Of a stretch of 64,000 nucleotides of DNA, positions 1-64,000 are shown in pieces; within the stretch, counting starts at the first letter, position 1, and each line of letters begins with the position of its first letter. The DNA comes from Micavibrio sp. (GTDB lineage: Bacteria; Pseudomonadota; Alphaproteobacteria; Micavibrionales; UBA2020), in the NCBI GenBank assembly GCA_028283745.1, contig JAPWJZ010000004.1:62001-126000 (forward strand), given 5' to 3'. The notes beneath the pieces were generated by a model. That model was given only the letters and a program-made list of their open reading frames with translations. It was not told the origin of the DNA and did not search any database. The position numbers and the translations under genes were made by a program.

Positions 1-51
1 ATATAAGGACTAGGTTATAGGGGTAAGGCACCCCCAAAGGTCCGGCACCGC

Positions 52-504
52 ATGAAACAAACCACGCTTCGCAAAAAAACGGCCATTAAAGCGCCCCAAA
101 TCCGCTATGCCATCGTCAAAAAGGCACCGGCGGCGGAATTGATTGCGCTGTATAAAGCCGCCGGTTGGTGGCATGAAAGCGCTCATGACCGCCGTATTTT
201 GCCCAAATCTGTCAAAAACAGCTTCGCTTTCGCCATTGCCACCAATGACGACGGCACGGTGATTGGCACCGGCCGCGTCATTTCAGATGGCTGCAGTGAT
301 GGCTATATACAAGATGTCACCGTGCTGCCTGCCTACCGCGGCCATGGTATCGGTCAGGGCATCATCAAGCTTCTGGCGCAGCATTGCGCCAAAAAGAAGC
401 TGGTCTGGGTCGGCCTGGTGGCTGAACCCGGAACTTATCCCTTCTATCGCAAGTTAGGTTTCAAGGACAAAAAAGGCTTTCAACTTATGTTGTACGCATC
501 ATGA
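52..504 (+). CDS. GNAT family N-acetyltransferase
   Basis: A 150-aa protein with one GNAT acetyltransferase domain, which transfers an acyl group from acyl-CoA to an amine. The substrate cannot be predicted. The beta4-alpha3 acetyl-CoA loop is clear at about residues 86-104 (QDVTVLPAYRGHGIGQG, matching the family Q/RxxGxG/A pattern), and a preceding strand reads GTGRVISDG at 72-80. The C-terminal FYRKLGFK segment is the usual motif B region. Length is typical for a single-domain GNAT. Its stop overlaps the start of the next gene by ATGA, so the two are probably translated together. It is the first complete gene in the window; an upstream partner cannot be excluded. Confidence 0.88.
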   Translation: MKQTTLRKKTAIKAPQIRYAIVKKAPAAELIALYKAAGWWHESAHDRRILPKSVKNSFAFAIATNDDGTVIGTGRVISDGCSDGYIQDVTVLPAYRGHGIGQGIIKLLAQHCAKKKLVWVGLVAEPGTYPFYRKLGFKDKKGFQLMLYAS

Positions 505-1445
505 CACCTCTTTGTACGGCCCGCAGCAACACCGCAACCGCAGAAGCACCGCCAGTGACTGCGCCCTCCCGCCTCGAATTCAAAAAGCTCGACCTTGCCG
601 ACAAGCCGCTGTTTGACGGCTTGCTGAACCGCTTTCCCCAACGCGTCGCCGGCTATACCTTTGCCGAGCTGTATTCGTGGAACAGCGTGTACGATTATGA
701 ATGGCGGCAGGCGAAAGACGGCACCGTCTTTATCCGCTGCACGCCGGAAAGCGAAGACGGCCGCCACTTCCTGCAACCGCTCGGCCCCTTCGGCGTGGAA
801 GCGCAGAAGTGCCTGCTGGATGAAATGCAGGCCGAAGATAAACCCATGAAAATTTACGGCGTGGGCCAGGAATTCCTGAATACCCACCCCGACTTTGCCG
901 CCCGCTTCACGCTTGAAAACGACGACGGCCTTGCGAACTACCTGTACGACACGCCCAAGCTTGCGACCCTTGCCGGAAAAACCTACGCCAAAAAGCGCAA
1001 CCAGATTGCGCAGGCGCGCGCGCTGTACGAGTGGACGGCGACGGCCATCACCCCCGCCAATATCGCCGAATGCCTTGCCATCATGGAAAACACCGAGCAA
1101 GGCCACAATTGGGGCAGCGAAAAACCCGCCGTCTTCACCGCCTTCCGCAACTTTGCGGCGCTGGGGTTGAAAGGCGTGCTGCTGCATGCCGGCGGCAAGC
1201 CTATTGCCTTCTCCGTCTACGAGAAGTTGACGCCGGATACCGCCGTCGTGCTGTTTGAAAAGGCCTGCGACAATTACAAAGGGCTTTACCAGGTCATCAA
1301 CCAGGAAACGGCGCAGCGCATCGCGGCAGAAGGCTTTCCCTTCATCAACCGCGAGGAAGACATGGGCCTGCCCGGCCTGCGCCACGCCAAGCTTTCCTAT
1401 TACCCCATTGAAACCATTCCGGCCTTTACGCTGATTCCACGCTGA
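501..1445 (+). CDS. DUF2156 / LPG-synthase C-terminal-like protein
   Basis: A 314-aa protein resembling the DUF2156 family, whose double GNAT-like fold is shared with the catalytic domain of phosphatidylglycerol lysyltransferase (MprF). The diagnostic C-terminal segment NREEDMGLPGLR lies at about 283-294, followed by AKLSYYP. No membrane segments are visible, unlike full MprF, so lipid aminoacylation is not implied. The start codon overlaps the upstream GNAT stop (ATGA), giving a two-gene unit of GNAT-fold proteins. The first ~20 residues are low complexity and the true start could be slightly downstream. Family assignment is good; the reaction is unknown. Confidence 0.8.
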   Translation: MTPLCTARSNTATAEAPPVTAPSRLEFKKLDLADKPLFDGLLNRFPQRVAGYTFAELYSWNSVYDYEWRQAKDGTVFIRCTPESEDGRHFLQPLGPFGVEAQKCLLDEMQAEDKPMKIYGVGQEFLNTHPDFAARFTLENDDGLANYLYDTPKLATLAGKTYAKKRNQIAQARALYEWTATAITPANIAECLAIMENTEQGHNWGSEKPAVFTAFRNFAALGLKGVLLHAGGKPIAFSVYEKLTPDTAVVLFEKACDNYKGLYQVINQETAQRIAAEGFPFINREEDMGLPGLRHAKLSYYPIETIPAFTLIPR

Positions 1446-1517
1446 TATTTCTGGCCAAGCTGGCCATTTTGCGCGGTATTTGTTATGGTCTGGAATAACG
1501 GCTCTAAAGGGTGATTC

Positions 1518-2600
1518 ATGAAAATCGTGATCAAAGTCGGCACGCAGGCCATCCTTGCGGCAGACGGCACAGCGCTTAAAGGCGCCATGCCGGCGCTGGT
1601 GCGCCAGATCGTGGAATTGCAGCAAACCGGCAACCACGTTGTGCTGGTCAGTTCCGGCGCGGTCAGCTCCGGACGGCGCGTTGCGCGTGAGGCATTGGGG
1701 GCTGAATTTGGCACCAGCACGGGTGAAAAACAGGTGCTGGCCAGCATGGGCCAGCCGGAATTAATGGCCGCCTACGCCAAACTTTTTCGCCCCCACGGCA
1801 TTGCAACCGCGCAATTGCTGCTGACGAAGCAGGATTTTCATACCCGCAAGCACTACCTGAACATCGCCCGCCTGCTGCGCGAAGTGCTGTCGCGCAAAAA
1901 CATCATCCCCGTCATCAATGAAAATGACAGTGTCGCGATTGAAGAATTGATGTTCACGGACAATGATGAACTCGCGGGCCTTATTGCAGCGCAGCTGAAC
2001 GCCGACAAGCTGATCATCCTTACCAGCGTCAACGGCGTTTACGATGGCAACCCGTCCGACGCCGGCACAAAACTTATCGCCACCATCGACCCCGAAAAAG
2101 ACGGCTGGCCAAAGGTGTCGACCGCCAAAACCACGCACGGCCGCGGCGGCATGGCGACCAAGCTTGGCACCGCCCGCAAAATGTCGGACCTTGGCATTAC
2201 CACGCACATAGCCGGCATGCACGAAAAAGACGTTATTTTGCGCGTGCTGGCAAAAGACCCGCCCGGCACCGTCATTCTGCCGCTCAAGAAAAAATCCAAC
2301 CTCAAAAAATGGATTGCTTATAGTGACGGCAAAAAAAGCGGCGTCATCCGCGTTAACGCGCCGCTGTTTGATATCCTGAAGGACAACTCACGCGTCCTCA
2401 GCATTCTTCCGGTCGGCATTAAAAGCTTTGTCGGCAGCTTTGAAAAGGGCGACTTGGTCGATATCGCAGCGCCCGATGGCAGCATCATCGGCATGGGCAT
2501 TGCGCGCTACGGCGCCGAAAAATTGCGCGAATATATTGGCCAGAAGGGCAAGCCCGAATTTATACACTACGACCACCTGCACATTAAAACCGGAAGTTAA
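1518..2600 (+). CDS. proB: Glutamate 5-kinase
   Basis: Phosphorylates L-glutamate to gamma-glutamyl phosphate, the first step of proline synthesis, in the cytosol. The 360-aa protein has an amino-acid kinase domain (about 1-255; KVGT near the start, VSSGAVSSGRR around 44-54, NENDSV 134-139, TDNDELAG 147-154, TSVNGVYDGNP 169-179) and a C-terminal PUA domain (about 275-350). This is the usual two-domain bacterial form. Start ATG is preceded by AAAGGG. proA follows after five bases, so the two enzymes that pass on the unstable acyl phosphate are co-expressed. No proC is present in the window. Confidence 0.97.
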   Translation: MKIVIKVGTQAILAADGTALKGAMPALVRQIVELQQTGNHVVLVSSGAVSSGRRVAREALGAEFGTSTGEKQVLASMGQPELMAAYAKLFRPHGIATAQLLLTKQDFHTRKHYLNIARLLREVLSRKNIIPVINENDSVAIEELMFTDNDELAGLIAAQLNADKLIILTSVNGVYDGNPSDAGTKLIATIDPEKDGWPKVSTAKTTHGRGGMATKLGTARKMSDLGITTHIAGMHEKDVILRVLAKDPPGTVILPLKKKSNLKKWIAYSDGKKSGVIRVNAPLFDILKDNSRVLSILPVGIKSFVGSFEKGDLVDIAAPDGSIIGMGIARYGAEKLREYIGQKGKPEFIHYDHLHIKTGS

Positions 2601-2605
2601 ACTGC

Positions 2606-3856
2606 ATGGATGCCGTGACCGCCCTTTTGACCGCCGCCAAAACCGCCAGCCGCAGCCTGCCGCTGCTGGATGATGCCGCGCGGCAGGCGGTGCTGCACGA
2701 CCTTGCAAAAGCCCTGCGCGCCGCGAAACCGCAAATTCTGGCCGAAAACGCCAAAGACTGCGCCGCCATGAAGCCGGATGACCCGTGGCATGACCGCCTG
2801 CTGCTGACCGACAAGCGCCTTGATGCGATTGCGGCAGATGTTGAAAAGCTCGCCGCCATGCCCTCCCCTCTTTCCGGCATTCAGCAGGAAAAAACATTGC
2901 CGAACGGCCTGAAGCTGCAGCGCGTGCCCGTGCCGCTCGGCGTGGTCGGCGTGATTTATGAATCGCGCCCCAACGTGACGGTGGATGTTTTTGCGCTCTG
3001 CTTCAAATCCGGCAACGCCGCCGTGCTGCGCGGCGGCAAGGAAGCGCATCACAGCAACGCCGCGCTCGCCGCCGTGATTGTGCAGGTTTTGGCCGCGCAC
3101 AACATTGACCCCGCAGCCTGCACGTTATTGCCGCCGGAGCGTGAAGCGACGGGTATTCTGCTGAACGCCGTCGGCCTCGTCGATGTTTGCATCCCGCGCG
3201 GCAGCCAGGGGCTCATTGACTTTGTGCGCGACAATGCCAAAATTCCCGTCATTGAAACCGGCGCGGGCATTGTGCATGTGTATTTCGATGCGGCGGGCGA
3301 TATTGCCAAGGGCCGCGATATTATCTTCAATTCAAAAACCCGCCGCGTCAGCGTTTGCAACGCGCTCGATACGCTTGTCGTCCACGAAAAACGCCTGGCC
3401 GACCTGCCGGGCCTGGCTGAAAAGCTGGCGGAAAAAGACGTTGAAATTTTTGCGGATGCCGCTGCCTATGCCGTATTGACCGGCAAATACCCTGAAGCGC
3501 TGCTGAAAACCGCGACGGAAGAAGACTTCGGCCGTGAATTTCTGTCCTATAAAATGTCCGTCAAAACCGTTCCGTCGCTGGATGCCGCGCTGGCGCACAT
3601 CGCGCAATATTCATCCGGCCACAGCGAAGCGGTGGTGACGGAAGATACAGACGTTTCCGCCCGTTTCATGGCGTCTGTGGATGCCGCCGCCGTTTACCAC
3701 AACGCCGCCACCAGCTTTACCGATGGCGGTGAATTCGGCATGGGCGCCGAAATTGGCATCAGCACGCAAAAACTGCACGCCCGCGGCCCCATGGCGCTTG
3801 AAGCCCTGACCAGCTACAAGTGGCTTGTTTACGGCAACGGGCAGACACGCACTTAA
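2606..3856 (+). CDS. proA: Glutamate-5-semialdehyde dehydrogenase
   Basis: NADPH-dependent reduction of gamma-glutamyl phosphate to glutamate-5-semialdehyde, the second step of proline synthesis. The 416-aa length is normal. The aldehyde-dehydrogenase fold is recognisable: YESRPNVTVD at about 118-127, GNAAVLRGGKEA at 136-147, and the catalytic cysteine C251 in RRVSVCNALDT. The C-terminal LHARGPMALEALTSYKW segment is typical of ProA. It follows proB by five bases as one operon. Its TAA stop overlaps the stop of the convergent mutarotase gene within TTAA, leaving no room for a terminator between them. Confidence 0.97.
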   Translation: MDAVTALLTAAKTASRSLPLLDDAARQAVLHDLAKALRAAKPQILAENAKDCAAMKPDDPWHDRLLLTDKRLDAIAADVEKLAAMPSPLSGIQQEKTLPNGLKLQRVPVPLGVVGVIYESRPNVTVDVFALCFKSGNAAVLRGGKEAHHSNAALAAVIVQVLAAHNIDPAACTLLPPEREATGILLNAVGLVDVCIPRGSQGLIDFVRDNAKIPVIETGAGIVHVYFDAAGDIAKGRDIIFNSKTRRVSVCNALDTLVVHEKRLADLPGLAEKLAEKDVEIFADAAAYAVLTGKYPEALLKTATEEDFGREFLSYKMSVKTVPSLDAALAHIAQYSSGHSEAVVTEDTDVSARFMASVDAAAVYHNAATSFTDGGEFGMGAEIGISTQKLHARGPMALEALTSYKWLVYGNGQTRT

Positions 3857-4770
3857 GCTGCGTCAAACCACATCGCCCCCGCCAATGTTTCGCCGTGCTG
3901 CAAAACAATTGTGCCGGTATTGGCGGCACCGCGCGCCATTAAATTGAAACCGTCGTTGATGTTCGTGACAGCTTCGGCGCAGAAGAACGGTTTTTCTTCC
4001 GGCAGGTACAGCACAAAATTGCGGAATATCGCATCCGCACCCATCACCAGTTTGCGGCCGTGGCGCGGCCAGCGAATTTCGGCGCGCCTGTCCCAGCCTT
4101 GAAAGCAATTGTCGACAAGGTCGCTGCCTGTCACGCCCTGCGCTGCGGGCTGAAAGTTTTTGTCGGCCAGCGCCAGCCCTTGCGCAAAATTCCACGGGCT
4201 ATCCGCCAGCACGGTCGGCACAATGTTTTTGCTATGCCAGACCTGCGGCAGGTTTGCCGTCAATACCGTATCATCATCCCGTACAAAATACGGGTGATGC
4301 CCCAGCCCAAAGGGCAGCGCAAAGCCGCTGCGGTTGGTGATGGACATTTCTATCGTCAGCCGGTTATCGGCAAGGCTGTAAATCTGCTCGGCTTCATAAA
4401 TATAGGGTGAGTCCGCGGCTTTCACTTCCGGCAGCAGCAGCGCCACATGCCGGGTTGAGTGCGCCGTTACCTGCCACGGGCGCAGCCAGCCATCACCATG
4501 CAGCTGGTGACCTTCCGCCACGTGAACAGGGCCGACCGTATAAGTTTCACCATTAAAGGCCAGCTTGCCGTTGATGATGCGGTTGGAATAAGGCGTAAGC
4601 GGGAAGCTTGCCGTATTAAGCGGCGCCAGCGGCAAAGCGGCATCATAGGGCCGGAACAGGTCAAAACCCTTTTGCCGGAATGCGGTAATGCTGCCGCCCG
4701 CGGCCGGGCAGCAGGAAAGCTGCAGGCCGGCGGCGGATTCAATGTGCAGTATAGTCTTTTCGGCTGACAT
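3853..4770 (-). CDS. Aldose 1-epimerase (mutarotase) family protein
   Basis: Interconverts alpha and beta anomers of hexoses, most likely galactose here. About 305 aa in the galactose-mutarotase fold, with GLGHHPYF carrying the likely catalytic histidine and a late FFCAEAVTNINDGFN region carrying the expected acidic residue. The longer in-frame start at 4881 would run into the divergent dehydratase gene; ATG 4770 follows AAAAAGG and begins MSAEKT, so it is preferred. It is divergent from the dehydratase and belongs functionally to the galactose cluster, supplying the anomer used by the dehydrogenase. No obvious signal peptide. Confidence 0.88.
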   Translation of the reverse strand: MSAEKTILHIESAAGLQLSCCPAAGGSITAFRQKGFDLFRPYDAALPLAPLNTASFPLTPYSNRIINGKLAFNGETYTVGPVHVAEGHQLHGDGWLRPWQVTAHSTRHVALLLPEVKAADSPYIYEAEQIYSLADNRLTIEMSITNRSGFALPFGLGHHPYFVRDDDTVLTANLPQVWHSKNIVPTVLADSPWNFAQGLALADKNFQPAAQGVTGSDLVDNCFQGWDRRAEIRWPRHGRKLVMGADAIFRNFVLYLPEEKPFFCAEAVTNINDGFNLMARGAANTGTIVLQHGETLAGAMWFDAA

Positions 4771-4776
4771 AACGCC

Positions 4777-4798
4777 TTTTTCCGTTCTTTTTCCGTTC
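4777..4798. repeat. Tandem 11-bp repeat in mutarotase leader
   Basis: TTTTTCCGTTC occurs twice head to tail with an 11-bp period, 7 bp from the mutarotase start and within the 92-bp divergent promoter region shared with the dehydratase. One-turn spacing on one helix face could be a protein-binding site. A slippage duplication is the alternative. Confidence 0.6.
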
Positions 4799-4862
4799 GG
4801 GGAATTATAGTATGCATTAGACGCGGCAACATACTGAAAAACGGCAAAAAGGGTGATTCCAG

Positions 4863-6689
4863 ATGACCGATAAAAAAGCATTCCTGCGCAGCGACTACTG
4901 GTTCGGCCAGGCCGCCGCGGTTGATGTGCGCGCGCACCATACCGGCAAAATGGTCAATTCAAAGCTGACGCTGGAAGAGCTGTGCGGCACCACCGGCCAC
5001 CCCGCCGCCGACCGTACGGAAAGCGGCCGCCGCCCCTGCATTGCGGTTGCCAAGTTCGGCGGTGACCTGAACCCCTGCCAGGCCATGCATGACCATCACC
5101 TCGGCGACCGCGTGGCGGAAGGCGTGCGGTCGGCGGGCGGCATTCCGCTGCGCTTTGATGTATCCCCGCCCCTTGGCGAACCCCTGACGCGCCCGACATC
5201 CATGTACATGCGCAACCTGACTGCGCTGTCGCTGATGGAAACCATTATCGCGAACCCCATTGACGGTATTGTGCTGCTGACCGGCTGCGACAAAACCGTC
5301 CCCGCCGGCCTGATGGCTGCATTGCTGACGGATATTCCGACCATCGTCGCCTCCGCAGGGCCGATGCTGAACGGGTATTACCACGGCGAGCAATCCGCCT
5401 CCGGCATTCACCTGTGGAAAAACCGCGAGCTGCTGGCCGCGGGCGAAATTACCGAAGAAGAGCTAATGATCCGTTCCTGCGCCGCGCAGCCGAGCGCGGG
5501 GCATTGCATGAGCATGGGCACCGCCTCCACCCTCAACAGCCTTGCGGAAGCGCTGGGGCTGACGCTGATGGGCGCATCGTCCATCCCCGCGCCGATGGCC
5601 GAGCGCGCGCATTACAGTTATCGCGCCGGCGCCGCCGCCGTTGAAATGGTGCTGACAGACCGCCGCCCCAGCACCTTCATCAACCGCCAGTCTTTCCTGA
5701 ACGCGGTTGCGGCCAATGCCGCCATTGGCGGTTCCACCAACGCCATCGTCCACCTGCTGGCAATTGCGCGCATGGCTGGCATTGAATTCACGCTGGATGA
5801 CTGGCAGAAATACGGCTCCAACGTGCCGCTGCTCGTCAACGTCAAGCCGTCAGGCGCTTACCTGATGGAAGAATATTTCCGCGCCGGCGGCATGCCGGCC
5901 GTACTGCGCGAGCTGAGCGCCGCAGGTTACGTGGATGGCAATAGCGGCTGGTGCACCGGCAAGACGATGACGGAAGAACTTGGCGCGCGCGACCCGTATA
6001 CCGACACCAACGTCATCCGCACCGTCAAGGTACCGCTGCTGAACGACGGCGGCATTGTCATCCTGCATGGCAACCTGTGCCCGGATGGCGCGGTGATCAA
6101 AGTTTCCGCCGTGTCCAACAAGGCGCTGCTGCAGCACCGCGGGCAGGCCGTTGTTTTTGACAGCATCGAGGAATATCACAAGCGCATCGACGACCCGGCC
6201 GAAGGCATCACCACCGATAAAGTCCTTGTGCTGCGCAACTGCGGCCCTCTGGGCTACCCCGGCATGCCGGAAGTCGGCAACGTGCGCCCCCCGGGCTACC
6301 TGCTGGCGAAGGGCGTGAAGGCGATGGTGACCGTTTCGGACGCCCGCATGAGCGGCACGGCCTATGGCTGCCACGTCTTGCACGTATCGCCGGAAGCCGC
6401 AGCCGGCGGCCCGCTGGCGCTGGTTAAAACCGGCGACTTTGTGACGCTGGATGTCGCCGGCGGCAAGCTGGATATGGACGTGGATGCCGCCGAGCTGGAA
6501 GCGCGCCGCAAAGCGCTGAATATCAAGCCCACGCCCATTCACAGCCCGTGGGGCGTTATTTGGGGCCACCCGGACCTGGGCGTGCATCAGGCATCGGTTG
6601 GCGCATACATGAAAATGTTTGACCGCCCCGAACTGCAGCGCGACGTGATTGCCAAACGCCTGCGCGAACGCCTGCGCCCGCAACATTGA
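4863..6689 (+). CDS. IlvD/Edd-type sugar-acid dehydratase (probably D-galactonate/L-arabinonate dehydratase)
   Basis: A 608-aa [2Fe-2S] dehydratase that removes water from a sugar acid to give a 2-keto-3-deoxy sugar acid. Candidate cluster cysteines are C72 (or C59), C142 in TGCDKT and C215 in SAGHCMSMGTA, spaced as in L-arabinonate dehydratases; the catalytic-serine segment DARMSGTAYG is present near residue 497. Sequence character (MSMGTASTLNSLAEALGL, YSYRAGAAAVEMV) fits the arabinonate/fuconate/galactonate branch rather than branched-chain IlvD or Edd. KDPGal aldolase lies 17 nt downstream and the KDGal kinase is convergent, so D-galactonate is the favoured substrate. ATG 4863 is preceded by AAAAAGGG. 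Confidence 0.88.
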   Translation: MTDKKAFLRSDYWFGQAAAVDVRAHHTGKMVNSKLTLEELCGTTGHPAADRTESGRRPCIAVAKFGGDLNPCQAMHDHHLGDRVAEGVRSAGGIPLRFDVSPPLGEPLTRPTSMYMRNLTALSLMETIIANPIDGIVLLTGCDKTVPAGLMAALLTDIPTIVASAGPMLNGYYHGEQSASGIHLWKNRELLAAGEITEEELMIRSCAAQPSAGHCMSMGTASTLNSLAEALGLTLMGASSIPAPMAERAHYSYRAGAAAVEMVLTDRRPSTFINRQSFLNAVAANAAIGGSTNAIVHLLAIARMAGIEFTLDDWQKYGSNVPLLVNVKPSGAYLMEEYFRAGGMPAVLRELSAAGYVDGNSGWCTGKTMTEELGARDPYTDTNVIRTVKVPLLNDGGIVILHGNLCPDGAVIKVSAVSNKALLQHRGQAVVFDSIEEYHKRIDDPAEGITTDKVLVLRNCGPLGYPGMPEVGNVRPPGYLLAKGVKAMVTVSDARMSGTAYGCHVLHVSPEAAAGGPLALVKTGDFVTLDVAGGKLDMDVDAAELEARRKALNIKPTPIHSPWGVIWGHPDLGVHQASVGAYMKMFDRPELQRDVIAKRLRERLRPQH

Positions 6690-6706
6690 CTTTGAAGGAA
6701 AGCCAG

Positions 6707-7336
6707 ATGCCGGAAAAATATTTCGCCGAAAGCCGCCTTGTCGCCATTCTGCGCGGTCTCACGCCCGATGAAGCGATTGCGCAGGGCGACGCGATTGTGA
6801 ATGCAGGCTGGCGCTGCCTTGAAGTGCCGCTGAATTCACCCGAACCTTTTGAAAGCATTCGCCTGCTGGCGGCGCATTTTGGCGACAAGGTGCTGGTGGG
6901 CGCGGGCACAGTGCTAACCCCGGCAGATGTGCAGAAAGTCTTTGATGTTGGCGGCAGGCTGATTGTTGCGCCGAATACAGATGATGATGTGGTTAAAAAA
7001 GCCTTGTCACTGAACATGGTGATGATGCCGGGGGTTTATACCGCCACCGAAGCCTTCCATGCCTATAAAATCGGCGTGCGTTACCTGAAGCTGTTTCCGG
7101 CGGATTCGCTGGGGCCTTCTTATGTGCGCGCGCTGAAAAGCGTGCTGCCGAAAGATGCAAAAATTATCCCGACCGGCGGCGTTTCGGTTGATACCATTGC
7201 GGCCTTTCATGCGGCGGGCTGTCATGCCTTTGGCATTGGGTCGCAGTTGTACAAAAAAGGCGTTACGCCCGAAGAGGTCGGCAAGCGCGCGCGCGCGCTG
7301 TCGGACGCGCTGAAGCTTGCGGAAAGCGCTACTTAA
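6707..7336 (+). CDS. dgoA: 2-dehydro-3-deoxy-6-phosphogalactonate aldolase
   Basis: Cleaves KDPGal to pyruvate and glyceraldehyde 3-phosphate, the last step of the De Ley-Doudoroff route. A 209-aa class I aldolase of the KDPG/KDPGal family: catalytic E39 in RCLEVPLNSP, GAGTVLT at 65-71, Schiff-base K128 in RYLKLFPADS, and phosphate-binding PTGGVS. The LFPAD variant and short N-terminus favour DgoA over Eda. An upstream TTG at 6686 is possible, but ATG 6707 has AAGGAAAG in front and is preferred. It is co-transcribed with the dehydratase. Its 3' end overlaps the convergent kinase gene by 8 bp. Confidence 0.92.
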   Translation: MPEKYFAESRLVAILRGLTPDEAIAQGDAIVNAGWRCLEVPLNSPEPFESIRLLAAHFGDKVLVGAGTVLTPADVQKVFDVGGRLIVAPNTDDDVVKKALSLNMVMMPGVYTATEAFHAYKIGVRYLKLFPADSLGPSYVRALKSVLPKDAKIIPTGGVSVDTIAAFHAAGCHAFGIGSQLYKKGVTPEEVGKRARALSDALKLAESAT

Positions 7337-8267
7337 GCGCGGCAAGGCCGGTGAAGACCGCGGTTTCACTATCCACGGTCGCCAGCACGGGCCATTGCAA
7401 GCTGGCAAAGCCGCGCATGTAAAAATCGCGCTTCGCGCCGGCATCCGCCAGCAGCACGGCGGGCGCGCGGTGATAAAATTTTTCCATCTGCCGCAGTTCG
7501 TGACCGATAAGAATGCCGGAGAAATACGCAGCTAAATCCTGCGGGGGGCTTGGGTCGCGCAGTTTTTGCGACCGCACCTGCCAAAGATCCGTCAGCAAAT
7601 CAAACCCGCATGCGGCCAAAGCCAGGCCAGCATCGAACGATGCGGCATCCGGCACAGGAGGCGCGGGGTTGGCCTTTAATATAGCGCCAATGCCGCCGTT
7701 TTCGCTAAGAAGGTTAAAAACCTCACCCGTCAGCGCGGTTTCAAAACCGGTGATTTTTCCGGACTTGATCTCCACCCATTTGCAATGCGTGCCGGGAATG
7801 CACAACAGCGCATCGCCAAGGCCTAAATGTTTTGCCGCGCCTAGACTTTTGACTTCTTCACTGCGGATGACATCGTGGCGGCCATCCTTCATGAGGGTGG
7901 TGCAGCCGCTGGCGATATAGATGTTGCGGTTTGCTGCGGCATGCAGCTTTTCCGGCGCGATTTTGTGCAGGTTGCGGCGAATCTCGGCAAAGCCTGCGGG
8001 CGTAACGGAATACGCCGTTTCAACCCAGCCTTCGCGCCCGCCGACCGCACCGCAGATATAGACCGGTGCGGCGGGGTGCGCCGTTAGCCAGTCGCCAAGC
8101 TGCTCGACAAAGAAAGCCGCATAGGCTTCGCTGCGCTTTTCGGGCGCGGCGGCGCTGAAGTTTTTAAGTGTGCCGCCACCTGCCGCCCCGCGGCGGTCGA
8201 TGGCTTTGCCGCCGTCCACCAGAAAGGCGCGGAAGTTGGAGCTGCCCCAGTCAACGTAAATTTCCAT
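7329..8267 (-). CDS. dgoK: 2-dehydro-3-deoxygalactonokinase
   Basis: Phosphorylates 2-keto-3-deoxygalactonate to KDPGal, using ATP, in the cytosol. About 312 aa. The N-terminal YVDWGSSNFRAF is the phosphate-1-like motif of the DgoK branch of the ASKHA kinases, and CIPGTHCKWVEI is a family hallmark in mid-protein. A longer in-frame start at 8342 overlaps the lactonase end; ATG 8267 follows GGAAGG and is chosen. First substrate-phosphorylating enzyme of the minus-strand galactose operon SDR-lactonase-kinase; the lactonase stop lies 22 bp upstream. Confidence 0.92.
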   Translation of the reverse strand: MEIYVDWGSSNFRAFLVDGGKAIDRRGAAGGGTLKNFSAAAPEKRSEAYAAFFVEQLGDWLTAHPAAPVYICGAVGGREGWVETAYSVTPAGFAEIRRNLHKIAPEKLHAAANRNIYIASGCTTLMKDGRHDVIRSEEVKSLGAAKHLGLGDALLCIPGTHCKWVEIKSGKITGFETALTGEVFNLLSENGGIGAILKANPAPPVPDAASFDAGLALAACGFDLLTDLWQVRSQKLRDPSPPQDLAAYFSGILIGHELRQMEKFYHRAPAVLLADAGAKRDFYMRGFASLQWPVLATVDSETAVFTGLAALK

Positions 8268-8289
8268 GGCGTTGCCTTCCATTACACAT

Positions 8290-9162
8290 CTACCCGCGAT
8301 ACGGCGTTTCAGGCAGGCCCGCAACGTCCATGTGAATGGCAAAAAGCCGGCCGGAAAGCGGCGCTTCCTTTAGCCCCGCATCATCCATATTTTCGGCCGC
8401 GGTGGTGATATACAGGGTTTTCAAATCATCCCCGCCGAAGGCGCAGGAGGATACCTGCGGCACGGGCAGATCAATGCGTCCATCGGGCTTGCCATCAGGC
8501 GTATAGATTTCAATGCCCCAGCCGGGCCATTGCGCGGTTAACACGCGGCCCTGCGCATCGACGCATAGACCGTCGGGCCGGCCTTTGTCCTTGAATTCAA
8601 CAAAGGTGCGGCGGCTATGCGCGGTACCGGCATCAAGGTCGTAATCGTATTGCCAGATCACGCGTTGCACGGTGTCTGTGTAATACATGATTTTATTATC
8701 AGGGCTCCAGCCGAGCCCGTTGGAGATATGAATGTTTGTGGCCTGCTCATGCAGCCCGCGTTCATCAAGCCGGTAAAGTGCGCCGGTTGCAAGGCTATGG
8801 TCATTATTGTTCATGGTCCCGCCCCACAGGCGGCCACGGCGGTCGCACTTGCCGTCATTGAAGCGGTTATCCGGGTGGGCATATTGCGGGCGCAGCAGGC
8901 ACTGGTTGCTGCCGTTGGAAAAATCGATCCTGTAAATGCCGTCGCGCAGGCCCGCAACAATCTGGCCCTGTTCATCCAGTACGGCAAAGCCGGGCATGGC
9001 GGGCGGGGCGCAAAAATCATGCGTGCCGCTGGCAGGGTCATAACGGTGAATTTTACGGCCGATGATGTCGCACCAATACAGTTTTTTGCCGCGTGCATCC
9101 CAGTGCGGGCCTTCGCCGAGCGTGGAGACGGGCAAGGCGCTGCTGACGAGTTCTGCCTTCAT
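8290..9162 (-). CDS. SMP-30/gluconolactonase family lactonase
   Basis: Predicted sugar lactonase that opens galactono-1,4(5)-lactone to galactonate. The 290-aa beta-propeller keeps the metal ligands of the SMP-30 family: E17 (LGEGPHW), N102 (RFNDGKCD), N148 (HISNGLGW) and D197 (GRPDGLCVD). No signal peptide, so it is cytosolic. The start overlaps the upstream SDR stop (ATGA at 9159-9162), so translation is coupled. The specific lactone is inferred from the neighbouring KDGal kinase and KDPGal aldolase; arabinonolactone or gluconolactone cannot be ruled out from sequence alone. Confidence 0.9.
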   Translation of the reverse strand: MKAELVSSALPVSTLGEGPHWDARGKKLYWCDIIGRKIHRYDPASGTHDFCAPPAMPGFAVLDEQGQIVAGLRDGIYRIDFSNGSNQCLLRPQYAHPDNRFNDGKCDRRGRLWGGTMNNNDHSLATGALYRLDERGLHEQATNIHISNGLGWSPDNKIMYYTDTVQRVIWQYDYDLDAGTAHSRRTFVEFKDKGRPDGLCVDAQGRVLTAQWPGWGIEIYTPDGKPDGRIDLPVPQVSSCAFGGDDLKTLYITTAAENMDDAGLKEAPLSGRLFAIHMDVAGLPETPYRG

Positions 9163-10028
9163 GCCGCACCTTTTTTGCTGCCGTCGGTGACGGCGCTGGT
9201 TTTAATCTGCCCTTCGCCGCCATCCAGCCGCAGCGTGGCGCCGCTAAGAAGCCCCGCGTAATGCGAAAGGGAGAAGACGAGCGACGGCACGATATCTTCC
9301 GGCCCCATCCCGCGCGGCACCAGTTGTTCGCGGGCGGCGTCGATAAAATTCTGCTTTGTGAAGCGGGCTTTTTGCGCATCCGTCTGCACCCAGCCGGGGC
9401 AGAAGCCGAAAACGCGGATGATGTTATCGGCGCTATTGCCTTCACCCGCCCTCACGGCAAGACGGCGGATGCCGCTGTCCAGCGCGGCTTTGGCGCAGCC
9501 GTAGCCGGTCATGTCCGGTTCAAAAATTTCGGCACCGTGGCGGGAGGTAAACAGGCAGATGGCGCCGCCCCCGCCGCGCCGCATGGGCTCCAGCACATCG
9601 CGCGCGGCAAAGAACGGCGCGAAAAAATTTATGCGCATCAGCATTTCCGCCTGCGCCTGCCCCAATGCTTCAAAGCCAACCCGGCTGTCATAGCCGAGCG
9701 TGCTGATAAAGGCGGCGGGCGCGCCCACGGCATCCACCGCAGCGGCCATTGCGCGGGTGCGCTCCACTTCATCGCCCATGTCGGCGGTGATAGCGGCGGG
9801 GTCGAAGGTATTGAAGGAATCTTTTGCGCCGCGGTCTTTTAAATCTGCCGCAAGCGACAGCGCGAGGTCGATGCTTTTGTCGACGATGGCGACTTTCGCG
9901 CCAAGCCAGTGAAACGCATCGGCCAGTGCTGCGCCCATGCCGCCCGCGCCGCCCGCCACAATAACGCCGCGCCCCTGGAATTCGCGGAAATACTCGCGGG
10001 AGAGGCTGCTGTGCCAGTCGTACGTCAT
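9159..10028 (-). CDS. SDR family oxidoreductase (candidate galactose 1-dehydrogenase)
   Basis: A 289-aa short-chain dehydrogenase. The Rossmann glycine motif GGAGGMG is at 26-32, and the catalytic triad is S162, Y176 and K180 (TSRHG and YGCAK), followed by a FCPGWVQTD segment typical of SDR proteins. It is first in the minus-strand operon with lactonase and DgoK, so the simplest reading is NAD(P)-dependent oxidation of galactose to its lactone, completing the pathway. SDR-type galactose dehydrogenases are known, but substrate cannot be read from the sequence. A start at 10028 is supported by AGGGA ten bases upstream. Confidence 0.82.
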   Translation of the reverse strand: MTYDWHSSLSREYFREFQGRGVIVAGGAGGMGAALADAFHWLGAKVAIVDKSIDLALSLAADLKDRGAKDSFNTFDPAAITADMGDEVERTRAMAAAVDAVGAPAAFISTLGYDSRVGFEALGQAQAEMLMRINFFAPFFAARDVLEPMRRGGGGAICLFTSRHGAEIFEPDMTGYGCAKAALDSGIRRLAVRAGEGNSADNIIRVFGFCPGWVQTDAQKARFTKQNFIDAAREQLVPRGMGPEDIVPSLVFSLSHYAGLLSGATLRLDGGEGQIKTSAVTDGSKKGAA

Positions 10029-10128
10029 GCGCGATGATCCCTTTGAAAGGTTGTTATTGATTCATAATGGTTTTTCGCCGCGCGATAAACCCCAAAACGC
10101 TACGCACGACGGCAGCCCTGATTGGATT

Positions 10129-10161
10129 ATGAAAAAATATTGCTCCGCTACACCCCCATGA
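10129..10161 (+). CDS. Possible 10-aa leader peptide (MKKYCSATPP)
   Basis: A short ORF whose TGA stop falls inside the loop of the hairpin that precedes a run of eight T residues, about 75 bp before the small luxR gene. The geometry is that of a transcription attenuator, and the two terminal prolines could slow ribosomes. The upstream ribosome site is weak (TTGGATT). This may be a chance ORF; it is recorded because of its exact placement. Confidence 0.25.
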   Translation: MKKYCSATPP

Positions 10162-10180
10162 ACGTGGGGATGTTTTTTTT
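10154..10180 (+). terminator. Hairpin plus T8, terminator or attenuator before luxR
   Basis: CCCCA at 10154-10158 pairs with TGGGG at 10165-10169 around the loop TGAACG, followed by ATG and eight T. The stem is short but GC-rich with a strong U-tract in plus-strand RNA. It lies between the divergent SDR and luxR genes, so it ends either a short upstream RNA or premature luxR transcripts. Confidence 0.6.
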
Positions 10181-10214
10181 GAACGAGTAGATGCATGCTT
10201 TAGTCATTCAGTTC

Positions 10215-10222
10215 GAGCATAA
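10215..10222. promoter_or_regulatory. GAGCATAA half-site before luxR
   Basis: GAGCATAA is identical to the right arm of the inverted-repeat operators at 16876-16894 and 25471-25533. It sits 15 bp before the luxR start. No good left arm is visible, so it is at most a half-site, and an 8-mer may occur by chance. Confidence 0.3.
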
Positions 10223-10237
10223 GGGGCATCTTTCGCT

Positions 10238-10507
10238 ATGAACACAGGCGTAAAAATTGTACCGCTTAAAGAGCATTTCCCGACGAGAGCACCCGCCAGC
10301 CTTCTGCCAAACGAGGTGGAAATTCTGGAGCTAGTCGCCGAAGGACAATCCGACCCTGAAATTGCACAAACACTGAAAATCAGCCGTCATACGGTCAACA
10401 TGCGCATGCGCAGGGCCTTCCGCAAGCTGGGCGTAAAAAGCAGGGTTGTGGCGGTGGTAACGGCGCTACAGCACGGCATTATCAAGCTGCCGGAACTTAA
10501 ATCCTAA
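10238..10507 (+). CDS. Single-domain LuxR-type (GerE) DNA-binding protein
   Basis: An 89-aa protein consisting of little more than a LuxR C-terminal helix-turn-helix: LLPNEVEILELVAEGQSDPE at about 22-41, then the recognition helix region SRHTVNMRMRRAFRKLGVKS. No receiver, PAS or autoinducer domain is present, so activity must be set by its level, by dimerisation or by a partner. It is convergent with a full-length LuxR-family gene only 12 bp away. A terminator-like hairpin and a GAGCATAA half-site lie upstream. Target genes unknown; the operators described in this window are candidates only. Confidence 0.85.
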   Translation: MNTGVKIVPLKEHFPTRAPASLLPNEVEILELVAEGQSDPEIAQTLKISRHTVNMRMRRAFRKLGVKSRVVAVVTALQHGIIKLPELKS

Positions 10508-10519
10508 AATCGCGAAAAA

Positions 10520-11251
10520 CTAGATTTGAATGAGACCCATGTTGAGCGCACGCAGCACGCCAAGGGTGATGTTGTTTGCATCCAGCTTGCGCAGCGCGGT
10601 TTTAATATAGCCATGCACGGTATGCTCGGATAGCGCCAGAATTTCACCGATTTCCGATTTCGTCTTGCCGCGCGCGCACCATTTCAAAACCTCGCGCTCG
10701 CGGTCGCTCAGGTAAACAGCATTATCCGTGCTGCCAAGACGCTTGGCTTCCAACGTCTGGAACGCCGTATAGAACTGCTGCGACAGCAGTTGCGCGCGCG
10801 ACAGCAGATTGGGGTCGCGCAAATCAACGCCGCCTGCGCTACTGGCGGCGCCCACGCCTGCCAAGGCCCCGCGCGGTCCCCAAAGCGGTACGGCAATGCC
10901 GTCATACAAACCTGATTCAATCCCCTCGTTCATCATGACGATCTGGCGGTCGGTGACACTTGTTTCGGTCAGCAGGCTGTTCCACAGGAAGATGCCGTTG
11001 GCGGCATACAGCTGCTGCCGCACGGGGTCGATGTTGACGTAATCTTTTTTGGTGTAGTGCTCCATCCATTCCTCGGAATAATTGACGAGGATGCCATGGC
11101 CCGCGGGCCGCTGGATGTGCGTGTGGTCGGTCAGCAGGCTGAAGACAAGGCGGTCGAAGCCCAGCTGCTCCATCGCGGCGCGATAGAGTGCAAAAAGCGC
11201 GTCAACATTATCTGCCTTATTGGAGGAATCGATGAAATCTTCGATCGTCAC
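10520..11251 (-). CDS. LuxR-family regulator with autoinducer-binding domain
   Basis: A 243-aa regulator with an N-terminal autoinducer-binding domain (about 15-165) and a C-terminal GerE helix-turn-helix (about 178-240; YLSDREREVLKWCARGKTKSE then SEHTVHGYIKTALRKL). Residues usually contacting acyl-homoserine lactones appear conserved: W62, Y66 and D75 in WMEHYTKKDYVNIDP. No luxI-type synthase lies in the window, so it is a solo or eavesdropping regulator here. The 5' region (11252-11350) is very AT-rich with an ATTCA-AA-TGAAT inverted repeat at 11288-11299, a possible autoregulatory site. Confidence 0.9.
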   Translation of the reverse strand: MTIEDFIDSSNKADNVDALFALYRAAMEQLGFDRLVFSLLTDHTHIQRPAGHGILVNYSEEWMEHYTKKDYVNIDPVRQQLYAANGIFLWNSLLTETSVTDRQIVMMNEGIESGLYDGIAVPLWGPRGALAGVGAASSAGGVDLRDPNLLSRAQLLSQQFYTAFQTLEAKRLGSTDNAVYLSDREREVLKWCARGKTKSEIGEILALSEHTVHGYIKTALRKLDANNITLGVLRALNMGLIQI

Positions 11252-11351
11252 AAACTGCCCGCTATTCTAAAAATATATATCCAATAAATTCAAATGAATA
11301 ACCAAAATTACTTGACTTTGGCATCTAATTTTTCAATATGGTATATATATT

Positions 11352-13490
11352 TTAGTAATTGCGCAATTCGTTTTCGACATCCTTAAGCTCGGCCGCCAGC
11401 GATGTGCCAAGCTCGGCCGAAAGGTCTTCAAGCCCCGCCAGCAGGTTCCGGTTGCAGGCATCTTCAATGAGGTAGGCGGTAAAGCTGGTCTTCTGCAGCC
11501 CGATCATGCCGCCGACGCTTTTCATATCATGCGCGGCATCGCCAAGGCCCGGGACCTCCGCCTTCGCGACTTTCTTTTCAATGATCGACAAAAGACGCCT
11601 CAGCTCACCCGAGGTGCTGGCGACGGTTTCCTTCAAATACCCGGCATCCATTTCCGCGGCAATGGCAGCAAGAGCTTCCTTCACCGGTTTCACCACCGGC
11701 GCGGTCATGGCGCTATGCGTGCCGTCTTCCCCCGCGGGCACAACAGCGCCCTGCGCGTGGCGGGCAATGGTGGCATAAAGCTTTTTCGGCGCAAAGGGTT
11801 TGGCGATATACCCGACCATGCCGGCATCGTGATACTTCTTTACGAAGTCTTCCATGATGTTGGCGGTAAGGCCGATGATGGGAATTTTACGGTATTTCTT
11901 GCCCATGGCGCGAATTTCGCGCGTGGTATCAAGGCCGTTTTTGCGCGGCATGTTCACGTCCATCAAAATCATGTCGAAGGCTTCGGCCTTCACCAGCGCC
12001 AGCGCCTCCTCCCCGTTATTGGCGAGGGTGATTTTGTGCTTCTTGCGCTGCAGCAGCTTCACCACAATATCCTGGTTGATAAGGTTATCCTCGACGACCA
12101 GGATTTTCATGGGCGGTATTTCAATTTCAGCGGTATCGCGCTCAATTTCGAACACATCATTCGCGCCGTCGACCGGCGCGGCATAGGGCAGGTCAAACCA
12201 GAAACTGCTGCCCTTGCCTTCATCACTGTTCACGCCAATGCGCCCGCCCATTAATTCGACAAGGCTTTTGGTAATCGACAGGCCAAGGCCGGAACCGCCG
12301 TATTTACGCGCAATCGTGGCATCCGCCTGCGAGAAGGCGCTGAACAGCTTTGCAATCGCCTCGCGGCTGAGGCCGATGCCGGTATCGTTAACCTCGACAT
12401 GCAGCTTCGGTTCGGCCCCGTCCACAAATACAGCCTTTAGCGTCACGCTGCCTTTTTCGGTGAATTTCACCGCGTTGTTCAGAAGGTTGAGGATCACCTG
12501 CTGCGTACGGTGCGGGTCGCCGTAAACCATGGGCGGCATGTTGGCGCTGATGTCTGTCTTCAGCGTCAGGCCTTTATCTTCCGCCAGTTGCTGCAGTACC
12601 CGGCCGGAGCTTTGCAGCGTGCCGCCAAAGTCGTAGTTGATGCGGCTGATGGCAAGCTTGCCGGATTCAATTTTTGAAATATCGAGAATGTCGTTCAGCG
12701 TGTTCAGCAGCGTCTTGGAACATTCGCGGATGGTGACGACAAAATCTTTTTGCTGGTCCGACAGCTCGGTTTCCTTCAAAAAGTCGATCATGCCGAAAAT
12801 GCCGGTCATGGGCGTGCGAATTTCATGCGACATCAGGGCAAGGAAGCTAGATTTGGCGCGGTTGGCTTCATCCGCCCGCCGCGCGCTCTGCGCGGCTTTC
12901 TGGCGGCTATCCACCAGCTGCAACGTGGAAATGCGGATTTTATTGCCGATGTTGAAAGCGAAAATAGCGAACATCAGCACCGCCGCGCCAAAATAGCGCG
13001 TTTCCTGCACGTTATCGTTCATCACCGTAATGCCGAGCGCAACGGCGGACGGCAGCCCGATGTCGAACAGCAGCAGCGACAGCATGGGTGCCGACGATGA
13101 CGCATAGACCGCCGTAATCACAAAGACAAAGGCATAGCCCAGCAAATGGTCGTACAAAAACTCGCTATGGATGGGGGAGAACAGGAAGTACAGCCACGGC
13201 AGCATGTACAGAATTTTGTTGAAGCGGATTTCGCCGACCAGCACCGGCACGTTGCTTTCCTGCAGCGTTGCGCGCGGCGCGATAATGCGTTTGCGGTAAA
13301 CATCGCGCAGGCGCAGCAGCATGAGCAGCGAAACGGAAAGCAGGCCAATATCCTGCCCCCAGTCCAGCAGCCCGTGCGGTATGCCGTACAGCTTGTATTT
13401 TGCGGCCATGAAAATGGTGACGGCGATGAAATGGTTCGTCAGCGAGCCACTGTGGTTCCGCGCGTAAATGACAAGCAGTTCCTTTTTCAT
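11352..13490 (-). CDS. Hybrid sensor histidine kinase (TM-HisKA-HATPase-REC-Hpt)
   Basis: About 712 aa. The N-terminal ~180 residues hold several hydrophobic membrane segments with short loops. Then come HisKA with H222 (ALMSHEIRTPMTG), HATPase (LLNNAVKFTEKG, NDTGIGL, GGSGLGLSI), a receiver domain (ILVVEDN, phosphoacceptor in FDMILMDVNMP) and a C-terminal Hpt with LGDAAHDMKSVGG. A full phosphorelay of the BarA/TorS type is thus in one chain. ATG 13490 lies 16 bp after the response-regulator stop and follows AAGG, so it is preferred over 13577, which would overlap that gene. The partner is probably the upstream OmpR-type regulator. The sensed signal is unknown; there is no periplasmic domain. 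Confidence 0.92.
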   Translation of the reverse strand: MKKELLVIYARNHSGSLTNHFIAVTIFMAAKYKLYGIPHGLLDWGQDIGLLSVSLLMLLRLRDVYRKRIIAPRATLQESNVPVLVGEIRFNKILYMLPWLYFLFSPIHSEFLYDHLLGYAFVFVITAVYASSSAPMLSLLLFDIGLPSAVALGITVMNDNVQETRYFGAAVLMFAIFAFNIGNKIRISTLQLVDSRQKAAQSARRADEANRAKSSFLALMSHEIRTPMTGIFGMIDFLKETELSDQQKDFVVTIRECSKTLLNTLNDILDISKIESGKLAISRINYDFGGTLQSSGRVLQQLAEDKGLTLKTDISANMPPMVYGDPHRTQQVILNLLNNAVKFTEKGSVTLKAVFVDGAEPKLHVEVNDTGIGLSREAIAKLFSAFSQADATIARKYGGSGLGLSITKSLVELMGGRIGVNSDEGKGSSFWFDLPYAAPVDGANDVFEIERDTAEIEIPPMKILVVEDNLINQDIVVKLLQRKKHKITLANNGEEALALVKAEAFDMILMDVNMPRKNGLDTTREIRAMGKKYRKIPIIGLTANIMEDFVKKYHDAGMVGYIAKPFAPKKLYATIARHAQGAVVPAGEDGTHSAMTAPVVKPVKEALAAIAAEMDAGYLKETVASTSGELRRLLSIIEKKVAKAEVPGLGDAAHDMKSVGGMIGLQKTSFTAYLIEDACNRNLLAGLEDLSAELGTSLAAELKDVENELRNY

Positions 13491-13506
13491 GCCTTGCGCT
13501 GCACCG

Positions 13507-14199
13507 TCATGAACCGTAGCGGTAGCCGCCGCCCGCCAGCGGCAGAATATGCTGGGGTGCGGCGGGGTCGGTTTCAAGCTTTTTAATCAGCTGCTGCACA
13601 TGCACATCCACCGTGCGGCGGTCGGCAACGGAGGGAAAGGCGCGAAAAACATTTACGTGCAGTTCATCCACCGGAATGTCGCGGCCAGGGTGCAAAAAGA
13701 AATATTCCAGCAGCGATACTTCCATGAGGCTGAGATCAAGGCTGTCTTCATGCCGGCGCGCGGCAAGGCGGTTCGGCATAACGACCAGCCCGCCGCCGAA
13801 GTCCAGGGTTTTATCCAGCGTTTCAGGCGCGGATTTGGCGATGCACTGGCGGGCAAAATGGCGCATAAGTTTTTTGACCTCGGCAAGGTCGAAGGGCTTG
13901 ACGATGTATTCATCCCCGCCCGCCTCGCGCCCGTCGCGTTCCGCCGCAGCGCCCGATTTGGAGGTGATGAAAATAACCGGCGTTACCTTGTCGTTGCGGC
14001 GAATTTCGCGGCACACTTCATAGCCGGACATATCCTCCATCAGAATATCAAGGCAGACGATATCCGGCTTTTGCTCGCGGTAAACTTTAAGCGCCGCGCC
14101 GCCGCCCGTTGCGGTCATGGCAATGAACCCCTCGCGCTCGATAAGGTGGCTCAGCAGTTTTAAAAGTTCGGTGTTATTTTCCGCGACCAGCACTTTCAT
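13507..14199 (-). CDS. OmpR/PhoB-family response regulator
   Basis: A 230-aa two-domain regulator: receiver (about 1-120; phosphoacceptor D51 in DIVCLDILMED, K102 in YIVKPF) and a winged-helix DNA-binding domain (about 130-228; RRTVDVHVQQLIKKLE, GGGYRYGS end). It is first in a two-gene operon with the hybrid kinase 16 bp downstream, so it is the likely final phosphate acceptor or a parallel output. The 129-bp region upstream (14200-14328) separates it from the polymerase gene on the same strand and should hold its promoter; no clear operator was recognised. Confidence 0.93.
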   Translation of the reverse strand: MKVLVAENNTELLKLLSHLIEREGFIAMTATGGGAALKVYREQKPDIVCLDILMEDMSGYEVCREIRRNDKVTPVIFITSKSGAAAERDGREAGGDEYIVKPFDLAEVKKLMRHFARQCIAKSAPETLDKTLDFGGGLVVMPNRLAARRHEDSLDLSLMEVSLLEYFFLHPGRDIPVDELHVNVFRAFPSVADRRTVDVHVQQLIKKLETDPAAPQHILPLAGGGYRYGS

Positions 14200-14328
14200 G
14201 GCGACCCCCGCAATATCGTTCCCATTGCCCGTTAATGGTAGCGGACAATGGTTTACAAACAGTGACGGAAAGCCGTTAAAAATCAGCCGAAAACAGCGGG
14301 ATATACCATATTGCAGCTTCCGGGATTG

Positions 14329-15636
14329 CTATTCGAGGAATTCATCCACATCGGGAATGCGGGTGAAGGCGATTTTGGTACCGGAAAAGCCCTTGCCCTG
14401 CTGCGGGGTCATGCCGTGCAGGACGGTATCACGCCCGAAGCGCTTGTTAAGCTTATCGACCGCGGCGGAAATTTTTTCGCATTTTTCCCGCACCGCAATG
14501 GTTTCGGCGGTCAGCCTGTCGAACAGGTCGGTCTGGTGCACGCCAGCTTCCCCCAGCTTCAGCAACGTGACGGAAACTTTTTTGATGCGGATGCCGCGGC
14601 GGCCTTTTAGTTCATGCATAAGGCCGCGCCACATATCATCCAGCATACGCAAAAACGTGAAGCTGTCCTGCGCGGACTGGCAATGCGCTTCAAGGCCAAG
14701 ATGCGGCCCTTCCTCCAGCCGTATCGACAAGGTAAGCACGCCGGCGGAATAGCCCATGCGGCGCAGGCGTGCCGCGCATTTCATGGTCAGGCGCCGCGCC
14801 ACCTGAAAGGCCTCCTCCGGCGGGCGCAATTCCGGCGCCAGCACGTGGCTGTGGCCAATGCTGCTGCGCGTGGTTTCAACTTCCGGTATGTCATAGCCGC
14901 GCAGGTAGTACCACATTTTTTCACCCCAGATGCTGCCCCATACAGCGCGCAGGTGGCGCGGCGCATAATTGAAGAGCGTGGCAACATCCCAAATTCCCGC
15001 AATATTCAGGCGTTTTTCCATGTTGTAGCCAATGCCCGGCAGGTCGCGCAGTTTTAAATCCAGCAGCCGCCCCGGCAGGTCTTCGGGGAACAGCGTGACC
15101 ATGCCATCCGGCTTTTGCATATCGGTTGCGACCTTGGCAAGGTAGCGGTTGGAGGCAAAGCCGATGGAGCAGCGCACATGCGCGCCGACGTTTTTTGCAA
15201 GCCCGGCCTTGATGCCGCGGGCAATTTCTTGCGCCCGCGCAGGTTCGGTTTCGCGCCCCAGCAGGCGGCAGGCCATTTCATCAATCGAGCAGACGGCGGT
15301 GACGGGAATGTGGTTATCCAGCTCCCGCAAAATACGCTGGTGGAAATCCACGTACTGGTCGTGCTGCGCCAGCACGCAGACAAGGCCGGGGCACATGCGC
15401 TTTGCTTCATGCACAGGCGTGCCGGTGCGCACGCCAAAGGCCTTGGCTTCGTAACTTGCGGCAATGGCGCTGGTATAATCTGTATCGACCGGCACCACAA
15501 TTACCGGCCTGCCACGCAGGCGCGGTTGCAGCTGCTGCTCCACACTTGCGAAGTAGCTGTTGAAATCAACATATAGCCAGCGCAAACCTTCCGGTCGCGG
15601 CAGTGCGGAATCGAAAAACTCTTTCTGGGTGGGCAT
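14329..15636 (-). CDS. Y-family DNA polymerase (DinB/UmuC superfamily)
   Basis: About 435 aa. Catalytic motifs of a translesion polymerase are intact: D24 in YVDFNSYFASVEQQ, YEAKAFGVRTGTPVHEA at 62-78 and SIDE with D119/E120. A helix-hairpin-helix region (LRDLPGIGYNMEKRL) and a little-finger domain follow. No sliding-clamp motif was recognised with confidence. ATG 15636 (MPTQKEFF) is preferred to 15687 because the upstream stretch is the AT-rich promoter. A SOS-like repeat lies 22 bp upstream. Similar alphaproteobacterial proteins are often mislabelled as ImpB; error-prone lesion bypass is the expected role. Confidence 0.88.
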   Translation of the reverse strand: MPTQKEFFDSALPRPEGLRWLYVDFNSYFASVEQQLQPRLRGRPVIVVPVDTDYTSAIAASYEAKAFGVRTGTPVHEAKRMCPGLVCVLAQHDQYVDFHQRILRELDNHIPVTAVCSIDEMACRLLGRETEPARAQEIARGIKAGLAKNVGAHVRCSIGFASNRYLAKVATDMQKPDGMVTLFPEDLPGRLLDLKLRDLPGIGYNMEKRLNIAGIWDVATLFNYAPRHLRAVWGSIWGEKMWYYLRGYDIPEVETTRSSIGHSHVLAPELRPPEEAFQVARRLTMKCAARLRRMGYSAGVLTLSIRLEEGPHLGLEAHCQSAQDSFTFLRMLDDMWRGLMHELKGRRGIRIKKVSVTLLKLGEAGVHQTDLFDRLTAETIAVREKCEKISAAVDKLNKRFGRDTVLHGMTPQQGKGFSGTKIAFTRIPDVDEFLE

Positions 15637-15657
15637 GGCCGCCTTAAATCTACATTT

Positions 15658-15683
15658 GTTCTTATTTTGTACTTTATATGTAC
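15658..15683. promoter_or_regulatory. Candidate SOS (LexA) box, GTTC-N7-GTAC-N7-GTAC
   Basis: Three four-base units, GTTC (15658), GTAC (15669) and GTAC (15680), are each separated by exactly seven bases. Alphaproteobacterial LexA binds direct repeats of GTTC-N7-GTTC, so this is a near match with a third unit in register. It lies immediately upstream of a Y-family polymerase, a classic SOS target. One or two mismatches to the known consensus keep confidence moderate. Confidence 0.45.
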
Positions 15684-15728
15684 GCATAAAGCAAGGCCAT
15701 GCGGTTATTCACCTGAAATGCTTGGACT

Positions 15729-16703
15729 TTATTGCAGCAGCCCGCGGCGGCGTTCTTTCAGCTTTTCCAGCCGCTCCTCGCGTAGATTCTCGCGGCGGTC
15801 GCCCTGCACGGCTGGCGTATCCTGTTGCCTATCCTGTTTCTGGCGGCGCGGTGTTGTTGGCGTGCGGTTGAGCAGCTGGCGGTTTTCTTTCAGGCGCGAC
15901 GCGGGCGTGGCCGCGCCGGTTTTTCCCGCGCTGTTCGGCGCGATAATTTTTCCTGCACCATTCGGCGCAATAATTTTTCCATTCCGGCTTTGCAAATAGG
16001 TTTTATATCGCTGGCGCATTTCCGGCTGGTGCGATTGTAGCGCCGCCATGCGCTGGCGCACGGCTGTCTGGTTTTCCAGGCGCACGCTGGCGTGGCTGCG
16101 TTGCAGCCGGTCGCGGCTCCAGCGTGCTGGCGCGGCGGGCGCGAATTTGCGGTTGCGGATGGATGTACCCTGCCCGGCATTCACCAGCACCCTGCCGCCG
16201 TCGGTTGCCACTTCAACGCGTCCTTCATCCACCTGCACGCCATAGCTGCCATCCATCATGCCGCCCCAGAAATCCGTGCCGCGAATGCCGATGGAGCCGA
16301 TGGGCGTTGTGATCTGCACATCCGGGTTGGGCTTTTTCGCAACCAGGCCGCTCACGTACCGGAACGCGCCCGACAGCACGGAATAACGCCCCTTGTTGTG
16401 CGTATTATCGGCGGGGTCAAACACATATTCCGTCACGCGGAAGTTGGCATTTTCCGATAGTGTCCATTCGGTGTTGTCGATCAGCAGAATAAACAGGCGG
16501 GATTGCGCGCCGGTTTTTAAAACGTCGTTCATATGCACGGGCGCGTTGATTTTGGCGGGCAATGTATTGGCACCAACCGTTTGCGTGGCCGTGCCTTCAA
16601 TTTCAACAATATTGCCAATCACCCCGTCTTCATCCGCCTGCGCCGGCACAGCCAGCAGGCAACACAGAACCGTCACCTGAAAGAAAACAAGGATTCGCGT
16701 CAT
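15729..16703 (-). CDS. Exported FecR-domain protein
   Basis: A 324-aa protein with a signal peptide (about 1-23, ending PAQA) and a FecR domain at about 55-165 (ITTPIGSIGIRGTDFWG is characteristic). The C-terminal half is basic, rich in R, Q and A, and contains a short internal repeat, GKIIAPNGA then GKIIAPNSA, at about 236-254. FecR domains occur in anti-sigma proteins, but this one lacks a cytoplasmic anti-sigma region and no sigma factor is adjacent, so it is better described as a secreted or periplasmic FecR-like protein. ATG 16703 is preceded by GGGAGGG. Confidence 0.85.
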   Translation of the reverse strand: MTRILVFFQVTVLCCLLAVPAQADEDGVIGNIVEIEGTATQTVGANTLPAKINAPVHMNDVLKTGAQSRLFILLIDNTEWTLSENANFRVTEYVFDPADNTHNKGRYSVLSGAFRYVSGLVAKKPNPDVQITTPIGSIGIRGTDFWGGMMDGSYGVQVDEGRVEVATDGGRVLVNAGQGTSIRNRKFAPAAPARWSRDRLQRSHASVRLENQTAVRQRMAALQSHQPEMRQRYKTYLQSRNGKIIAPNGAGKIIAPNSAGKTGAATPASRLKENRQLLNRTPTTPRRQKQDRQQDTPAVQGDRRENLREERLEKLKERRRGLLQ

Positions 16704-16748
16704 GAAAGCCCTCCCGCAGCATAAAATTCACCGCATTGTTATTTGTAC

Positions 16749-16776
16749 GGCGGCAAAATGCCGCCCCCTGCGGCGG
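16749..16776 (-). promoter_or_regulatory. Mutually exclusive hairpins upstream of the FecR gene
   Basis: GGCGGC (16749-16754) can pair with GCCGCC (16760-16765), and the same GCCGCC can instead pair with CGGCGG (16771-16776). The two stems exclude one another. They lie 46 bp before the FecR start in its probable 5' leader. No U-tract follows, so a role in RNA folding is only a suggestion. Confidence 0.3.
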
Positions 16777-16845
16777 TTTAAACCTTTATTTAAAAGGGAT
16801 TTAGCTAAAGTTTTTAGGAATTTTTAAATGTGCCATGAAATCGGC

Positions 16846-16895
16846 TTGCTCAAATACTCAGTATGAGTATATTTATATACTCTATTAGAGCATAA
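16846..16895 (+). promoter_or_regulatory. Promoter with two phased TATRCTC-N5-GAGYATA operators
   Basis: Operator 1 is ATACTC-AGTAT-GAGTAT at 16854-16870 (perfect arms). Operator 2 is TATACTC-TATTA-GAGCATA at 16876-16894 (one mismatch). Their centres are 23 bp apart, about two helical turns. TTGCTC (16846-16851) and TATATT (16868-16873), 16 bp apart, could be -35/-10, placing operator 1 in the spacer. The downstream gene starts at 16938. Compare 25465-25533. Confidence 0.6.
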
Positions 16896-16907
16896 CAGGC
16901 GTTACCC

Positions 16908-16928
16908 CGCGAAAGACGCGCGAAAGAC
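16908..16928 (+). repeat. Direct repeat CGCGAAAGAC, 11-bp period
   Basis: CGCGAAAGAC at 16908-16917 and again at 16919-16928, ten bases before the radical SAM start. It lies in the 5' leader, downstream of the phased operators. Function unknown. Confidence 0.45.
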
Positions 16929-16937
16929 AATGGCCGC

Positions 16938-18308
16938 ATGGACCTGAACCGGAATATAGCACTGGCGGAAAAATACCCGCTGGATTTCACGCTGCAGTAC
17001 CCGCCCCGGCGCGAATACTTCCAGTCGCGTTTTCGCGGCACACCGGATTTATCTGCGGCGCAAAAAGTTTCCGACATGCTATTGTACCTGCATGTGCCTT
17101 TCTGCGCCGCCAAATGCTATTTCTGCAACTTCGCGGTCGATGTGCGCACGGCCGAAGGCCTCCACCAGCGCTATACCGATCTTCTGTGCCTGCAGCTGGA
17201 ACGGTTGGATAATTTTTTGCCCCGGCACGTGCGCGTGCCCGGCATCGACATTGGCGGCGGCACGCCAACCCTGCTGGAAGAAGCACAGCTGCGCCAGATT
17301 ACAGCCGCCTTGAAACCATGGCGCGCCCGCACCACCTGCGAACACCCGCTTTCCATTGAAACTACGCCCCGCATTGCCGCCACCAACCCCGAACGCATGC
17401 AGGCGCTGCTGGACGGCGGCGTGACCCGCATTTCCATGGGTGTGCAAAGCGCCAACGCCGCAACCCTGCAGGCCGTGAACCGCGGGCTGCAGGAAAACAT
17501 GACGCGCAAGGCCGTGCAGAATTTGCGCCAGGCGGGTTTCCGCCGCATCAACGTCGATATTATTTTTGGCCTGCCGAACCAGACAGCAGCGGACTGGCAG
17601 GCGGAAATTGATAATATCCTCGACCTTGGGGTTGATTCAGTCACCACCTATGACTGCCTTTACCGCGGCAAGGGCCGCGCGTTGACCAAACGCACAGCCG
17701 ACAAGCCGAACCCGGTAACCTACGGCGCGCTTTACGACCTTTCCTACCACATGCTGGCAAATGCAGGCTTTCATGCGGCCTATGGCTCCGTCAACTTTTC
17801 CCGCCATGCGGGGGAAACGGGTACATCGCCTTACTTTGAAGGCCGCCTGTTCGACCATATCCCCTACCTGGGCGCGGGCAATTATGCCTCCAGCCAGGTC
17901 GGCAACAGCTGGTGGTTTGCACCCTACAGCACCAATGCGTGGATGGAGCGCATTGAAAAAGGCGATACATTGCCGGGCGGTGATTGTTACGACCTGCCGC
18001 CGATGGAGCTGATGGCAAAGCAGGTGCTGCAATCGCTCAACTTCGGCACCATCAACACGCAGCGTTTTGAAACGCGCTTTCATGCGGCGTTCGATGATGT
18101 TTACGCCGATGCGATTAAAACCGCCCTTGCCAAAGGCTGGATGCACCGGATTGACACCGGCTACGGCGTCACGCCCGGCTACTTTAGCCATATGCCGCAA
18201 ATCCGCGCCCTGTTTTACACGACCGATGCGATCACCTGGGTCGCAGACGGCGAACATACCGCCCTGCCCCTAAAGGCCACGGCGGGCAAAAGAAAGGAAA
18301 TAGCATGA
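16938..18308 (+). CDS. HemN-like radical SAM protein
   Basis: A 456-aa radical SAM enzyme. The [4Fe-4S]/SAM motif is C56-x3-C60-x2-C63 (CAAKCYFC), with GGGTPT at about 106-111 and the HemN-like FGLPNQT segment. The C-terminal region matches the HemN_C type only loosely. It lacks a clear match to the N-terminal residues of true coproporphyrinogen dehydrogenase, and HemN-like paralogues include haem chaperones (HemW), methyltransferases and cyclopropane-forming enzymes. It is translationally coupled (ATGA) to an RfbH/E1-like gene, suggesting a biosynthetic pair rather than haem synthesis. Weak ribosome site; expression is probably controlled by the two upstream operators. Confidence 0.85.
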   Translation: MDLNRNIALAEKYPLDFTLQYPPRREYFQSRFRGTPDLSAAQKVSDMLLYLHVPFCAAKCYFCNFAVDVRTAEGLHQRYTDLLCLQLERLDNFLPRHVRVPGIDIGGGTPTLLEEAQLRQITAALKPWRARTTCEHPLSIETTPRIAATNPERMQALLDGGVTRISMGVQSANAATLQAVNRGLQENMTRKAVQNLRQAGFRRINVDIIFGLPNQTAADWQAEIDNILDLGVDSVTTYDCLYRGKGRALTKRTADKPNPVTYGALYDLSYHMLANAGFHAAYGSVNFSRHAGETGTSPYFEGRLFDHIPYLGAGNYASSQVGNSWWFAPYSTNAWMERIEKGDTLPGGDCYDLPPMELMAKQVLQSLNFGTINTQRFETRFHAAFDDVYADAIKTALAKGWMHRIDTGYGVTPGYFSHMPQIRALFYTTDAITWVADGEHTALPLKATAGKRKEIA

Positions 18309-19477
18309 GCAACTTCCGTTATCCCTGCACTGGCAGGGTCAGCACCAAAGGTTTCGGCGCGTTCCTTGAGGAACAGACAGGCGCATCCCGCAATAACCTT
18401 GGCCAGTTCACGGCGGCGCTTGGCAAAACCTTTTCGGCGGAACGGCTGACGCTGGTCAATTCCGGCTCCTCCGCCAACCTTGTTGCGGCGCTGGCGCTGG
18501 CGGAGCAATTGAAAGCCGCGGGTAAGCCACTGGAAGCGGTTGCGGCGGCCTATACCTTCCCCACCACACTTTCCGCCCTTGGTTTTGCGGGCTTTAACGT
18601 GCGGCTGGTGGATACGGAGGAAGGCGGCTTTAACATGTGCCCTGCCGCTCTTGAACGCGCCTTGCTGCAGAAACCGGCAACGCTGGTTTGCGTAACGCAC
18701 TTCCTTGGTTTTGCGGCGCAAATGGACCGCATTATGCCGCTTGCCCGCGCCAGCGGCGCATTCGTGCTGCAGGATGCCTGCGAAACGATGGATTTGACAG
18801 GTGCTGGCGGCATACCGCTGCACAAAATGGGCGACATGACCACATGGTCGTTCTACCACCCGCACCATATGTCGAGCTTCGGCGGCGGCGCGGTGATTGC
18901 CGGCAATGATGCGCTGTACAGGCTGGCGGATTCCATTTCACACTGGGGCCGCGCCTGCACCTGCCATATCGACCCCGCCACCTGCACCGCGCCCAAAGGC
19001 TTTTCGCACAACTTCAGTTATGTGCGCCAGGGCGTGAATGTGGAGATGAGCGAGCTGAACGCCTGCTTCGGCCGCTTCCAGCTGCAAAACTGGGATGCAC
19101 TTGAGGCCGCGCGCAAGCAGCGCTATGACCTGCTGCTGGCAGAACTGTCAGATATTCCCGGCGTTAAAACATATCCGCGCGATACGGCGAATGGTAGTCC
19201 TTTCGTCTTCCCGATCACCTTAAGCGGTGAAACCAGTGCGCAAGCCGCAGCAGCCCTTGCCACACAGGGCATTGAATGCCGCAGCTTGATGGGCGGCGCC
19301 ATGACGCAGCAACCCGCCTTCCAAAACATGGCCAGTGACGGCACGCCGCATGCGATAAAGCAGGCGACGCAATCCTTCTTCGTCGGTATTCACCAGACCT
19401 TGCCGCTGGAAGATGTGGCGCATGTGGCCGCAGCCTTGAAGGCGCGCTATACGGCGAAAAAGATCCGCGCCGCTTAA
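18305..19477 (+). CDS. RfbH/E1-like PMP- and [2Fe-2S]-dependent dehydratase homologue (DegT fold)
   Basis: A 390-aa DegT/DnrJ/EryC1/StrS-fold protein. The usual PLP-binding lysine is replaced by histidine (H188 in SFYHPHHMSSFGGG), as in CDP-6-deoxy-hexulose 3-dehydratase E1 (RfbH/AscC). Cysteines C159, C218, C220 and C227 have spacing X58, X1, X6, close to the E1 [2Fe-2S] pattern C-X57-C-X1-C-X7-C. This suggests a radical C-3 deoxygenation of a sugar or similar substrate using PMP. An E1 normally needs a ferredoxin reductase E3; none is nearby, but the coupled radical SAM protein is. No sugar-nucleotide genes surround it, so the substrate is open. Confidence 0.85.
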   Translation: MSNFRYPCTGRVSTKGFGAFLEEQTGASRNNLGQFTAALGKTFSAERLTLVNSGSSANLVAALALAEQLKAAGKPLEAVAAAYTFPTTLSALGFAGFNVRLVDTEEGGFNMCPAALERALLQKPATLVCVTHFLGFAAQMDRIMPLARASGAFVLQDACETMDLTGAGGIPLHKMGDMTTWSFYHPHHMSSFGGGAVIAGNDALYRLADSISHWGRACTCHIDPATCTAPKGFSHNFSYVRQGVNVEMSELNACFGRFQLQNWDALEAARKQRYDLLLAELSDIPGVKTYPRDTANGSPFVFPITLSGETSAQAAAALATQGIECRSLMGGAMTQQPAFQNMASDGTPHAIKQATQSFFVGIHQTLPLEDVAHVAAALKARYTAKKIRAA

Positions 19478-19485
19478 ATGCGTTA

Positions 19486-20103
19486 TTACGGCTTGTTCTG
19501 CGGCGGAATTTTCCAGCCGCCGGGGCGGCGTGCTTTTTTGATGGCTTCAAGGTTACCGGCAGCGGCGTTGCGCTGGGCTTCTTCCGCCTTCAGCGCCTCA
19601 TTCGCTTTGCGCTGCACTTCCGCCTGACGGCGCTGCTCGGCGGCGGTTTCAATCTCAAGCGCAAGGTCGTGCTGGTTGCTGTTGCGGGCAAGGTCGGCGG
19701 GTTTAAAGCCGTTATCGTCGACGGCATTCGTATTCGCGCCGCGCACCAGCAGCAGCCGCGCAATATCCGCACGGCCCATGTCTGCCGCCCAGCCGAGCGC
19801 CGTGCGGTCATAAGTGCCGGGCGCGTCAAGGGCTGCACCGCGCTCCAGCAGCAGTTCAACCATATCAAGGTGGCCCGCCCATGCCGCCCACGTGAGGGCG
19901 CGGGCATCAATGCTGTCGCGGCGGTTGATGATGTTGATGCCGTATTCATCCAGCAAACGGCGCACGGTATCGCGCTCGTCATATTTCGCGGCATCGCAGA
20001 ATTCGGAAATTTCGCGGGCGGATGGCGTTTTGGCAAACGGCACGCCCGCCGGAATGCCCTCCGGCCGGCCAGAATTGAAATCGTCGCGCAAATGATCCGC
20101 CAT
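19486..20103 (-). CDS. Ankyrin-repeat protein
   Basis: A 205-aa soluble protein with about three ankyrin repeats at 35-140 (ALTWAAWAGHLDMVELLLERG, split by TALGWAADMGRADIARLLLVRG, then NTNAVDDNGFKPADLAR), followed by a charged, probably coiled-coil tail rich in A, E, Q and R (about 148-190) and a basic end. No signal peptide or membrane segment. Ankyrin repeats mediate protein contacts, so the partner decides its role and cannot be named. It is convergent with the E1-like gene (8 bp apart) and may be a single-gene unit; the 96-bp region to the left-running tamB gene holds no other ORF. Confidence 0.85.
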   Translation of the reverse strand: MADHLRDDFNSGRPEGIPAGVPFAKTPSAREISEFCDAAKYDERDTVRRLLDEYGINIINRRDSIDARALTWAAWAGHLDMVELLLERGAALDAPGTYDRTALGWAADMGRADIARLLLVRGANTNAVDDNGFKPADLARNSNQHDLALEIETAAEQRRQAEVQRKANEALKAEEAQRNAAAGNLEAIKKARRPGGWKIPPQNKP

Positions 20104-20199
20104 GGTTTATGACCTGCCGCAAAAAAGCTGAATGTTGAATGACCCGAGAATACAATACCTGCAGGCCCGCTGCAAGGCGGTCAAAAACGCCTGAAAACC

Positions 20200-23100
20200 T
20201 TAATAATCCCAGCCCCAGGTAATGGCGGCACCGGCCTGCGAATCCTGCCCGACCTTGCTTTCCAGCTTCACTTTCGGCGTCAGCTCCACCTGCACCTTCG
20301 CGCCGCCGCTGTTTTTGGCGCTGCCGGATTCAACTTCAAGGTAAACTTTATCGGTCACGTATTTGCCTGCGCCAACCGTTGTGCTGCCGTCATCCGCGCT
20401 ATCGACGCTGATGTCGTCAAGGCCGGTTGCACCGCGCAGAACACCCAGCGGGTCTGGCGTATTGCCGCCCTTGCCCGAGAAACGCTGCACCGTGCGCGCC
20501 AGCTGCATGGCCTGGAAGGGGCTGATTTTATCCATGCTCTTGCCGAACAGAATATGCGACAGCACTTCATCCTGCGGCACCGCCGGCACGGCGGAAAACG
20601 CGATGGCGGGCTTGCTGACTGGCCCGGTCAGCGCCACCTGCGATGTAATATCGCCGGATACCGTTTCGGCCAGTACATCCAGATAGGGCGACGGCGGCAC
20701 TTCACCCTGAAAGCGCAGAGTTGCGTGGTCGATGGTAAAGCGTTTGCCGAATTCCTCATACCGGCCACGCTTGCTGTCAAGGCTGCCATTCACCAGGGGC
20801 GTTGCCGCCGTGCCGCCGACATCCAGCGTGCCGCCGAATTCGGCATCCAGCCCCCAGCCGCGCACAAAGACCTGATTGGGCGCTTCAACGCTGATGTTCA
20901 GCGCCAGCGCCTTCAAGGCATCGGGCTGCTGCGCCACTTTGCCGCGGCGCGGGTCGATGACATTCAGCTTCGGAATATCGCTGGTGAGGCGTTCGGGAAT
21001 GTTGATGCTGATTTCATCGGGCTTGATTTTTCCCTTCAGCGTATAGGCCTTTGCATCCCCTGCCAGCGTCAGCGCCGCAGACAGGCTACCCGCGACTATG
21101 TCGCTATGCTTGAACATTTCCATGCCCTGCATATCCAGCTGCGCCTTGGCAGCGCCGCCTGAAAGAACATAACTGCCGGCGGCTTTTATGCTGCCCTTGC
21201 CGCCGTCGGTTGCGGAAAAGCGCGTTAAATCCACCCCGTCTTTTTTCAAGATGCCCGAAAGGTTGATGTTTTGCAGCGCAAGGCCAGTTGCGGTTTGTGA
21301 GAAAGCGCCGCTGGCGAGTGAAAAATCACCCACCGCAGCCGGGGCCGCCAGCGTGCCTGCAATATCCACCTTCACTGCCATGCTGCCCGTCAATTTTGTA
21401 TCCGGCGGCAATAGGGCTGCTGTTAGCGCACCCGCCTGCGCCTTCAATACAAGTTTGCCCTGCAGCGGCGTTGCAGGCGGCAATTCAAGCGCGAAAGGGT
21501 AAAGCGACAGTGTGAGCGGCAGGCTGGTGTTGCCATCCAGCACGGTAATGCCCTTGCCGCTGCCTTTAACGGCAACGCTTCCCTGCCCTGCCTTGTAACC
21601 GCCCGCCAGCTTCAGCGTCACGGCGGGCGCGCCTTTGACGGCTTTCAGGGGACTAAGCGCAAGGTCACCCGATAGTTCGGGCGCGGCAAGCGTGCCGGTC
21701 AAGCCCGCCTTCCCGCTCACCGTCATGCCGCGCAGCGCATCCGGCAGGCTGGCAGGGATGATACCGAAGGGCAGGTTTTTGGCGACCAGTTCCAGCTGCG
21801 CCGCCGTGCGGTTCGCATTGCCCTGCACTGTCGCGCCGCCGGATTTGGGAGATACCGTCAGCGTCAGGTCACGCGCGGTAATATCTTGCCAGTTCGCACC
21901 CTCCAACCGCGCCTTGCCGGAGAATTTAAAGGGGTCGGCGAGCGCAGCCTTGCCATCAAGCTTTAAGTCATAGGCTTTATCGCCCGCCTGTGTCAGCTGC
22001 AGCGCGGCATCCGGCACGGAGACACCGGTGGTCGTGAAGCCCGCAATTTTTAACGCCGCTTCCTGCGGCCAGAGTGCGGCAACATCTGCCAGCGCCAGCT
22101 TCAGGCTGGCACTTTTTAGCGACAGGTTGGTATAGCCCATGTCATCCAGCTGCAATTGCAGCTGTGCTGCCTGTTTATTATTTTGCGGCTGCACCGCCAG
22201 CGTTACGCCCACTTTGCCACGCAGGTTGGCGGGCAAAAATTCGCGGTAGGGTTCAAGGTTCAGCTTCGCTTGCAGCGTCGCATCGGCAAGGCTGCTGGCT
22301 GTATTGAAGCTGCCTTTGCCGGATAACGTGAATTCCGGCGCATTACCCGTCAGGCTATCCAGCGTCACGATGCCGTCTTTTGATGATAATACGGCATCCA
22401 GCTTCACCGGCTTGCCGTTATAGCTGCCCGCCACATTCACCGTGCCGTCCGGCGCGGCGACAATATTTTTAACGGCCGCTTCCAGCGTGGCATCGCCGAT
22501 ATTTTTGCCGCGGTAAACGCCCTGCTGCAGTTGTGCAGAAACGGTTAAATCCGGGTTCAACGTTTTGCCGCGCAGGCTAAGGGTCATGTCCGCCTTGCCC
22601 GCCAGCGTGGCAGCGGTAACGGCGGCAAGGTCGCTATTGGTAGCTTTGAGGGCAACGGCAATATCGCCGCCTTCCGCTAAATCCGCCGTGCCTGCGCCGT
22701 CAACATCATAGGCTTTGGCCGTCACTTTCAGCGTTTCGATCGCAGCCTTCAGGCTGGTGGCGGTGAAGGACCCCTTTAACAAAATATCTTCCGGCAGGTA
22801 ATTTGCCAGCGGGTCATCCTTTGCGGCGGGGGCAATGCTGCCGGTCAGCATGACCTGCACATCATTGCCGTCAATATCGGCCGATGCCTTAATATCCGGC
22901 GCGAGCGATACGCCACCCGGCAGCGTCAGCTTGTCGATGTGCAGACGGCGCAGGCTGAGGCGGTGGAAATAAACATCCGGCATGGTGAAGGGCTGCAGCG
23001 GGCCGGCGGCGGCAGGCGTGGCTGGCGCGGCTGTTTGCGGGGGGCGGATAAGAGTGATGCTATCCGCATCCACGGTCATGCCCAGTGTTTTATACAAGGC

Positions 23101-23439
23101 GCGGGCGGGCGATACATGCAGGCGCAGGCCGGCGCCTTCGGCAAAAACGCCGTTCGTGTCGGACACCTGCCAGTCATCCGCCGTCAGCGTTCCGAGGACG
23201 GAAAGGTGCAGCCCCGTGACGCGGGCGCTGTAGCCGCTGCCCGCCAGCGCTGAATCAATTTGCGTCAGCAACCATGCCTGCCCGCCGCTGCCGTTCAGCC
23301 AGCGCGCGCCGCCCCAGAATAGCAGCTGCAGCACAATCATCAGCGCAAAGAAAATAGATGCCGCATAACCCAGCGCGCGGCGCGTGCGCTGCAAGCGGCT
23401 TTTTTTGGCGGGCGGGTTTTGCGCTTTGCTCCCGGCCAT
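20200..23439 (-). CDS. tamB: TamB-like translocation and assembly module protein (DUF490)
   Basis: A 1079-aa inner-membrane-anchored periplasmic protein. An uncleaved N-terminal anchor (about 22-48, YAASIFFALMIVLQLLFWGG) is followed by a long AsmA/TamB-type beta-rich region with alternating polar/hydrophobic repeats, and a C-terminal DUF490 domain ending in WGWDY, which in TamB contacts TamA. TamB family proteins act in outer-membrane protein insertion and in phospholipid transport to the outer membrane. Its start overlaps the tamA stop by one base (TGATG), so the pair is coupled. Length is a little below E. coli TamB (about 1259 aa), common in alphaproteobacteria. Confidence 0.93.
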   Translation of the reverse strand: MAGSKAQNPPAKKSRLQRTRRALGYAASIFFALMIVLQLLFWGGARWLNGSGGQAWLLTQIDSALAGSGYSARVTGLHLSVLGTLTADDWQVSDTNGVFAEGAGLRLHVSPARALYKTLGMTVDADSITLIRPPQTAAPATPAAAGPLQPFTMPDVYFHRLSLRRLHIDKLTLPGGVSLAPDIKASADIDGNDVQVMLTGSIAPAAKDDPLANYLPEDILLKGSFTATSLKAAIETLKVTAKAYDVDGAGTADLAEGGDIAVALKATNSDLAAVTAATLAGKADMTLSLRGKTLNPDLTVSAQLQQGVYRGKNIGDATLEAAVKNIVAAPDGTVNVAGSYNGKPVKLDAVLSSKDGIVTLDSLTGNAPEFTLSGKGSFNTASSLADATLQAKLNLEPYREFLPANLRGKVGVTLAVQPQNNKQAAQLQLQLDDMGYTNLSLKSASLKLALADVAALWPQEAALKIAGFTTTGVSVPDAALQLTQAGDKAYDLKLDGKAALADPFKFSGKARLEGANWQDITARDLTLTVSPKSGGATVQGNANRTAAQLELVAKNLPFGIIPASLPDALRGMTVSGKAGLTGTLAAPELSGDLALSPLKAVKGAPAVTLKLAGGYKAGQGSVAVKGSGKGITVLDGNTSLPLTLSLYPFALELPPATPLQGKLVLKAQAGALTAALLPPDTKLTGSMAVKVDIAGTLAAPAAVGDFSLASGAFSQTATGLALQNINLSGILKKDGVDLTRFSATDGGKGSIKAAGSYVLSGGAAKAQLDMQGMEMFKHSDIVAGSLSAALTLAGDAKAYTLKGKIKPDEISINIPERLTSDIPKLNVIDPRRGKVAQQPDALKALALNISVEAPNQVFVRGWGLDAEFGGTLDVGGTAATPLVNGSLDSKRGRYEEFGKRFTIDHATLRFQGEVPPSPYLDVLAETVSGDITSQVALTGPVSKPAIAFSAVPAVPQDEVLSHILFGKSMDKISPFQAMQLARTVQRFSGKGGNTPDPLGVLRGATGLDDISVDSADDGSTTVGAGKYVTDKVYLEVESGSAKNSGGAKVQVELTPKVKLESKVGQDSQAGAAITWGWDY

Positions 23440-25217
23440 CAGAACGCCTGTCCGATGCTGATGTAAAGCTGGTAGCTGGAAGATGTATCTTCCTTGTTGT
23501 TCAGCGGCACCCCGACATCAAGCCGCAGCGGGCCGAAGCTGGTGTAATAGCGCAAGCCAAGACCCGCGCCGACGGATAAATTGTTGAAATCAGGCGCAAC
23601 GGTTTCGCTGACGCTGCCGGCGTCAAGGAAGGCAACAGCGCCGATGGTTTCCGTCACGCGCAGCCGCGCTTCCGCCGATGCTTCAGCAAGGGAGCGCCCG
23701 CCGGAGGGTTTGCCCGCCGCCATTGGACCGACTTCCTGATAACCAAAGCCGCGGACGGAGCCGCCGCCGCCCGCATAAAAACGCTCCGTCGCCGGTACAT
23801 CCGCTGTTGCAGGGCCAAGGATGCTGCCAATCTTGGCGCGCCCCGCCAGCGTGAATTTTTTGCCGAACGGCACATAGGTGCGGGCGCTGCCTTCCGTCTT
23901 CCAGAAGGCGGGCGATGTGCCCAGCATATCGATGAACGGCTCTGCCGACGCATCCAGCAGCCAGCCGTGGCGGGCATCCAGCGGGTTGTCGCGACTGTCA
24001 TAGGTCATCGTTTGCGGGAATGACAGCAGGCCGAAAGTATCCGTCGTGCGCAGGCTTTTGTCTTCAATGTTCGAAAACGACAGGTTCACGCCCGTGGTGG
24101 CCGACAGGCGTTTTGAAAAAACACGCTTGATGGCGGCGCCGCCATCAAGGTTGCGCTCCACGTACGCATCACTGTCTTCATGCGTCAGGGCGGTGGTAAG
24201 GGACAGGCTTTGGTCATGGCGCAGGAAATAAGGGGACGTCATTTTGCCCTGCAGCGACTGCAGCAGGCTGGAAACCTTGGCCGTAGCCTCCACCGTTTCA
24301 CCGCCGCCGAGGAAGTTACGGTGCTTCCACGAAGCGGAAACGCCAGGACCTTCATCGGTATAATAGCTGAGGCCGAAGCTGACGCTGCGCGGCGGCCGTT
24401 CCTTCAATTGCAGCGTAACCGGCACGACGCCGCCTGCTTTTGGCGCATCGGGGATAACCAGATCGGCGCGGGAGAATAGCGCGGTTTCAAACAATGCGGC
24501 GCGCAGGCTTTCAATTTTATCGCGGCGGAAACATTCACCTTCCTTCCACGGCACCATTTTCGCAAGGTAGCCTTGGCTGACCTTGCCGTTATTTTCGAAC
24601 GTCACGGGGCCAAAGACGGCTTTCGCCCCGGCCTTCACGGTGAAGGCGACGGAAGCGGTTTTGGCTTTTACATCCAGCAGCACCTCATGCGTGACGTCCA
24701 GCGTAAAGGCGCAACTGTCTTTTTGCACAGCTTTCAACAGCGAAGCTTCGGCCTTCAACACCGCTTCGGCATCCAGCGGCTGGTCCTGCAGGCGGGCGAC
24801 GCGGCGGAAGTATTTGCTATAGGTGGCGGGCTTCAGCGTGACGCTGGCAATTTTGTATTGCGCGCCCGCGTCGATGGCATAGGTCCCCTGCCAGTCGCCC
24901 CTGCCCTGCTTGAAGTTAACGGTGCCGTCGTAATAACCCTTCGATTTTAAAACATCCGCAAGGTCGGCGCGCAACAGGCCCGCCTGATAATGCGCAATAT
25001 CGGCATTTTCCGCCTTATTTTTTGGTTTCTTGATGGTGCCGGCGCGGTCATTGATAAAGGCGGAGAGGTCTTTTTTAAGCGTCTCGTTCGCATCCACACC
25101 CGCGACTTTATATTCCGGCTTGAAAAAGAACGCATCGACGCTGTCAAGGCATCCGGTCAACCCGAAGGACATGGCAGTGAAAAGAGCGGCGAGAATAAGG
25201 GAGCGAAGCTTTTTCAT
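23439..25217 (-). CDS. tamA: TamA-like BamA-family outer membrane protein with lipobox
   Basis: A 592-aa Omp85 protein: POTRA-like repeats (about 60-265) then a 16-strand barrel (about 270-592) that ends in QLYISIGQAF with terminal phenylalanine. The family-typical GGGGSVRGFGYQE stretch is present near residue 490. It partners with the coupled TamB. Unusually, the N-terminus reads FGLTGC at 18-23, a perfect lipobox, so the POTRA end may carry a lipid anchor instead of a free N-terminus after signal peptidase I. It is divergent from the VWA gene across a 397-bp intergenic region. Confidence 0.92.
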   Translation of the reverse strand: MKKLRSLILAALFTAMSFGLTGCLDSVDAFFFKPEYKVAGVDANETLKKDLSAFINDRAGTIKKPKNKAENADIAHYQAGLLRADLADVLKSKGYYDGTVNFKQGRGDWQGTYAIDAGAQYKIASVTLKPATYSKYFRRVARLQDQPLDAEAVLKAEASLLKAVQKDSCAFTLDVTHEVLLDVKAKTASVAFTVKAGAKAVFGPVTFENNGKVSQGYLAKMVPWKEGECFRRDKIESLRAALFETALFSRADLVIPDAPKAGGVVPVTLQLKERPPRSVSFGLSYYTDEGPGVSASWKHRNFLGGGETVEATAKVSSLLQSLQGKMTSPYFLRHDQSLSLTTALTHEDSDAYVERNLDGGAAIKRVFSKRLSATTGVNLSFSNIEDKSLRTTDTFGLLSFPQTMTYDSRDNPLDARHGWLLDASAEPFIDMLGTSPAFWKTEGSARTYVPFGKKFTLAGRAKIGSILGPATADVPATERFYAGGGGSVRGFGYQEVGPMAAGKPSGGRSLAEASAEARLRVTETIGAVAFLDAGSVSETVAPDFNNLSVGAGLGLRYYTSFGPLRLDVGVPLNNKEDTSSSYQLYISIGQAF

Positions 25218-25614
25218 ACGGCGCCAGCGTTGAACACAAAAGGTCGAGCATATTTAGCATATTCGCACCCAAAAAGCAGCCCAAAGATACCCTTTTGCCC
25301 CTCTGGCAAACGGGTGTTTGAGCGGGCCGGATCTGTGTAATTAAGCCGCTTTGCGATTCTCGCCCGCCCTTCAGCAGGCTGCATGCACGCCAAAACAGTG
25401 AAGGTACCAAAACCTCTTAAAAATGCGCCATTTACAACCTTTCCTGATGAGGGAAAATACCGGGTTGACTTATGCTCGTGTCGAGTATAGTTTATGCTCT
25501 ATCGGAGAATAAAAAAGCTTGATTTGAGCATAAGCGGTTATTCTGCAGCACACACAACCAGCAAGGCGGCCCGCCAGACAAGGGCCCTTAAAAAAAAGAA
25601 GGAACGCAAGGACA
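25218..25614. other. 397-bp divergent intergenic region between tamA and VWA gene
   Basis: No ORF with support is seen. The left ~200 bp serve tamA expression and contain no recognised motif. The right part holds the promoter and triple-operator region at 25465-25533, followed by an 80-bp leader with a palindrome AAGGGCCCTT and a purine-rich ribosome site before the VWA start. Confidence 0.6.
25465..25533 (+). promoter_or_regulatory. Promoter with three phased TATRCTC-N5-GAGYATA-type operators
   Basis: Site A TATGCTC-GTGTC-GAGTATA (25471-25489), site B TTATGCTC-TATCG-GAGAATAA (25492-25512), and site C with a clear right arm GAGCATAA (25526-25533) and a poor left arm. Centres are 22 and 21 bp apart. 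TTGACT (25465-25470) and TATAGT (25486-25491), 15 bp apart, could be -35/-10, so site A occupies the spacer, as at 16854-16870. Confidence 0.6.
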
Positions 25615-26565
25615 ATGGGACACGGCAGATGGGATAACAACGATTGGGACAGCTACACGACCAAAAACACCAAGGGCAAATCCGCGCGCGAGATTTTCAA
25701 TTCATCCGCCATCCACCCGGATATGGACCCGCGCAAAATCCAGCTGCGTGAATCGCGCAATTCGGCGGATAACCCCCATTCCACCCCCATCATCCTCGCG
25801 CTTGACGTGACCGGCTCCATGGGCGTGATCGCAGAACGCATGGCGCGTGAAGGCCTTGGCACCCTTGTCGAGCAGATCCTTGATCGCAAGCCCGTTTCCG
25901 ACCCGCACATCATGGTGATGGGCGTGGGCGATGCCTATTGCGACCGCGCACCGCTGCAGGCCTCGCAGTTCGAGGCCGATATCCGCATCGCCGAGCAGCT
26001 GAAAAACATTTACCTTGAAGGCGGCGGCGGCGGTAACCATTTTGAAAGCTATAACCTGCCCTGGTACTTCGCTGCGAAAAAGACTGAAATTGACAGCGTT
26101 TCCCAAGGCCGCAAAGGCGTCATCTTCACCTTCGGCGATGAAGAATGCCCGCCGGAGCTGACGAAAGAACACATTAAGAAACTGTTCGGTGACGATGTGC
26201 CGGGTAACATCAGCTCCAAGGACCTGCTGAAAATGGTTTCGGCGAAGTACGATGTTTTCCACGTGGTCGTGGAACAGGGCAACCATGCCCGCAGCCATAA
26301 AAAAGAAGTCTATGACAGCTGGAACAAGGTATTGCCGCCGGAGCGCATTGTATCGCTGAAAGACTATAACAAGCTGTCGGAAGTGCTGGTTTCCGTGCTG
26401 GAAGTCCATAACGGCAAGGATCCTGCCGCCGTGGTCGCCAGCTGGCAGGGCGAAACCGCGAAAACCGTGCAGGACGCCATCAAGAACATTAAACCCGCAA
26501 AGGCCGCGAACAGCAACGCCGTACCGTTGCCGCCCTCGCACCTGAAGCTGAAACTTAAGCCTTAA
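25615..26565 (+). CDS. VWA-like (MIDAS) protein of unknown function
   Basis: A 316-aa soluble protein with a von Willebrand A-like core: the metal-ion-dependent adhesion motif appears as D64-V-T-G-S68 (ALDVTGSMG), a DxTxS variant, followed by predicted alternating strands and helices and a glycine run GGGGGN near residue 142. A later FTFGDEECPPEL stretch is highly acidic. No signal peptide, so it is probably cytosolic. VWA proteins often act with AAA+ ATPases or as metal-dependent scaffolds, but no such partner is adjacent. The C-terminus carries the AANSNA tail shared with two other proteins here. The triple-operator promoter suggests tight regulation. Confidence 0.75.
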   Translation: MGHGRWDNNDWDSYTTKNTKGKSAREIFNSSAIHPDMDPRKIQLRESRNSADNPHSTPIILALDVTGSMGVIAERMAREGLGTLVEQILDRKPVSDPHIMVMGVGDAYCDRAPLQASQFEADIRIAEQLKNIYLEGGGGGNHFESYNLPWYFAAKKTEIDSVSQGRKGVIFTFGDEECPPELTKEHIKKLFGDDVPGNISSKDLLKMVSAKYDVFHVVVEQGNHARSHKKEVYDSWNKVLPPERIVSLKDYNKLSEVLVSVLEVHNGKDPAAVVASWQGETAKTVQDAIKNIKPAKAANSNAVPLPPSHLKLKLKP

Positions 26566-26590
26566 TTACCGCTATAGCCTGCACAACAGC

Positions 26591-26628
26591 AATACCGCGC
26601 GCTTGAACAGGCGCGCGGTATTTGTTTA
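26591..26628 (+). terminator. Rho-independent terminator after the VWA gene
   Basis: A perfect 12-bp stem, AATACCGCGCGC (26591-26602) with GCGCGCGGTATT (26611-26622), around the loop TTGAACAG, followed by TGTTTATA. Very stable, with a modest U-tract. It separates the VWA gene from the adenylosuccinate synthetase homologue. Confidence 0.75.
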
Positions 26629-26669
26629 TAATCAGCCACATTTTGCAAAAGCCGGCAGGTTGAATTTTC

Positions 26670-27869
26670 ATGAAAACTGCATATTCCGTCATCGGCGCCG
26701 GTTACGGCGATGAAGGCAAGGGCCTGACGACAGACCATTACGCCGCCCGCTTTGCCGGCAACGCGCTCGTGGTGCGCTACAACGGCGGCGCGCAGGCGGG
26801 GCATACCGTGGCAACGCCGCAGGGCCAGCGTCATGTCTTCAGCCATTTCGGCAGCGGCAGCTTTGCAGGTGCACCGACCTTCCTCAGCCAGTTCTTCGTT
26901 TGCAACCCGCTGCTGTTCATGAAAGAACTGGCGCTGCTGCATGACAAAGCCGTTACCCCCGCTGTGCGGGTGGCTGCCGGCGCGCCCGTCACCACGCCCT
27001 ATGACATGATGATCAACCAGATTGCCGAAGAAGCGCGCGGCGCGACGCGGCACGGCAGCTGCGGCATGGGCTTTGGTGAAACCATTGAGCGCTGCGAGCC
27101 GGGCAACCCCGCCCTTTTCTATGCCGACCTTGCGGATGCCGCCGCGTTGAAACAAAAACTCGGTGTTATTCGCAAAGAATGGGTGCCGAAGCGCCTCGCC
27201 GCCCTTGGCATTCAAAATATTCCGTCGCTGTGGCAGGAACGCATTGGCGCGGAAGGCGTGCTGCAAAAATTTATGGATGATACGGCGGCTTTTTTGCAGG
27301 TCGCGCAACCGGCCGCGCCCGATTACCTTGCCACCACGCCCGCCATGATTATTTTTGAAGGCGCGCAGGGGCTGTTGCTGGACCAGGTGCGCGGTACCTT
27401 CCCGCACGTTACGCGGTCGCATACCGGCATCAAAAACATTCTGGCACTGGCGGCGGCTGCGGAAATTGACAGCATTGACGCCACCTATATCACCCGCGCC
27501 TACCTGACGCGCCACGGCGCAGGCCCGCTGGCGGGTGAATTGCAGCAAGCGCCGTACGCGGGCATTGAAGATAAAACCAATATCACCAATACCTATCAGG
27601 GTAGCCTGCGTTTTGCGCACCTTGATATTGCGCACCTGCAAAAAACCATTGAAGGCGACTTAAGCGACCGGAACTTAGGGATCAAACTGCGCGTTGGACT
27701 TATGGTCAGCTGCCTTGACCAGCTGGATGACGTTGTGCAGTACGCGGATGATTATACGCTGGCCGAAACAACGCCGGAAGGTTTGGTGGCCGCGCTGCAA
27801 AGCCGCCTTGCCCCCGACTTTATGCTGACAAGCCACGGCCCCACACGGGCGACAATTCATTCGCTTTAA
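26670..27869 (+). CDS. Divergent adenylosuccinate synthetase homologue (PurA/PurZ superfamily)
   Basis: A 399-aa homologue of the GTP-dependent ligase that joins IMP and aspartate. The catalytic region is kept: GDEGKG with D14 and K17, and H45 in QAGHTV. It differs from canonical PurA (about 430 aa): GDEGKG is followed by L instead of K, GTFPHVTRSHTG replaces the usual GTYP..TSSNTTAGG, and the GRRRRTGW nucleotide loop is replaced by NTYQGSLRFAHLD. These features recall divergent or phage-type members, including the PurZ branch, but assignment needs a tree. Stand-alone between a terminator and an esterase gene; not next to other purine synthesis genes. Confidence 0.8.
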   Translation: MKTAYSVIGAGYGDEGKGLTTDHYAARFAGNALVVRYNGGAQAGHTVATPQGQRHVFSHFGSGSFAGAPTFLSQFFVCNPLLFMKELALLHDKAVTPAVRVAAGAPVTTPYDMMINQIAEEARGATRHGSCGMGFGETIERCEPGNPALFYADLADAAALKQKLGVIRKEWVPKRLAALGIQNIPSLWQERIGAEGVLQKFMDDTAAFLQVAQPAAPDYLATTPAMIIFEGAQGLLLDQVRGTFPHVTRSHTGIKNILALAAAAEIDSIDATYITRAYLTRHGAGPLAGELQQAPYAGIEDKTNITNTYQGSLRFAHLDIAHLQKTIEGDLSDRNLGIKLRVGLMVSCLDQLDDVVQYADDYTLAETTPEGLVAALQSRLAPDFMLTSHGPTRATIHSL

Positions 27870-27885
27870 CCGGATAATACACAAA

Positions 27886-28746
27886 ATGGCCCGTATTGCC
27901 GCGCTTCTCGCCTTTGTGCTGTTGTCATTGCCTCTCGGCGGCTGTTCCCGTGAAACGCTGCTGAACGGCCTTGTGCCCGCCAATGGCTATACGGTTCATA
28001 AAAACCTTGCCTACGGCACCGACCCGCGCCAGAAGCTTGATGTTTATACGCCGGATGCGCCCAACCCCAACGGCTGCACCGTGCTGTTTATTTACGGTGG
28101 ACGGTGGGAGGATGGCGACAAGGAGCTGTATAAATTCGTCGGCCAGGCGCTGACCACCAAAGGCTGCGTTACCGCCGTTGCCGATTACCGCGTTTACCCC
28201 AAAGCCAAATACCCTGCATTTGTGGAGGATAGCGCCAGGGCCTTCGTCTGGCTGCACACCCATGCGCGGGAATATGGCGGCAACCCGAACAGCCTGTTCA
28301 TCGCCGGGCATTCTGCCGGCGCATACAACGCCGTCATGGTTGCCGTGCATCCGCGCTATTTGAAGGAAGCCGGCGGGCAACGCCGCTGGATACGCGGCGT
28401 GATTGGCATTTCCGGCCCCTATGACTTCCTGCCCTTTACCGATGCCGATATTAAAGACATGTTCAGCCCTGAAAAAGACGGGCTGACCCAGCCCATTCAT
28501 TACGCCGCCCAGGGCCTGCCGCCCATGCTGCTGGTGCACGGCATGAACGACACGGACGTTTACCCCAAGAACACCGTTAACTTTGCCAAGGCGCTGCGCA
28601 AAACCGGCAATACGCCGGAGGTTGTTTTATACAAGGATGCGACGCATAAAATCATCATCCTTTCCCTTCTCAACGGTTTTCGCGCCAGAATTCCGCTGCT
28701 GGAAGATATGTCACGCTTTATCAACGAAAAAGCGCCCGCCCGTTAA
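27886..28746 (+). CDS. Lipoprotein alpha/beta hydrolase (esterase-like)
   Basis: A 286-aa hydrolase with a lipoprotein signal (lipobox PLGGC, C20), placing it in the envelope. The nucleophile elbow is G-H-S143-A-G, an FIYGGRW oxyanion-type segment precedes it near 68-74, and a late DATHKI supplies the histidine. The fold resembles BD-FAE/carboxylesterase and arylformamidase relatives. Substrate unknown; small ester or formyl-amide substrates are typical. The start lies 16 bp after the adenylosuccinate synthetase homologue, so the two may share a transcript, though the link in function is unclear. Confidence 0.87.
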   Translation: MARIAALLAFVLLSLPLGGCSRETLLNGLVPANGYTVHKNLAYGTDPRQKLDVYTPDAPNPNGCTVLFIYGGRWEDGDKELYKFVGQALTTKGCVTAVADYRVYPKAKYPAFVEDSARAFVWLHTHAREYGGNPNSLFIAGHSAGAYNAVMVAVHPRYLKEAGGQRRWIRGVIGISGPYDFLPFTDADIKDMFSPEKDGLTQPIHYAAQGLPPMLLVHGMNDTDVYPKNTVNFAKALRKTGNTPEVVLYKDATHKIIILSLLNGFRARIPLLEDMSRFINEKAPAR

Positions 28747-28816
28747 GCTTGAATCTGCCTTTATCCGTGGTATAAGCTAGGCCTGTCTTCCCGCCTGACG
28801 CTAAAGGAAAACCGCC

Positions 28817-30889
28817 ATGTTTGTTTTGAAACATAACGACAGCTTCGCCATTCTGGATAAATCCGGCAGCATGTGGGAACGCAACGAAAAACAGCATGAC
28901 ATTGCCGATGGTTTGGTCTGCCGCGATACGCGCATCCTTTCCCGCCTTGAACTTGCCATCAATGGCGCAGCGCCGGACGTAGTGAATACGAAACTCGGCG
29001 AAGGCAACGTGCTGTTCACCACGCAGCTGAAGCACGGCGGCCTTGATATAACGCGCGCCATTTTCCTGTTCAACGACAGCCTGTATGAGCAGCTCACTGT
29101 AAAAAACGCAACCGATGCGCCCGTAACCGCACAAATCGCCTATAGCTTCGGCGCAGACTTCCTCGACCTGTTTGAAATTCGCGGCGCGGTGCGCCCGGCG
29201 CGCGGCACCACCCACGCAGTTGGCACAACTGCCCGCACCATCACCTTCCGCTACACGGGCCTTGATAAAGTTGAATACCGCAGCACCATCGTCTTCTCCG
29301 CCGATGTGACGGCGGCGGGCGCCACCGCCAGCCTTGCACTGCAGGTGCCCGCCAACGGCGCACAGGTTATTTACCTCAAAATGGGCGCAGATACCGCGGG
29401 CACGCTGGATGCCGCAGGATATGATGCCGCGCTGGCCAAAGCCCGCGCCTTTATCGCCGCGCAGGTATCGCGCCGCCCGTCCATTTCATCTTCCAATCCC
29501 GTTTTTGACCAATGGGTGCGCCAGAATGCGGTGGATATTGCCTTGCTGACAACACAGATGGAAACAGGGCCTTATGTCTGCGCCGGTATTCCGTGGTATA
29601 GCGTGCCCTTCGGCCGCGATGCCATTATTACCGCATGGCAATTGCTGTGGCAGGACCCCGACCTTGCCAAAGGCGTATTGACGTTGCTGGCAAAATTTCA
29701 GGCAACGGAAGAAAGCGCCTTCCACGACAGCGCGCCCGGAAAAATTCTGCATGAAATCCGCAGCGGCGAAATGGCGCGGCTGCATGAAATTCCGCACACG
29801 CCCTATTACGGCACGGCCGATGCAACGCCGCTGTTTGTCAGCCTTGCCGGCGCATGGTTCGCGCGCACAGGCGACCGCGTTTTTGCCGCGCAGCTGTGGC
29901 CGCACATTGAACGCGCCCTTGGCTGGATTAATATCTACGGCGACAAGGATGGCGACGGCTTTGTTGAATACCAGCGCGGTGCGGAAAGCGGACTTGGCAA
30001 CCAGGGCTGGAAAGATTCGCAGGATTCCATTTCCCACGCCGATGGCGCGCTGGCGCTTGGCGCGATTGCATTGTGCGAAGTGCAGGGTTACGTTTATGAT
30101 GCAAAAAAATCCGCCGCCGCCATTGCCCTTGCGCTCGGCCATGCGGATGCCGCAAAGCGGCTGACGGCAGAAGCCGACGCGTTGAAGGAAAAATTCAATG
30201 CCGCCTATTGGTCGGACGAGCTTGGCAGCTATGCGCTGGCGCTTGACGGCGCCAAGAAACCCTGCCTTGTCAGCAGTTCCAACCCCGGTCACCTTCTTTT
30301 TTCCGGCATTGCCACGCCGGAACGCGCAAAGAAAACAGCGGAAAAGCTGATGTCGCCTGACATGTTCAGCGGCTGGGGCATTCGCACGCTTGGCAGCCGC
30401 GAAAAACGCTATGAACCCTCGCGCCCGCCGGAAGGGTACCACAACGGCACCGTCTGGGTGCATGATACCGCCCTGTGCGCCGCCGGCATGGCCCGCTATG
30501 GCATGCAGGACAAAGCCGCCGCCGTAATGACCGCGCTGTTTGAGGCCGCACAAAACTTTTTGCAGCCCCCCCTGCGCCTGCCTGAACTGTTCGGCGGCCT
30601 GCCGCGTGAAGATGGCAAACCGCCTGCCCCCTACCCCGTTGCCTGCAGCCCGCAGGCCTGGGCCAGCGCGTCGGAATCGCTGTTGCTGCAATCCATGCTC
30701 GGCATGACCGTTGCGGCGGACTCTGTCACGGTGCAGAACCCGCAATTGCCGGCGTGGCTGGAAGAACTTACCATCCGTGGCCTCAAAACGCCAAACGGCA
30801 GCGCCTCCCTCGTCTTCAAGCGGCAGGGCGCGCGCACCACGGCGGAAATGCTGGAAACGACCGGCGCTGCAACCGTGACGGTCGCCTGA
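28817..30889 (+). CDS. Glycogen-debranching / amylo-alpha-1,6-glucosidase family protein
   Basis: A 690-aa protein with an N-terminal beta-sandwich of the GDE_N_bis type (about 10-200) and a C-terminal (alpha/alpha)6 glucosidase domain (about 220-680). The segment PWYSVPFGRDAIITAWQ and a later WKDSQDSI stretch are typical of this family, as is PEGYHNGTVWVHDTA. It hydrolyses alpha-1,6 or related glucosidic branches in glycogen-like glucans. No signal peptide. AAAGGAAAA precedes the start. Two GH13 enzymes at 62.1-64.0 kb may act on the same polymers. It is convergent with a REC-kinase gene, eight bases away. Confidence 0.9.
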   Translation: MFVLKHNDSFAILDKSGSMWERNEKQHDIADGLVCRDTRILSRLELAINGAAPDVVNTKLGEGNVLFTTQLKHGGLDITRAIFLFNDSLYEQLTVKNATDAPVTAQIAYSFGADFLDLFEIRGAVRPARGTTHAVGTTARTITFRYTGLDKVEYRSTIVFSADVTAAGATASLALQVPANGAQVIYLKMGADTAGTLDAAGYDAALAKARAFIAAQVSRRPSISSSNPVFDQWVRQNAVDIALLTTQMETGPYVCAGIPWYSVPFGRDAIITAWQLLWQDPDLAKGVLTLLAKFQATEESAFHDSAPGKILHEIRSGEMARLHEIPHTPYYGTADATPLFVSLAGAWFARTGDRVFAAQLWPHIERALGWINIYGDKDGDGFVEYQRGAESGLGNQGWKDSQDSISHADGALALGAIALCEVQGYVYDAKKSAAAIALALGHADAAKRLTAEADALKEKFNAAYWSDELGSYALALDGAKKPCLVSSSNPGHLLFSGIATPERAKKTAEKLMSPDMFSGWGIRTLGSREKRYEPSRPPEGYHNGTVWVHDTALCAAGMARYGMQDKAAAVMTALFEAAQNFLQPPLRLPELFGGLPREDGKPPAPYPVACSPQAWASASESLLLQSMLGMTVAADSVTVQNPQLPAWLEELTIRGLKTPNGSASLVFKRQGARTTAEMLETTGAATVTVA

Positions 30890-30890
30890 A

Positions 30891-30906
30891 GCCGTTTTCA
30901 AACGGC
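30891..30906. terminator. Inverted repeat between convergent genes
   Basis: GCCGTTT (30891-30897) and AAACGGC (30900-30906) form a 7-bp stem with a 2-base loop, just after the glucosidase stop and overlapping the stop of the convergent kinase gene. No T-run follows on either strand, so intrinsic termination is uncertain. Confidence 0.35.
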
Positions 30907-32031
30907 GGTCACGGCGCGCGGAATGGTAAAGAAAAACGTCGAGCCCTTGCCCGCGCTCGATTCCACCCAAATGCGCCCGTTGTGCATGTTGATGATTTTT
31001 TTGCAAATCGAAAGGCCCAGGCCCGAGCCTTCAATTTTATCCCGCGAATGAAGCCGCTTGAAGGATTCAAAAATCATCTCCTTATGCTCGTCTTCAATGC
31101 CAAGGCCGTTGTCGGTCACGCTGAATAAATATTCATGCCCCCTGTCTTCACAGGCGATGCGGATGACGGGCGGCGCGGTTGATTTATACTTCAGCGCATT
31201 GGCAACCAGGTTTTGCAAAAGCTGCTTGATGCGCAGCGGATAGGCATAGACGCGCGGCAGCGCCTGCACCGTTATGGTCGCGCCATGCTCCGCTATTGTT
31301 TCTTCCATAAACTCCACAATTTCGGCGGCGATGCCGTCAACATCCACGTGCTCTTTTTCCTCGATGGTGTTCAGGGCTTCGGAATAGGCCAGCAGGTCAT
31401 CCACCAGCCGCTGCAGGCGGCGGGCATTGACGATAAGGCGGGCGGTGTATTGCACGCCTTCCTCACCCAGCCTTTCACCGAATTCATCGCGGATCAATTC
31501 GCAGTAGGAAACGATATGACGCAGCGGCGCCTTCAGGTCGTGGGATGCCGTATGCGTGAATTCCGATAGCGCACCGTATGATTTTTCCAGCTGCTGCTGG
31601 TAATGCAGTACCGCATTTTTTAACTGCGTTCTTTCAATGGCACTGAGAATGTTGCGGAGCAGCACGCCATCCACAATTTCTTCCTTCGTAATATAATCGA
31701 CCGCGCCAAGCTTCATGGCCTCGACCGCCGTTTGTTCGGATCCCTGCCCGGTCACCATGATAATGGCGGTGACGCTTTGCCCCGTGCCCTGCTGGCAGCG
31801 GGTGATAAAGTCGATGCCGTTGCCGTCCGGCAGGCGGTAATCCAGCAAAATACAGTCCGGGGATTCACGGCCCATCAGGTCAAGACCATCGCGCAGAGTA
31901 TCCGCCTCCAGCACTGTAAAACCTTCGTTTTTGCTGAAAATACGACGGTAGACGGCGCGGTCCACCGCGTCATCCTCGACGATCAGTATCTTGATATTTT
32001 TATGGCTGGTGTCTGTATCGGGAATGTCCAT
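30898..32031 (-). CDS. Histidine kinase with N-terminal receiver domain
   Basis: A 377-aa cytosolic protein: receiver (about 12-130; D64 in CILLDYRLPDG), then HisKA with H164 (TASHDLKAPLRH) and HATPase (LVANALKYKS, DNGLGIEDEH, EGSGLGLSICKK). It has no membrane segment or sensor domain, so it is an intermediate that takes phosphate or signals from another kinase through its receiver. The layout resembles kinases related to the phytochrome group, whose partners are small receiver-only proteins. Two such proteins are divergently encoded next to it, which supports a common pathway. Confidence 0.92.
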   Translation of the reverse strand: MDIPDTDTSHKNIKILIVEDDAVDRAVYRRIFSKNEGFTVLEADTLRDGLDLMGRESPDCILLDYRLPDGNGIDFITRCQQGTGQSVTAIIMVTGQGSEQTAVEAMKLGAVDYITKEEIVDGVLLRNILSAIERTQLKNAVLHYQQQLEKSYGALSEFTHTASHDLKAPLRHIVSYCELIRDEFGERLGEEGVQYTARLIVNARRLQRLVDDLLAYSEALNTIEEKEHVDVDGIAAEIVEFMEETIAEHGATITVQALPRVYAYPLRIKQLLQNLVANALKYKSTAPPVIRIACEDRGHEYLFSVTDNGLGIEDEHKEMIFESFKRLHSRDKIEGSGLGLSICKKIINMHNGRIWVESSAGKGSTFFFTIPRAVTAV

Positions 32032-32370
32032 TTGAAACAGATGGCTTGTTAAAATTGAACGGATGACAAGAAAACATACGCGGGAATGCGCCGCTTAAAA
32101 AAACAAGACTACTCCCTATAGCTTAACACGCGGCAAAATTTTTGGTTCCAAATAATGCCGCATAAAATTTTAGAGAACTTTGCGTAAAGCTTTGCACGTA
32201 TTGGCCGCAATTTTCAGCAGTCGTTAAACAGACCCATGGTATGCTTGTTTATATAAGAATAAGAAACTATGTCATTTTTAGATGACGAACCTTTGAGATA
32301 GTTTTGAGATTGGACTATTAGGGCGCCCTTTGCTTCGTTTCAACAACCGGCGTAAAAGAAGTTTTTGATC
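32032..32370. other. 339-bp divergent intergenic region with repeats
   Basis: AT-rich region between the kinase gene and the receiver genes. TTTGAGAT occurs twice (32292-32299 and 32303-32310) with an 11-bp period. Upstream lie a GTCAT/ATGAC inverted repeat near 32271 and, downstream, the palindrome AGGGCGCCCT near 32320. No ORF, tRNA or terminator was identified. It probably holds promoters for both directions. Confidence 0.55.
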
Positions 32371-32856
32371 ATGCATATGGATACCGGAATGGACACGGGC
32401 GCATCCAAGGCGCCCACGCCCTGGCAGATTACGCGCAGGCCAATCGCCGTCGTTGATGACAGCTTTGACGACCAGCTGATGTTAAGGCGCGAACTTGCCT
32501 TCCTGTTTGGCGACATGCCCGTCATCACCTTTCATAGCGGTTCGGGCCTTTTGTCCTATCTTCTTGACCACCGGCGTGCGCACGAAAAACCGTGGCTTGT
32601 ACTGCTCGACATTCACATGACCGACATGAACGGGCTTCGCACGCTGGAGCTATTGCGCCAGCGCGACGATTACGCCGACATTCCCGTGCTGGTGATTTCA
32701 CAGACGGAGAACGAGGCGGAAATTCAAAGCGCGCTCCAAAAAGGGGCAAAAGGATTTATGCACAAGCCGCTGTCGCGGTGGGACTTCGTGCAGATACTCA
32801 ACGGCAAGGAAACCCGCCCTTCGCGGGACGTCAACGAGACCGGCGCACTGACATGA
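32371..32856 (+). CDS. Stand-alone receiver protein (Rcp1-like)
   Basis: A 161-aa protein that is only a CheY-like receiver domain: acidic pair DD at 29-30, phosphoacceptor D80 (WLVLLDIHMTDMNG) and K in GFMHKPL near 133. The larger loop between strand 2 and strand 3 resembles the Rcp1 type used by phytochrome-like kinases. ATG 32371 is chosen over the in-frame TTG at 32365. It has no output domain, so it signals by protein contact or passes phosphate on. Its stop lies just before the second receiver gene, which has its own strong ribosome site. Confidence 0.9.
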   Translation: MHMDTGMDTGASKAPTPWQITRRPIAVVDDSFDDQLMLRRELAFLFGDMPVITFHSGSGLLSYLLDHRRAHEKPWLVLLDIHMTDMNGLRTLELLRQRDDYADIPVLVISQTENEAEIQSALQKGAKGFMHKPLSRWDFVQILNGKETRPSRDVNETGALT

Positions 32857-32870
32857 AGGAGGACCTGACC

Positions 32871-33377
32871 ATGCGGACAGATGAAGAACGTGGCATTGCG
32901 CCGCAAACTGCCCCGCCGCAAGGCGTTGCGACAACCGCAGCCACCGGTGAAGGCTGCCGCGTATTCCTAGTCGAGGATGAAGCGGATGACAGGCTTTTCA
33001 GCCAGCGCCAGCTTGAAGCATGCGGCAAGGTGCAGGAAGTGAAATGCTTTGCCAATGGCGAAGACCTTATCAAGTACATGCGGGAGCAAGGGTTCGAGGA
33101 CAGGTCCGTCATGTGCATGACGCCAACCGTCATCATCGTCGACCTTAACATGCCGCGCATGGACGGGTTTAAAGTGCTGGAGCGGCTGAAATCCGACCGC
33201 TTCCTTGAAGAAATCCCCATCGTCGTGCTGTCGGGCGAGCTAAGCTATGAAACAATCCGCCGCGCGCTTGACCTTCGGGCCGACGGCGTTTTAAGAAAGC
33301 CGCTGAATACGGAGAAAATGGCGGAGTTTTTCCGCCATGCCTGGCAATGGCCGACAAAGGAAATGTGGCTTTCCTGA
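32871..33377 (+). CDS. Stand-alone receiver protein (Rcp1-like)
   Basis: A 168-aa receiver-only protein with a short disordered N-terminus (about 1-28). Acidic E36/D37 and D91 (TVIIVDLNMPRMDG) form the phosphorylation pocket and K in VLRKPLN is conserved. An in-frame ATG at 32853 overlaps the previous stop (ATGA), but AAGGAGG at 32857-32863 lies eight bases before ATG 32871, so the latter is preferred. A second receiver paralogue in the same operon suggests branching or a phosphate sink. Cognate kinase: probably the divergent REC-kinase. Confidence 0.9.
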   Translation: MRTDEERGIAPQTAPPQGVATTAATGEGCRVFLVEDEADDRLFSQRQLEACGKVQEVKCFANGEDLIKYMREQGFEDRSVMCMTPTVIIVDLNMPRMDGFKVLERLKSDRFLEEIPIVVLSGELSYETIRRALDLRADGVLRKPLNTEKMAEFFRHAWQWPTKEMWLS

Positions 33378-33409
33378 AATAAGCTCAGGCAAAAAATGTA
33401 TGCCGGAAA

Positions 33410-35089
33410 TCAGGCAATGCGCTTTTGCAGCTGCAGCACATGGTCATGCAGCGGCTGCAGCGTGTTGCGGTGGCCGACACTGACGATGAGCGCGTTCGGC
33501 AGTCGCTGGCGCAGCAGCTTGTAGAAATACGTTTCCGAGGCCTCGTCAAGCGCAGACGTCGCTTCATCGAGGAAAACAACGGCTGGCGCCGTGATAATGG
33601 CGCGCAGGAAGGTAAGCCGCTGCTGCTCGCCAAGCGATAGCGTATGCGACCACGGCGCAACTTCATCCAGCCTGCCGCCAAAGTGCGCCATCTGGCAATC
33701 TGCCAATGCTTGCAGCAAAATATCGTCAGACGCATGCGTGCGCCCGGGATAGAGCAGCGCGTTGCGCAGCGTGCCAAGCGGCAGGTAAGGTTTTTGCGGC
33801 ACGAACAGCTGCTCCCCCGCCGGTACCGTCACCGTACCATCCGCATAAGGCCAAAGGCCGGAAATAACGCGCAGCAGCGTGCTTTTGCCGCAGCCGGAGG
33901 GGCCTTGAATAAGCAGCGAGGCTGCGGGCGGCACATTCAGCTGTATATTGCTTTGCAATGCCGTGCCATCCGGCAGGCGGACATTAAGGGCGGTTGAGGT
34001 CAGCGCCGCGCCTTGGGTAATTTTAGCGCCGATGCCTTCAAGCGCGCGGGCGGCGGTCATGTGCTCGCTGAAGCTTTGCAGACGGATGCTGACGGCGCTG
34101 AGAATGGCAAGGCTGGTGTAGGAATCCACGACGAAGGACAAGGCGCCCCGCACGCGGTCAAAGGCCGCCGCCGTCTGCATCAGCCCGCCGATTTTAATGG
34201 CCCCCGTGAAAAAGCGCGGCGCGGCGACGACATAGGGGAAGATAACCGCAATCTGCCCGTAGCCGGAGGTAAACCACGACAGCGTTTTGCGGCGACCCAT
34301 GACGCGCTTGTAAATATCGAACACATCGGTGAAGCGCGCAATGAAGCCGGTTTTTTCTGCCGCTTCGCCTTTATAAAACGCGATGCTTTCGCTGTTTTCA
34401 CGCAGGCGGACGAGACTGAAGCGGAAATCCGCCTCGAACCGCTGCTGGTCAAAGTTGAGCGCCACCAAAGGACGGCCGATTTTGGCGGTCAGCCACGTGC
34501 CGAACATGGAATAGATAAGCGCAACCCAGACCATATAACCCGGCACGATGATGGTATTGCCGTTACCCAGCGGCAGCGGCAAATCACCCGACAGCCCCCA
34601 AAGAATGACGACGAATGATACCAGCGTTACAACCGTGCTGATAAGCCCGAGCGACAGGTCAAGCGTCAGTTCAATGAACTGGCGGATATCTTCGGAGATA
34701 CGCTGGTCGGGGTTATCGGCATCGCTGCTGCCGATCTGCATGCGGTAATAGGTTTGATGCTCGAGCCAGCGGTTCAGGAAGGTCGCGGTCATCCACCGCC
34801 GCCAGCGGATTTGCAGGAACTGGTTGAGGTAGGCGCTGTAGACCCCCGCAAGAATATAGATGAGTGCGAGCCACGAAAAACGCTCCAGCGCGGCGGCAAA
34901 GCCCGTCACATCGAGGTTTTGCAGCGAGTCGTAAAACGCGTTATTCCATTTATTGAACTGGACGCTGAGGTAAACAATGCCGAGGTTGAGGCAGATGATG
35001 GAGATGAGCAGAAGCCATGCGCTTTTCCACTCTTCCGACCTGAAATAGGGGAAGGCAAGACGCGAGATGTTGCGGAAAAAATTCTTCAT
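33410..35089 (-). CDS. ABC transporter, fused permease-ATPase (SbmA/BacA-like permease)
   Basis: A 559-aa half-transporter: an N-terminal permease domain with about six membrane segments (about 20-310) of the SbmA/BacA-like ABC_membrane_2 type and a C-terminal ATPase. Walker A is GPSGCGKST, the signature is LSLGEQQRL and Walker B is AVVFLDEATSALDE. It probably dimerises. Related proteins move peptides, very-long-chain acyl groups or cobalamin-like compounds, so substrate is not predicted. No strong Shine-Dalgarno is seen before ATG 35089. It stands alone, 121 bp from the M16 peptidase end. Confidence 0.9.
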   Translation of the reverse strand: MKNFFRNISRLAFPYFRSEEWKSAWLLLISIICLNLGIVYLSVQFNKWNNAFYDSLQNLDVTGFAAALERFSWLALIYILAGVYSAYLNQFLQIRWRRWMTATFLNRWLEHQTYYRMQIGSSDADNPDQRISEDIRQFIELTLDLSLGLISTVVTLVSFVVILWGLSGDLPLPLGNGNTIIVPGYMVWVALIYSMFGTWLTAKIGRPLVALNFDQQRFEADFRFSLVRLRENSESIAFYKGEAAEKTGFIARFTDVFDIYKRVMGRRKTLSWFTSGYGQIAVIFPYVVAAPRFFTGAIKIGGLMQTAAAFDRVRGALSFVVDSYTSLAILSAVSIRLQSFSEHMTAARALEGIGAKITQGAALTSTALNVRLPDGTALQSNIQLNVPPAASLLIQGPSGCGKSTLLRVISGLWPYADGTVTVPAGEQLFVPQKPYLPLGTLRNALLYPGRTHASDDILLQALADCQMAHFGGRLDEVAPWSHTLSLGEQQRLTFLRAIITAPAVVFLDEATSALDEASETYFYKLLRQRLPNALIVSVGHRNTLQPLHDHVLQLQKRIA

Positions 35090-35210
35090 GGGTGGTAAGG
35101 CAGTCTTTCAACGGCAAGGCAAAAGCAGCGTGCACCCATTTTAAAGAACGCGGGCGCAAATGCAACTTTAGATGCCGGAAAAGACCCTTAAAAACAACCT
35201 TACAGGTACC

Positions 35211-37940
35211 TTACAACCGCGGCTGGTCCGCTTTCGGCGCGGGCGGCGGCGGGGGCTGGTAGCCGCCGTTGCGCATGGCGACGACATCTTCATGGCGGGG
35301 CAGCAGGCTGCGGTCTGTTCCCTTGGGCACAATCATGGCGGCGGTGGGGTTTGCGGCAAGGATTTTTTGCGCGACACGCTCTACATCCGCCACCGTCACC
35401 TTCTGGATTTCGGCGGAAATATCTGCCGGCAGCACGAGGCGGCCAAAGGTTTGCGCGTTGACGGCGTATTCATTGCAGGCATCGCCGTTGGATTCAAGCG
35501 ACGACAGCGCTTCCATTTCCATGGCGGTTTTGGCTTTCGCCAGTTCGTCGTCCGTAATGCCGCTGGTGGCGCCGCGTATCTGGCTGTAAATGGCATCGAC
35601 CACCGGCTTCACGTTTTCGGGCGTCGCGGAGGCCATGATGAGGAAAGTGCCGGCATTGCGAAAATCCATGATACCCGCGCCGACGCTGCCGGTGAGTTCC
35701 TGTTCCAGCACCACTTCCTTGTAAAGCCGCGACGACATGCCGTGGCCGAGGATGTTGGAAAGGGCAAGGTAGGCGTAAAAATCAGGATCGGTTTTTGCCA
35801 CTGCCGGTGCGGCAAGGGCGATATTGCAAAGCTTTGCGCCCGGCATCTCATCGACCACGGTGCCGCCTTTATATTCCGGCTGCGGCAGCGGCGGAAAGGC
35901 GTTGGCGGGCATCTGCCCGAATTTTTGCTCCACAATCGCCACGAAGTCTTCGTGCTTTACCGGCCCGACGGCGCAGAAAATGACGTTGTTGGGCGCGTAG
36001 AATTCATCGCGGTAGGCGCGCAGCTGTTCAACCGTCAGGGCGCGCAGCGTTTTTTCGGGCCCCAGAATTGTCCAGCCGTGCGGCTGGTCGGGGTAGGCTG
36101 CCTGCATCAAGGCATCCATGCGGCGGCTGCCGACGTTGTCGTTGGAGCGGCGCAGCTCCTCGATCACGACATCGCGCTCGCCTTTATTCTTGGCGGTGGC
36201 GCCATCGGGCTTGCTGACCGTGCGGCCATCAAATTCCGCATGGTCGATGTCGGCCTTGAAAACCATTTCGCCGCAAATATCGACAACCTTTTCCAGCGCG
36301 TCGGGCTTTAGGCTGTAGAAGTAATAGCAGGTCTTGTCGCGCGTGGTATAGGCGTTGAGGTTGCCGCCGAGCTCCCCTTCCACAATGCGGTCGATGCTGC
36401 CGGCGGGGTAGCTGGGCGTGCCCTTGAACATCATGTGTTCGTTCATGTGGGTTGCGCCGTTCAATGCTTCCGTTTCATGGTCCGACCCCGCGCCCACCCA
36501 GGCACCGCAGGAAAGGTTGCCGGGCCGTTCAACCGTAATCACCATCATCCCATTCGCAAGGGTGGTGATTTGCGGCGCGGTTCCACCATCGGTTTTTTGC
36601 GCGGCGCCGCTGAAGGTGCCCTGCAGCAGGGGCGCGGCTGCGGGCGCGGCCGGAATGGTCACGCCATCCAGCTGCGCCTTCATGTGCGCTTTAATGTCGG
36701 CTTCGGCAGGTAATGCATCCATGGGGCCGACGGCGGCAAGGGCGTATTTACCGTCCTTCAAAAAGCCGGCGCAGACGCGGCGGATATCATCATTCGTGAC
36801 GGCGCGGAGGCGCGCCTCGGTTTCGCTGGGGTCGATGAGGCGGCCGAAGTTCGCGAATTGAGTAAGGTTGGCATCTGCCGCGTCTTCGGCGGTTTCGCGG
36901 CTGTCCTTGCCCTTGCGCAAAATGCGCTCCCGCGCCTGCTCCAGCGCTTCAACGTCAAACCCGTTGCGGATGATGCCGCCGAATAGGTCAAACGTGACCG
37001 CCATCAGCTCTCCCGCATTGCCCTTGCCGGTACCGGCGACAATGCTGAACATGCCCGCGGTATCCTGCGCGGAATATTCTGCGCCGACGGAATAGACAAG
37101 GCCGCGTTTTTCACGGATTTCCTGGAATAGCGGTGACGACATGCCACCAGACAGCGCTTCCTTCAACAGCATCACGGCGTACCTGTCAGCATCCGCCAGC
37201 GCGGGTGCGGGGAAGGAGAAGAAAAGGTTGAGCTGTTCGTTATCCGCCGGCACGCGGGCATCACCGCCGGTGAAATTGAGCTTTACCTGCGCGGCCTTGG
37301 CAGGCGCGGCCGGCAGGTCGCCGAAGGCATCCTGCACCAGCTTTTCGGCGGTCGCGGCATCAATATCCCCCGCGAAGGACACGATGATGCTAGACGGGTC
37401 TGCCAGCAGCTGGCGGTGTTTTTCAACCACCTGGTCGCGCGTAAAGCCGGCAAGGTTTTCGGGGCTGCCGGCGGGGTCGTTGCCATAGGGCTGGCCGCTG
37501 AAGGCCGCGGTAAACAAAAGTTTGGAAGCAACGGCGGAAGGCTTTTGCGCCTTTTGCGCGAGGCCTTGCGCAATAAGGCCCTTTGTGGTTTCAATTTCTT
37601 CGGCATCGAAAACGGGGTTGCGCAGAATATCCGCAATCACGGCGAAGGTTTCGGGCGCGCTGCGTGCCAGCGTTTCGGTCGCGTAATAGGTGCCGTCGCG
37701 CAGGGCTTCGGAGCTTAAGCTGCCGCCCCGCGCCTCGATCGCTTCGGAAATATCATCGCGGCTGCGGGTTTTTGTGCCCGCCTGCGCCGCTTCCTGCATC
37801 AGGTTCGTCAGGCCGTTTTCCGCCTGCGGTTCGTGCATGCTGCCGGACTTGATGTAGACCTGCATGGCAACCTTGCCCGCCCCTGCGCGTTCTTCGCAAA
37901 TAACGGTGACGCCGTTGCCGAGACGAAGGGTTTTAGCCAT
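35211..37940 (-). CDS. Fused M16B peptidase (R/Y half then zinc half)
   Basis: About 909 aa with two M16 units. The first unit (about 1-430) has lost the zinc motif (GLTNLMQEA in place of GLxHxxEHM) but keeps the substrate-binding R/Y segment IREKRGLVYSV. The second unit (about 455-890) has HMNEH at 498-502 and E594 in VVIEELR, and lacks the R/Y segment. Each half therefore supplies one part of the active site, as in two-chain M16B heterodimers. ATG 37940 (GAAAGG upstream) is favoured over 37985, which abuts the HAD gene stop. No signal peptide. The C-terminus is proline-rich (QPPPPPAPK). It is last in a four-gene operon. Confidence 0.9.
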   Translation of the reverse strand: MAKTLRLGNGVTVICEERAGAGKVAMQVYIKSGSMHEPQAENGLTNLMQEAAQAGTKTRSRDDISEAIEARGGSLSSEALRDGTYYATETLARSAPETFAVIADILRNPVFDAEEIETTKGLIAQGLAQKAQKPSAVASKLLFTAAFSGQPYGNDPAGSPENLAGFTRDQVVEKHRQLLADPSSIIVSFAGDIDAATAEKLVQDAFGDLPAAPAKAAQVKLNFTGGDARVPADNEQLNLFFSFPAPALADADRYAVMLLKEALSGGMSSPLFQEIREKRGLVYSVGAEYSAQDTAGMFSIVAGTGKGNAGELMAVTFDLFGGIIRNGFDVEALEQARERILRKGKDSRETAEDAADANLTQFANFGRLIDPSETEARLRAVTNDDIRRVCAGFLKDGKYALAAVGPMDALPAEADIKAHMKAQLDGVTIPAAPAAAPLLQGTFSGAAQKTDGGTAPQITTLANGMMVITVERPGNLSCGAWVGAGSDHETEALNGATHMNEHMMFKGTPSYPAGSIDRIVEGELGGNLNAYTTRDKTCYYFYSLKPDALEKVVDICGEMVFKADIDHAEFDGRTVSKPDGATAKNKGERDVVIEELRRSNDNVGSRRMDALMQAAYPDQPHGWTILGPEKTLRALTVEQLRAYRDEFYAPNNVIFCAVGPVKHEDFVAIVEQKFGQMPANAFPPLPQPEYKGGTVVDEMPGAKLCNIALAAPAVAKTDPDFYAYLALSNILGHGMSSRLYKEVVLEQELTGSVGAGIMDFRNAGTFLIMASATPENVKPVVDAIYSQIRGATSGITDDELAKAKTAMEMEALSSLESNGDACNEYAVNAQTFGRLVLPADISAEIQKVTVADVERVAQKILAANPTAAMIVPKGTDRSLLPRHEDVVAMRNGGYQPPPPPAPKADQPRL

Positions 37941-37986
37941 GGGTTCAATACCTTTCAGCAGGTGAATTTCTTCCGGATTAGACATG

Positions 37987-38754
37987 TCAGGGCGCAAGCT
38001 TGCGGCCCGGGCTGGGTTTTGTGGCCGCATCATTCGCAGCGGGGCGGAGCAAACGCTGCACGAGGTCCGGCAGGTCGCCGAAATCACGCACGATGGATTG
38101 CGCGCCCGCATCCTGCATCTGCTGGGATTTTTTGTCATCGCTGGCGAAGCCGACGAAGTGAAGGCCCAGGCTGGCGGCCGCCTGCACATCTGCCGCGGAA
38201 TCGCCAATCACGATGATGCCTGCGGCGTTCTTGCCCTGCTCGCGGTTGAAAGCCTCGACGATCGAGCCGAGCTGGCCGACCTTTAACGCTTCGCTTTTGA
38301 GGTTCGCATCGCGCGTATTATCCTTGCCGCGCATATAGCGCGTATCGAACATGCCGCCGAGGTGGTGGTAATTCAGCTGCGCTGCCAGCGCGTCTTCCCG
38401 CGTGCCGGTATAAATGCCGAGGGTAAAACCGCGCAGGTGCATGGTTTCAATCGCTTCACGCACATTGGGGAACAATTCTTCGCGCCAGCCGGGGCGGTTC
38501 AGCAAGGCATCGCAGGCCGCGTTGCAATCAGCCATGAAGGCCTTCTTTTCATCGGGCGGCAGCGGGCCTGCAAACTGGTCGGTAATGTCGGAAAGGTTTT
38601 TGTTTCCAAGAAGGGCCGCAACATCGGCAACGGGCGGCACGGCAAGGCCGCGGCTTTCGAGAACATCGGCAAAAGCCTGCACGTAGCGGGGCCCGGCATC
38701 CGCCAGGGTGGAAACGAGGTCGAAAACGACCAGAATGCCGCGGTCACGTGCCAT
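37987..38754 (-). CDS. HAD-family hydrolase with atypical motif I
   Basis: A 255-aa HAD protein of the phosphoglycolate-phosphatase-like class, with an alpha-helical cap (about 20-95) and motif IV GDSAADVQAA. Motif I reads VVFDLVSTL: the nucleophile D12 is present, but the second acidic residue of DxDx(T/V) is V14. Loss of this acid is known in HAD dehalogenases and phosphonatase-like branches, so simple phosphatase activity should not be assumed. The start has AGAGGA upstream. It lies nine bases after the Nudix gene and just before the peptidase gene, in the same operon. Confidence 0.87.
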   Translation of the reverse strand: MARDRGILVVFDLVSTLADAGPRYVQAFADVLESRGLAVPPVADVAALLGNKNLSDITDQFAGPLPPDEKKAFMADCNAACDALLNRPGWREELFPNVREAIETMHLRGFTLGIYTGTREDALAAQLNYHHLGGMFDTRYMRGKDNTRDANLKSEALKVGQLGSIVEAFNREQGKNAAGIIVIGDSAADVQAAASLGLHFVGFASDDKKSQQMQDAGAQSIVRDFGDLPDLVQRLLRPAANDAATKPSPGRKLAP

Positions 38755-38763
38755 AATATCCTC

Positions 38764-40227
38764 TTATAATAAGGCCCTTTGCGGGTGCCTTTCATTTTCC
38801 AGAGAATAGGGCTTTGCGACCGTTTTGTCAAGGTAGGCCAGGGACCCAAACAGGAACTCCGACATGCGGCGATGCAGCAGGCGCTGCTCGTCCGTTGCGC
38901 CCGGGCTGGCATAAGTTGCAATCACGGCCATACGGTGCAGCGCCATGAGGGAAGATAGCGCAACGTTGACGTTATTATCCCGCACCCAGGCCAACACGCG
39001 GTGGAAATCGGTAAGGGTATTCAAGGTGACCGGAATTTCGTCATACTTCACCACTTCATCGCCATCTATGGCGCGGTCCTTGGAAAACGGCACATCTTCC
39101 GCCCGCGTGATGCCGACGAATTCGGGCTTGCCGCAGCGGTCGATCCAGCGGAAGAAACCGATGACCATGGTATTGCGGCGCACATCCTCGAACCATTTTT
39201 CCATGCCGGTTTCTTCGCACAATTCACGGGCCATGCCATAGGCAAGGCTGGCGCGAAGGTCGTTGGCGGAACCTGCCAGTTCAAGGTCGGAATAACTCAT
39301 GGAGCCGGAACCGCCAAGGCCGACGGTATGGGAGCCGATGGCCTTGGTGGAGCCCTGATGCAGCATGACCACGCGGCGGTTTTCCGTCACCAGCAGCGTC
39401 GTGATGCCGATATGGCCGGAAACGTCTTTGTAAAAATCCGGCTTGAAGCGCACGCCCAGATGGCCGTCAATTTTTTCTTCCGTCACGGGGAAGTATGTGG
39501 TGAGGTCGGTGTAAACCTCTTTCTCGCCTTTTATGTTATTGCGGAAGATGCGGGACCGAAACGCTTCCGCCGTCAGCAGCGCATCGAAGTAATAGGATTT
39601 GCGCAAGGTGACGGCGCGCTCCCCATACAAGGCGTCTGCCATGTCGTGCATGGCAAGCTTGCAGCCGTTGGTGGTGTGCTGCTTTTTGTTGGCGATGCGG
39701 ATGGCGATGTAGCGCAGCTGGTGGCGGGAGCGGATGTAGTTGGTTTCATCCTCGTCTATGCGGTACGGCACGGTGTTTCGCAACATCAGCGTATCATCGA
39801 GTATCGCGCTGGCCAGCGGGCTTTCCTTGCAAAAGCCGTGGCCGCGAATGGGGTTTTCAAAGCCCAGCTGCTGTTCCACCGGCGCGGGGTAGACAGCAGA
39901 CATCAAATAGCTCAGCTCATCGCAGGCGATGTGGGTGGAAGGCTGCACCGAATAGGTGACGCCGCCGTGCGAGGGGCGGTAATCGGCGGGCAGAATGGAC
40001 ATTTCACCGCCCAGCTGCACCATGATAATGCCGGCCTCCACGCTCATGGCGATCAGGTCGTAAATGGTGTTCCAGGTGCAGATGGAATAAAAGAACAGCA
40101 TAAAGGCAAGGAGCGTGACGATAAGGTCCTTGCGGTAATCCGTATCCCACTTGCACAAAAACATCATCAGGTCGTAACGGCCCTTGATGTTCCGGTAGAA
40201 GTTAAGGTACGGCAGTGGAAGTATCAT
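38764..40227 (-). CDS. Membrane-anchored Nudix-like protein
   Basis: A 487-aa protein with a hydrophobic segment at about 33-55, then a long domain without a recognised family, and a Nudix-like domain from about 270-440. The Nudix box is imperfect: GGSGSM around 305-310 and RELCEETGM at 334-342, with a longer gap than the standard GX5EX7REUXEEXGU. It may hydrolyse a nucleoside-diphosphate-linked compound at the inner membrane, but the box spacing makes this uncertain. Its start overlaps the stop of a FadL-like outer membrane protein (ATGA), so the two are co-translated. N-terminal domain function is unknown. Confidence 0.7.
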   Translation of the reverse strand: MILPLPYLNFYRNIKGRYDLMMFLCKWDTDYRKDLIVTLLAFMLFFYSICTWNTIYDLIAMSVEAGIIMVQLGGEMSILPADYRPSHGGVTYSVQPSTHIACDELSYLMSAVYPAPVEQQLGFENPIRGHGFCKESPLASAILDDTLMLRNTVPYRIDEDETNYIRSRHQLRYIAIRIANKKQHTTNGCKLAMHDMADALYGERAVTLRKSYYFDALLTAEAFRSRIFRNNIKGEKEVYTDLTTYFPVTEEKIDGHLGVRFKPDFYKDVSGHIGITTLLVTENRRVVMLHQGSTKAIGSHTVGLGGSGSMSYSDLELAGSANDLRASLAYGMARELCEETGMEKWFEDVRRNTMVIGFFRWIDRCGKPEFVGITRAEDVPFSKDRAIDGDEVVKYDEIPVTLNTLTDFHRVLAWVRDNNVNVALSSLMALHRMAVIATYASPGATDEQRLLHRRMSEFLFGSLAYLDKTVAKPYSLENERHPQRALL

Positions 40228-40988
40228 TTAAACTTCCACTTGAATGCGACCTTGATGGTATTGTCGTGGCTGAAAGCCTTGCCCTTCAATTGCAGCTGCG
40301 CGTCGCCTGAATCTTCGGACAGGTTCTTGGCAACGCCCATCATGCCGTCCTTGAAGAACAGGTGGGATGCCGCAACGTCGACGAAGGCGCCGTTGGCGAT
40401 GTTCAGGCTAGCACCCAACTGCGCCAGGTAACTTGCGCCGTCATGCTGGTCGATGGCGGCCTGCTGGCTGAAGGCGGGCGTGTTGTCGTACTGCAGGCCG
40501 GAGCGGAAGGACAGTTTATCCGTCTGCTGCCATTTCGCGCCGACGGCGAAGGAATAGCTGCTGCCATAGCCCTCCGGGGAAAATTCATAGGGACTGAAAC
40601 CCGTCAGGTATTGCGAGGTGCCGTAGCCCGCAGGCGCATAAAAATTGTAACTGCCCTGCAGGGTTAAACTATCCGTCGCCTTGTGGCTGAAGGTTGCGCC
40701 AATGCCGGCGGGGGCGCCCTGCACGCTGTGCTGGATGGTAGCGGGGGATGACAGCGCGGTTGTCACCGCCTGCCCGTCCATGCTGCGGGTCATTACCGGC
40801 TCTGCTTCAAACGTGACGGCGGTTTTAGGGCTGATGACAAGAGACGGGCGGTGGTTGCCGTTTTGCAGGTTGTATTGGTCGCGCGCTTCTTTTTCCTGAA
40901 TATAATAAGACGAATCAAAGGCTTGTGCCTGCGCCGGCAGCAGGGCGAAAAGTGTACAGAACATGCCAATGACAACGCGAATAGACAT
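40224..40988 (-). CDS. Short FadL-like outer membrane beta-barrel protein
   Basis: A 254-aa exported protein with a signal peptide (about 1-22, LLPAQAQA). It contains repeated amphipathic beta strands and segments such as YGSSYSFAVGAKWQQTDKLSFRSGLQYDNTP that resemble the second half of the FadL/TodX family of hydrophobic-compound channels. It is about half the usual length (around 430 aa), so it is either a shortened family member or a different small barrel. It is first in an operon with the Nudix, HAD and M16 genes, suggesting an envelope theme. The 229-bp upstream region holds its promoter. Confidence 0.75.
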   Translation of the reverse strand: MSIRVVIGMFCTLFALLPAQAQAFDSSYYIQEKEARDQYNLQNGNHRPSLVISPKTAVTFEAEPVMTRSMDGQAVTTALSSPATIQHSVQGAPAGIGATFSHKATDSLTLQGSYNFYAPAGYGTSQYLTGFSPYEFSPEGYGSSYSFAVGAKWQQTDKLSFRSGLQYDNTPAFSQQAAIDQHDGASYLAQLGASLNIANGAFVDVAASHLFFKDGMMGVAKNLSEDSGDAQLQLKGKAFSHDNTIKVAFKWKFK

Positions 40989-41083
40989 CTCTCCCCAACC
41001 TTTTTAAGACACCCCCATTATGGGGCATAGGTAGTTAAACAATCCCTAAGTGCAATTCCATAATAACCTGCCTTTTCAGGGCA

Positions 41084-41112
41084 TTGACTTGCCGGGGGTC
41101 AATTCATACCGT
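41084..41112 (+). promoter_or_regulatory. Possible promoter with ATTGAC/GTCAAT repeat
   Basis: TTGACT (41084-41089) and TACCGT (41107-41112) are 17 bp apart. The -35-like element overlaps an inverted repeat ATTGAC (41083-41088) and GTCAAT (41098-41103). It precedes the alpha/beta hydrolase gene by about 105 bp. The -10 is poor. Confidence 0.3.
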
Positions 41113-41217
41113 CATGCTTCAGCCAATTTTCCGGCGCGTCCGAAGTTCCGGAAAGATTCCTGCTTTGTTTGAAACGCCCCGGCGGCCCGCACCATATTCA
41201 CAAGGAAAAGCAACCCC

Positions 41218-42123
41218 ATGAACAATCCCGCGCCGCAGCAAGAAACCCCTGCAAAACCGCAGCTTTTTACGCTGAAACTGGCAGGGGAATTCGCGGGTGA
41301 AACGGTTGACGTTGCCTATGCCCGCTGGACGCCGCAAAATAATTTGAAAGGCACCGTCTTCTGCCTGCACGGCCTGACACGCCAGAAGCGGGATTTTGAT
41401 TTTATCGCAGAATCACTCTGCGCCGCTGGCTACGACGTGATTGCCGCTGACGTGCCCGGCCGCGGGGAAAGCAGCCGTTTTCAAAACCCGCTCAATTACG
41501 GGGTGGAGGTTTATGCCCCCGTCTTCATGGCCTTCCTGCAACAAATGAACCTTGGCCGCGTCCACTGGGTCGGCACCTCCATGGGCGGGCTGATTGCGCT
41601 GATGCTGGGCATGATGGGTGCGGCGGATATTTTCAAGAGCCTGACGCTGGTGGATATTACGCCACGCCCCAGCCGCGCGGGGCTTGACCGCATTACCGCC
41701 TATATCACGGAAAACCTGCCTATTTTCAGCGACCCCGCGCAATATGAAGCGGCGCTGAAAATGAACCTGCCGCTGGGGGATGTGTCGGAAAGCATCTGGC
41801 ATCATTATGCGATGCACCAATTGCGGCAGCTTGGCCCCGCCCGCTACGCTTTTCATTTTGATGCAACGCTGGCGCGGCGCGCGCTGACCGATTTAAAGGC
41901 GGATGTTGATTTGTCGATTGGCCTTGCGGCTATTCCCTGCCCTGTCGCGCTGGTTGCGGGCAGCGTGTCAGACCTTTGCACCGCCGTTGAAATTGCCGAC
42001 CTTAAAACCACAAAACCGGGCGCGCTGATTCACATGTGCCCCGGCGCAGGACACGTGCCGGCACTGGCCGATGCGCCGACGCAGCAATTCATGCTGAATT
42101 TCATCAACGCCGCGAACGCTTAA
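41218..42123 (+). CDS. Alpha/beta hydrolase
   Basis: A 301-aa cytosolic alpha/beta hydrolase. The oxyanion segment CLHGLTRQKRDF is at about 49-60, the nucleophile is S121 in GTSMGG, and a late PGAGHVPAL gives the catalytic histidine. Its lid region (about 135-210) is helical. The family includes esterases, lipases, haloalkane dehalogenases and C-C hydrolases; nothing here narrows the substrate. ATG 41218 is preceded by AAGGAAAAG. It appears to be a single-gene unit, followed by a GC-rich palindrome. Confidence 0.9.
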   Translation: MNNPAPQQETPAKPQLFTLKLAGEFAGETVDVAYARWTPQNNLKGTVFCLHGLTRQKRDFDFIAESLCAAGYDVIAADVPGRGESSRFQNPLNYGVEVYAPVFMAFLQQMNLGRVHWVGTSMGGLIALMLGMMGAADIFKSLTLVDITPRPSRAGLDRITAYITENLPIFSDPAQYEAALKMNLPLGDVSESIWHHYAMHQLRQLGPARYAFHFDATLARRALTDLKADVDLSIGLAAIPCPVALVAGSVSDLCTAVEIADLKTTKPGALIHMCPGAGHVPALADAPTQQFMLNFINAANA

Positions 42124-42198
42124 AACCCATTGAAATACAAGCAAAACGCATGTTTTTGCATGCTGCGCTGCGTCACAAAAACGCAACAAAATAAGCCC

Positions 42199-42212
42199 CC
42201 GCCGCGCGGCGG
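42199..42212. repeat. GC-rich perfect palindrome
   Basis: CCGCCGCGCGGCGG is a 14-bp perfect palindrome 76 bp after the alpha/beta hydrolase stop. It can form a hairpin in RNA from either strand, but no T-run follows. Confidence 0.4.
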
Positions 42213-42275
42213 ATGCCATATAATAACCGCTGTTCTCTGACGCAAAGATTTTGCAAATGGAAAGGCAGGTATTCA

Positions 42276-42455
42276 ATGACAAACCCCCTCCCCGCACGTG
42301 ACGTGACAAAAGAGTCCACCGAAAAATCTGGCGCCGCAACGCCCACGCGCGTCACTGCCGCACGCCGCTATGCACCGCCACGCATTGTCATTCCCGCAAA
42401 TGAAAGCAGCCTTCTTCAAAAAGAAGAAGACTGCTGTTCACGTGCGACTGACTAA
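42276..42455 (+). CDS. Possible small protein, 59 aa
   Basis: A 59-aa ORF starting MTNPLPARDV with GGAAAGGCAGG about 7-17 bases upstream and a stop just before the M3 peptidase end. It is rich in A, R, T and P in the middle and ends in KEEDCCSRATD with two adjacent cysteines. No homologue is recognised. The good ribosome site supports it, but there is no independent evidence of translation. Confidence 0.4.
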   Translation: MTNPLPARDVTKESTEKSGAATPTRVTAARRYAPPRIVIPANESSLLQKEEDCCSRATD

Positions 42456-42478
42456 AATTTAAAGCCAGCGCTGAAGTT

Positions 42479-44605
42479 TTAGCCCGCCTTGTTCACGGGC
42501 GGTTTGGGCGCGTTGCTGTTGCTGGCGGGTTTTTTGTCGTCCAGCAGGCCTTCGCGGCGGAACAATGCATCCGCATCCAGCTTGCGGCCCATCATCGACA
42601 CGAACAGACTGTCCGGATCAACCGTGCCGCCTTGCGAGTAGATGGTGTTGCGCAGGCGCTCCGACGTATCCTTGTCGTAGAGACCTTTTTTCTGGAACTC
42701 CGAAAACACGTCGGCTTCCAGCGCTTCCGCCCATTTGTAGCTGTAATAGCCGGCAGCATAACCGCCGGAGAACAGGTGGCCGAAGGCGGTTGACTGCGTG
42801 CCTGCAACGCGCGGGAAGACCCACGTGCTGTCCACAACGCTGTCTTCCAGCTTTTCGACGCTGTCGATGTCTTTGCGCGGTGTCGAATGCCATTTCATGT
42901 CGAGCTTGCCAAGGAAGGTCTGGCGAAGGCCCATGTAGCCTGCGTCAAAGTTTTCCATGTCGGCAATTTTCTTGATGACGGCGGGGTCAAGCGGCGCGCC
43001 GGTGACGGGGTGCTTGGCAAAAGTATCCAGCACTTCCTTCTCCTTCGCCCAGTTTTCCTGCAGCTGCGACGGCAGCTCGACGAAGTCCCACTTTACGCTG
43101 GTGCCGGTGAGGGAACCGTAATCGCCGCGCGCCAGCAGGGCGTGCAGGCCGTGGCCGAATTCGTGGAACACAGTGCGCACTTCGTCCAGCGACAGCTGCG
43201 TCGGGTTGCCGGGGGTGGGTTTTGCAAAGTTGCAGGTATTGGTGACGATGGAGAACTGGTTTTCGCCTTCTTCATTCAGCCCGCGGTTGCGGAAGGTGCT
43301 CATCCACGCGCCGTTGCGCTTGGCGCCGGCACGGGCGTAATAATCGCCGTAGAACAGGCCGATCATTTCGCCGGAGGCTTTGTCCTTCACCTCGTAAACC
43401 TTCACATCGGGGTGGTAAACGGGGTACTTGTCCTTCGTTTCCGTCATCTCGATGTTGAATTGTTTTTCAGCATGACGGCGCAGGCCGTCCATCACCTTGT
43501 CGAGGTCGAAGTAGGGACGCAGCTCCTCGAGGTCCATCGAGTAGGTTTCCTCCTTCAGCTTGCGGGCATAATAGGAAAGGTCCCACGGCTTCAGGTCTTT
43601 CAAACCGTCCGTCTTCTCGGCGTAATCGGTGACTTTTTTCACGAAGTCCTCGGCGGCGGGGCGGTACACTTCCTCGTTGCGCTTCAGGAAGGCATTGACG
43701 GTTTCGGGCGTTTTCGCCATGCGGTCATCAAGGACAAACGCGGCATAGCTGTCAAAGCCCAGCAGTGTCGCTTTCTTTTCGCGCTGCTCGACGATATCCA
43801 GCACCACCTGGCGGTTATCAAACGCGCCGCCGAAGGCTATGTCGCTGCGCGCTTTGTAGATTTCTTCGCGCAGGGCGCGGTTTTCCGAATATTCGGCAAT
43901 GTCGATCGGCGGCGGCGACAGCTTGATGAGCCATTTGCCGGTCAGGCCTTTTTCTTCCGCTGCATGCTTGTATTGCGCTTTCACGCGGTCCGGCAGGCCC
44001 TTCAGGTCCGCTTCATCGTCGATCACCTTTTCATAGGCGTTGGTCGCCTTCAGCGTGTTGTTGCGGAAGGTGGTGCCAAGCTCGGCCAGTTTTTCGCTGG
44101 CGGCGCGATATTCAAGCTTCTGCGCATCGTCCAGCAGCGCGCCGCTGCGCACGAAGGCCGTATAGGTTTCGGTCAGCAGCATGGATTGTTCGGGGGTCAG
44201 CTTCAAACTGGCGCGCTGGTCGTAAACTTCCTTCACGCGCTTGAACAGGTCCTGGTCCATCATCACGTCGCTGCTGTGCTGCACGCTGAGAACTTCGATC
44301 TTCGGCTCGACCGCGCGCATTTCGTCGCTGCCGTTGTTGCCGATGATGTTGCCGAAAATGGTCTGCGCGCGCGACAGGTTGCGGCCAGTGAATTCCAGCG
44401 CCTCGATCGTGTTCTGGAAGCTGGCGGGGGCGCGGTTGTTTTTAATATCGGCGACCTGCTGCTTTGCTTCGGCAATATAATGCTCGATTGCGGGCAGGAA
44501 ATGCTCGGTCTTCACGACATCGAGCGGCGGCGCGCCATAGGGCAGATCCTTGTAATCAACCAGCGGGTTGCCAACAAGGTTGGCCGGAACGGGGGATTTG
44601 GACAT
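42479..44605 (-). CDS. M3-family oligopeptidase (oligopeptidase A/Dcp-like)
   Basis: A 708-aa zinc metallopeptidase. The HEFGH motif is at 481-485 (FHEFGHGLHALLARG) and the expected glutamate follows within VKWDFVELPSQ. Overall length and the N-terminal NPLVDYKDLPYGAPP fit cytosolic oligopeptidase A or dipeptidyl carboxypeptidase. No signal peptide, so it degrades short cytosolic peptides. ATG 44605 follows AAAGG. The C-terminal tail after about residue 690 reads KPASNSNAPKPPVNKAG, similar to tails on the VWA and GH13 proteins. Inverted repeats lie in its promoter. Confidence 0.93.
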   Translation of the reverse strand: MSKSPVPANLVGNPLVDYKDLPYGAPPLDVVKTEHFLPAIEHYIAEAKQQVADIKNNRAPASFQNTIEALEFTGRNLSRAQTIFGNIIGNNGSDEMRAVEPKIEVLSVQHSSDVMMDQDLFKRVKEVYDQRASLKLTPEQSMLLTETYTAFVRSGALLDDAQKLEYRAASEKLAELGTTFRNNTLKATNAYEKVIDDEADLKGLPDRVKAQYKHAAEEKGLTGKWLIKLSPPPIDIAEYSENRALREEIYKARSDIAFGGAFDNRQVVLDIVEQREKKATLLGFDSYAAFVLDDRMAKTPETVNAFLKRNEEVYRPAAEDFVKKVTDYAEKTDGLKDLKPWDLSYYARKLKEETYSMDLEELRPYFDLDKVMDGLRRHAEKQFNIEMTETKDKYPVYHPDVKVYEVKDKASGEMIGLFYGDYYARAGAKRNGAWMSTFRNRGLNEEGENQFSIVTNTCNFAKPTPGNPTQLSLDEVRTVFHEFGHGLHALLARGDYGSLTGTSVKWDFVELPSQLQENWAKEKEVLDTFAKHPVTGAPLDPAVIKKIADMENFDAGYMGLRQTFLGKLDMKWHSTPRKDIDSVEKLEDSVVDSTWVFPRVAGTQSTAFGHLFSGGYAAGYYSYKWAEALEADVFSEFQKKGLYDKDTSERLRNTIYSQGGTVDPDSLFVSMMGRKLDADALFRREGLLDDKKPASNSNAPKPPVNKAG

Positions 44606-44647
44606 AGGGCGACCTTTCATGCTTTATGTCTAGTCATTCTAAAACTT

Positions 44648-44725
44648 GTTATGTAACGATTTTAGGATGCAGTGGTTAAAAGACAATGACTATCGGCGCA
44701 ATATAGTTGCGTCATATTACATAAC
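44648..44725. repeat. Inverted 9-bp repeats upstream of the M3 peptidase
   Basis: GTTATGTAA (44648-44656) and its complement TTACATAAC (44717-44725) flank the promoter region of the oligopeptidase gene, 60 bp apart. Such a pair could bind a dimeric regulator with looping. No known regulator family is assigned. Confidence 0.4.
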
Positions 44726-44766
44726 AACCAAAGTAAGCCCGCTAGATGGGTTAGATTGTTTCAAGA

Positions 44767-46992
44767 TCAGATTTTTGCGCGTTTTAACCGCACTGCGTTC
44801 AAAATAACGCAGACCGAACTCAGCGACATGGCCGCCGCACCCACCATGGGGCTGAGCAGTATTCCGAAGAACGGGTACAGCACACCCGCCGCTACCGGAA
44901 TGCCAAGCGCGTTATAGGCAAAGGCGAAAAACAGGTTCTCGCGGATATTGCCCATGACCGCCAGCGACAGCCGCCGCGCACGCAGAATGCCGCCAAGGTC
45001 GCCCTTTACCAGCACAATCCCCGCGCTTTGCAGGGCAATGTCCGTGCCGCTGCCCATGGCAATACCCACATCTGCCTGTGTCAGCGCGGGCGCATCGTTG
45101 ATGCCGTCCCCCGCCACGATCACCGCATGGCCCTTTTGCTGGAAGTCCCGCACGATGCGGATTTTATCTTCCGGCATCATACCCGCCATGACAGATTTAA
45201 TGCCAAGGATTTTGGCAACCGCATCCGCCGTATGCTGGTTGTCGCCCGTCACCATCACAACCTCGATGCCGAGCGCCTGCAATTCGCGCACGGCCTTCTC
45301 GCTCGAGGTCTTTACGGGGTCGGCAACGGCGATAAGCCCGGCAAGCCTGCCTTCAACCCCGACGTAAAACACGGTCGACCCCGCATCCTGCAAAAAACCG
45401 GCGCGGTCATTGAGGGGGGTGACATCCACCAGCATATCCGCCATCAACTGCGCATTGCCAAGGGCGGCGGCATGGCCGCCCGGCATGCCGGTTATGCCCT
45501 TGCCGGTAACGGCCTTGAAGTTCGGCGCGGCATCCACATGCAGGGCGCGGGCCTTGGCGGCGACCAGCACGGCCTGCGCCAGCGGGTGTTCGCTCGCCTT
45601 TTCAAGCGCGGCGGCATAGGACAATAACTGCACATCCGTAAAGCCTTCGGCCGGAATGACCGCGGTCACGGCAGGGTGGCCTTCCGTCAGCGTGCCGGTT
45701 TTGTCGATGACCAGAATATCCGCATGCGCCAGTTTTTCCAGCGCCGCCGCCTGCTGCACCAGAACGCCGGCTGCCGCACCCCTGCCAATGCCGACCATCA
45801 TCGACATCGGTGTTGCAAGACCCAGCGCGCAGGGGCAGGCAATAATCAACACCGATACCGCGCAAATAATCGCATAGCTTAAAGACGGCTGAGGCCCCAG
45901 CACGAACCAGAACACAAAGCTGATGAGCGCCGCGGTAATAACCGCGGGCACGAACCAGCTTGAAATATTATCCGCCAAGGCCTGAATGGGCGCACGACTG
46001 CGCTGCGCCTGCGCCACCAGCTGCACAATATGCGCCAGCAGCGTATCCGCCCCCACCTTTTCCGCGCGCAGCGTAAAGCTGCCGCGCTGGTTAAGCGTGC
46101 CGGCCGTTACCGCCGCGCCCGAGGCTTTGGTGACGGGCATCGCCTCCCCCGTCAGCATCGATTCATCCACATGGCTTTCGCCGTCTTCGATCGTGCCATC
46201 CACCGGCACGCGCTCGCCGGGGCGGACGCGCAGCAGGTCGCCCGCTGCAATTTCCTCCAGCGGCACATCGGTTTCCTCGCCGCCTTTAATGCGGCGGGCG
46301 GTTTTGGGCGCAAGGCCGATCAGGGCGCGAATGGCATCCGCCGTTTTTTCGCGGGCGCGCAGTTCCATCAGCTGACCCAACAGGGCAAGGGTGGTAATTA
46401 CCGCCGCCGCTTCAAAATATACCGGCACGGTGCCGTCCTTGTGGTGAAACGCCGGCGGAAAAATGCCCGGCACCAGCGTTGCCGCAAGGCTGTAAATATA
46501 TGCAACGCCGGACCCCAGCGAGATAAGCGTGAACATATTCGGCATGCCCGCCGCAAGCCCCTGCCAGCCGCGCGTCAAAAACGGCCAGCCCGCCCACAGA
46601 ATAACCGGCGTTGAAAACAGCATTTGAAAGCGGATGGAGAATGACGGTGAAATCCAGCTGCCGTCGCCGAACAGGTGCCGCGACATTTCAATCAAAAAAA
46701 TCGGCGCGGTCAAGAACACCGCCGCCCAGAAGCGGTTCAGCATCGTCTCGAATTCAGGGTTCGGCGCGGCCTCGGCCGAAATAATCTCCGGCTCCAGCGC
46801 CATGCCGCATTTAGGGCAGCTGCCGGGGCCTGCCTGCCGCACATCATCGTGCATGGGGCAAATGTACATGACGGTTTCGCCGGCTTTTGGCACGGGAGCT
46901 TCTGCCGCAGTTATATTTGCATCACCGTGGGCGCAGCAGGCGCCTTCTTCTGCGCTACCGTCGTGGTGATGTTCGTCTTTGGTTTCTGTCAT
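44767..46992 (-). CDS. Copper-translocating P-type ATPase with heavy-metal-binding N-terminus
   Basis: A 741-aa P1B-type ATPase that exports Cu(I) from the cytosol. The N-terminal domain is a short cysteine-rich heavy-metal-binding domain (YICPMHDDVRQAGPGSCPKC; C45, M47, H48, C59, C62), not an HMA ferredoxin fold. About eight membrane segments follow, with the CPC motif near 385 (IIACPCALGLATP), DKTGT near 428 and TGDNQHTA/GDGINDAPAL. The N-terminus is rich in H, D and E. Its start overlaps the SpeD stop (ATGA), so it is translationally coupled to polyamine biosynthesis. No CopZ, CueR or CueO gene is adjacent. Confidence 0.95.
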   Translation of the reverse strand: MTETKDEHHHDGSAEEGACCAHGDANITAAEAPVPKAGETVMYICPMHDDVRQAGPGSCPKCGMALEPEIISAEAAPNPEFETMLNRFWAAVFLTAPIFLIEMSRHLFGDGSWISPSFSIRFQMLFSTPVILWAGWPFLTRGWQGLAAGMPNMFTLISLGSGVAYIYSLAATLVPGIFPPAFHHKDGTVPVYFEAAAVITTLALLGQLMELRAREKTADAIRALIGLAPKTARRIKGGEETDVPLEEIAAGDLLRVRPGERVPVDGTIEDGESHVDESMLTGEAMPVTKASGAAVTAGTLNQRGSFTLRAEKVGADTLLAHIVQLVAQAQRSRAPIQALADNISSWFVPAVITAALISFVFWFVLGPQPSLSYAIICAVSVLIIACPCALGLATPMSMMVGIGRGAAAGVLVQQAAALEKLAHADILVIDKTGTLTEGHPAVTAVIPAEGFTDVQLLSYAAALEKASEHPLAQAVLVAAKARALHVDAAPNFKAVTGKGITGMPGGHAAALGNAQLMADMLVDVTPLNDRAGFLQDAGSTVFYVGVEGRLAGLIAVADPVKTSSEKAVRELQALGIEVVMVTGDNQHTADAVAKILGIKSVMAGMMPEDKIRIVRDFQQKGHAVIVAGDGINDAPALTQADVGIAMGSGTDIALQSAGIVLVKGDLGGILRARRLSLAVMGNIRENLFFAFAYNALGIPVAAGVLYPFFGILLSPMVGAAAMSLSSVCVILNAVRLKRAKI

Positions 46993-47387
46993 GGGTTATT
47001 CGCAAGGTTACGGGGTTGGGCCGGTAAAGCTGCTGGGGTTTTGCCGCGGCGGCAGGCGGTGGTTTCCTGCCGTTGCGGTTGAAAATAATCGGCAAGCACA
47101 TCCGCGCCTCTCGCGGCATCGCAATTGCCGCAGACAAAAATATCAAGCGCGACATAGCCGGTTTCCGGCCAGGTATGGATGCTGATGTGTGATTCCGCCA
47201 GAATAGCGACGCCCGTCACGCCCGCCGCTGCGCCAAAGCTGTGCAGCTGCACGCTGATCACGGTGGCGCGGCAGGCCTCCGCCGCGCGGCGCAGGGCAAT
47301 TTCAATGCCGTCTATATCCTGCATATTGCGGCAGCCCCAGAAGTCGAGCAGCAGGTGCATGCCGGGCGTTGCCTGTTCGGCCGCCAT
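46989..47387 (-). CDS. speD: S-adenosylmethionine decarboxylase proenzyme
   Basis: About 132 aa, a class 1b pyruvoyl enzyme that makes decarboxylated SAM, the aminopropyl donor. The self-cleavage site is E65-S66 in AESHISIHTWPE, so S66 becomes the pyruvoyl group. HLLLDFWGC is the typical start. ATG 47387 lies two bases after the membrane-protein stop; an in-frame ATG at 47429 with AAGGA upstream is an alternative but would overlap that gene by 40 bp. A membrane spermidine synthase lies three genes upstream, giving a complete aminopropylation route. The C-terminus overlaps the copper ATPase start. Confidence 0.94.
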   Translation of the reverse strand: MAAEQATPGMHLLLDFWGCRNMQDIDGIEIALRRAAEACRATVISVQLHSFGAAAGVTGVAILAESHISIHTWPETGYVALDIFVCGNCDAARGADVLADYFQPQRQETTACRRGKTPAALPAQPRNLANNP

Positions 47388-47389
47388 CT

Positions 47390-48499
47390 CTATGACGCCT
47401 TCTGTTGCAGCAGCAGGATCTTTTTCCATTCGGAATCCTTCAGGTTATGCTTCCAGATGAAGGCATCGAGAATATAGTGGACGGATTGCGGCAGCGACAG
47501 CAGCGGCACCAGCCAGACCATCATATCGTCCGACCGCACGGGCGGCAACAAACGAAAGCCCGCAAAAATGCCGCCATGCTCCCGCCAGATCAACCCGTCC
47601 CAGACACCTTCCTCGAAAAAGGCCAGCGCAAAAAGCAGCCCTATATATATGGGTATCATGCGGGCGGAAAACAGCCTTGCCGTTGTAGCCGGAATATACG
47701 CTGGTTTTTCAATCATATAGTCGCGCTGGTTGCGGCCATAAACCCAAATCAGCGCCATGTACGGAATGCCATGGGCAATGACGTTCGTGGCGGTAAAGGC
47801 AAGGTCGTTGTTGAAAACCACAATGCCCACGCCCCACGATAGCACGGTGCCAAGCAGCAGCAGGTTTTTCGGCAGGTTCACCCCGCCGTCACGCCAGCTG
47901 AAAACAGCTTCCTTCATCACGTAGGCTGCCAGCATGGCGCCGTAGAGCGCCGCTGTAATATTGGCTACCAGCGGCGCGTTGAACTGCACAAAATCACCAT
48001 CCACGAACCAGCTGAAGTTGCGGTGGTGGCAGTGCCAGTAAAGCAACGGGAACAACGTGGCCATGTAAATGACCGACTGGTCCAGGATCCGCGTCAACTT
48101 TGGCCGCAGCCGTTCGCCCCGCGCGTAAATCATCATGAAGCCATATTGCTGGCGCATAAAGTGGAAGACGGCAAGGTAGGCCAGCACCCGCCAGAAAGCG
48201 AGCGCGCTGATACTATACAGCATGGTGCCCGCCACCCATGCGAAAAGCGGCGCCAGGATATACAGCGCGCGTCGCTTTTGCATTTCCGCGCGGTCCAGGT
48301 AGGTGCGGAAAATAGTGCTGTAAACGTGGCTGACATCCACCCCCACCACCAGCAGCAGCCAGAGCCACGGCGGCGTATCCCCCAGTTCCTCAATGGACCC
48401 GCGCAATGCCACCACCGCCAGCGTCACGATAAACGCCGGGCCAATGATGAACCCGAGGTCGATGTTGCGATTGGCAATCCATGGCTGGCGCAGGCTCAT
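47390..48499 (-). CDS. Polytopic membrane protein of unknown function
   Basis: A 369-aa integral membrane protein with about eight to nine hydrophobic segments. No family is recognised. Potentially useful histidine-rich stretches are VGVDVSHVYSTIFRTY (about 53-68), VFHFMRQQYGFMM and YWHCHHRNFSWF (about 155-166), which could bind a metal or haem, but this is speculation. It overlaps the FAD oxidase gene by ATGA and is followed two bases later by speD, so it belongs to the polyamine operon. Possible roles are transport or a membrane oxidoreductase subunit. Confidence 0.8.
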   Translation of the reverse strand: MSLRQPWIANRNIDLGFIIGPAFIVTLAVVALRGSIEELGDTPPWLWLLLVVGVDVSHVYSTIFRTYLDRAEMQKRRALYILAPLFAWVAGTMLYSISALAFWRVLAYLAVFHFMRQQYGFMMIYARGERLRPKLTRILDQSVIYMATLFPLLYWHCHHRNFSWFVDGDFVQFNAPLVANITAALYGAMLAAYVMKEAVFSWRDGGVNLPKNLLLLGTVLSWGVGIVVFNNDLAFTATNVIAHGIPYMALIWVYGRNQRDYMIEKPAYIPATTARLFSARMIPIYIGLLFALAFFEEGVWDGLIWREHGGIFAGFRLLPPVRSDDMMVWLVPLLSLPQSVHYILDAFIWKHNLKDSEWKKILLLQQKAS

Positions 48500-50115
48500 A
48501 GCTCCGTCACCACCGCGTGGCCCAGGTGCGCAAGCGTATTTTCCGCGGCGCGTACGCCGTGGGTATAAGCTTCCTCGAAAATTGAAATGCCACTCATGTC
48601 TGAATGGGCGCGGAAAATGGGCGGTTTTTGCGCCAGGGCCGCCCGGCGGGCAGCCCCCCAGATAAACCCCGGCGTGGGCCGCACCATGGCATGGCCCCAG
48701 ACCATGACATCAAGGCTTTCAACCTTGTCTTTCAGGTCGGGATGCACGGCAAAAAGCTCCTGCAGAAAAACATCCCGCCACTGGCCATAGGTTTTATCAA
48801 GCGCTTCATGCCGCGCATCCTTTGGCGGCAGGTGCGTTAATGGCCAGTAATAGGTCAGCACCGTCTGCCGCTGCACCATATTGATGCTCTGGTGCGTCGC
48901 CACAACATAGCCGAGCAGCTTGCTATCATAAATCATGTTGTCCCACGCCATATCCACGCCCTTGCCTTCCGGCAGAGCGGATAGCGTGATGTTCGCGACA
49001 ACCCACGGTGCATAAGAAAAATCATGCGCAGGCGGCGCATTAGGCGTAAGACGCTGGCCGATAAATTGCGGCATGGCCATAACCGCCGCGCGGGCGCGGA
49101 TGCGGCGGGAAATGTTGGCGGCATGGTCAAAATAGTCAACCACAACGCCGCCCGCCTCCTCCCGCACCGCAAAAGCAAGCGCATTGGGAATGATGTTTTG
49201 TGCAACCCGTTTCATCAGCGCGTGGGCCAAAAACCCGTTGCCTTCCGGCCACGTCACGACATCCTGGTTGGTGCCGTTGGCCGCAATGCCGGTGCGGGCG
49301 GTAAAATAATGCATGCCCGCCCAGGCCGATGTTTCATCCGCCCGCGTGCCGTAGTCATCGCGGCAGGAATAATCCACGTACCAGCGCAGGTAGGGGGATG
49401 TATAGCCCTCGCCCGCCATCCAGTCGGCCATTGTCATGGCATCAAACTTCAGCCATTCGGCGTCCTGCGAGCTTTCATCGACGGGAATGGCAAAAATTTT
49501 GCGGCCGTCTGCGCCGCGCTTGTTTTTGCAGGCGTCCATCCATTTAAAGAAGCGGTCGTATTGTGCCTTGTCGTCATCACTCGCGCCGATAACGGGCACA
49601 AGCCCTTCCTGCCAGCGCCCGCGAATATAAAGCCGCTCCTCAGGGTCGGAGCAGAGGTAATATTCGTTGTATACCGGCACGCCCGCCCCGTTTGCACCGG
49701 TAATAATTCCCAATTCTTCAAACAGCTTTCGCGGCGCGCGGGATTCTTCTGTCAGCAGCGGCACGTAATGCGCGCCCCACGGGTAGGCGGATACGTTGTT
49801 TCTCCCGCTTTGGGCATTGCCGCCCGCGGTTTCTTCCAGCTCCAGCAGGCTGAAATTCGTGGCGCCCGCCTTGTGCAGACGATAAGCCGCGCCAAGCCCC
49901 GCAATACCGCCGCCGATAATGACAACGTCTTTTTCGGTTGTTTCCGTGATTTCAGGGAATGCCGGCGACCACAGCTTGTGCCCGCGCGCGGCGGATGCGC
50001 CGAGGATACGGCCGGATACCGGTTTTGCCGCAGGCGCAATACTTAAACGCCCAAGCCCCAGCGCCGATAAAAACGCCGCGCCGCCAAGCATAAAACTGCG
50101 CCGGGTGAACTTCAT
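48496..50115 (-). CDS. Tat-exported FAD-dependent amine oxidase family protein
   Basis: A 539-aa flavoprotein. The N-terminus has a twin-arginine signal (TRRSFMLGGAAFLSALG, RR at 5-6), so it should be folded and exported to the periplasm. The FAD motif GGGIAG is at 68-73 within VVIIGGGIAGLGAAYRL. It belongs to the monoamine/polyamine oxidase-like class, so in this context oxidation of spermidine or a related amine is plausible. Electron acceptor may be oxygen or a membrane carrier. It follows the spermidine synthase by 12 bases and is coupled to the polytopic membrane protein. Confidence 0.87.
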   Translation of the reverse strand: MKFTRRSFMLGGAAFLSALGLGRLSIAPAAKPVSGRILGASAARGHKLWSPAFPEITETTEKDVVIIGGGIAGLGAAYRLHKAGATNFSLLELEETAGGNAQSGRNNVSAYPWGAHYVPLLTEESRAPRKLFEELGIITGANGAGVPVYNEYYLCSDPEERLYIRGRWQEGLVPVIGASDDDKAQYDRFFKWMDACKNKRGADGRKIFAIPVDESSQDAEWLKFDAMTMADWMAGEGYTSPYLRWYVDYSCRDDYGTRADETSAWAGMHYFTARTGIAANGTNQDVVTWPEGNGFLAHALMKRVAQNIIPNALAFAVREEAGGVVVDYFDHAANISRRIRARAAVMAMPQFIGQRLTPNAPPAHDFSYAPWVVANITLSALPEGKGVDMAWDNMIYDSKLLGYVVATHQSINMVQRQTVLTYYWPLTHLPPKDARHEALDKTYGQWRDVFLQELFAVHPDLKDKVESLDVMVWGHAMVRPTPGFIWGAARRAALAQKPPIFRAHSDMSGISIFEEAYTHGVRAAENTLAHLGHAVVTEL

Positions 50116-50127
50116 GGCGTTGCGCCC

Positions 50128-51642
50128 CTAGTAAATCAGGTATTCCGACCATTCCTGATCGAAATACCGCACCAGCGCCTGATCATCCAGCCGCTGAATT
50201 TTTGTGTCCACATGCGCCATGTCGGGCGCGAAATAGAACATATCCTGAACCGTGCGCGGCGTAACGTAGCGCAGGCCCGCAGGGAAATTGCCGGGAATTT
50301 TATAATCCGACAAACTGCCAATAACGAAACCCCACTCGCCGAAGGACGGCACGTATACATGAAACGGCGCCGTCTTCAGGCCCACAGCCGCCATGGTGTT
50401 GTCCACGCACCAGAAAGATTTACGCGCGATGAGCGGTGAAGTGCTTTGCACCACAACAAGGCTTTTATCATTCAGCACGCCCTTGAGCTCGTTATAAAAC
50501 GTGGTTGAATAGAGCTTGCCGATGGAATAGTTGGAAGGGTCCGGCACGTCAATAAACACGGCGTCAAACACGGGCGGCTTTTCTTCCCGCGCCGCCTGGC
50601 GTATCCAGACGAAGGCGTCCTGGTTGATGACGGTCAGCTTCGGGGATAGCAGCGATTTTCCGTTCAGCGACGTCAGCATTTCATTGCTGGAAAAAAGCTT
50701 GGTCATGGCGGGGTCAAGGTCAACCATCGTCACATGCTCAACTGCCGGATATTTTAATATCTCGCGCAGGGCAAGGCCATCACCGCCGCCGATGATGAGG
50801 ATATTGCGCGGGTTTTCAAGCGCGGCCATGACGGGATGCACCAGCGCTTCATGGTAGCGGTATTCATCAACCGAGCTGAACTGCAGGTTGGAATTTAGAA
50901 ACAGCCGCAAATCCTGCGCCGTGCGGGTAATGACGATGCGCTGGTACGGGGTTGACTGCGAAAAAATGACATGCCCCTGATAGGCGCTGCCTTCCGCAAT
51001 CGACATGATTTTGTCGGAGTAAATGAAACCAAACGTCAGCCCCACCATGGCCAGAATGGCCGTCAGCTTGTGCGCGCGGTGGGAGGGAATTTCATCATTC
51101 AGCGCATACAGCACCCAGATGGCAACGGAAATATTCAACATGCCAAACAGGAAGCTTGATTTCACCAGCCCGAGATACGGCACCAGCACCATGGGAAACA
51201 GCACGGAGGCGAATAACGCGCCAAGGTAGTCAAAAGCCAGAACGCGGGATACGAGATCCTTGAATTCAAACCGGTCCTTCAAAATGCGCAGCAGCAGCGG
51301 AATTTCAATACCCACCAGCACGCCGATGATGGACACGATGAAGTACAAAAGAAAGCGGAAGGAAAACACGTGGTCAAACAGCAGCAGCAGCGCCATGGCC
51401 GAACAGCCGCCCACCACGCCAACCAGAATTTCAACGCGGATGAAATAGCCGATAAGGTTGCGGTGCAAATATTTCGTCAGCCATGAACCGATACCCATGG
51501 CAAAAAGGTAGCTGCCGATCACGGTTGAAAACTGGGTGATTGAGTCGCCCAGCAAATAGCTGGCCGCCGTGCCGGCGATCAGCTCATACACCAGCCCGCA
51601 GGTGGCGATGACGATGACGGAGATTAAAAGAAGGTTGGCCAA
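50128..51642 (-). CDS. Membrane-embedded spermidine synthase-like aminopropyltransferase
   Basis: A 504-aa protein with about seven membrane segments (about 1-215) fused to a SpeE-like methyltransferase-fold domain (about 225-500). The SAM motif GGGDG is at 285-289, VDLDPAM follows, and DAVFIDVPDPSNYS matches the catalytic region of polyamine synthases. Fused membrane forms of SpeE are known but rarer than the soluble enzyme, so the substrate may be an envelope-associated amine. SpeD in the same operon supplies decarboxylated SAM. DUF350 lies six bases upstream. Confidence 0.9.
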   Translation of the reverse strand: MANLLLISVIVIATCGLVYELIAGTAASYLLGDSITQFSTVIGSYLFAMGIGSWLTKYLHRNLIGYFIRVEILVGVVGGCSAMALLLLFDHVFSFRFLLYFIVSIIGVLVGIEIPLLLRILKDRFEFKDLVSRVLAFDYLGALFASVLFPMVLVPYLGLVKSSFLFGMLNISVAIWVLYALNDEIPSHRAHKLTAILAMVGLTFGFIYSDKIMSIAEGSAYQGHVIFSQSTPYQRIVITRTAQDLRLFLNSNLQFSSVDEYRYHEALVHPVMAALENPRNILIIGGGDGLALREILKYPAVEHVTMVDLDPAMTKLFSSNEMLTSLNGKSLLSPKLTVINQDAFVWIRQAAREEKPPVFDAVFIDVPDPSNYSIGKLYSTTFYNELKGVLNDKSLVVVQSTSPLIARKSFWCVDNTMAAVGLKTAPFHVYVPSFGEWGFVIGSLSDYKIPGNFPAGLRYVTPRTVQDMFYFAPDMAHVDTKIQRLDDQALVRYFDQEWSEYLIY

Positions 51643-51648
51643 GGTCTA

Positions 51649-51870
51649 TCAGCCGTGAATGGCGGCGGCAATAATGATCGCCATGCCGATGAACATGGAG
51701 CCCAGGAAGATACCCATGGCAAGGTTCTGTTTTTCCACCAGTTCCTTCCAGATGCCGACCTTGGGCGTCAGCAGGTCGAAAATGACGAAGCTGATAGCAA
51801 AGGCAATAAGCCCGATACCGCTGAAAACGACGGCATTCAGCACATACTGCATGTTGACGATGGGATCCAT
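51649..51870 (-). CDS. DUF350 small membrane protein
   Basis: A 73-aa protein with two membrane segments (about 12-34 and 50-72) and a conserved polar loop LTPKVGIWKEL between them, matching the DUF350 family (E. coli YjfL type). DUF350 proteins occur with polyamine, PspA-like and SPFH genes in putative membrane-stress clusters, as here, but their activity is unknown. ATG 51870 has AAGGAGAG in front. It sits six bases before the spermidine synthase gene and 27 bases after the 46-aa gene. Confidence 0.85.
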   Translation of the reverse strand: MDPIVNMQYVLNAVVFSGIGLIAFAISFVIFDLLTPKVGIWKELVEKQNLAMGIFLGSMFIGMAIIIAAAIHG

Positions 51871-51897
51871 ATATTCTCTCCTTGTGAAGGCCTGCGA

Positions 51898-52038
51898 TTA
51901 TTTGTGGTAGTGGTTGGCGGCTTTATTGGCAACGCCCTGCCCCGTCATCCACGATGTAAAGACCATGCCGCGGTAATCCGCAAAAGCAAGGCCGCAAAGA
52001 AGGATGGCGCAATAAAGGGTATACACTTTCGGCATCAT
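51898..52038 (-). CDS. Small membrane or exported peptide, 46 aa
   Basis: A 46-aa ORF starting MMPKVYTLYCAILL with AGGAAA a few bases upstream (ATG 52038, or 52035). Residues 5-20 form one hydrophobic segment, or a short signal peptide ending LAFAD, followed by a polar tail GVANKAANHYHK. It fits exactly between the DUF4178 stop (12 bases away) and DUF350, in operon phase. It is too short to be assigned to a family and may be missed by standard gene calls. The good ribosome site and placement support a real gene. Confidence 0.65.
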   Translation of the reverse strand: MMPKVYTLYCAILLCGLAFADYRGMVFTSWMTGQGVANKAANHYHK

Positions 52039-52050
52039 TATTTTTCCTGT

Positions 52051-53364
52051 CTAACTATTGCCGCCGCGCGGGAAATCGCTATTTTCCCAGCGCTTGACTT
52101 CAAAGGCATTCAACCGCAAAAGGCGCAGCACCGGGTACACCGCCAGCAGCAGCGCCACAAGCCAGAAATTTCCCCACGGAGCAACATCGCGCACCAGCGC
52201 AAGATTAAGGTTTACGGGCTTGCCGCCGCGGATATCGTCGGAATCAATTTCATAGGTCATGTGGTAATGACCGGGCGGGATTTCGGACATATAATCGTTT
52301 TCCGACTGGCTGCCTTCCGTCCAGGGGCCGTCGCTGTCCGAGCCATGGTAATATTCAATCGCCTGCCGCAGCTCGGTATTTTCCTTGGTGTCTTCGTTGA
52401 CCAGCGTCACATCCGCCTCCGCCCAGCTATTGTCGACGCTGGCGTAGCCTTGCACCAGCACGTTGGACTGTTTTGGAATGTCGAAGGGCGCGCTGACGAA
52501 TGTTTTGGTTTCATCCCCCTTCACATGCTGCGCTGCCATGCTGACAAGCGGTTGGTGAGCGGAGGCCCCCAGCGCGGCAAAGTGGATGATGAAGGCGACA
52601 ATAAGCGCCGTCACGCCGACAATGCCGGTAGCCCGCGCATTGCCGGGCGCGGGCTGGTTGGGGGCAACACCCTTTTGCCGCGGCATAGCCTGCGTAATGC
52701 CAAACGCCGCTTTAATAGCATCACGCTCGATGTATTCGCACAGCGAGACGCTGATATCCTCATCCGCATACTCAAAAGACAGCATATAGGGCGGGCAAAT
52801 GTAATCTTCCGTCTTTGCCTTGTCGCCCTTGCGGATGCGCCAGTAAAACTCGCCCTTCACGTATTGCACAACCGGCGTATCACGCAAAAAAGCCTCGAAC
52901 GATAAATCGCCGCGCGGCACGGTGGTACGAAAACCCAGTTTATTAATGTCATCCTTCACGACGCGCACAAAGTTCCAGTGGCCGTCCTGCTGGATGATAA
53001 AGCGGAAACCATGGTAGGGGTTGAAGGCGAGGTATTCATCCCAGAAATACATGCCGGTTTTGTCGGATTTTTCGACATAACCGATGATTTCCCAATTCAC
53101 GTCATCCAGCTTGCCGCGCATGCCAATTTCAAGCAGCGTCGGGCGGAACTTCGCGTTGGTGTTCTGGATGACCTGAAGCCGTTCATCCGCCGTGTCGATC
53201 ACCGCGCCGCAATGAGCGCAGCTGGCGCTCAGGGTATGGCCTGCGGCGCGCAGCTGGATTTCCCCGCCGCAGGCAGGGCATTTTAAGCTGCGAGTCACCT
53301 TGACGCTTGCGGGCGGCGTTTCATTCGGCAGCGGGCCGGTGGCAATTTCGGGGGCCGTTACCAT
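52051..53364 (-). CDS. DUF4178 protein with zinc ribbon and C-terminal membrane segments
   Basis: A 437-aa protein. The N-terminus holds a zinc ribbon (about 24-45, CPACGGEIQLRAAGHT then CAHCGA). A DUF4178 domain follows at about 50-210 and the C-terminus has two membrane segments (about 243-262 and 397-418) around a probable periplasmic domain. It starts seven bases inside the upstream DUF4178 gene, so both are co-translated. DUF4178 proteins recur with SPFH, DUF350 and polyamine genes; no enzymatic activity is known. The zinc ribbon suggests binding to protein, lipid or nucleic acid. Confidence 0.85.
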   Translation of the reverse strand: MVTAPEIATGPLPNETPPASVKVTRSLKCPACGGEIQLRAAGHTLSASCAHCGAVIDTADERLQVIQNTNAKFRPTLLEIGMRGKLDDVNWEIIGYVEKSDKTGMYFWDEYLAFNPYHGFRFIIQQDGHWNFVRVVKDDINKLGFRTTVPRGDLSFEAFLRDTPVVQYVKGEFYWRIRKGDKAKTEDYICPPYMLSFEYADEDISVSLCEYIERDAIKAAFGITQAMPRQKGVAPNQPAPGNARATGIVGVTALIVAFIIHFAALGASAHQPLVSMAAQHVKGDETKTFVSAPFDIPKQSNVLVQGYASVDNSWAEADVTLVNEDTKENTELRQAIEYYHGSDSDGPWTEGSQSENDYMSEIPPGHYHMTYEIDSDDIRGGKPVNLNLALVRDVAPWGNFWLVALLLAVYPVLRLLRLNAFEVKRWENSDFPRGGNS

Positions 53365-54041
53365 CCGTCAAACGTCCGGAAATAGGTGCAGGAAAGTTCC
53401 TGCCATTCAACGTAGCGCCCCGTATAAACGCGCGTGCTGTCCTTGGTGAATTCGATGGAGGCAAATTCACCTTCACCATACAGCAGGTCAATCGACAGGC
53501 TGTCACGGCCCTTGGTTGCCCCCATGGGCAGCTCGCCCTCCGCGCCAATGCATTCGGCATCCTTAATATCGACGATATGATATTTTTTGCCGTTCAGGCT
53601 GAAGTATTTTCCCAGCATATCCGTCGGCGTTGCCTGCTGCTTGCCCACGTTCATGTCGTTGGCAAGCCTGGCGAGCGCCCTTCGTGTATCGTCATCCAGC
53701 ACATCCGTCACATCAAAGCATGGGGCATAAAAACCCTGTGCTTCGGCAAGCCAGCCCTTGCGTGCGTCGTCGGACACGATGAACCATTCGTTCCACGACC
53801 CGTCCTTCCAGCCCATTTTTATGCGGCCGACAATGCCAAAATGCACGCCGTTGTAAATGCCGCCGGTGCCGATTTGAAAGGGGCTTGTGTCTTCAGGCAC
53901 CTGCGCTGCCTCACCCATGCTTTTGATGCCGTCATCCACGCGCACCAGCATGGCGCGGCAATAAGGGCATACCGCATAGGCCGCAACGCTGGTGCGGAAC
54001 ACGACGTTTGCGCCGCAGGAAGGGCAGGGATAGGTTTTCAT
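53358..54041 (-). CDS. DUF4178 protein with N-terminal zinc ribbon
   Basis: A 227-aa soluble protein. The zinc ribbon is at 6-31 (CPSCGANVVF then CPYCRAML), then a DUF4178-like domain that includes YNGVHFGIVGRIKMGWKDGSWNEW at about 64-87 (split here by description) and a beta-rich end. It is a paralogue of the next gene but lacks the membrane part. Its 7-bp overlap with that gene and 22-bp gap to the SPFH gene place it second in the operon. Function unknown; the pair may form a heteromer at the membrane. Confidence 0.85.
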   Translation of the reverse strand: MKTYPCPSCGANVVFRTSVAAYAVCPYCRAMLVRVDDGIKSMGEAAQVPEDTSPFQIGTGGIYNGVHFGIVGRIKMGWKDGSWNEWFIVSDDARKGWLAEAQGFYAPCFDVTDVLDDDTRRALARLANDMNVGKQQATPTDMLGKYFSLNGKKYHIVDIKDAECIGAEGELPMGATKGRDSLSIDLLYGEGEFASIEFTKDSTRVYTGRYVEWQELSCTYFRTFDGW

Positions 54042-54063
54042 GCCAATGACATCTTGAAAAGCA

Positions 54064-55053
54064 TCATTTTATTTTAGACAGCAAATCCGCCTTTTTGGCA
54101 TTGAATTCGGCTTCGGTCAGAATGCCTTTTTTCAGCAGCTCCGACAGCCGCTCGATCATCACGATGGGGTCATCAGGCGCCGCGGCATTGCCGCCGCCCA
54201 TGCCCAGCGATTGCGACATCAGCTGCCCCATGGCAAGGCCTGCGCCCATGCCAACGCCCGCGCCGGCAACGCCGCCGGGGTTGCTGGCTGCCGCCGAAAT
54301 GCTGTCCGCCGCCTGGAACTGCGCGTATTGCTTAAGGTCGCCCAGCATGCGCATGGAAGATACTTTATCCAGTACCTTTTCCATTTCTTCCGGCAGCGAA
54401 ATGCTTTGCACGAAGAAATTTTTAAGCTCCAGCCCGTAGTTTTTGAAAACGGGCGCCGCAACATCCATCAATTTTGCCGAAAAGTCCGCCTGATTGGCGG
54501 CCATGTCGATGAAGGCGGTATCGCTTTTCGCAAGGAAGCTGCTGATGGCGGTCAGGACAGCGGTGCGTAGCTGGCCTTCCGCATCCTGCACGCCATAGCT
54601 TTCGCGCGTCCCAACAAGCTTTGTCCAGAACGCCTCGACATCCGCCACTTTATAGGAATAGTTGCCGAAAGCGCGAATGCGCAGCGCGCCGAATTCCTTG
54701 TCGCGGATGGTGATGGGCTGCGAGGTGCCCCACTTCTGGTCGGTAATTTCGCGGGTGGAGAAGAAATACACGTCTGACTTGAAGGGCGATTCAAAAAACT
54801 TGTCCCAGTTCTTCAGGTTGGTCAGCACAGGCAGGTTTTGCGTCGTCAGCGTATAGGTGCCGGGGCCGAACTTGTCGGCAAAAACGCCTTCGTTGAAGAA
54901 GACAGCCACCTGCGATTCCCGCACCACAAGCTTGCCGCCGTTTTGAATTTCCTTGTCCTGCATGGGGTAGCGGTAGGCCAGCACGCCAGTGGCAGGGTCC
55001 GTCCACTGGATGACGTCGACAAACTGCTTGGAAATGAAATTCATGAGACCCAT
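54064..55053 (-). CDS. SPFH-domain protein with SHOCT C-terminus
   Basis: A 329-aa protein with an SPFH/band-7 domain (about 25-245), a coiled-coil and glycine-rich stretch (about 245-290), and a C-terminal SHOCT motif (LLKKGILTEAEFNAKKADLL). It lacks a strong N-terminal membrane helix and resembles the virion-core/YdjI-like branch rather than flotillin or HflK. Such proteins form oligomers at membranes. GGAG precedes ATG 55053. It is the first gene of the ten-gene operon; the 130-bp upstream region should contain the promoter, although no clear hexamers were assigned. Confidence 0.88.
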   Translation of the reverse strand: MGLMNFISKQFVDVIQWTDPATGVLAYRYPMQDKEIQNGGKLVVRESQVAVFFNEGVFADKFGPGTYTLTTQNLPVLTNLKNWDKFFESPFKSDVYFFSTREITDQKWGTSQPITIRDKEFGALRIRAFGNYSYKVADVEAFWTKLVGTRESYGVQDAEGQLRTAVLTAISSFLAKSDTAFIDMAANQADFSAKLMDVAAPVFKNYGLELKNFFVQSISLPEEMEKVLDKVSSMRMLGDLKQYAQFQAADSISAAASNPGGVAGAGVGMGAGLAMGQLMSQSLGMGGGNAAAPDDPIVMIERLSELLKKGILTEAEFNAKKADLLSKIK

Positions 55054-55185
55054 TTTTAACTCCGCAAAAGGATTAAAAAAACCGCGTTAAACCTATGTAG
55101 ACAAGAATAGGCTGGCGCGGGGTACAGAGTCTATATTGGGGCTAAAAAGGTTTATTTTTCGTAAAAATGGCTCCGCAAACGGTTA

Positions 55186-56364
55186 TCAGCCATCGTGCTG
55201 CGATTGCGTCTTATTTTGGGCGTTTTTAGTTTGCGCGTTCACAGCATCAATGATGCGGGCGGCGACATAGGCCACCTCCTCCGCCGTTGTGCTGCGGCCA
55301 AGGGTAAGGCGCAGGCTGCCTGCAATATCTTCATCGGCAAGGCCTATCGCCTTCAGCACCGCCGAAGGCTTGCGGCTGACGGAGGCGCAGGCCGCGCCGG
55401 AAGAAGCGCAAACCTCGCCCCTCAGCGCCAGCATCAGACTATCGGCATCAACCCCTGCAAAGCGCACGTTTAACAGGCCCGGCAATATGTTGCTGCGACC
55501 GCCGTTTACGGCAATCGCAATGCCGCCCGCCTGCAATTGGTCCAGCAGGCTTTCAACCAGCACATGCTGGCGCTTTGCCTGCGCCCCCATGTCCCGCAAG
55601 GCAAGCCGGCAGGCCGCGCCAAAGCCGGCGGCCAGCGGCAGGGAAACACTGCCGGGGCGAAGGCGCTGCTGCAGGCCGCCGAACATCAAGGGCTTGATGG
55701 CAACGGGCGGTTTTGCACGCACGTACAACGCACCAATACCCGCCGGCCCGTAAATTTTGTGGGCGGAGAAGCTGAGCAGGTCAATGCCCAGCGCTGCAAC
55801 ATCCAGCGGCACCTTGCCGACGGCCTGCGTGGCATCCGAATGCAGCAATGCGCCCCTGGCATGGGCAATTTCCACCGCATGTTGCAGCGGTTGCAGCGTG
55901 CCGACCTCATGGCTGGCGGCGATGAGGGAAAGGACAAGGGTTTTGTCCGTCACCGCAGCCGCAATATCCTCCGCCCGCACAAAGCCCTGCGGCGTGACGG
56001 GCAGGACCTTGACGGTAAACCCCTGCTGCGCCAGTCCGGCGGCGGCTTTGGCAACACAGTCATGCTCGATCGCACTAATGATTATTTCACGGCGGTCGGT
56101 TGCCGCGGCGGCAAGCCCTAACAGCGCAAGGTTGCAGGATTCGGTGGCGCCGCTTGTCAGCGTCAATGCTTCGGGTTCCGCGTTTATGAGGCTGGCAATG
56201 CTGGCAAGCGCAGCCTGCAGAACGTTTGCGGCGGCGATACCGTTTGCGTGCGTACGGGCGTGCGGGTTGCCGAAGCCCGTACTGAAATAGGGCAGCATTT
56301 CCGCCAGCACTTCCGGCGCGCAGGGCGTGGTGGAATGATGGTCCATATAAACAGGTCGCTGCAT
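55186..56364 (-). CDS. Cysteine desulfurase (NifS/IscS-like)
   Basis: A 392-aa PLP enzyme that takes sulfur from cysteine. MDHHSTTP is the usual start, PLP lysine K203 is in SFSAHKIYGP, and the active cysteine C326 lies in SSGAACAS. ATG 56364 is one base after the xdhC stop; a longer start at 56445 would overlap that gene. Placement directly after xdhC suggests it supplies sulfur for the terminal sulfido ligand of the molybdenum cofactor, as NifS4 does for Rhodobacter xanthine dehydrogenase. No iscU or sufBCD gene is nearby, which supports this over general Fe-S assembly. Confidence 0.93.
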   Translation of the reverse strand: MQRPVYMDHHSTTPCAPEVLAEMLPYFSTGFGNPHARTHANGIAAANVLQAALASIASLINAEPEALTLTSGATESCNLALLGLAAAATDRREIIISAIEHDCVAKAAAGLAQQGFTVKVLPVTPQGFVRAEDIAAAVTDKTLVLSLIAASHEVGTLQPLQHAVEIAHARGALLHSDATQAVGKVPLDVAALGIDLLSFSAHKIYGPAGIGALYVRAKPPVAIKPLMFGGLQQRLRPGSVSLPLAAGFGAACRLALRDMGAQAKRQHVLVESLLDQLQAGGIAIAVNGGRSNILPGLLNVRFAGVDADSLMLALRGEVCASSGAACASVSRKPSAVLKAIGLADEDIAGSLRLTLGRSTTAEEVAYVAARIIDAVNAQTKNAQNKTQSQHDG

Positions 56365-56365
56365 G

Positions 56366-57175
56366 TCAGCGCGCGATGCCGAGGGATAAAAGCTCGGCCG
56401 CAATCGCAATGGCGATTTCACGGGGGTGCTTGCACGTACCGCCAAGGCCGATGGGGCAGCGCAGGTCTTTCAACTGCTCCGCCGGAACACCTTCGGCCTG
56501 CAACCGCTTTTCAAATTTAACGCGCTTGGTGGCAGAACCGATAAGGCCAAGATAGCCGAAAGCCCCCGCCCTGAACGCCGCGCTGACAAGGTCAAAGTCA
56601 AGGTCATGGCTGTGCGTCATCACGGCAACAAAGCTGCCTTTAGGCATGGCGCGCAGTTCCGCAACCGGCGTATCGGTAATAATTTTTTCAACACCCTTCG
56701 GCACAGCAGGTGGAAATTCGGCCGCGCGCGGGTCAACCCATTTCACGCGAAGGCCAAGACCGGCAAGCACCTGCACCACTTCGCGCCCCACATGACCCGC
56801 GCCGAACAGGTACAAAACCTTGCCCGCCGGCACAAAGGGCTCAAGGAATACCGAAACCGCGCCGCCGCAGCATTGCGCAAGGCGGGGGCCCAGCGGGTAA
56901 TTGCGCACTTCCGGCGCGCCGCTGCCCTTCAGCAGTTCGCGTGCCGCCGCAATCGCCTCAAATTCAAGGTTGCCGCCGCCGATGGTGCCGAACTGCTTAT
57001 CTTCCGTCACGACCATTTTTACGCCCGCTTCGCGCGGGGTGGAGCCCTTGGCCTCCATCACCGTCAGCAGCACGCAAGGCGTGTGGCTTTCCGTCAGCTG
57101 CGTTAAAACGGGCAGCCAGTCATGCGGCGCATGGCCAATGGGGGTGCCGTGTTCGGTCGTCAAGTCGTCGCTCAT
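56366..57175 (-). CDS. xdhC: XdhC, molybdenum-cofactor insertion/sulfuration chaperone
   Basis: A 269-aa XdhC protein that binds Moco and promotes its sulfuration before insertion into XdhB. The N-terminal region carries GSTPREAGVKM, followed by GTIGGGNLEF and QCCGGAVSVF typical of XdhC, and a Rossmann-like domain (LYLFGAGHVGREV) lies at about 130-145. It overlaps xdhB by ATGA and lies one base before the cysteine desulfurase, giving a compact maturation module. Confidence 0.94.
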   Translation of the reverse strand: MSDDLTTEHGTPIGHAPHDWLPVLTQLTESHTPCVLLTVMEAKGSTPREAGVKMVVTEDKQFGTIGGGNLEFEAIAAARELLKGSGAPEVRNYPLGPRLAQCCGGAVSVFLEPFVPAGKVLYLFGAGHVGREVVQVLAGLGLRVKWVDPRAAEFPPAVPKGVEKIITDTPVAELRAMPKGSFVAVMTHSHDLDFDLVSAAFRAGAFGYLGLIGSATKRVKFEKRLQAEGVPAEQLKDLRCPIGLGGTCKHPREIAIAIAAELLSLGIAR

Positions 57176-59502
57176 GCCCGCACCGCCTGTAATGCCTTCA
57201 AAATATTTTCAGGTGTCGCGGGGGCCGTGAGCGGCGGCACCGCGCCTGTTCCCGCCGCCGCAACAGCATCGCGCAGCGCAAGGAAAACGCAAATCGCCAG
57301 CATCAACGGCGGCTCTCCCACGGCTTTTGACCGGTAAATGGTTTCTTCGGGGTTGATGGCATCAAACAGCCGCACGCGAAAATCCGCCGGCATGTCGCGG
57401 GAGGTTGGAATTTTATAGGTGCTGGGCGCGTGGCTTTTCAGCGCGCCTTTTGCGTCCCACCACAATTCTTCGGTGGTGAGCCAGCCCATGCCCTGCACAA
57501 AACCGCCTTCCACCTGCCCGATGTCGATGGCGGGGTTGAGCGACTGCCCTGCATCGTGCAGCACATCGCAGCGCAAAACTTTATGCTCGCCGGTCAAGGT
57601 GTCCACAACGACTTCGGCAAGCGCCGCGCCGTAGGCAAAGTAATAAAACGGGCGCCCCTTGCCGGCGGCGCGGTCCCAGAAAATTTTTGGTGTTTTGTAA
57701 TAACCGGTGGAGGAAAGCGAGATGCGGTTGACATAGGCCAGCTGCACCAGTTCCTGAAAGCCCAGCAGTTTCTCGCCCGCGCTGACGGTATTGCCATTGA
57801 ACGCAACATCCGCCGCCTGCACATCAAAATGCGTGGCGGCAAAATCGCGCAGGCGGTTGCGAATGGTCAGCGCAGCCGCTTCCGCCGCCTTGCCGTTCAG
57901 GTCAGCGCCGCTGGAGGCTGCGGTGGCCGATGTATTCGGCACCTTTGATGTATTGGTGGCTGTAATACGCACGCGCGCAAGGTCAATCTGGAAGACATCT
58001 GCAACCACCTGGCAGACCTTCGTGTGCAGCCCCTGCCCCATTTCCGTGCCGCCGTGGTTGACCTGCACGGTGCCGTCTTTATACACATGCACCAGCGCGC
58101 CCGCCTGATTAAGCATGGTGAGCGTAAAACTGATGCCGAATTTCACCGGCGTGAGCGCGAGGCCTTTTTTAAGAATTTTATTATCGGCGTTGAATTTTTT
58201 AACTGCCGCAACGCGCGCGGCATAGTCGCCGCTTTGTTCAAGATCGGTAATAATATCGCCAATGATGTTATCTTCGACCGTCATGCCGTAATGGGTCGTG
58301 CAGCGGTCTTTTAATGCGCCCTTGGCGTCGTAAAAGTTTGCACGGCGCACTTCCAGCGGGTCGCGCCCAAGGTGGCGGGCAATGCCGTCAATCACGTATT
58401 CAATTGCCAGCATGCCCTGCGGGCCGCCAAAGCCGCGGAAGGCGGTGTTGGAAACCTTGTGCGTAAAACAGCGGTAGCTGGTAACTTTCGCGTCCTTCAA
58501 ATAATAGCAATTATCCGCATGGAACATGGCGCGGTCGGCGATGGCGTTTGATAAATCGGGGCTCATGCCGCAATTGGCGGCCTGCACAAATTCAATGCCG
58601 TCTATCACGCCGTTATCATCAAACCCGACGTCATAGCGGATGTTAAAGTCATGCCGCTTGCCGGTCATGATCATGTCGTCGTCGCGGTCGAGCCGTAATT
58701 TTACAGGGCGGTTGCTGGCGCGGGCCAGCAGGGCGGCGATGCAGGCAAAAATGGATGCCTGGCTTTCCTTGCCGCCAAAGGCACCGCCCATGCGGCGAAT
58801 TTCAACAGTGACAAGATGGTCGGGAATTTTAAGGCAGCGCGCAATAAGGTGCTGCACTTCCGACGGGTGCTGGGTGGATGACCAGCAATGTATTTCGTTA
58901 TTTTCCAGCGGCGTCGCCAGCGCGATCTGGCCTTCAAGGTAAAAATGGTCCTGCCCGCCGATGTCAAGGTCGCCGCTGAGGCGATGCTTCGCCCGCGCCA
59001 GCGCGGCGGCACTATCCCCCTGCTGCATGACATAGGTATCGCCGACGAATTTTTCGGCCTTGATGGCATCATGCACGTTCAAAATGGCTGGCAGTTCTTC
59101 ATAAACCACCACCGCCAGTTTTGCGGCCTTGCGGGCAATTTCAATGGTGTCTGCCGCAACCGCCAATACTGACTGCCCGGCGTACAACACCTCCGTTTCC
59201 GCAAAAATGGGGTCGCCCGCGAAAACCGGCGCGGCGTCATTCACGCCCGGAATATCGGCGGCGGTCAAGACAGCATGCACGCCCGCAATGCGGCAGGCGG
59301 AAATATCGATGCTTTTTACTTTCGCATGCGCGTGCGGGCTTTGCAGCACATACGCGGCAAGACAGCCGCGCGGCTCCAGAATATCGTCGGTATAGGTTGC
59401 GGCGCCGGCAACGTGCAAATGCGCGCTATCATGCTGCTTAGCCTGGCCCATACCGCCATCGACCGGGCGCTTTTGCGCGACAGGCGCGGTTTTATCCTGC
59501 AT
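57172..59502 (-). CDS. xdhB: Xanthine dehydrogenase, molybdopterin-binding large subunit
   Basis: A 776-aa Moco subunit that hydroxylates hypoxanthine and xanthine. It carries FGGKESQ near residue 234, NHGGTEMGQGLHTK and the C-terminal VGEPPLML with the probable catalytic glutamate. Length matches bacterial XdhB. The start (MQDKTAPVAQKRP) is typical. It overlaps the tail of the xdhA reading frame, discussed under xdhA. With XdhA it forms the heterotetrameric enzyme in the cytosol. Confidence 0.96.
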   Translation of the reverse strand: MQDKTAPVAQKRPVDGGMGQAKQHDSAHLHVAGAATYTDDILEPRGCLAAYVLQSPHAHAKVKSIDISACRIAGVHAVLTAADIPGVNDAAPVFAGDPIFAETEVLYAGQSVLAVAADTIEIARKAAKLAVVVYEELPAILNVHDAIKAEKFVGDTYVMQQGDSAAALARAKHRLSGDLDIGGQDHFYLEGQIALATPLENNEIHCWSSTQHPSEVQHLIARCLKIPDHLVTVEIRRMGGAFGGKESQASIFACIAALLARASNRPVKLRLDRDDDMIMTGKRHDFNIRYDVGFDDNGVIDGIEFVQAANCGMSPDLSNAIADRAMFHADNCYYLKDAKVTSYRCFTHKVSNTAFRGFGGPQGMLAIEYVIDGIARHLGRDPLEVRRANFYDAKGALKDRCTTHYGMTVEDNIIGDIITDLEQSGDYAARVAAVKKFNADNKILKKGLALTPVKFGISFTLTMLNQAGALVHVYKDGTVQVNHGGTEMGQGLHTKVCQVVADVFQIDLARVRITATNTSKVPNTSATAASSGADLNGKAAEAAALTIRNRLRDFAATHFDVQAADVAFNGNTVSAGEKLLGFQELVQLAYVNRISLSSTGYYKTPKIFWDRAAGKGRPFYYFAYGAALAEVVVDTLTGEHKVLRCDVLHDAGQSLNPAIDIGQVEGGFVQGMGWLTTEELWWDAKGALKSHAPSTYKIPTSRDMPADFRVRLFDAINPEETIYRSKAVGEPPLMLAICVFLALRDAVAAAGTGAVPPLTAPATPENILKALQAVRA

Positions 59503-60932
59503 GGCTGTAAAATCCGCGTGGCGGTTTCGGGAGCCGTGGTTTCAATAAAGAAGCGCTGCAGCAGGTTGCGGGCAATATTGGCGCGATATTCGGCGGAGGC
59601 GCGCACATCGGTCATCGGCTGGTAATCTGCGGCCAGCTGCGCTTGCGCTTGCGCCAGCGTATCGCCGTTCCACGGACGGCCTTTCAGCGCGGCCTCGGTT
59701 TTATCGGCGCGTTTCGGCGTGCCCGCCATGCCGCCGAAGGCGATGCGCGCATCCTGTACCACGCCGTCTACAATATTCAGCGCGAAGGCGGCGCAGACGG
59801 CGGAAATATCCTGGTCGAAACGTTTCGAGACTTTGTAAACGCGGAACTGCACGCTGTCCGGCTTCGCGGGAACGATAATTTTTTCGACAAACTCGCCGGG
59901 CTTGCGGTTCTGCTTGCGGTAGGCGATGAAATAATCTTCAAGTTCCAGCACGCGCTCCCCCGCCTTTGACCGCAGCACAACCTTCGCGCCAAGGGCGATG
60001 AGCGGCGGCGGGCCATCCCCGATGGGAGAGCCGTTGGCGATATTGCCGCCAATGGTGCCGGCATTGCGTATATGGAGCGAGGAAAAGCGGGACAGCATGT
60101 CTTCCATGCTGCTGTCATACTTCGACAGTGCAGAAAAAGCATCCTGATACGTGACCGCCGCGCCAATTTCGAGCCCGCCGTTGCCGGTGCGGATGTGGCG
60201 CAGCGCCTCGATATTGCCGGTATAGACAAAAACCGGAATATCCATGTGCATTTTCGTGACCCAAAGGCCGACATCCGTGCCGCCCGCCAGCAGCGTGGCA
60301 TCCGGGTAAATCGACAAAACGCTTGTCAGGTCTTCGATGCTGCGGGGGGAATAGAATTTTCCTTCCGGCGTTTGGTAGGTAAGCATGGTTTTACGCTGTA
60401 TGCCTGCCAGCATTTTTGCATTCGACGGCAGGGCGCGGTCTTCCGCTTTATTGGCAATGCGCGCGGCATCAAGGATCGGGCGGTAGCCCGTGCAGCGGCA
60501 GAGGTTGCCCGCAATCGCATCGTGAATATCCGCGTCATTCGCATCGGCCGTGTTGTTCACAAGCGTGCTGAGCGCCATGACGAAGCCGGGCGTGCAAAAA
60601 CCGCATTGGGAAGCATGGCATTTCACCATGGCATCCTGCACGGGTGTCAGCTGACCTGCGGCGGCGCTGAGGCGCTCGACCGTTACAACTTCGCGGCCGT
60701 CCAGCGTCGGCAGGAAAGCGATGCAGGCATTGATGCTTTTGTAGGCAACCTTGCCGCCGTCAAGGCGGCCGATGGCGACGGTGCAGGCGCCGCAGTCGCC
60801 TTCCGCGCAGCCTTCTTTTGTGCCGGTTAAATGAACGGCAGTGCGCAGGTATTGCAGCAGCGTCATGGACGGCGGCAGGCCGGTTACGTCGTGCAGTTGC
60901 CCGTTGAGGATAAAGCGAATGCTGTCAGCCAC
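59316..60932 (-). CDS. xdhA: Xanthine dehydrogenase small subunit (Fe-S/FAD), with aberrant C-terminal extension
   Basis: A 538-aa reading frame with two [2Fe-2S] domains (GCAEGDCGAC, C42/C47/C50; CGFCTPGF; CRCTGYRP) and an FAD domain (about 190-470; GGTDVG, GTIGGNIANGSPIGD). The GTG start at 60932 has AGGA upstream. XdhA should end near residue 475, but here no stop occurs and the frame runs 187 bp into xdhB, encoding about 60 low-complexity, basic residues that are xdhB out of frame. One frame away, TAA at 59492-59494 would end xdhA with an 11-bp overlap of the xdhB start. A frameshift near the end, real or from assembly, is likely. Confidence 0.9.
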   Translation of the reverse strand: MADSIRFILNGQLHDVTGLPPSMTLLQYLRTAVHLTGTKEGCAEGDCGACTVAIGRLDGGKVAYKSINACIAFLPTLDGREVVTVERLSAAAGQLTPVQDAMVKCHASQCGFCTPGFVMALSTLVNNTADANDADIHDAIAGNLCRCTGYRPILDAARIANKAEDRALPSNAKMLAGIQRKTMLTYQTPEGKFYSPRSIEDLTSVLSIYPDATLLAGGTDVGLWVTKMHMDIPVFVYTGNIEALRHIRTGNGGLEIGAAVTYQDAFSALSKYDSSMEDMLSRFSSLHIRNAGTIGGNIANGSPIGDGPPPLIALGAKVVLRSKAGERVLELEDYFIAYRKQNRKPGEFVEKIIVPAKPDSVQFRVYKVSKRFDQDISAVCAAFALNIVDGVVQDARIAFGGMAGTPKRADKTEAALKGRPWNGDTLAQAQAQLAADYQPMTDVRASAEYRANIARNLLQRFFIETTAPETATRILQPCRIKPRLSRKSARSMAVWARLSSMIARICTLPAPQPIPTIFWSRAAVLPRMCCKARTRMRK

Positions 60933-61020
60933 GGCAATTCCTAAATATAAAATAATTACAAGACGATACCGTTTTTACAGGAATAAGTCACCTTAAAATG
61001 TTACGATAACCGCCGGTTAA

Positions 61021-62058
<1,038 letters not shown>

Positions 62059-62069
62059 CCGCGGAAGGG

Positions 62070-62093
62070 AAAAAGCCGCGTAACTTGCGGCTT
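62070..62093 (-). terminator. Terminator for the minus-strand GH13 gene
   Basis: AAGCCGC (62073-62079) pairs with GCGGCTT (62087-62093) around loop GTAACTT. On the minus strand it is followed by TTTTT. It overlaps the GH13 stop and lies between convergent genes, so it probably ends minus-strand transcription; it could also help end adenine-deaminase mRNA. Confidence 0.65.
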
Positions 62094-63741
62094 AAGGCTG
62101 AGGACCAGACGCCGCCTTGCGCTTGATTGCGGGGGCGGCGTTTGAATTTGCCGCCTTCGGCGCGGGTGCGGCGGGCACGGGCGTGTGGAAAATGCGCACA
62201 TCCGCAATCGGCATCGCGGGCTGGCCTGCATTTGCGCCGTGGCAGACGAGGCCTTCTTTTTCGAAGGCGGCGCGGTTGGCGTCCGTCAGCGCGACAGGGC
62301 CCTTCTCCGGCTTCTGGTTCATGACCAGCACAATATCGGCCTTTTTCACGTTGGTATCGGCATCGATGAATTCGACACGGACGCGGATAAGGCCGCCATC
62401 CTGAATGGTGCCGTATTCCTTCATCACAGGGCGGCAATTATCCAGCTGCAGGTCTTCCTTCAGCTGGTTTAGGTCGCGGATGCGGTTTGAGATATCGCGC
62501 GTCGTGCCCTGCAGCGCTTCCAGCTTCTGCCAGTCGGCGGGCGATACCTGCCCTTTAAAAACGCCGTTCTGCTTTTCATTGCAGAATTCATAGCCCATCT
62601 GCATATAGCTAGAGTTGCCGCCAAGGACGGAAAGTGCGTAATTGCGGATAGAAATTTCCGCCGTTGCCTTGTCCTGCCGTGCGGTGTCGTTGAAAATTTT
62701 GGACAGCGGCTTTTTAATTGCCCCCGCCAGCGTATCCACCGTGTCATGCGTATCGGGGGAGCCGGCGCCGCCGTATTTCGACATTTTCTGCACGCGCGGT
62801 ACTTCATCCTTCGGCATCCAGTCGGATTTAAAATCCCACCAGAAGAAGCCGAGCATGCCAAGGTCAAACGCCGGGCGGTCATTGCCGTTATCATCGGTAA
62901 TGACCGCGTTGGACAGGCGCTGCACTTTATTCTGGTCGAGGCACAGCGTTTCCGCCATGAAAACCGTTTCGGGTACGCGTGAATGCGCGTAAGTAATCAA
63001 TTCCTGCCAGCTTTCCGGCGGGATAAGATAGGCGGCATCACAGCGGAAGTTAGTGAAACCGTTGTCGATATGCCAATCAATAACCTGCTTGAACAGGCCC
63101 TTGTGGTTTTCATCCCCGTATACAAAATAACGGCGCGCTTCGGGGGATGAATAGTTTACCTGCGCCACATCCGTCCACGGATCTTCAGCGGGCCCGCCGA
63201 ACAACAGGCCAAGGTTTTCGGTGCGGCGAAACTTGAAGTGCATTTGCTTGGTTTCATCGCCGTCTTTATATGACATGCCGATGACCTTGCCGCTATCGCT
63301 GTGAATAACGTCGTATTTGCCGTTTACCTTGGCTTTAAGCGCATCAATAGCTGCATTTTCTTCAAACACCAGTGGGTGGTCGGCTGCAACATGGTTAAAA
63401 ACAAGGTCGGCATAAAGGCTGATGCCTTTTTCCTTCGCCTGCGCCGCGAAATGGCGCAGGTGCTCGCGGTCGCGCTCCGCATCGCCGCAGGAAAATTCGG
63501 GGTCGAGCTTGAAATGATCTCGCGCGGCGTAATAACTGCCGCCCAGAACTTTGTCGGTATTGTGGACTTTCTTCTCAATCCCGCTGGTGACCGACATGGG
63601 GCTGAACCACAGCGCGTTGAATTTCATGTCGGCGGCGCTATCAAGCAGCCACGAGTTTCCATCCGGCGTATCCATACCCGACCAATCGCGGATGGAGCCC
63701 GTCAGCCTCGGCGGTACGTAATAAATGCGATGACCCGTCAC
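62092..63741 (-). CDS. GH13 alpha-amylase family protein
   Basis: A 549-aa glycoside hydrolase with a GH13 barrel. Catalytic residues are D235 (FRCDAAYL) and E264 (FMAETL), with the third acid D333 in SPDTHDT; DLVFNHVA (about 112-119) is conserved region I. The C-terminal domain (about 430-530) is beta-rich. No signal peptide, so it acts in the cytosol, perhaps on glycogen or maltodextrins, or as a transferase. The tail APKAANSNAAPAIKRK resembles tails of the VWA protein and M3 peptidase. It is divergent from another GH13 gene and convergent with adenine deaminase. Confidence 0.88.
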   Translation of the reverse strand: MTGHRIYYVPPRLTGSIRDWSGMDTPDGNSWLLDSAADMKFNALWFSPMSVTSGIEKKVHNTDKVLGGSYYAARDHFKLDPEFSCGDAERDREHLRHFAAQAKEKGISLYADLVFNHVAADHPLVFEENAAIDALKAKVNGKYDVIHSDSGKVIGMSYKDGDETKQMHFKFRRTENLGLLFGGPAEDPWTDVAQVNYSSPEARRYFVYGDENHKGLFKQVIDWHIDNGFTNFRCDAAYLIPPESWQELITYAHSRVPETVFMAETLCLDQNKVQRLSNAVITDDNGNDRPAFDLGMLGFFWWDFKSDWMPKDEVPRVQKMSKYGGAGSPDTHDTVDTLAGAIKKPLSKIFNDTARQDKATAEISIRNYALSVLGGNSSYMQMGYEFCNEKQNGVFKGQVSPADWQKLEALQGTTRDISNRIRDLNQLKEDLQLDNCRPVMKEYGTIQDGGLIRVRVEFIDADTNVKKADIVLVMNQKPEKGPVALTDANRAAFEKEGLVCHGANAGQPAMPIADVRIFHTPVPAAPAPKAANSNAAPAIKRKAASGPQP

Positions 63742-63905
63742 GAAACAACTCTGCTGAATTTTATTATTGCATTATAGTAACCAAAACCGCGCCCAAGACA
63801 ACCGCTTTGCGCTGGCAAAAGTTTCATTCTTGCCGTAATTTCAATACTGCACCGCAGCAGAATTATTGCAGCGCAACAAACTCCAGCTTTGAAATGGTGA
63901 TGGCC

Positions 63906-64000
63906 ATGACCGCACAACCCGCAAAAATATCGACGCAAAAAGAAGCCGGCACCGAATGGTGGCGCGGCGCAGTGCTGTACCAAATTTACCCGCGCAGCTT
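63906..64000 (+). CDS. GH13 alpha-glucosidase-type protein, N-terminus only
   Basis: The start of a second GH13 enzyme, cut by the window edge. WWRGAVLYQIYPRS is the typical opening of alpha-glucosidase, oligo-1,6-glucosidase or amylosucrase-like enzymes. Start may be ATG 63900 or 63906; no strong ribosome site distinguishes them. The 158-165 bp between this and the divergent GH13 gene should hold both promoters. Pairing of two GH13 genes suggests maltodextrin or glycogen processing. Confidence 0.8.
   Translation, partial: MTAQPAKISTQKEAGTEWWRGAVLYQIYPRS

Follow-up and report, generated by a model that had tools for sequence, protein, structure and literature searches.

Enzymes of the E1 type have been described in nucleotide deoxy-sugar pathways, and enzymes with the HemN fold in haem, menaquinone and natural-product chemistry. 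AprD4 is a radical SAM diol-dehydratase with a reductase partner, and the STM4012 family of radical SAM proteins is, to our knowledge, uncharacterised. E1 itself (RfbH type, CDP-6-deoxy-L-threo-D-glycero-4-hexulose-3-dehydrase, 3bcx) does need E3, whereas the spinosyn 3-dehydratase SpnQ works with general ferredoxin/flavodoxin reductase systems and without E3 (PMC8987622).

In the window, a stretch of 64,000 nucleotides from a Micavibrio sp. genome, we found genes of both folds side by side on the forward strand. The first (16938..18308, 456 aa) encodes a HemN-fold radical SAM protein (Pfam Radical_SAM, 2.4e-19) with the motif CxxxCxxC at C56/C60/C63, and the second (18305..19477, 390 aa) a DegT-family protein of E1/RfbH fold (Pfam DegT_DnrJ_EryC1, 1.5e-40) that resembles the PMP- and [2Fe-2S]-dependent dehydratases. 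As read from the sequence, the two share the 4 bp ATGA (18305..18308, forward strand), an overlap that suggests translational coupling, and both can be regarded as real genes because orthologues of about 45-48% identity occur in other genomes. On the 5' side lies a divergent gene for a FecR-domain protein and on the 3' side a convergent ankyrin-repeat gene, followed by genes that we take to be TamB-like and TamA-like; given a divergent and a convergent neighbour, the pair forms a stand-alone two-gene unit. No E3 or sugar-nucleotide gene was found near it in a Pfam scan of 14 neighbouring ORFs within the 64 kb, as the sequence-only reading had it. A TamB match was present in five other genomes, and the neighbourhoods of two of these (G002 and G021) had only TamA/TamB or weak kinase matches in common with the window. 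Elsewhere in the window (4863-10028) we observed a group of sugar-acid genes (encoding an IlvD/Edd dehydratase, a 2-keto-3-deoxy-galactonokinase, an SMP-30 lactonase and a short-chain dehydrogenase), followed by a LuxR gene with an autoinducer domain (10520-11251).

The reading that we prefer, and to which we give an even chance, is that the pair is a rare, self-contained and horizontally spread two-enzyme radical module, in which reductive C-O cleavage and a HemN-type reaction would act on one shared substrate. In the window's order, a search of the 141 further genomes gave no orthologue of the E1-like protein; matches at E<=1e-15 occurred in 5 of 142 genomes, namely the window's own and four at paralogue level with at most 67 bits. 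Matches in the phylum sample numbered 44 of 398 at 1e-22, the best besides the window scoring 146 bits, and for the radical SAM protein 249 of 385 genomes in the class sample matched at 1e-20, the best other at 117 bits versus 1068 bits for the protein itself. We also ran a steered scan over the collection of genomes with alignment A4 and exact patterns including A[AC]FGR[EF]QL[KQ] (more distant pairs may thus have escaped); it matched 53 stretches, three of which encode relatives. Locus L243, from Bacteroidetes bacterium MAG-134, is 45% identical, and its radical SAM orthologue (48% identical, E 1.3e-138) lies downstream of the E1-like gene on the same strand. Among relatives of MAG-134 only MAG-134 itself and G885 gave a match (2 of 149; in the order sample 2 of 396), and the G885 contig (L251) opens with the truncated C-terminal end of the E1-like gene, followed by the radical SAM gene. 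In both of these metagenome-assembled genomes (MAGs) a contig end cuts off what precedes the pair, which counts against the module.

The occurrence of the same pair in another phylum, with the order reversed (E1-like gene first in both Bacteroidetes MAGs versus radical SAM gene first in the window), indicates that the coupling is conserved across phyla, and since an unusual pair recurs in distantly related bacteria the two proteins probably act together. The sequence-only reading of two tightly coupled radical iron-sulfur enzymes is in this respect borne out by the two ORFs, their overlap and the pairing in the other phylum. Between the two MAGs, moreover, the radical SAM genes differ with a dN of 0.117 and a dS of 1.84 (NG86), showing that selection preserves the protein. 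The arrangement and distribution also offer points against a module: the genes in the MAGs do not overlap and are about 300 bp apart, and with three genomes, two of them related, conservation amounts to about two independent contexts. The small number of genomes, a transfer that the two MAGs may have in common, and the differing genes downstream of the pair in all three would also fit an accidental adjacency, in which two unrelated genes happened to be carried on one transferred segment. This we hold to be very improbable, as an ATGA overlap in one lineage and a reversed order in the other imply that the arrangement was rebuilt while the partners were kept together, and both proteins have the same restricted distribution.

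Of 298 loci examined, 242 had an E1-like gene, 36 a HemN-like gene and 11 both, and all 11 are copies of the same three places. At eight loci chosen for near-full-length or high-scoring E1-like matches we found no radical SAM gene. Viral contigs yielded no orthologue, neither by scans with the single proteins nor with the pair alignments; genome contigs scanned with the radical SAM protein gave 20 matching stretches and no relative; and with the joined pair as query (846 aa) no record reached 80% coverage among 687 matching plasmid and 94 matching phage records. We found no paper on a pair of HemN-like radical SAM and E1/DegT proteins among the open-access papers listed by our searches, within which the conserved pairing appears undescribed, although both folds are well known. 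In both MAGs the sequence that separates the two genes contains a conserved element of some 130 bp with strong predicted folding (z -3.7; L243 1185-1330, L251 219-360). Its identification as Flavo-1 was sub-threshold (21.1 bits versus a gathering score of 42), and the element was left out of the module.

The E1-like protein retains the cofactor residues of its family. H188 (codon 18866..18868, forward strand) aligns with the catalytic His of E1/RfbH, where aminotransferases have a Lys, and C159, C218, C220 and C227 (codons starting at 18779, 18956, 18962 and 18983, in the stretch 18779..18985, forward strand) correspond to what we take to be the four [2Fe-2S] ligands of E1, with a spacing of CxCx6C versus CxCx7C in E1. 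All five residues are identical in the L243 orthologue, and the PMP histidine and cluster cysteines first read from the window are confirmed. Among 45 aligned members of the family, the pair not counted, D157 and H187 are conserved throughout (45/45), C159 in 44/45 and H188 in 43/45. The presence of all four cysteines sets the protein apart from ColD, which lacks them, and makes it similar to SpnQ, an E1-like enzyme with a [2Fe-2S] cluster that was likened to it by description and that belongs to a macrolide deoxy-sugar pathway.

The AlphaFold2 model of the E1-like protein (mean pLDDT 92.9) has E1 dehydrase 3bcx as its top match by Foldseek and VIA-align (Z 44.5, 376 residues aligned, 2.7 A). 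Sugar aminotransferases come next, from Z 44.2 down and some within 1 Z of 3bcx, and because these scores are nearly equal the fold alone does not discriminate between the two activities. The main catalyst of the pair might instead be the radical SAM enzyme, and the E1-like protein, its cofactors retained, might transaminate or isomerise a compound that is not a nucleotide (an aminocyclitol, a tetrapyrrole or an amino-acid derived compound). This would agree with the use of such substrates by DegT proteins whose fold is similar (1b9i and 8gyj are two of the model matches), with the transamination by SpnQ when its reductase is missing (PMC8987622) and with STM4012 as the nearest radical SAM profile. 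Nevertheless, the catalytic Lys of aminotransferases is a His here, and the retention of all four cluster cysteines suits reduction better than transamination, so that this other chemistry seems quite unlikely.

We also observed clear differences from E1. Identity with 3bcx is 24%, and E1 is matched by the model only from its residue 30 onwards. Of the curated NCBIfam models RfbH fits the window protein best; this protein scores 179 bits with it and the L243 protein, the start of which is missing, 204 bits, both below the cut-off of 423. Every other curated cut-off is missed by the window protein as well. In a tree of 55 proteins picked by hand from about 147 non-redundant ones (47 for alignment A7), the protein falls in a long-stemmed clade of its own. 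There are 27 positions at which the two pair members agree and at least 75% of the 37 E1-like proteins outside the pair share a different residue. Examples are G193, which replaces a Glu directly behind the catalytic His, E247 (Lys in the others), P299 (Trp) and A332 (Asn). At positions 160, 185 and 237 the pair residue differs from all 37; among the changes are residues that are fixed in the E1-like proteins. Short E1-like proteins on viral contigs form another clade (L073 2836-3969, L074 2974-4110, L214, L216 and L217), and by eye L073 and L074 have a preceding gene that looks thiamin-diphosphate-enzyme or acetolactate-synthase-like and a later gene that looks terminase-like. E1-like and other DegT-family genes are frequent on IMG/VR contigs, with at least 568 relatives among 600 candidates.

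The radical SAM protein is likewise at a distance from the described families. Its model, of moderate quality (mean pLDDT 79.7, which counts against the module), is nearest to HemN 1olt (Z 33.6, 401 residues aligned, 3.5 A), the next entry having a Z of 16.0. It is like HemN in its overall fold, the CxxxCxxC motif and residues that map to SAM contacts, and unlike it in having no fourth Cys and none of the HemN motifs. By alignment, GPRYTSYPTA, RNFQGYTT and CX3CX2CXC are absent from the window, L243 and L251 proteins, and the HemW haem-binding motif HNxxYW is absent from all three as well (the HemN and HemW motifs are taken from PMC10320005). Of the motifs of the class C menaquinone methyltransferases (MenK/MqnK) that were compared, LYxHxPFCxxxCxxCxF is present at residues 49-65, and YFxxxRxE, GxxFxxxYxGGGT and QxTxYPLx were not seen in the window protein by eye. 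When aligned with NocN, for which SAM contacts are described in PMC12871812, residues Y50, R164, R182 and D207 map to Y34, R153, R171 and D196 and are all kept; the SAM-II contacts Y96 and S225 of NocN, from the same source, are changed to D104 and T236, which argues against the module.

The window protein and both MAG orthologues remain below the NCBIfam cut-offs of STM4012, HutW, HemN, HemW and HemZ. STM4012 is the best curated profile (179-204 bits, cut-off 380), and the three pair members score 138-144 bits with HemN (cut-off 325) and 121-150 bits with HemW (cut-off 205). A similar N-terminal YPPK/YPPR stretch is found in the STM4012 family; in contrast to the pair, the STM4012 genes examined lie mostly, though not always, beside STM4011 and STM4013, and none lies beside an E1-like gene. 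AprD4 is comparable in the idea of a radical SAM enzyme and a second enzyme for deoxygenation, but is of another radical SAM subfamily and gives only a weak profile match (20 bits). Both radical SAM trees group the three pair members together (100/100), on a stem 2.2-2.3 changes per column long and apart from the clades of HemN and STM4012; the second tree was made without ten rows of the first (L267, L265, L023, L025-L030 and L032) and with two STM4012 rows added. Topology tests gave an AU p of 0.46 for grouping the pair with STM4012 and of 0.12 for HemW, and a grouping with HemN was already present at 53/22. The protein is thus not placed firmly in HemW or HemN, and its pairing is conserved, so that the refutation proposed with the sequence-only reading fails. 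A Prevotella plasmid protein (L267, 3905-5188), encoded beside a second radical SAM gene, is placed with the pair by one of the trees (92/93), on long branches.

We observed no CDP-glucose 4,6-dehydratase (TIGR02622) over the cut-off in any of the three pair genomes, another difference from the setting of E1; at a completeness of 96.8% (contamination 6.8%) for the window's genome, a gene scored as missing may sit in a gap. Matches with PF16363 (GDP_Man_Dehyd) at E<=1e-15 numbered one in the window's genome, a partial GalE-like frame of 302 aa that lacks its N-terminal portion, and five and six in the MAGs. Five of these 12 matches were scanned with NCBIfam, and none of the five passed a 4,6-dehydratase cut-off, the one for dTDP-glucose dehydratase included. 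The pair might still belong to an ordinary but divergent deoxy-sugar step, in which the E1-like protein is the 3-dehydratase of a nucleotide 4-keto sugar (dTDP, GDP or UDP) that is supplied from elsewhere, and the radical SAM partner modifies the sugar, for instance by C-methylation at an sp2 carbon like the class C methylases. The E1 fold and cofactor residues, RfbH as the best curated model (though below its cut-off), the several GDP_Man_Dehyd-superfamily proteins of the MAGs and the two viral E1-like genes that by eye adjoin genes resembling acetolactate synthase (which may add a branch once C3 is deoxygenated) are in line with this, while the partial frame as sole match in the window's genome, the absence of a 4,6-dehydratase among the five matches scanned and the changed E1 residues make it doubtful.

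Since no CDP-glucose 4,6-dehydratase was detected and conserved E1 residues are changed, the substrate of the pair is probably not CDP-4-keto-6-deoxyglucose, and the deoxy-sugar suggested from the sequence is unlikely to arise by the canonical CDP route. The modified cofactor, its suggested alternative, is neither favoured nor contradicted by these data. The missing E3, noted as a puzzle at that time, is no argument against E1-like activity, because SpnQ runs on general ferredoxin/flavodoxin systems (PMC8987622). A search for a co-occurring reductase, also proposed then, gave one FAD_binding_6 match in the window's genome, in a 247-aa ORF, and two and one in the MAGs. The earlier interpretation of the pair as a whole is therefore partly supported.

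For the module that we prefer, we infer reactions on a common compound. In the E1-like enzyme, PMP would condense with a keto group of the substrate to a Schiff base; the enzyme would then expel the neighbouring hydroxyl with H188 as the base and reduce the intermediate in one-electron steps via its [2Fe-2S] cluster, with electrons from a general ferredoxin or flavodoxin. Either before or after that reaction, the HemN-fold enzyme would convert the same compound, probably using two SAM molecules. In another reading, which we hold to be unlikely, deoxygenation is achieved by two radical iron-sulfur enzymes alone: the HemN-fold enzyme would install the keto group (or unsaturation) that normally comes from a short-chain 4,6-dehydratase, after which the E1-like enzyme would remove the neighbouring hydroxyl, the substrate being something other than a canonical nucleotide sugar. 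The stand-alone conserved pair, the altered E1 residues and the lack of a detected CDP-glucose 4,6-dehydratase point to chemistry beyond the contexts in which the two folds usually occur, and two proteins suffice to test the module.

The pair had further been described as a regulated operon, to which we can add a candidate operator and nothing further. An operator-like array of four alternating half-sites (ATACTC-GAGTAT-ATACTC-GAGCAT; 16854..16893, strand-neutral) forms inverted repeats, the half-sites starting 11-12 bp apart, and lies 45-84 bp before the start of the radical SAM gene; no sigma-70-like promoter was found. GAGTATN6ATACTC occurs once in the 64 kb (expected 0.01) and ATACTCN5GAGTAT three times, two of them in the array (expected 0.02). 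A one-mismatch copy of ATACTC-N5-GAGTAT is found at 25472-25488, upstream of an ORF at 25615-26565 that, judged from this repeat, is possibly in the same regulon as the pair, and this ORF is adjoined by a gene encoding a divergent adenylosuccinate-synthetase-like protein (26670-27869, Pfam 150 bits).

Follow-up and report, generated by a model that had tools for sequence, protein, structure and literature searches.

A nine-gene polyamine module in Micavibrio and many other bacteria encodes a small membrane peptide with an invariant C-terminal lysine, a candidate site of aminopropylation

The Micavibrio locus

The window, by which we mean the whole 64,000-nucleotide stretch of Micavibrio DNA that was analysed, contains a run of ten genes extending from an SPFH gene to a gene for a Cu(I) ATPase. 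An ORF check recovered all ten on the minus strand where the original prediction had placed them, and matches to Pfam and NCBIfam agree with the families it had named (SPFH-SHOCT, two DUF4178 proteins, DUF350, spermidine synthase, FAD protein, SpeD and ATPase). The genes and two flanking neighbours are listed below.

55186..56445, minus strand: nifS-like cysteine desulfurase; ancestrally next to the ATPase on its upstream side, it marks one boundary of the insertion
54064..55053, minus strand: SPFH/band-7 protein with C-terminal SHOCT, 329 aa (PF13421, 1e-76; PF09851 SHOCT)
53358..54041, minus strand: DUF4178 protein a, with N-terminal CPxC zinc ribbon, 227 aa (PF13785, 1.1e-13)
52051..53364, minus strand: DUF4178 protein b, with zinc ribbon and C-terminal TM segments, 437 aa (PF13785, 2.8e-9)
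51898..52038, minus strand: 46-aa single-TM peptide ending in -NHYHK, the proposed aminopropyl acceptor (-HK ORF at the matching position in 83/83 loci)
51649..51870, minus strand: DUF350 membrane protein, 73 aa (PF03994, 4.1e-13)
50128..51642, minus strand: 7-TM spermidine-synthase-like aminopropyltransferase (SpdSyn), 504 aa (NF002956, 5e-192)
48496..50115, minus strand: FAD amine-oxidase-superfamily protein with Tat-type N-terminus, 539 aa (PF13450, PF01593)
47390..48499, minus strand: polytopic membrane protein, 369 aa, new family (no Pfam family; 55-sequence alignment)
46989..47429, minus strand: SpeD, class 1b AdoMet decarboxylase (TIGR03330, 4.8e-33)
44767..46992, minus strand: Cu(I)-type P1B ATPase with HMBD and CPC motif, 741 aa; a neighbour, outside the module
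42479..44620, minus strand: M3-family peptidase, oligopeptidase A-like (name taken from its sequence); ancestrally next to the ATPase on its downstream side

Reading from SPFH toward the ATPase, the junctions are a 22-nt gap (SPFH/DUF4178a), a 7-nt overlap (DUF4178a/DUF4178b), gaps of 12 nt (DUF4178b/peptide), 27 nt (peptide/DUF350), 6 nt (DUF350/SpdSyn) and 12 nt (SpdSyn/FAD), an ATGA overlap (FAD/369-aa protein), an overlap of 40 nt (369-aa protein/SpeD) and a second ATGA overlap (SpeD/ATPase), bearing out the prediction of ten minus-strand genes with gaps of 27 nt or less and two ATGA overlaps. The true start of SpeD may be an in-frame ATG at about position 47387. A simple scan of the 132-nt gap upstream, between SPFH and nifS, found no sigma-70-like site.

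Extent of the module and position of the ATPase

The module comprises the nine genes from SPFH to SpeD and is found across many phyla. Each of the six genomes in the genus carries the nine-gene block, and relatives of it, with variations, occur at 80 loci from many phyla, a recurrence far beyond chance. SPFH is found in type-A clusters and is missing from Bacteroidota-type loci, DUF350 goes unrecognised in some otherwise complete clusters, and a local SpeD is missing from several. The tie between SPFH/DUF4178/DUF350 and polyamine genes that had been claimed originally is thus seen as a conserved operon-like module with SpeD, aminopropyltransferase and oxidase, which probably acts at the envelope.

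The ATPase is of the Cu(I) P1B-1 type, having the CPC in TM6 and the copper-type TM7/TM8 residues by which that type is recognised; its sequence includes IIACPCALGLATP and a C-terminal MSLSS segment, and it matches TIGR01511 with 573.7 bits. It follows the module in only four of the six congeners and is missing from 80/80 module relatives; in 63 of these the sequence continues downstream for 2.5 kb or more. In two congeners (G001 and G005) and a genome of an outgroup genus (G008, which is also without DUF4178) the ATPase has a nifS-ATPase-M3 locus of its own, from which the module is absent. These data indicate that the ATPase is a bystander rather than a member of the module, and that insertion of the module separated it from nifS.

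The Lys-ending tail and its partner enzymes

The 46-aa peptide matches no Pfam or NCBIfam family. A small ORF with an -HK end was found in all 83 loci having the DUF4178b-SpdSyn interval, many of these loci being related to one another. Elsewhere at the 80 loci such ends occur in 9 of about 10,100 other small ORFs, and in none of 160 antisense ORFs. Outside the tail the peptide is divergent in sequence and variable in length, and the tail codons vary (CAC/CAT for His, AAA/AAG for Lys) while the residues stay constant. Codon changes in the peptide between congeners gave synonymous to nonsynonymous counts of 11:4, 9:3 and 9:3. Where there is no separate peptide (L155, L157, L161, L165, L191, L192 and L194), the tail is fused to the DUF4178b homologue as -(GS)n-HK. 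Judging from these sequence patterns, the peptide with its invariant -HK is probably the key substrate of the module, a role that the original prediction had overlooked.

Clusters lacking the oxidase encode exported proteins or lipoproteins that end in -GK, -VK, -IK or -PK. Overall, a Lys-ending tail is found in 124 of 129 loci; among the other five, one lies at a contig end and others have an isolated SpdSyn gene. When a uniform filter was applied, a Gly/Ser-rich TM ORF ending in K was recovered in 102/129 loci, compared with 40 or fewer for any other residue, and independent plasmid clusters had a Lys-ending tail in six cases out of six. The Micavibrio locus thus shows what we take as diagnostic of the proposed peptidyl-lysine aminopropylation system, a Lys-ending exported tail beside an aminopropyltransferase. 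The HK and non-HK forms switch only once on the enzyme tree, and because one independent transition is all that ties the oxidase to the penultimate His, we do not claim correlated evolution of the two. Of 29 readings of DUF1190 proteins encoded next to YgiC-like peptide-spermidine ligases, 23 end in -GG, and several of the exceptions look like wrong-frame readings. Enzyme type and tail residue therefore seem to be matched, Lys with the aminopropyltransferase and -GG with the ligase. Neither the ATP-grasp ligase nor the DUF1190 domain of the YgiC-type system occurs among the ten proteins.

The 7-TM enzyme matches the NF002956 Spermine_synth model with 639 bits (cut-off 472), and its structural model (pLDDT 88.6) has seven TM helices. 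The catalytic domain aligns with the Thermus thermophilus aminopropyltransferase 1uir at Z 34.4 over 269 residues, the GGGDG is invariant and the YHE-type motifs are intact. By its GGG(D/E)G motif for decarboxylated AdoMet and its modelled spermidine-synthase fold, this domain is an aminopropyltransferase. Loss of the putrescine-binding Glu was considered as a sign of another acceptor and dropped, because the aligned E. coli SpeE lacks the same residue. SpeD carries an ESHxSxHTWPE site with the ES cleavage site, as in class 1b enzymes; apart from it and the 7-TM enzyme, the genome has no clear member of either family. The peptide is always Lys-ended across the module, which suggests its C-terminal Lys as the target of the membrane-bound enzyme. 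From the seven TM helices of the model and the location of positive charges in loops 2-3, 4-5 and 6-7, we infer that the catalytic domain, the peptide tail and the Tat-exported oxidase would all lie on the outer side of the membrane.

Homologues of the FAD protein contain RRx[FL] in 31/41 cases, and its profile matches are to MAO, spermidine dehydrogenase and polyamine oxidases; no relatives of it were found in viral contigs. The 369-aa protein has no Pfam or NCBIfam family, and its 55-sequence alignment contains invariant H58, H113, H243, E296 and E297. Its model (pLDDT 93.8) had no significant PDB match. Foldseek and VIA-align gave weak matches (best E 0.47; best Z 6.8 to rhodopsins and 5.7 to UbiA), of a kind common for helical bundles, so no fold was assigned. 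The gene neighbourhoods of its distant homologues in G006, G009 and G163 are unrelated and offered no hint of function.

A proposed modification and its relation to known systems

The reading we lean toward, at slightly better than even chances, is that the nine genes form an envelope protein-modification module that aminopropylates a C-terminal Lys, with the ATPase a bystander beside the insertion. SpeD would make decarboxylated AdoMet, from which the 7-TM enzyme would move the aminopropyl group onto the side-chain amine of the C-terminal Lys of a small membrane-anchored protein from the same operon. The side chain of Lys is a butylamine, like putrescine, and the transfer would turn the residue into N-epsilon-(3-aminopropyl)lysine, giving the protein a spermidine-like tail. 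In the -HK variant the exported FAD oxidase may oxidise this product further, and SPFH, DUF4178 and DUF350 could serve in scaffolding or sensing at the inner membrane. That the same chemistry operates in many phyla, including the further oxidation of the -HK form, we consider an even proposition. Several points count against the mechanism: a periplasmic catalytic domain would need decarboxylated AdoMet to cross the membrane, which is unexplained, the invariant Lys could be a recognition or anchoring signal instead, and there are the five loci with no Lys tail and the clusters with no SpeD of their own.

It is unlikely that the locus is a plain unit of polyamine synthesis and degradation, with the 7-TM enzyme producing spermidine from putrescine, the FAD protein oxidising that spermidine and the peptide acting as an accessory subunit. 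The intact GGGDG and YHE-type motifs, the aminopropyltransferases as nearest fold and the failure to find another clear spermidine synthase in the genome agree with such a unit, but it leaves unexplained both the invariant C-terminal Lys across phyla and the fusion to DUF4178b. In addition, fusions of the MFS/SpdSyn type reportedly failed to complement an E. coli strain deleted for spermidine synthase. We find it just as doubtful that the Lys tail, instead of being modified, serves DUF4178, SPFH or DUF350 as a non-covalent signal for recognition or sorting. Such a signal would fit the position of the peptide gene next to DUF4178b and the ability of the tail to be fused to DUF4178b; however, the residue is Lys and never Arg at 124 loci in a search that was itself for Lys, suggesting that amine chemistry matters, and ligase and aminopropyltransferase systems have different tail residues, each in keeping with the chemistry expected of its enzyme. 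A little less probable again is an anchor like that of Braun's lipoprotein, whose C-terminal residue is likewise Lys, with an L,D-transpeptidase linking the tail to peptidoglycan and the polyamine enzymes tuning the linkage. Flexible linkers and a terminal Lys are seen in several tail proteins that are lipoproteins or have a single TM segment, but no L,D-transpeptidase was identified among the recurrent module genes, with neighbours annotated in part, and anchoring alone accounts neither for the constant pairing of the tail with SpeD and the aminopropyltransferase nor for the -GG tails found in ligase systems. The original model of a ten-gene unit, with copper export functionally coupled to polyamine modification of the envelope, is very improbable: the SpeD/ATPase ATGA overlap in the Micavibrio genome and the adjacency in four of six congeners speak for it, but synteny in the 80 relatives and in G001, G005 and G008 led us to discard this misleading copper link.

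Aminopropylation of a C-terminal Lys, the reading we prefer, can be set beside several known systems. Protein lysine side chains with a polyamine-like extension occur in deoxyhypusine and in diatom silaffins, but the former receives an aminobutyl group from spermidine, the latter carry eukaryotic long-chain polyamines, and neither is the C-terminal residue of a bacterial membrane peptide. MFS/SpdSyn fusion clusters are said to combine an AdoMet decarboxylase, a membrane spermidine-synthase fusion and DUF350, with an aminopropyl acceptor reportedly proposed to be other than putrescine. A specific acceptor is proposed here, whereas none is named there; for widespread membrane-fused spermidine synthases with SpeD and DUF350 our proposal offers a concrete candidate, because the Lys is invariant on a co-encoded membrane peptide and is kept after the tail moves to another protein.

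In the passages of Ravi et al. 2024 (PMC11237479) available to us, a band-7 and SHOCT variant of DUF350/polyamine operons contains an AdoMet decarboxylase and a polyamine oxidase, all of which are present here, and has two TM segments between band-7 and SHOCT. Only an Ala/Gly-rich hydrophobic stretch, at residues 255-285, can be made out in the Micavibrio SPFH sequence. A related PspA group in the same passages has a 7-TM spermidine-synthase fusion and DUF4178, and the set defining those clusters (DUF350, DUF4178 and the fusion) co-occurs in the window. The gene combination had originally been thought new; its core of band-7/SHOCT, DUF350, SpeD and oxidase is in print there, whereas those passages make no mention of the 46-aa peptide, the Lys tails, the tail fusion to DUF4178 or the 369-aa protein, and the Lys-ending peptide tail is what is new here. 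Among the papers searched, no other mentions DUF4178.

The fungal N-terminal histidine methyltransferase NHMT (PMC10349129) likewise joins a 7-TM region, reported as unique to filamentous fungi, to a SpdSyn-like catalytic domain, and modifies the terminal residue of secreted proteins; however, it methylates an N-terminal His and has Ile where GGG(D/E)G is required. In E. coli, yjfIJKLMC has DUF350 and a PspA family protein, and both ygiBC and yjfIJKLMC place an exported protein with a Gly/Ser-rich tail beside a polyamine enzyme. There the enzyme is an ATP-grasp ligase (YgiC/YjfC) and the tails end in -GG, whereas the module has an aminopropyltransferase and tails ending in Lys. Peptide-spermidine ligase activity of the YgiC type was reported by Pederick 2023 (cited in PMC12568646). 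If our proposal is correct, envelope proteins with polyamine tails would form a general class in bacteria, made by a new type of protein modification. The module would then match, from the amine side, the recently reported YgiC/YjfC ligases, which add spermidine to peptides and have neighbours that end in -GG.

The gene block and its neighbours

Examination of the ORFs confirmed ten minus-strand genes at 44767–55053, with the gaps and overlaps originally described. Five of them, with the flanking genes, are as follows.

42479–44620, minus strand, M3 peptidase
44767–46992, minus strand, Cu(I) P1B-type ATPase
46989–47429, minus strand, SpeD as called
47390–48499, minus strand, 369-aa membrane protein
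48496–50115, minus strand, FAD protein (oxidase)
50128–51642, minus strand, 7-TM spermidine-synthase-like aminopropyltransferase (SpdSyn)
55186–56445, minus strand, nifS

Pfam and NCBIfam searches identified SPFH plus SHOCT, two DUF4178 proteins, DUF350, a class 1b SpeD and a CPC-type P1B ATPase among the ten proteins, placed the FAD protein, whose N-terminus bears RRSF, in the amine-oxidase superfamily, and left the 46-aa peptide and the 369-aa membrane protein unclassified. The aminopropyltransferase is a full-length membrane protein (NF002956, 639 bits against a cut-off of 472). A promoter scan found no minus-strand site in the 132-nt gap between nifS and the SPFH gene. As called, SpeD shares 40 nt with the gene before it; an in-frame ATG at about 47387, just past the stop codon of that gene, would provide an alternative start. 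With its invariant H58, H113, H243, E296 and E297, the 369-aa protein represents a new family. Its structural model is confident (pLDDT 93.8), a PDB search gave no significant match, and distant homologues are encoded away from the module (L018, L019, L020).

A wider scan yielded 80 loci with flanks, many of them MAGs, from Alpha- and Betaproteobacteria, Bacteroidota, Verrucomicrobiota, Melainabacteria-type, Leptospira, Bdellovibrio-type and other records. The typical proteobacterial order is SPFH-DUF4178a-DUF4178b-peptide-DUF350-SpdSyn-FAD-membrane protein-SpeD, and that of Bacteroidota SpeD-DUF4178b-(DUF350)-SpdSyn-FAD-membrane protein. This nine-gene module is widespread and partly known already; the novelty claimed for a combined synthesis and oxidation set is not upheld, given those parts of Ravi et al. 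(2024, PMC11237479) that describe DUF350/polyamine operons. On an Alteromonas plasmid (L237:8539–9645), a toxic anion resistance gene, another stress-type partner, lies between SpeD and DUF4178, and a 510-aa protein with an -SSGK end is encoded nearby.

The ATPase had been proposed as a functionally coupled copper pump. Each of the six genomes of the genus has the nine genes from SPFH to SpeD (contig-split in two), and the ATPase follows SpeD in four. In the other two congeners, G001 and G005, the nine genes are located elsewhere without the ATPase, and the chromosome reads xdhB-xdhC-nifS-ATPase-M3 peptidase, with nifS and the ATPase contiguous and no gene between them. The nifS-ATPase-M3 order is identical in G008, an outgroup from another genus, which has no DUF4178 match. 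It follows that some members of the genus received the module as an insertion separating nifS from the ATPase, with the ATGA overlap of SpeD and the ATPase as the join. A tblastn search with the ATPase gave zero matches among the 80 module loci with flanks, 63 of which have at least 2.5 kb downstream of the last module gene. By synteny the pump is a bystander: it adjoins the module in 0/80 wider loci and 4/6 congeners, and has a separate locus in G001, G005 and G008. The window's own genome carries a second P1B ATPase (G000:C5:814543–816717, L070; 59% identical) adjoining a CsoR-like repressor gene and RND/CusA-like genes (named from sequence), a typical copper island; copper export is therefore not dependent on the window copy. 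In the congener G003 (L017:2760–4765) the module-adjacent ATPase is spread over two frames and lacks about 55 residues, through either gene disruption or faulty assembly.

Lysine-ended tails

A small ORF with a His-Lys end is present in 83/83 loci having a DUF4178b-SpdSyn interval (52 YHK, 12 FHK, 19 others), many of these loci being related and so not 83 independent tests. Such an end occurs in 9 of approximately 10,100 other small ORFs across the 80 loci, and in 0 of the 160 antisense ORFs read from those DUF4178b-SpdSyn intervals. The peptide is about 43 to 90 aa long and diverges outside the tail, whose His and Lys codons vary synonymously. Synonymous to nonsynonymous codon changes between congeners number 11:4, 9:3 and 9:3, an excess indicating that the peptide is a real gene. 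The charges flanking its single TM suggest an N-in, C-out orientation.

Several oxidase-type clusters encode no separate peptide, and there DUF4178b itself ends in the tail (GGYSSGGGHK, GGYTSGGSHK, GGWSSGGSHK, YSSGGAHK). Oxidase-less clusters, many with PspA, encode TM proteins or lipoproteins whose ends are rich in Gly/Ser (GGGPGSGK, RRGK, FGGK, FGRIK, FGRVK, GGIPK). With an extra set of forty further Pseudomonadota loci, evenly sampled and searched by permissive rules, a few by manual reading, a Lys-ending tail was found in 124/129 loci (95 HK, 23 GK, 3 VK, 2 IK, 1 PK), two of these being counted in from separate searches. The fair control is a uniform filter (at least 38 aa, TM within the first 55 residues, Gly/Ser-rich end), by which 102/129 loci have a Lys-ending ORF, no other last residue reaching more than 40. 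All six plasmid-borne clusters (Gemmatirosa, Novosphingobium, Burkholderia, Tritonibacter, Ensifer, Alteromonas) have a Lys tail. Searches of eleven Lys-tail proteins against Pfam and NCBIfam gave no convincing assignment for any. HK and other tails are separated by one change on the enzyme tree, and the link between oxidase and His is therefore a single event.

Topology and proposed chemistry

In an AlphaFold model (pLDDT 88.6) the 7-TM enzyme shows its seven TM helices together with a catalytic domain whose nearest structural matches are aminopropyltransferases (Z 34); GGGDG is invariant. Counts of K+R in loops 2-3, 4-5 and 6-7 are 2.2, 3.3 and 2.5, against 0, 1.0 and 1.0, and from these positive charges the catalytic domain is predicted to lie outside. 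By predicted topology, then, the catalytic domain would share the outer side with the Tat-type oxidase and the tail of the peptide, and decarboxylated AdoMet would have to reach that side. No AdoMet_dc gene other than SpeD was found in the genome, and no clear aminopropyltransferase other than the 7-TM enzyme; a second Spermine_synth match is weak (31 bits). We infer from sequence that the 7-TM enzyme would use decarboxylated AdoMet to convert the tail lysine to aminopropyl-lysine, and that on -HK tails the oxidase would act after aminopropylation. A 7-TM enzyme from fungi that carries a SpdSyn-like domain acts in the ER on a terminal residue of secreted proteins (PMC10349129).

Comparison with peptide-spermidine ligase systems

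In Escherichia coli, ygiC and yjfC carry the annotation peptide-spermidine ligase, an activity for which PMC12568646 cites Pederick et al. 2023. Alongside yjfC are DUF350 and a PspA family gene. The DUF1190 neighbours of the ligases end in SRSMGG (YgiB) and GHWGG (YjfM), and at 30 further DUF1190 loci a -GG end was found in 23 of 29 readings; of the remaining six, at least three (L203, L224, L230) appear to be wrong-frame. These data (L152, L153, L202–L231) suggest that the C-terminal glycine of DUF1190 proteins may be the ligation site, with YgiB and YjfM as putative ligase substrates. A terminal Gly accompanies the ligases, which join spermidine to a carboxylate, and a terminal Lys the aminopropyltransferases, which need an amine.
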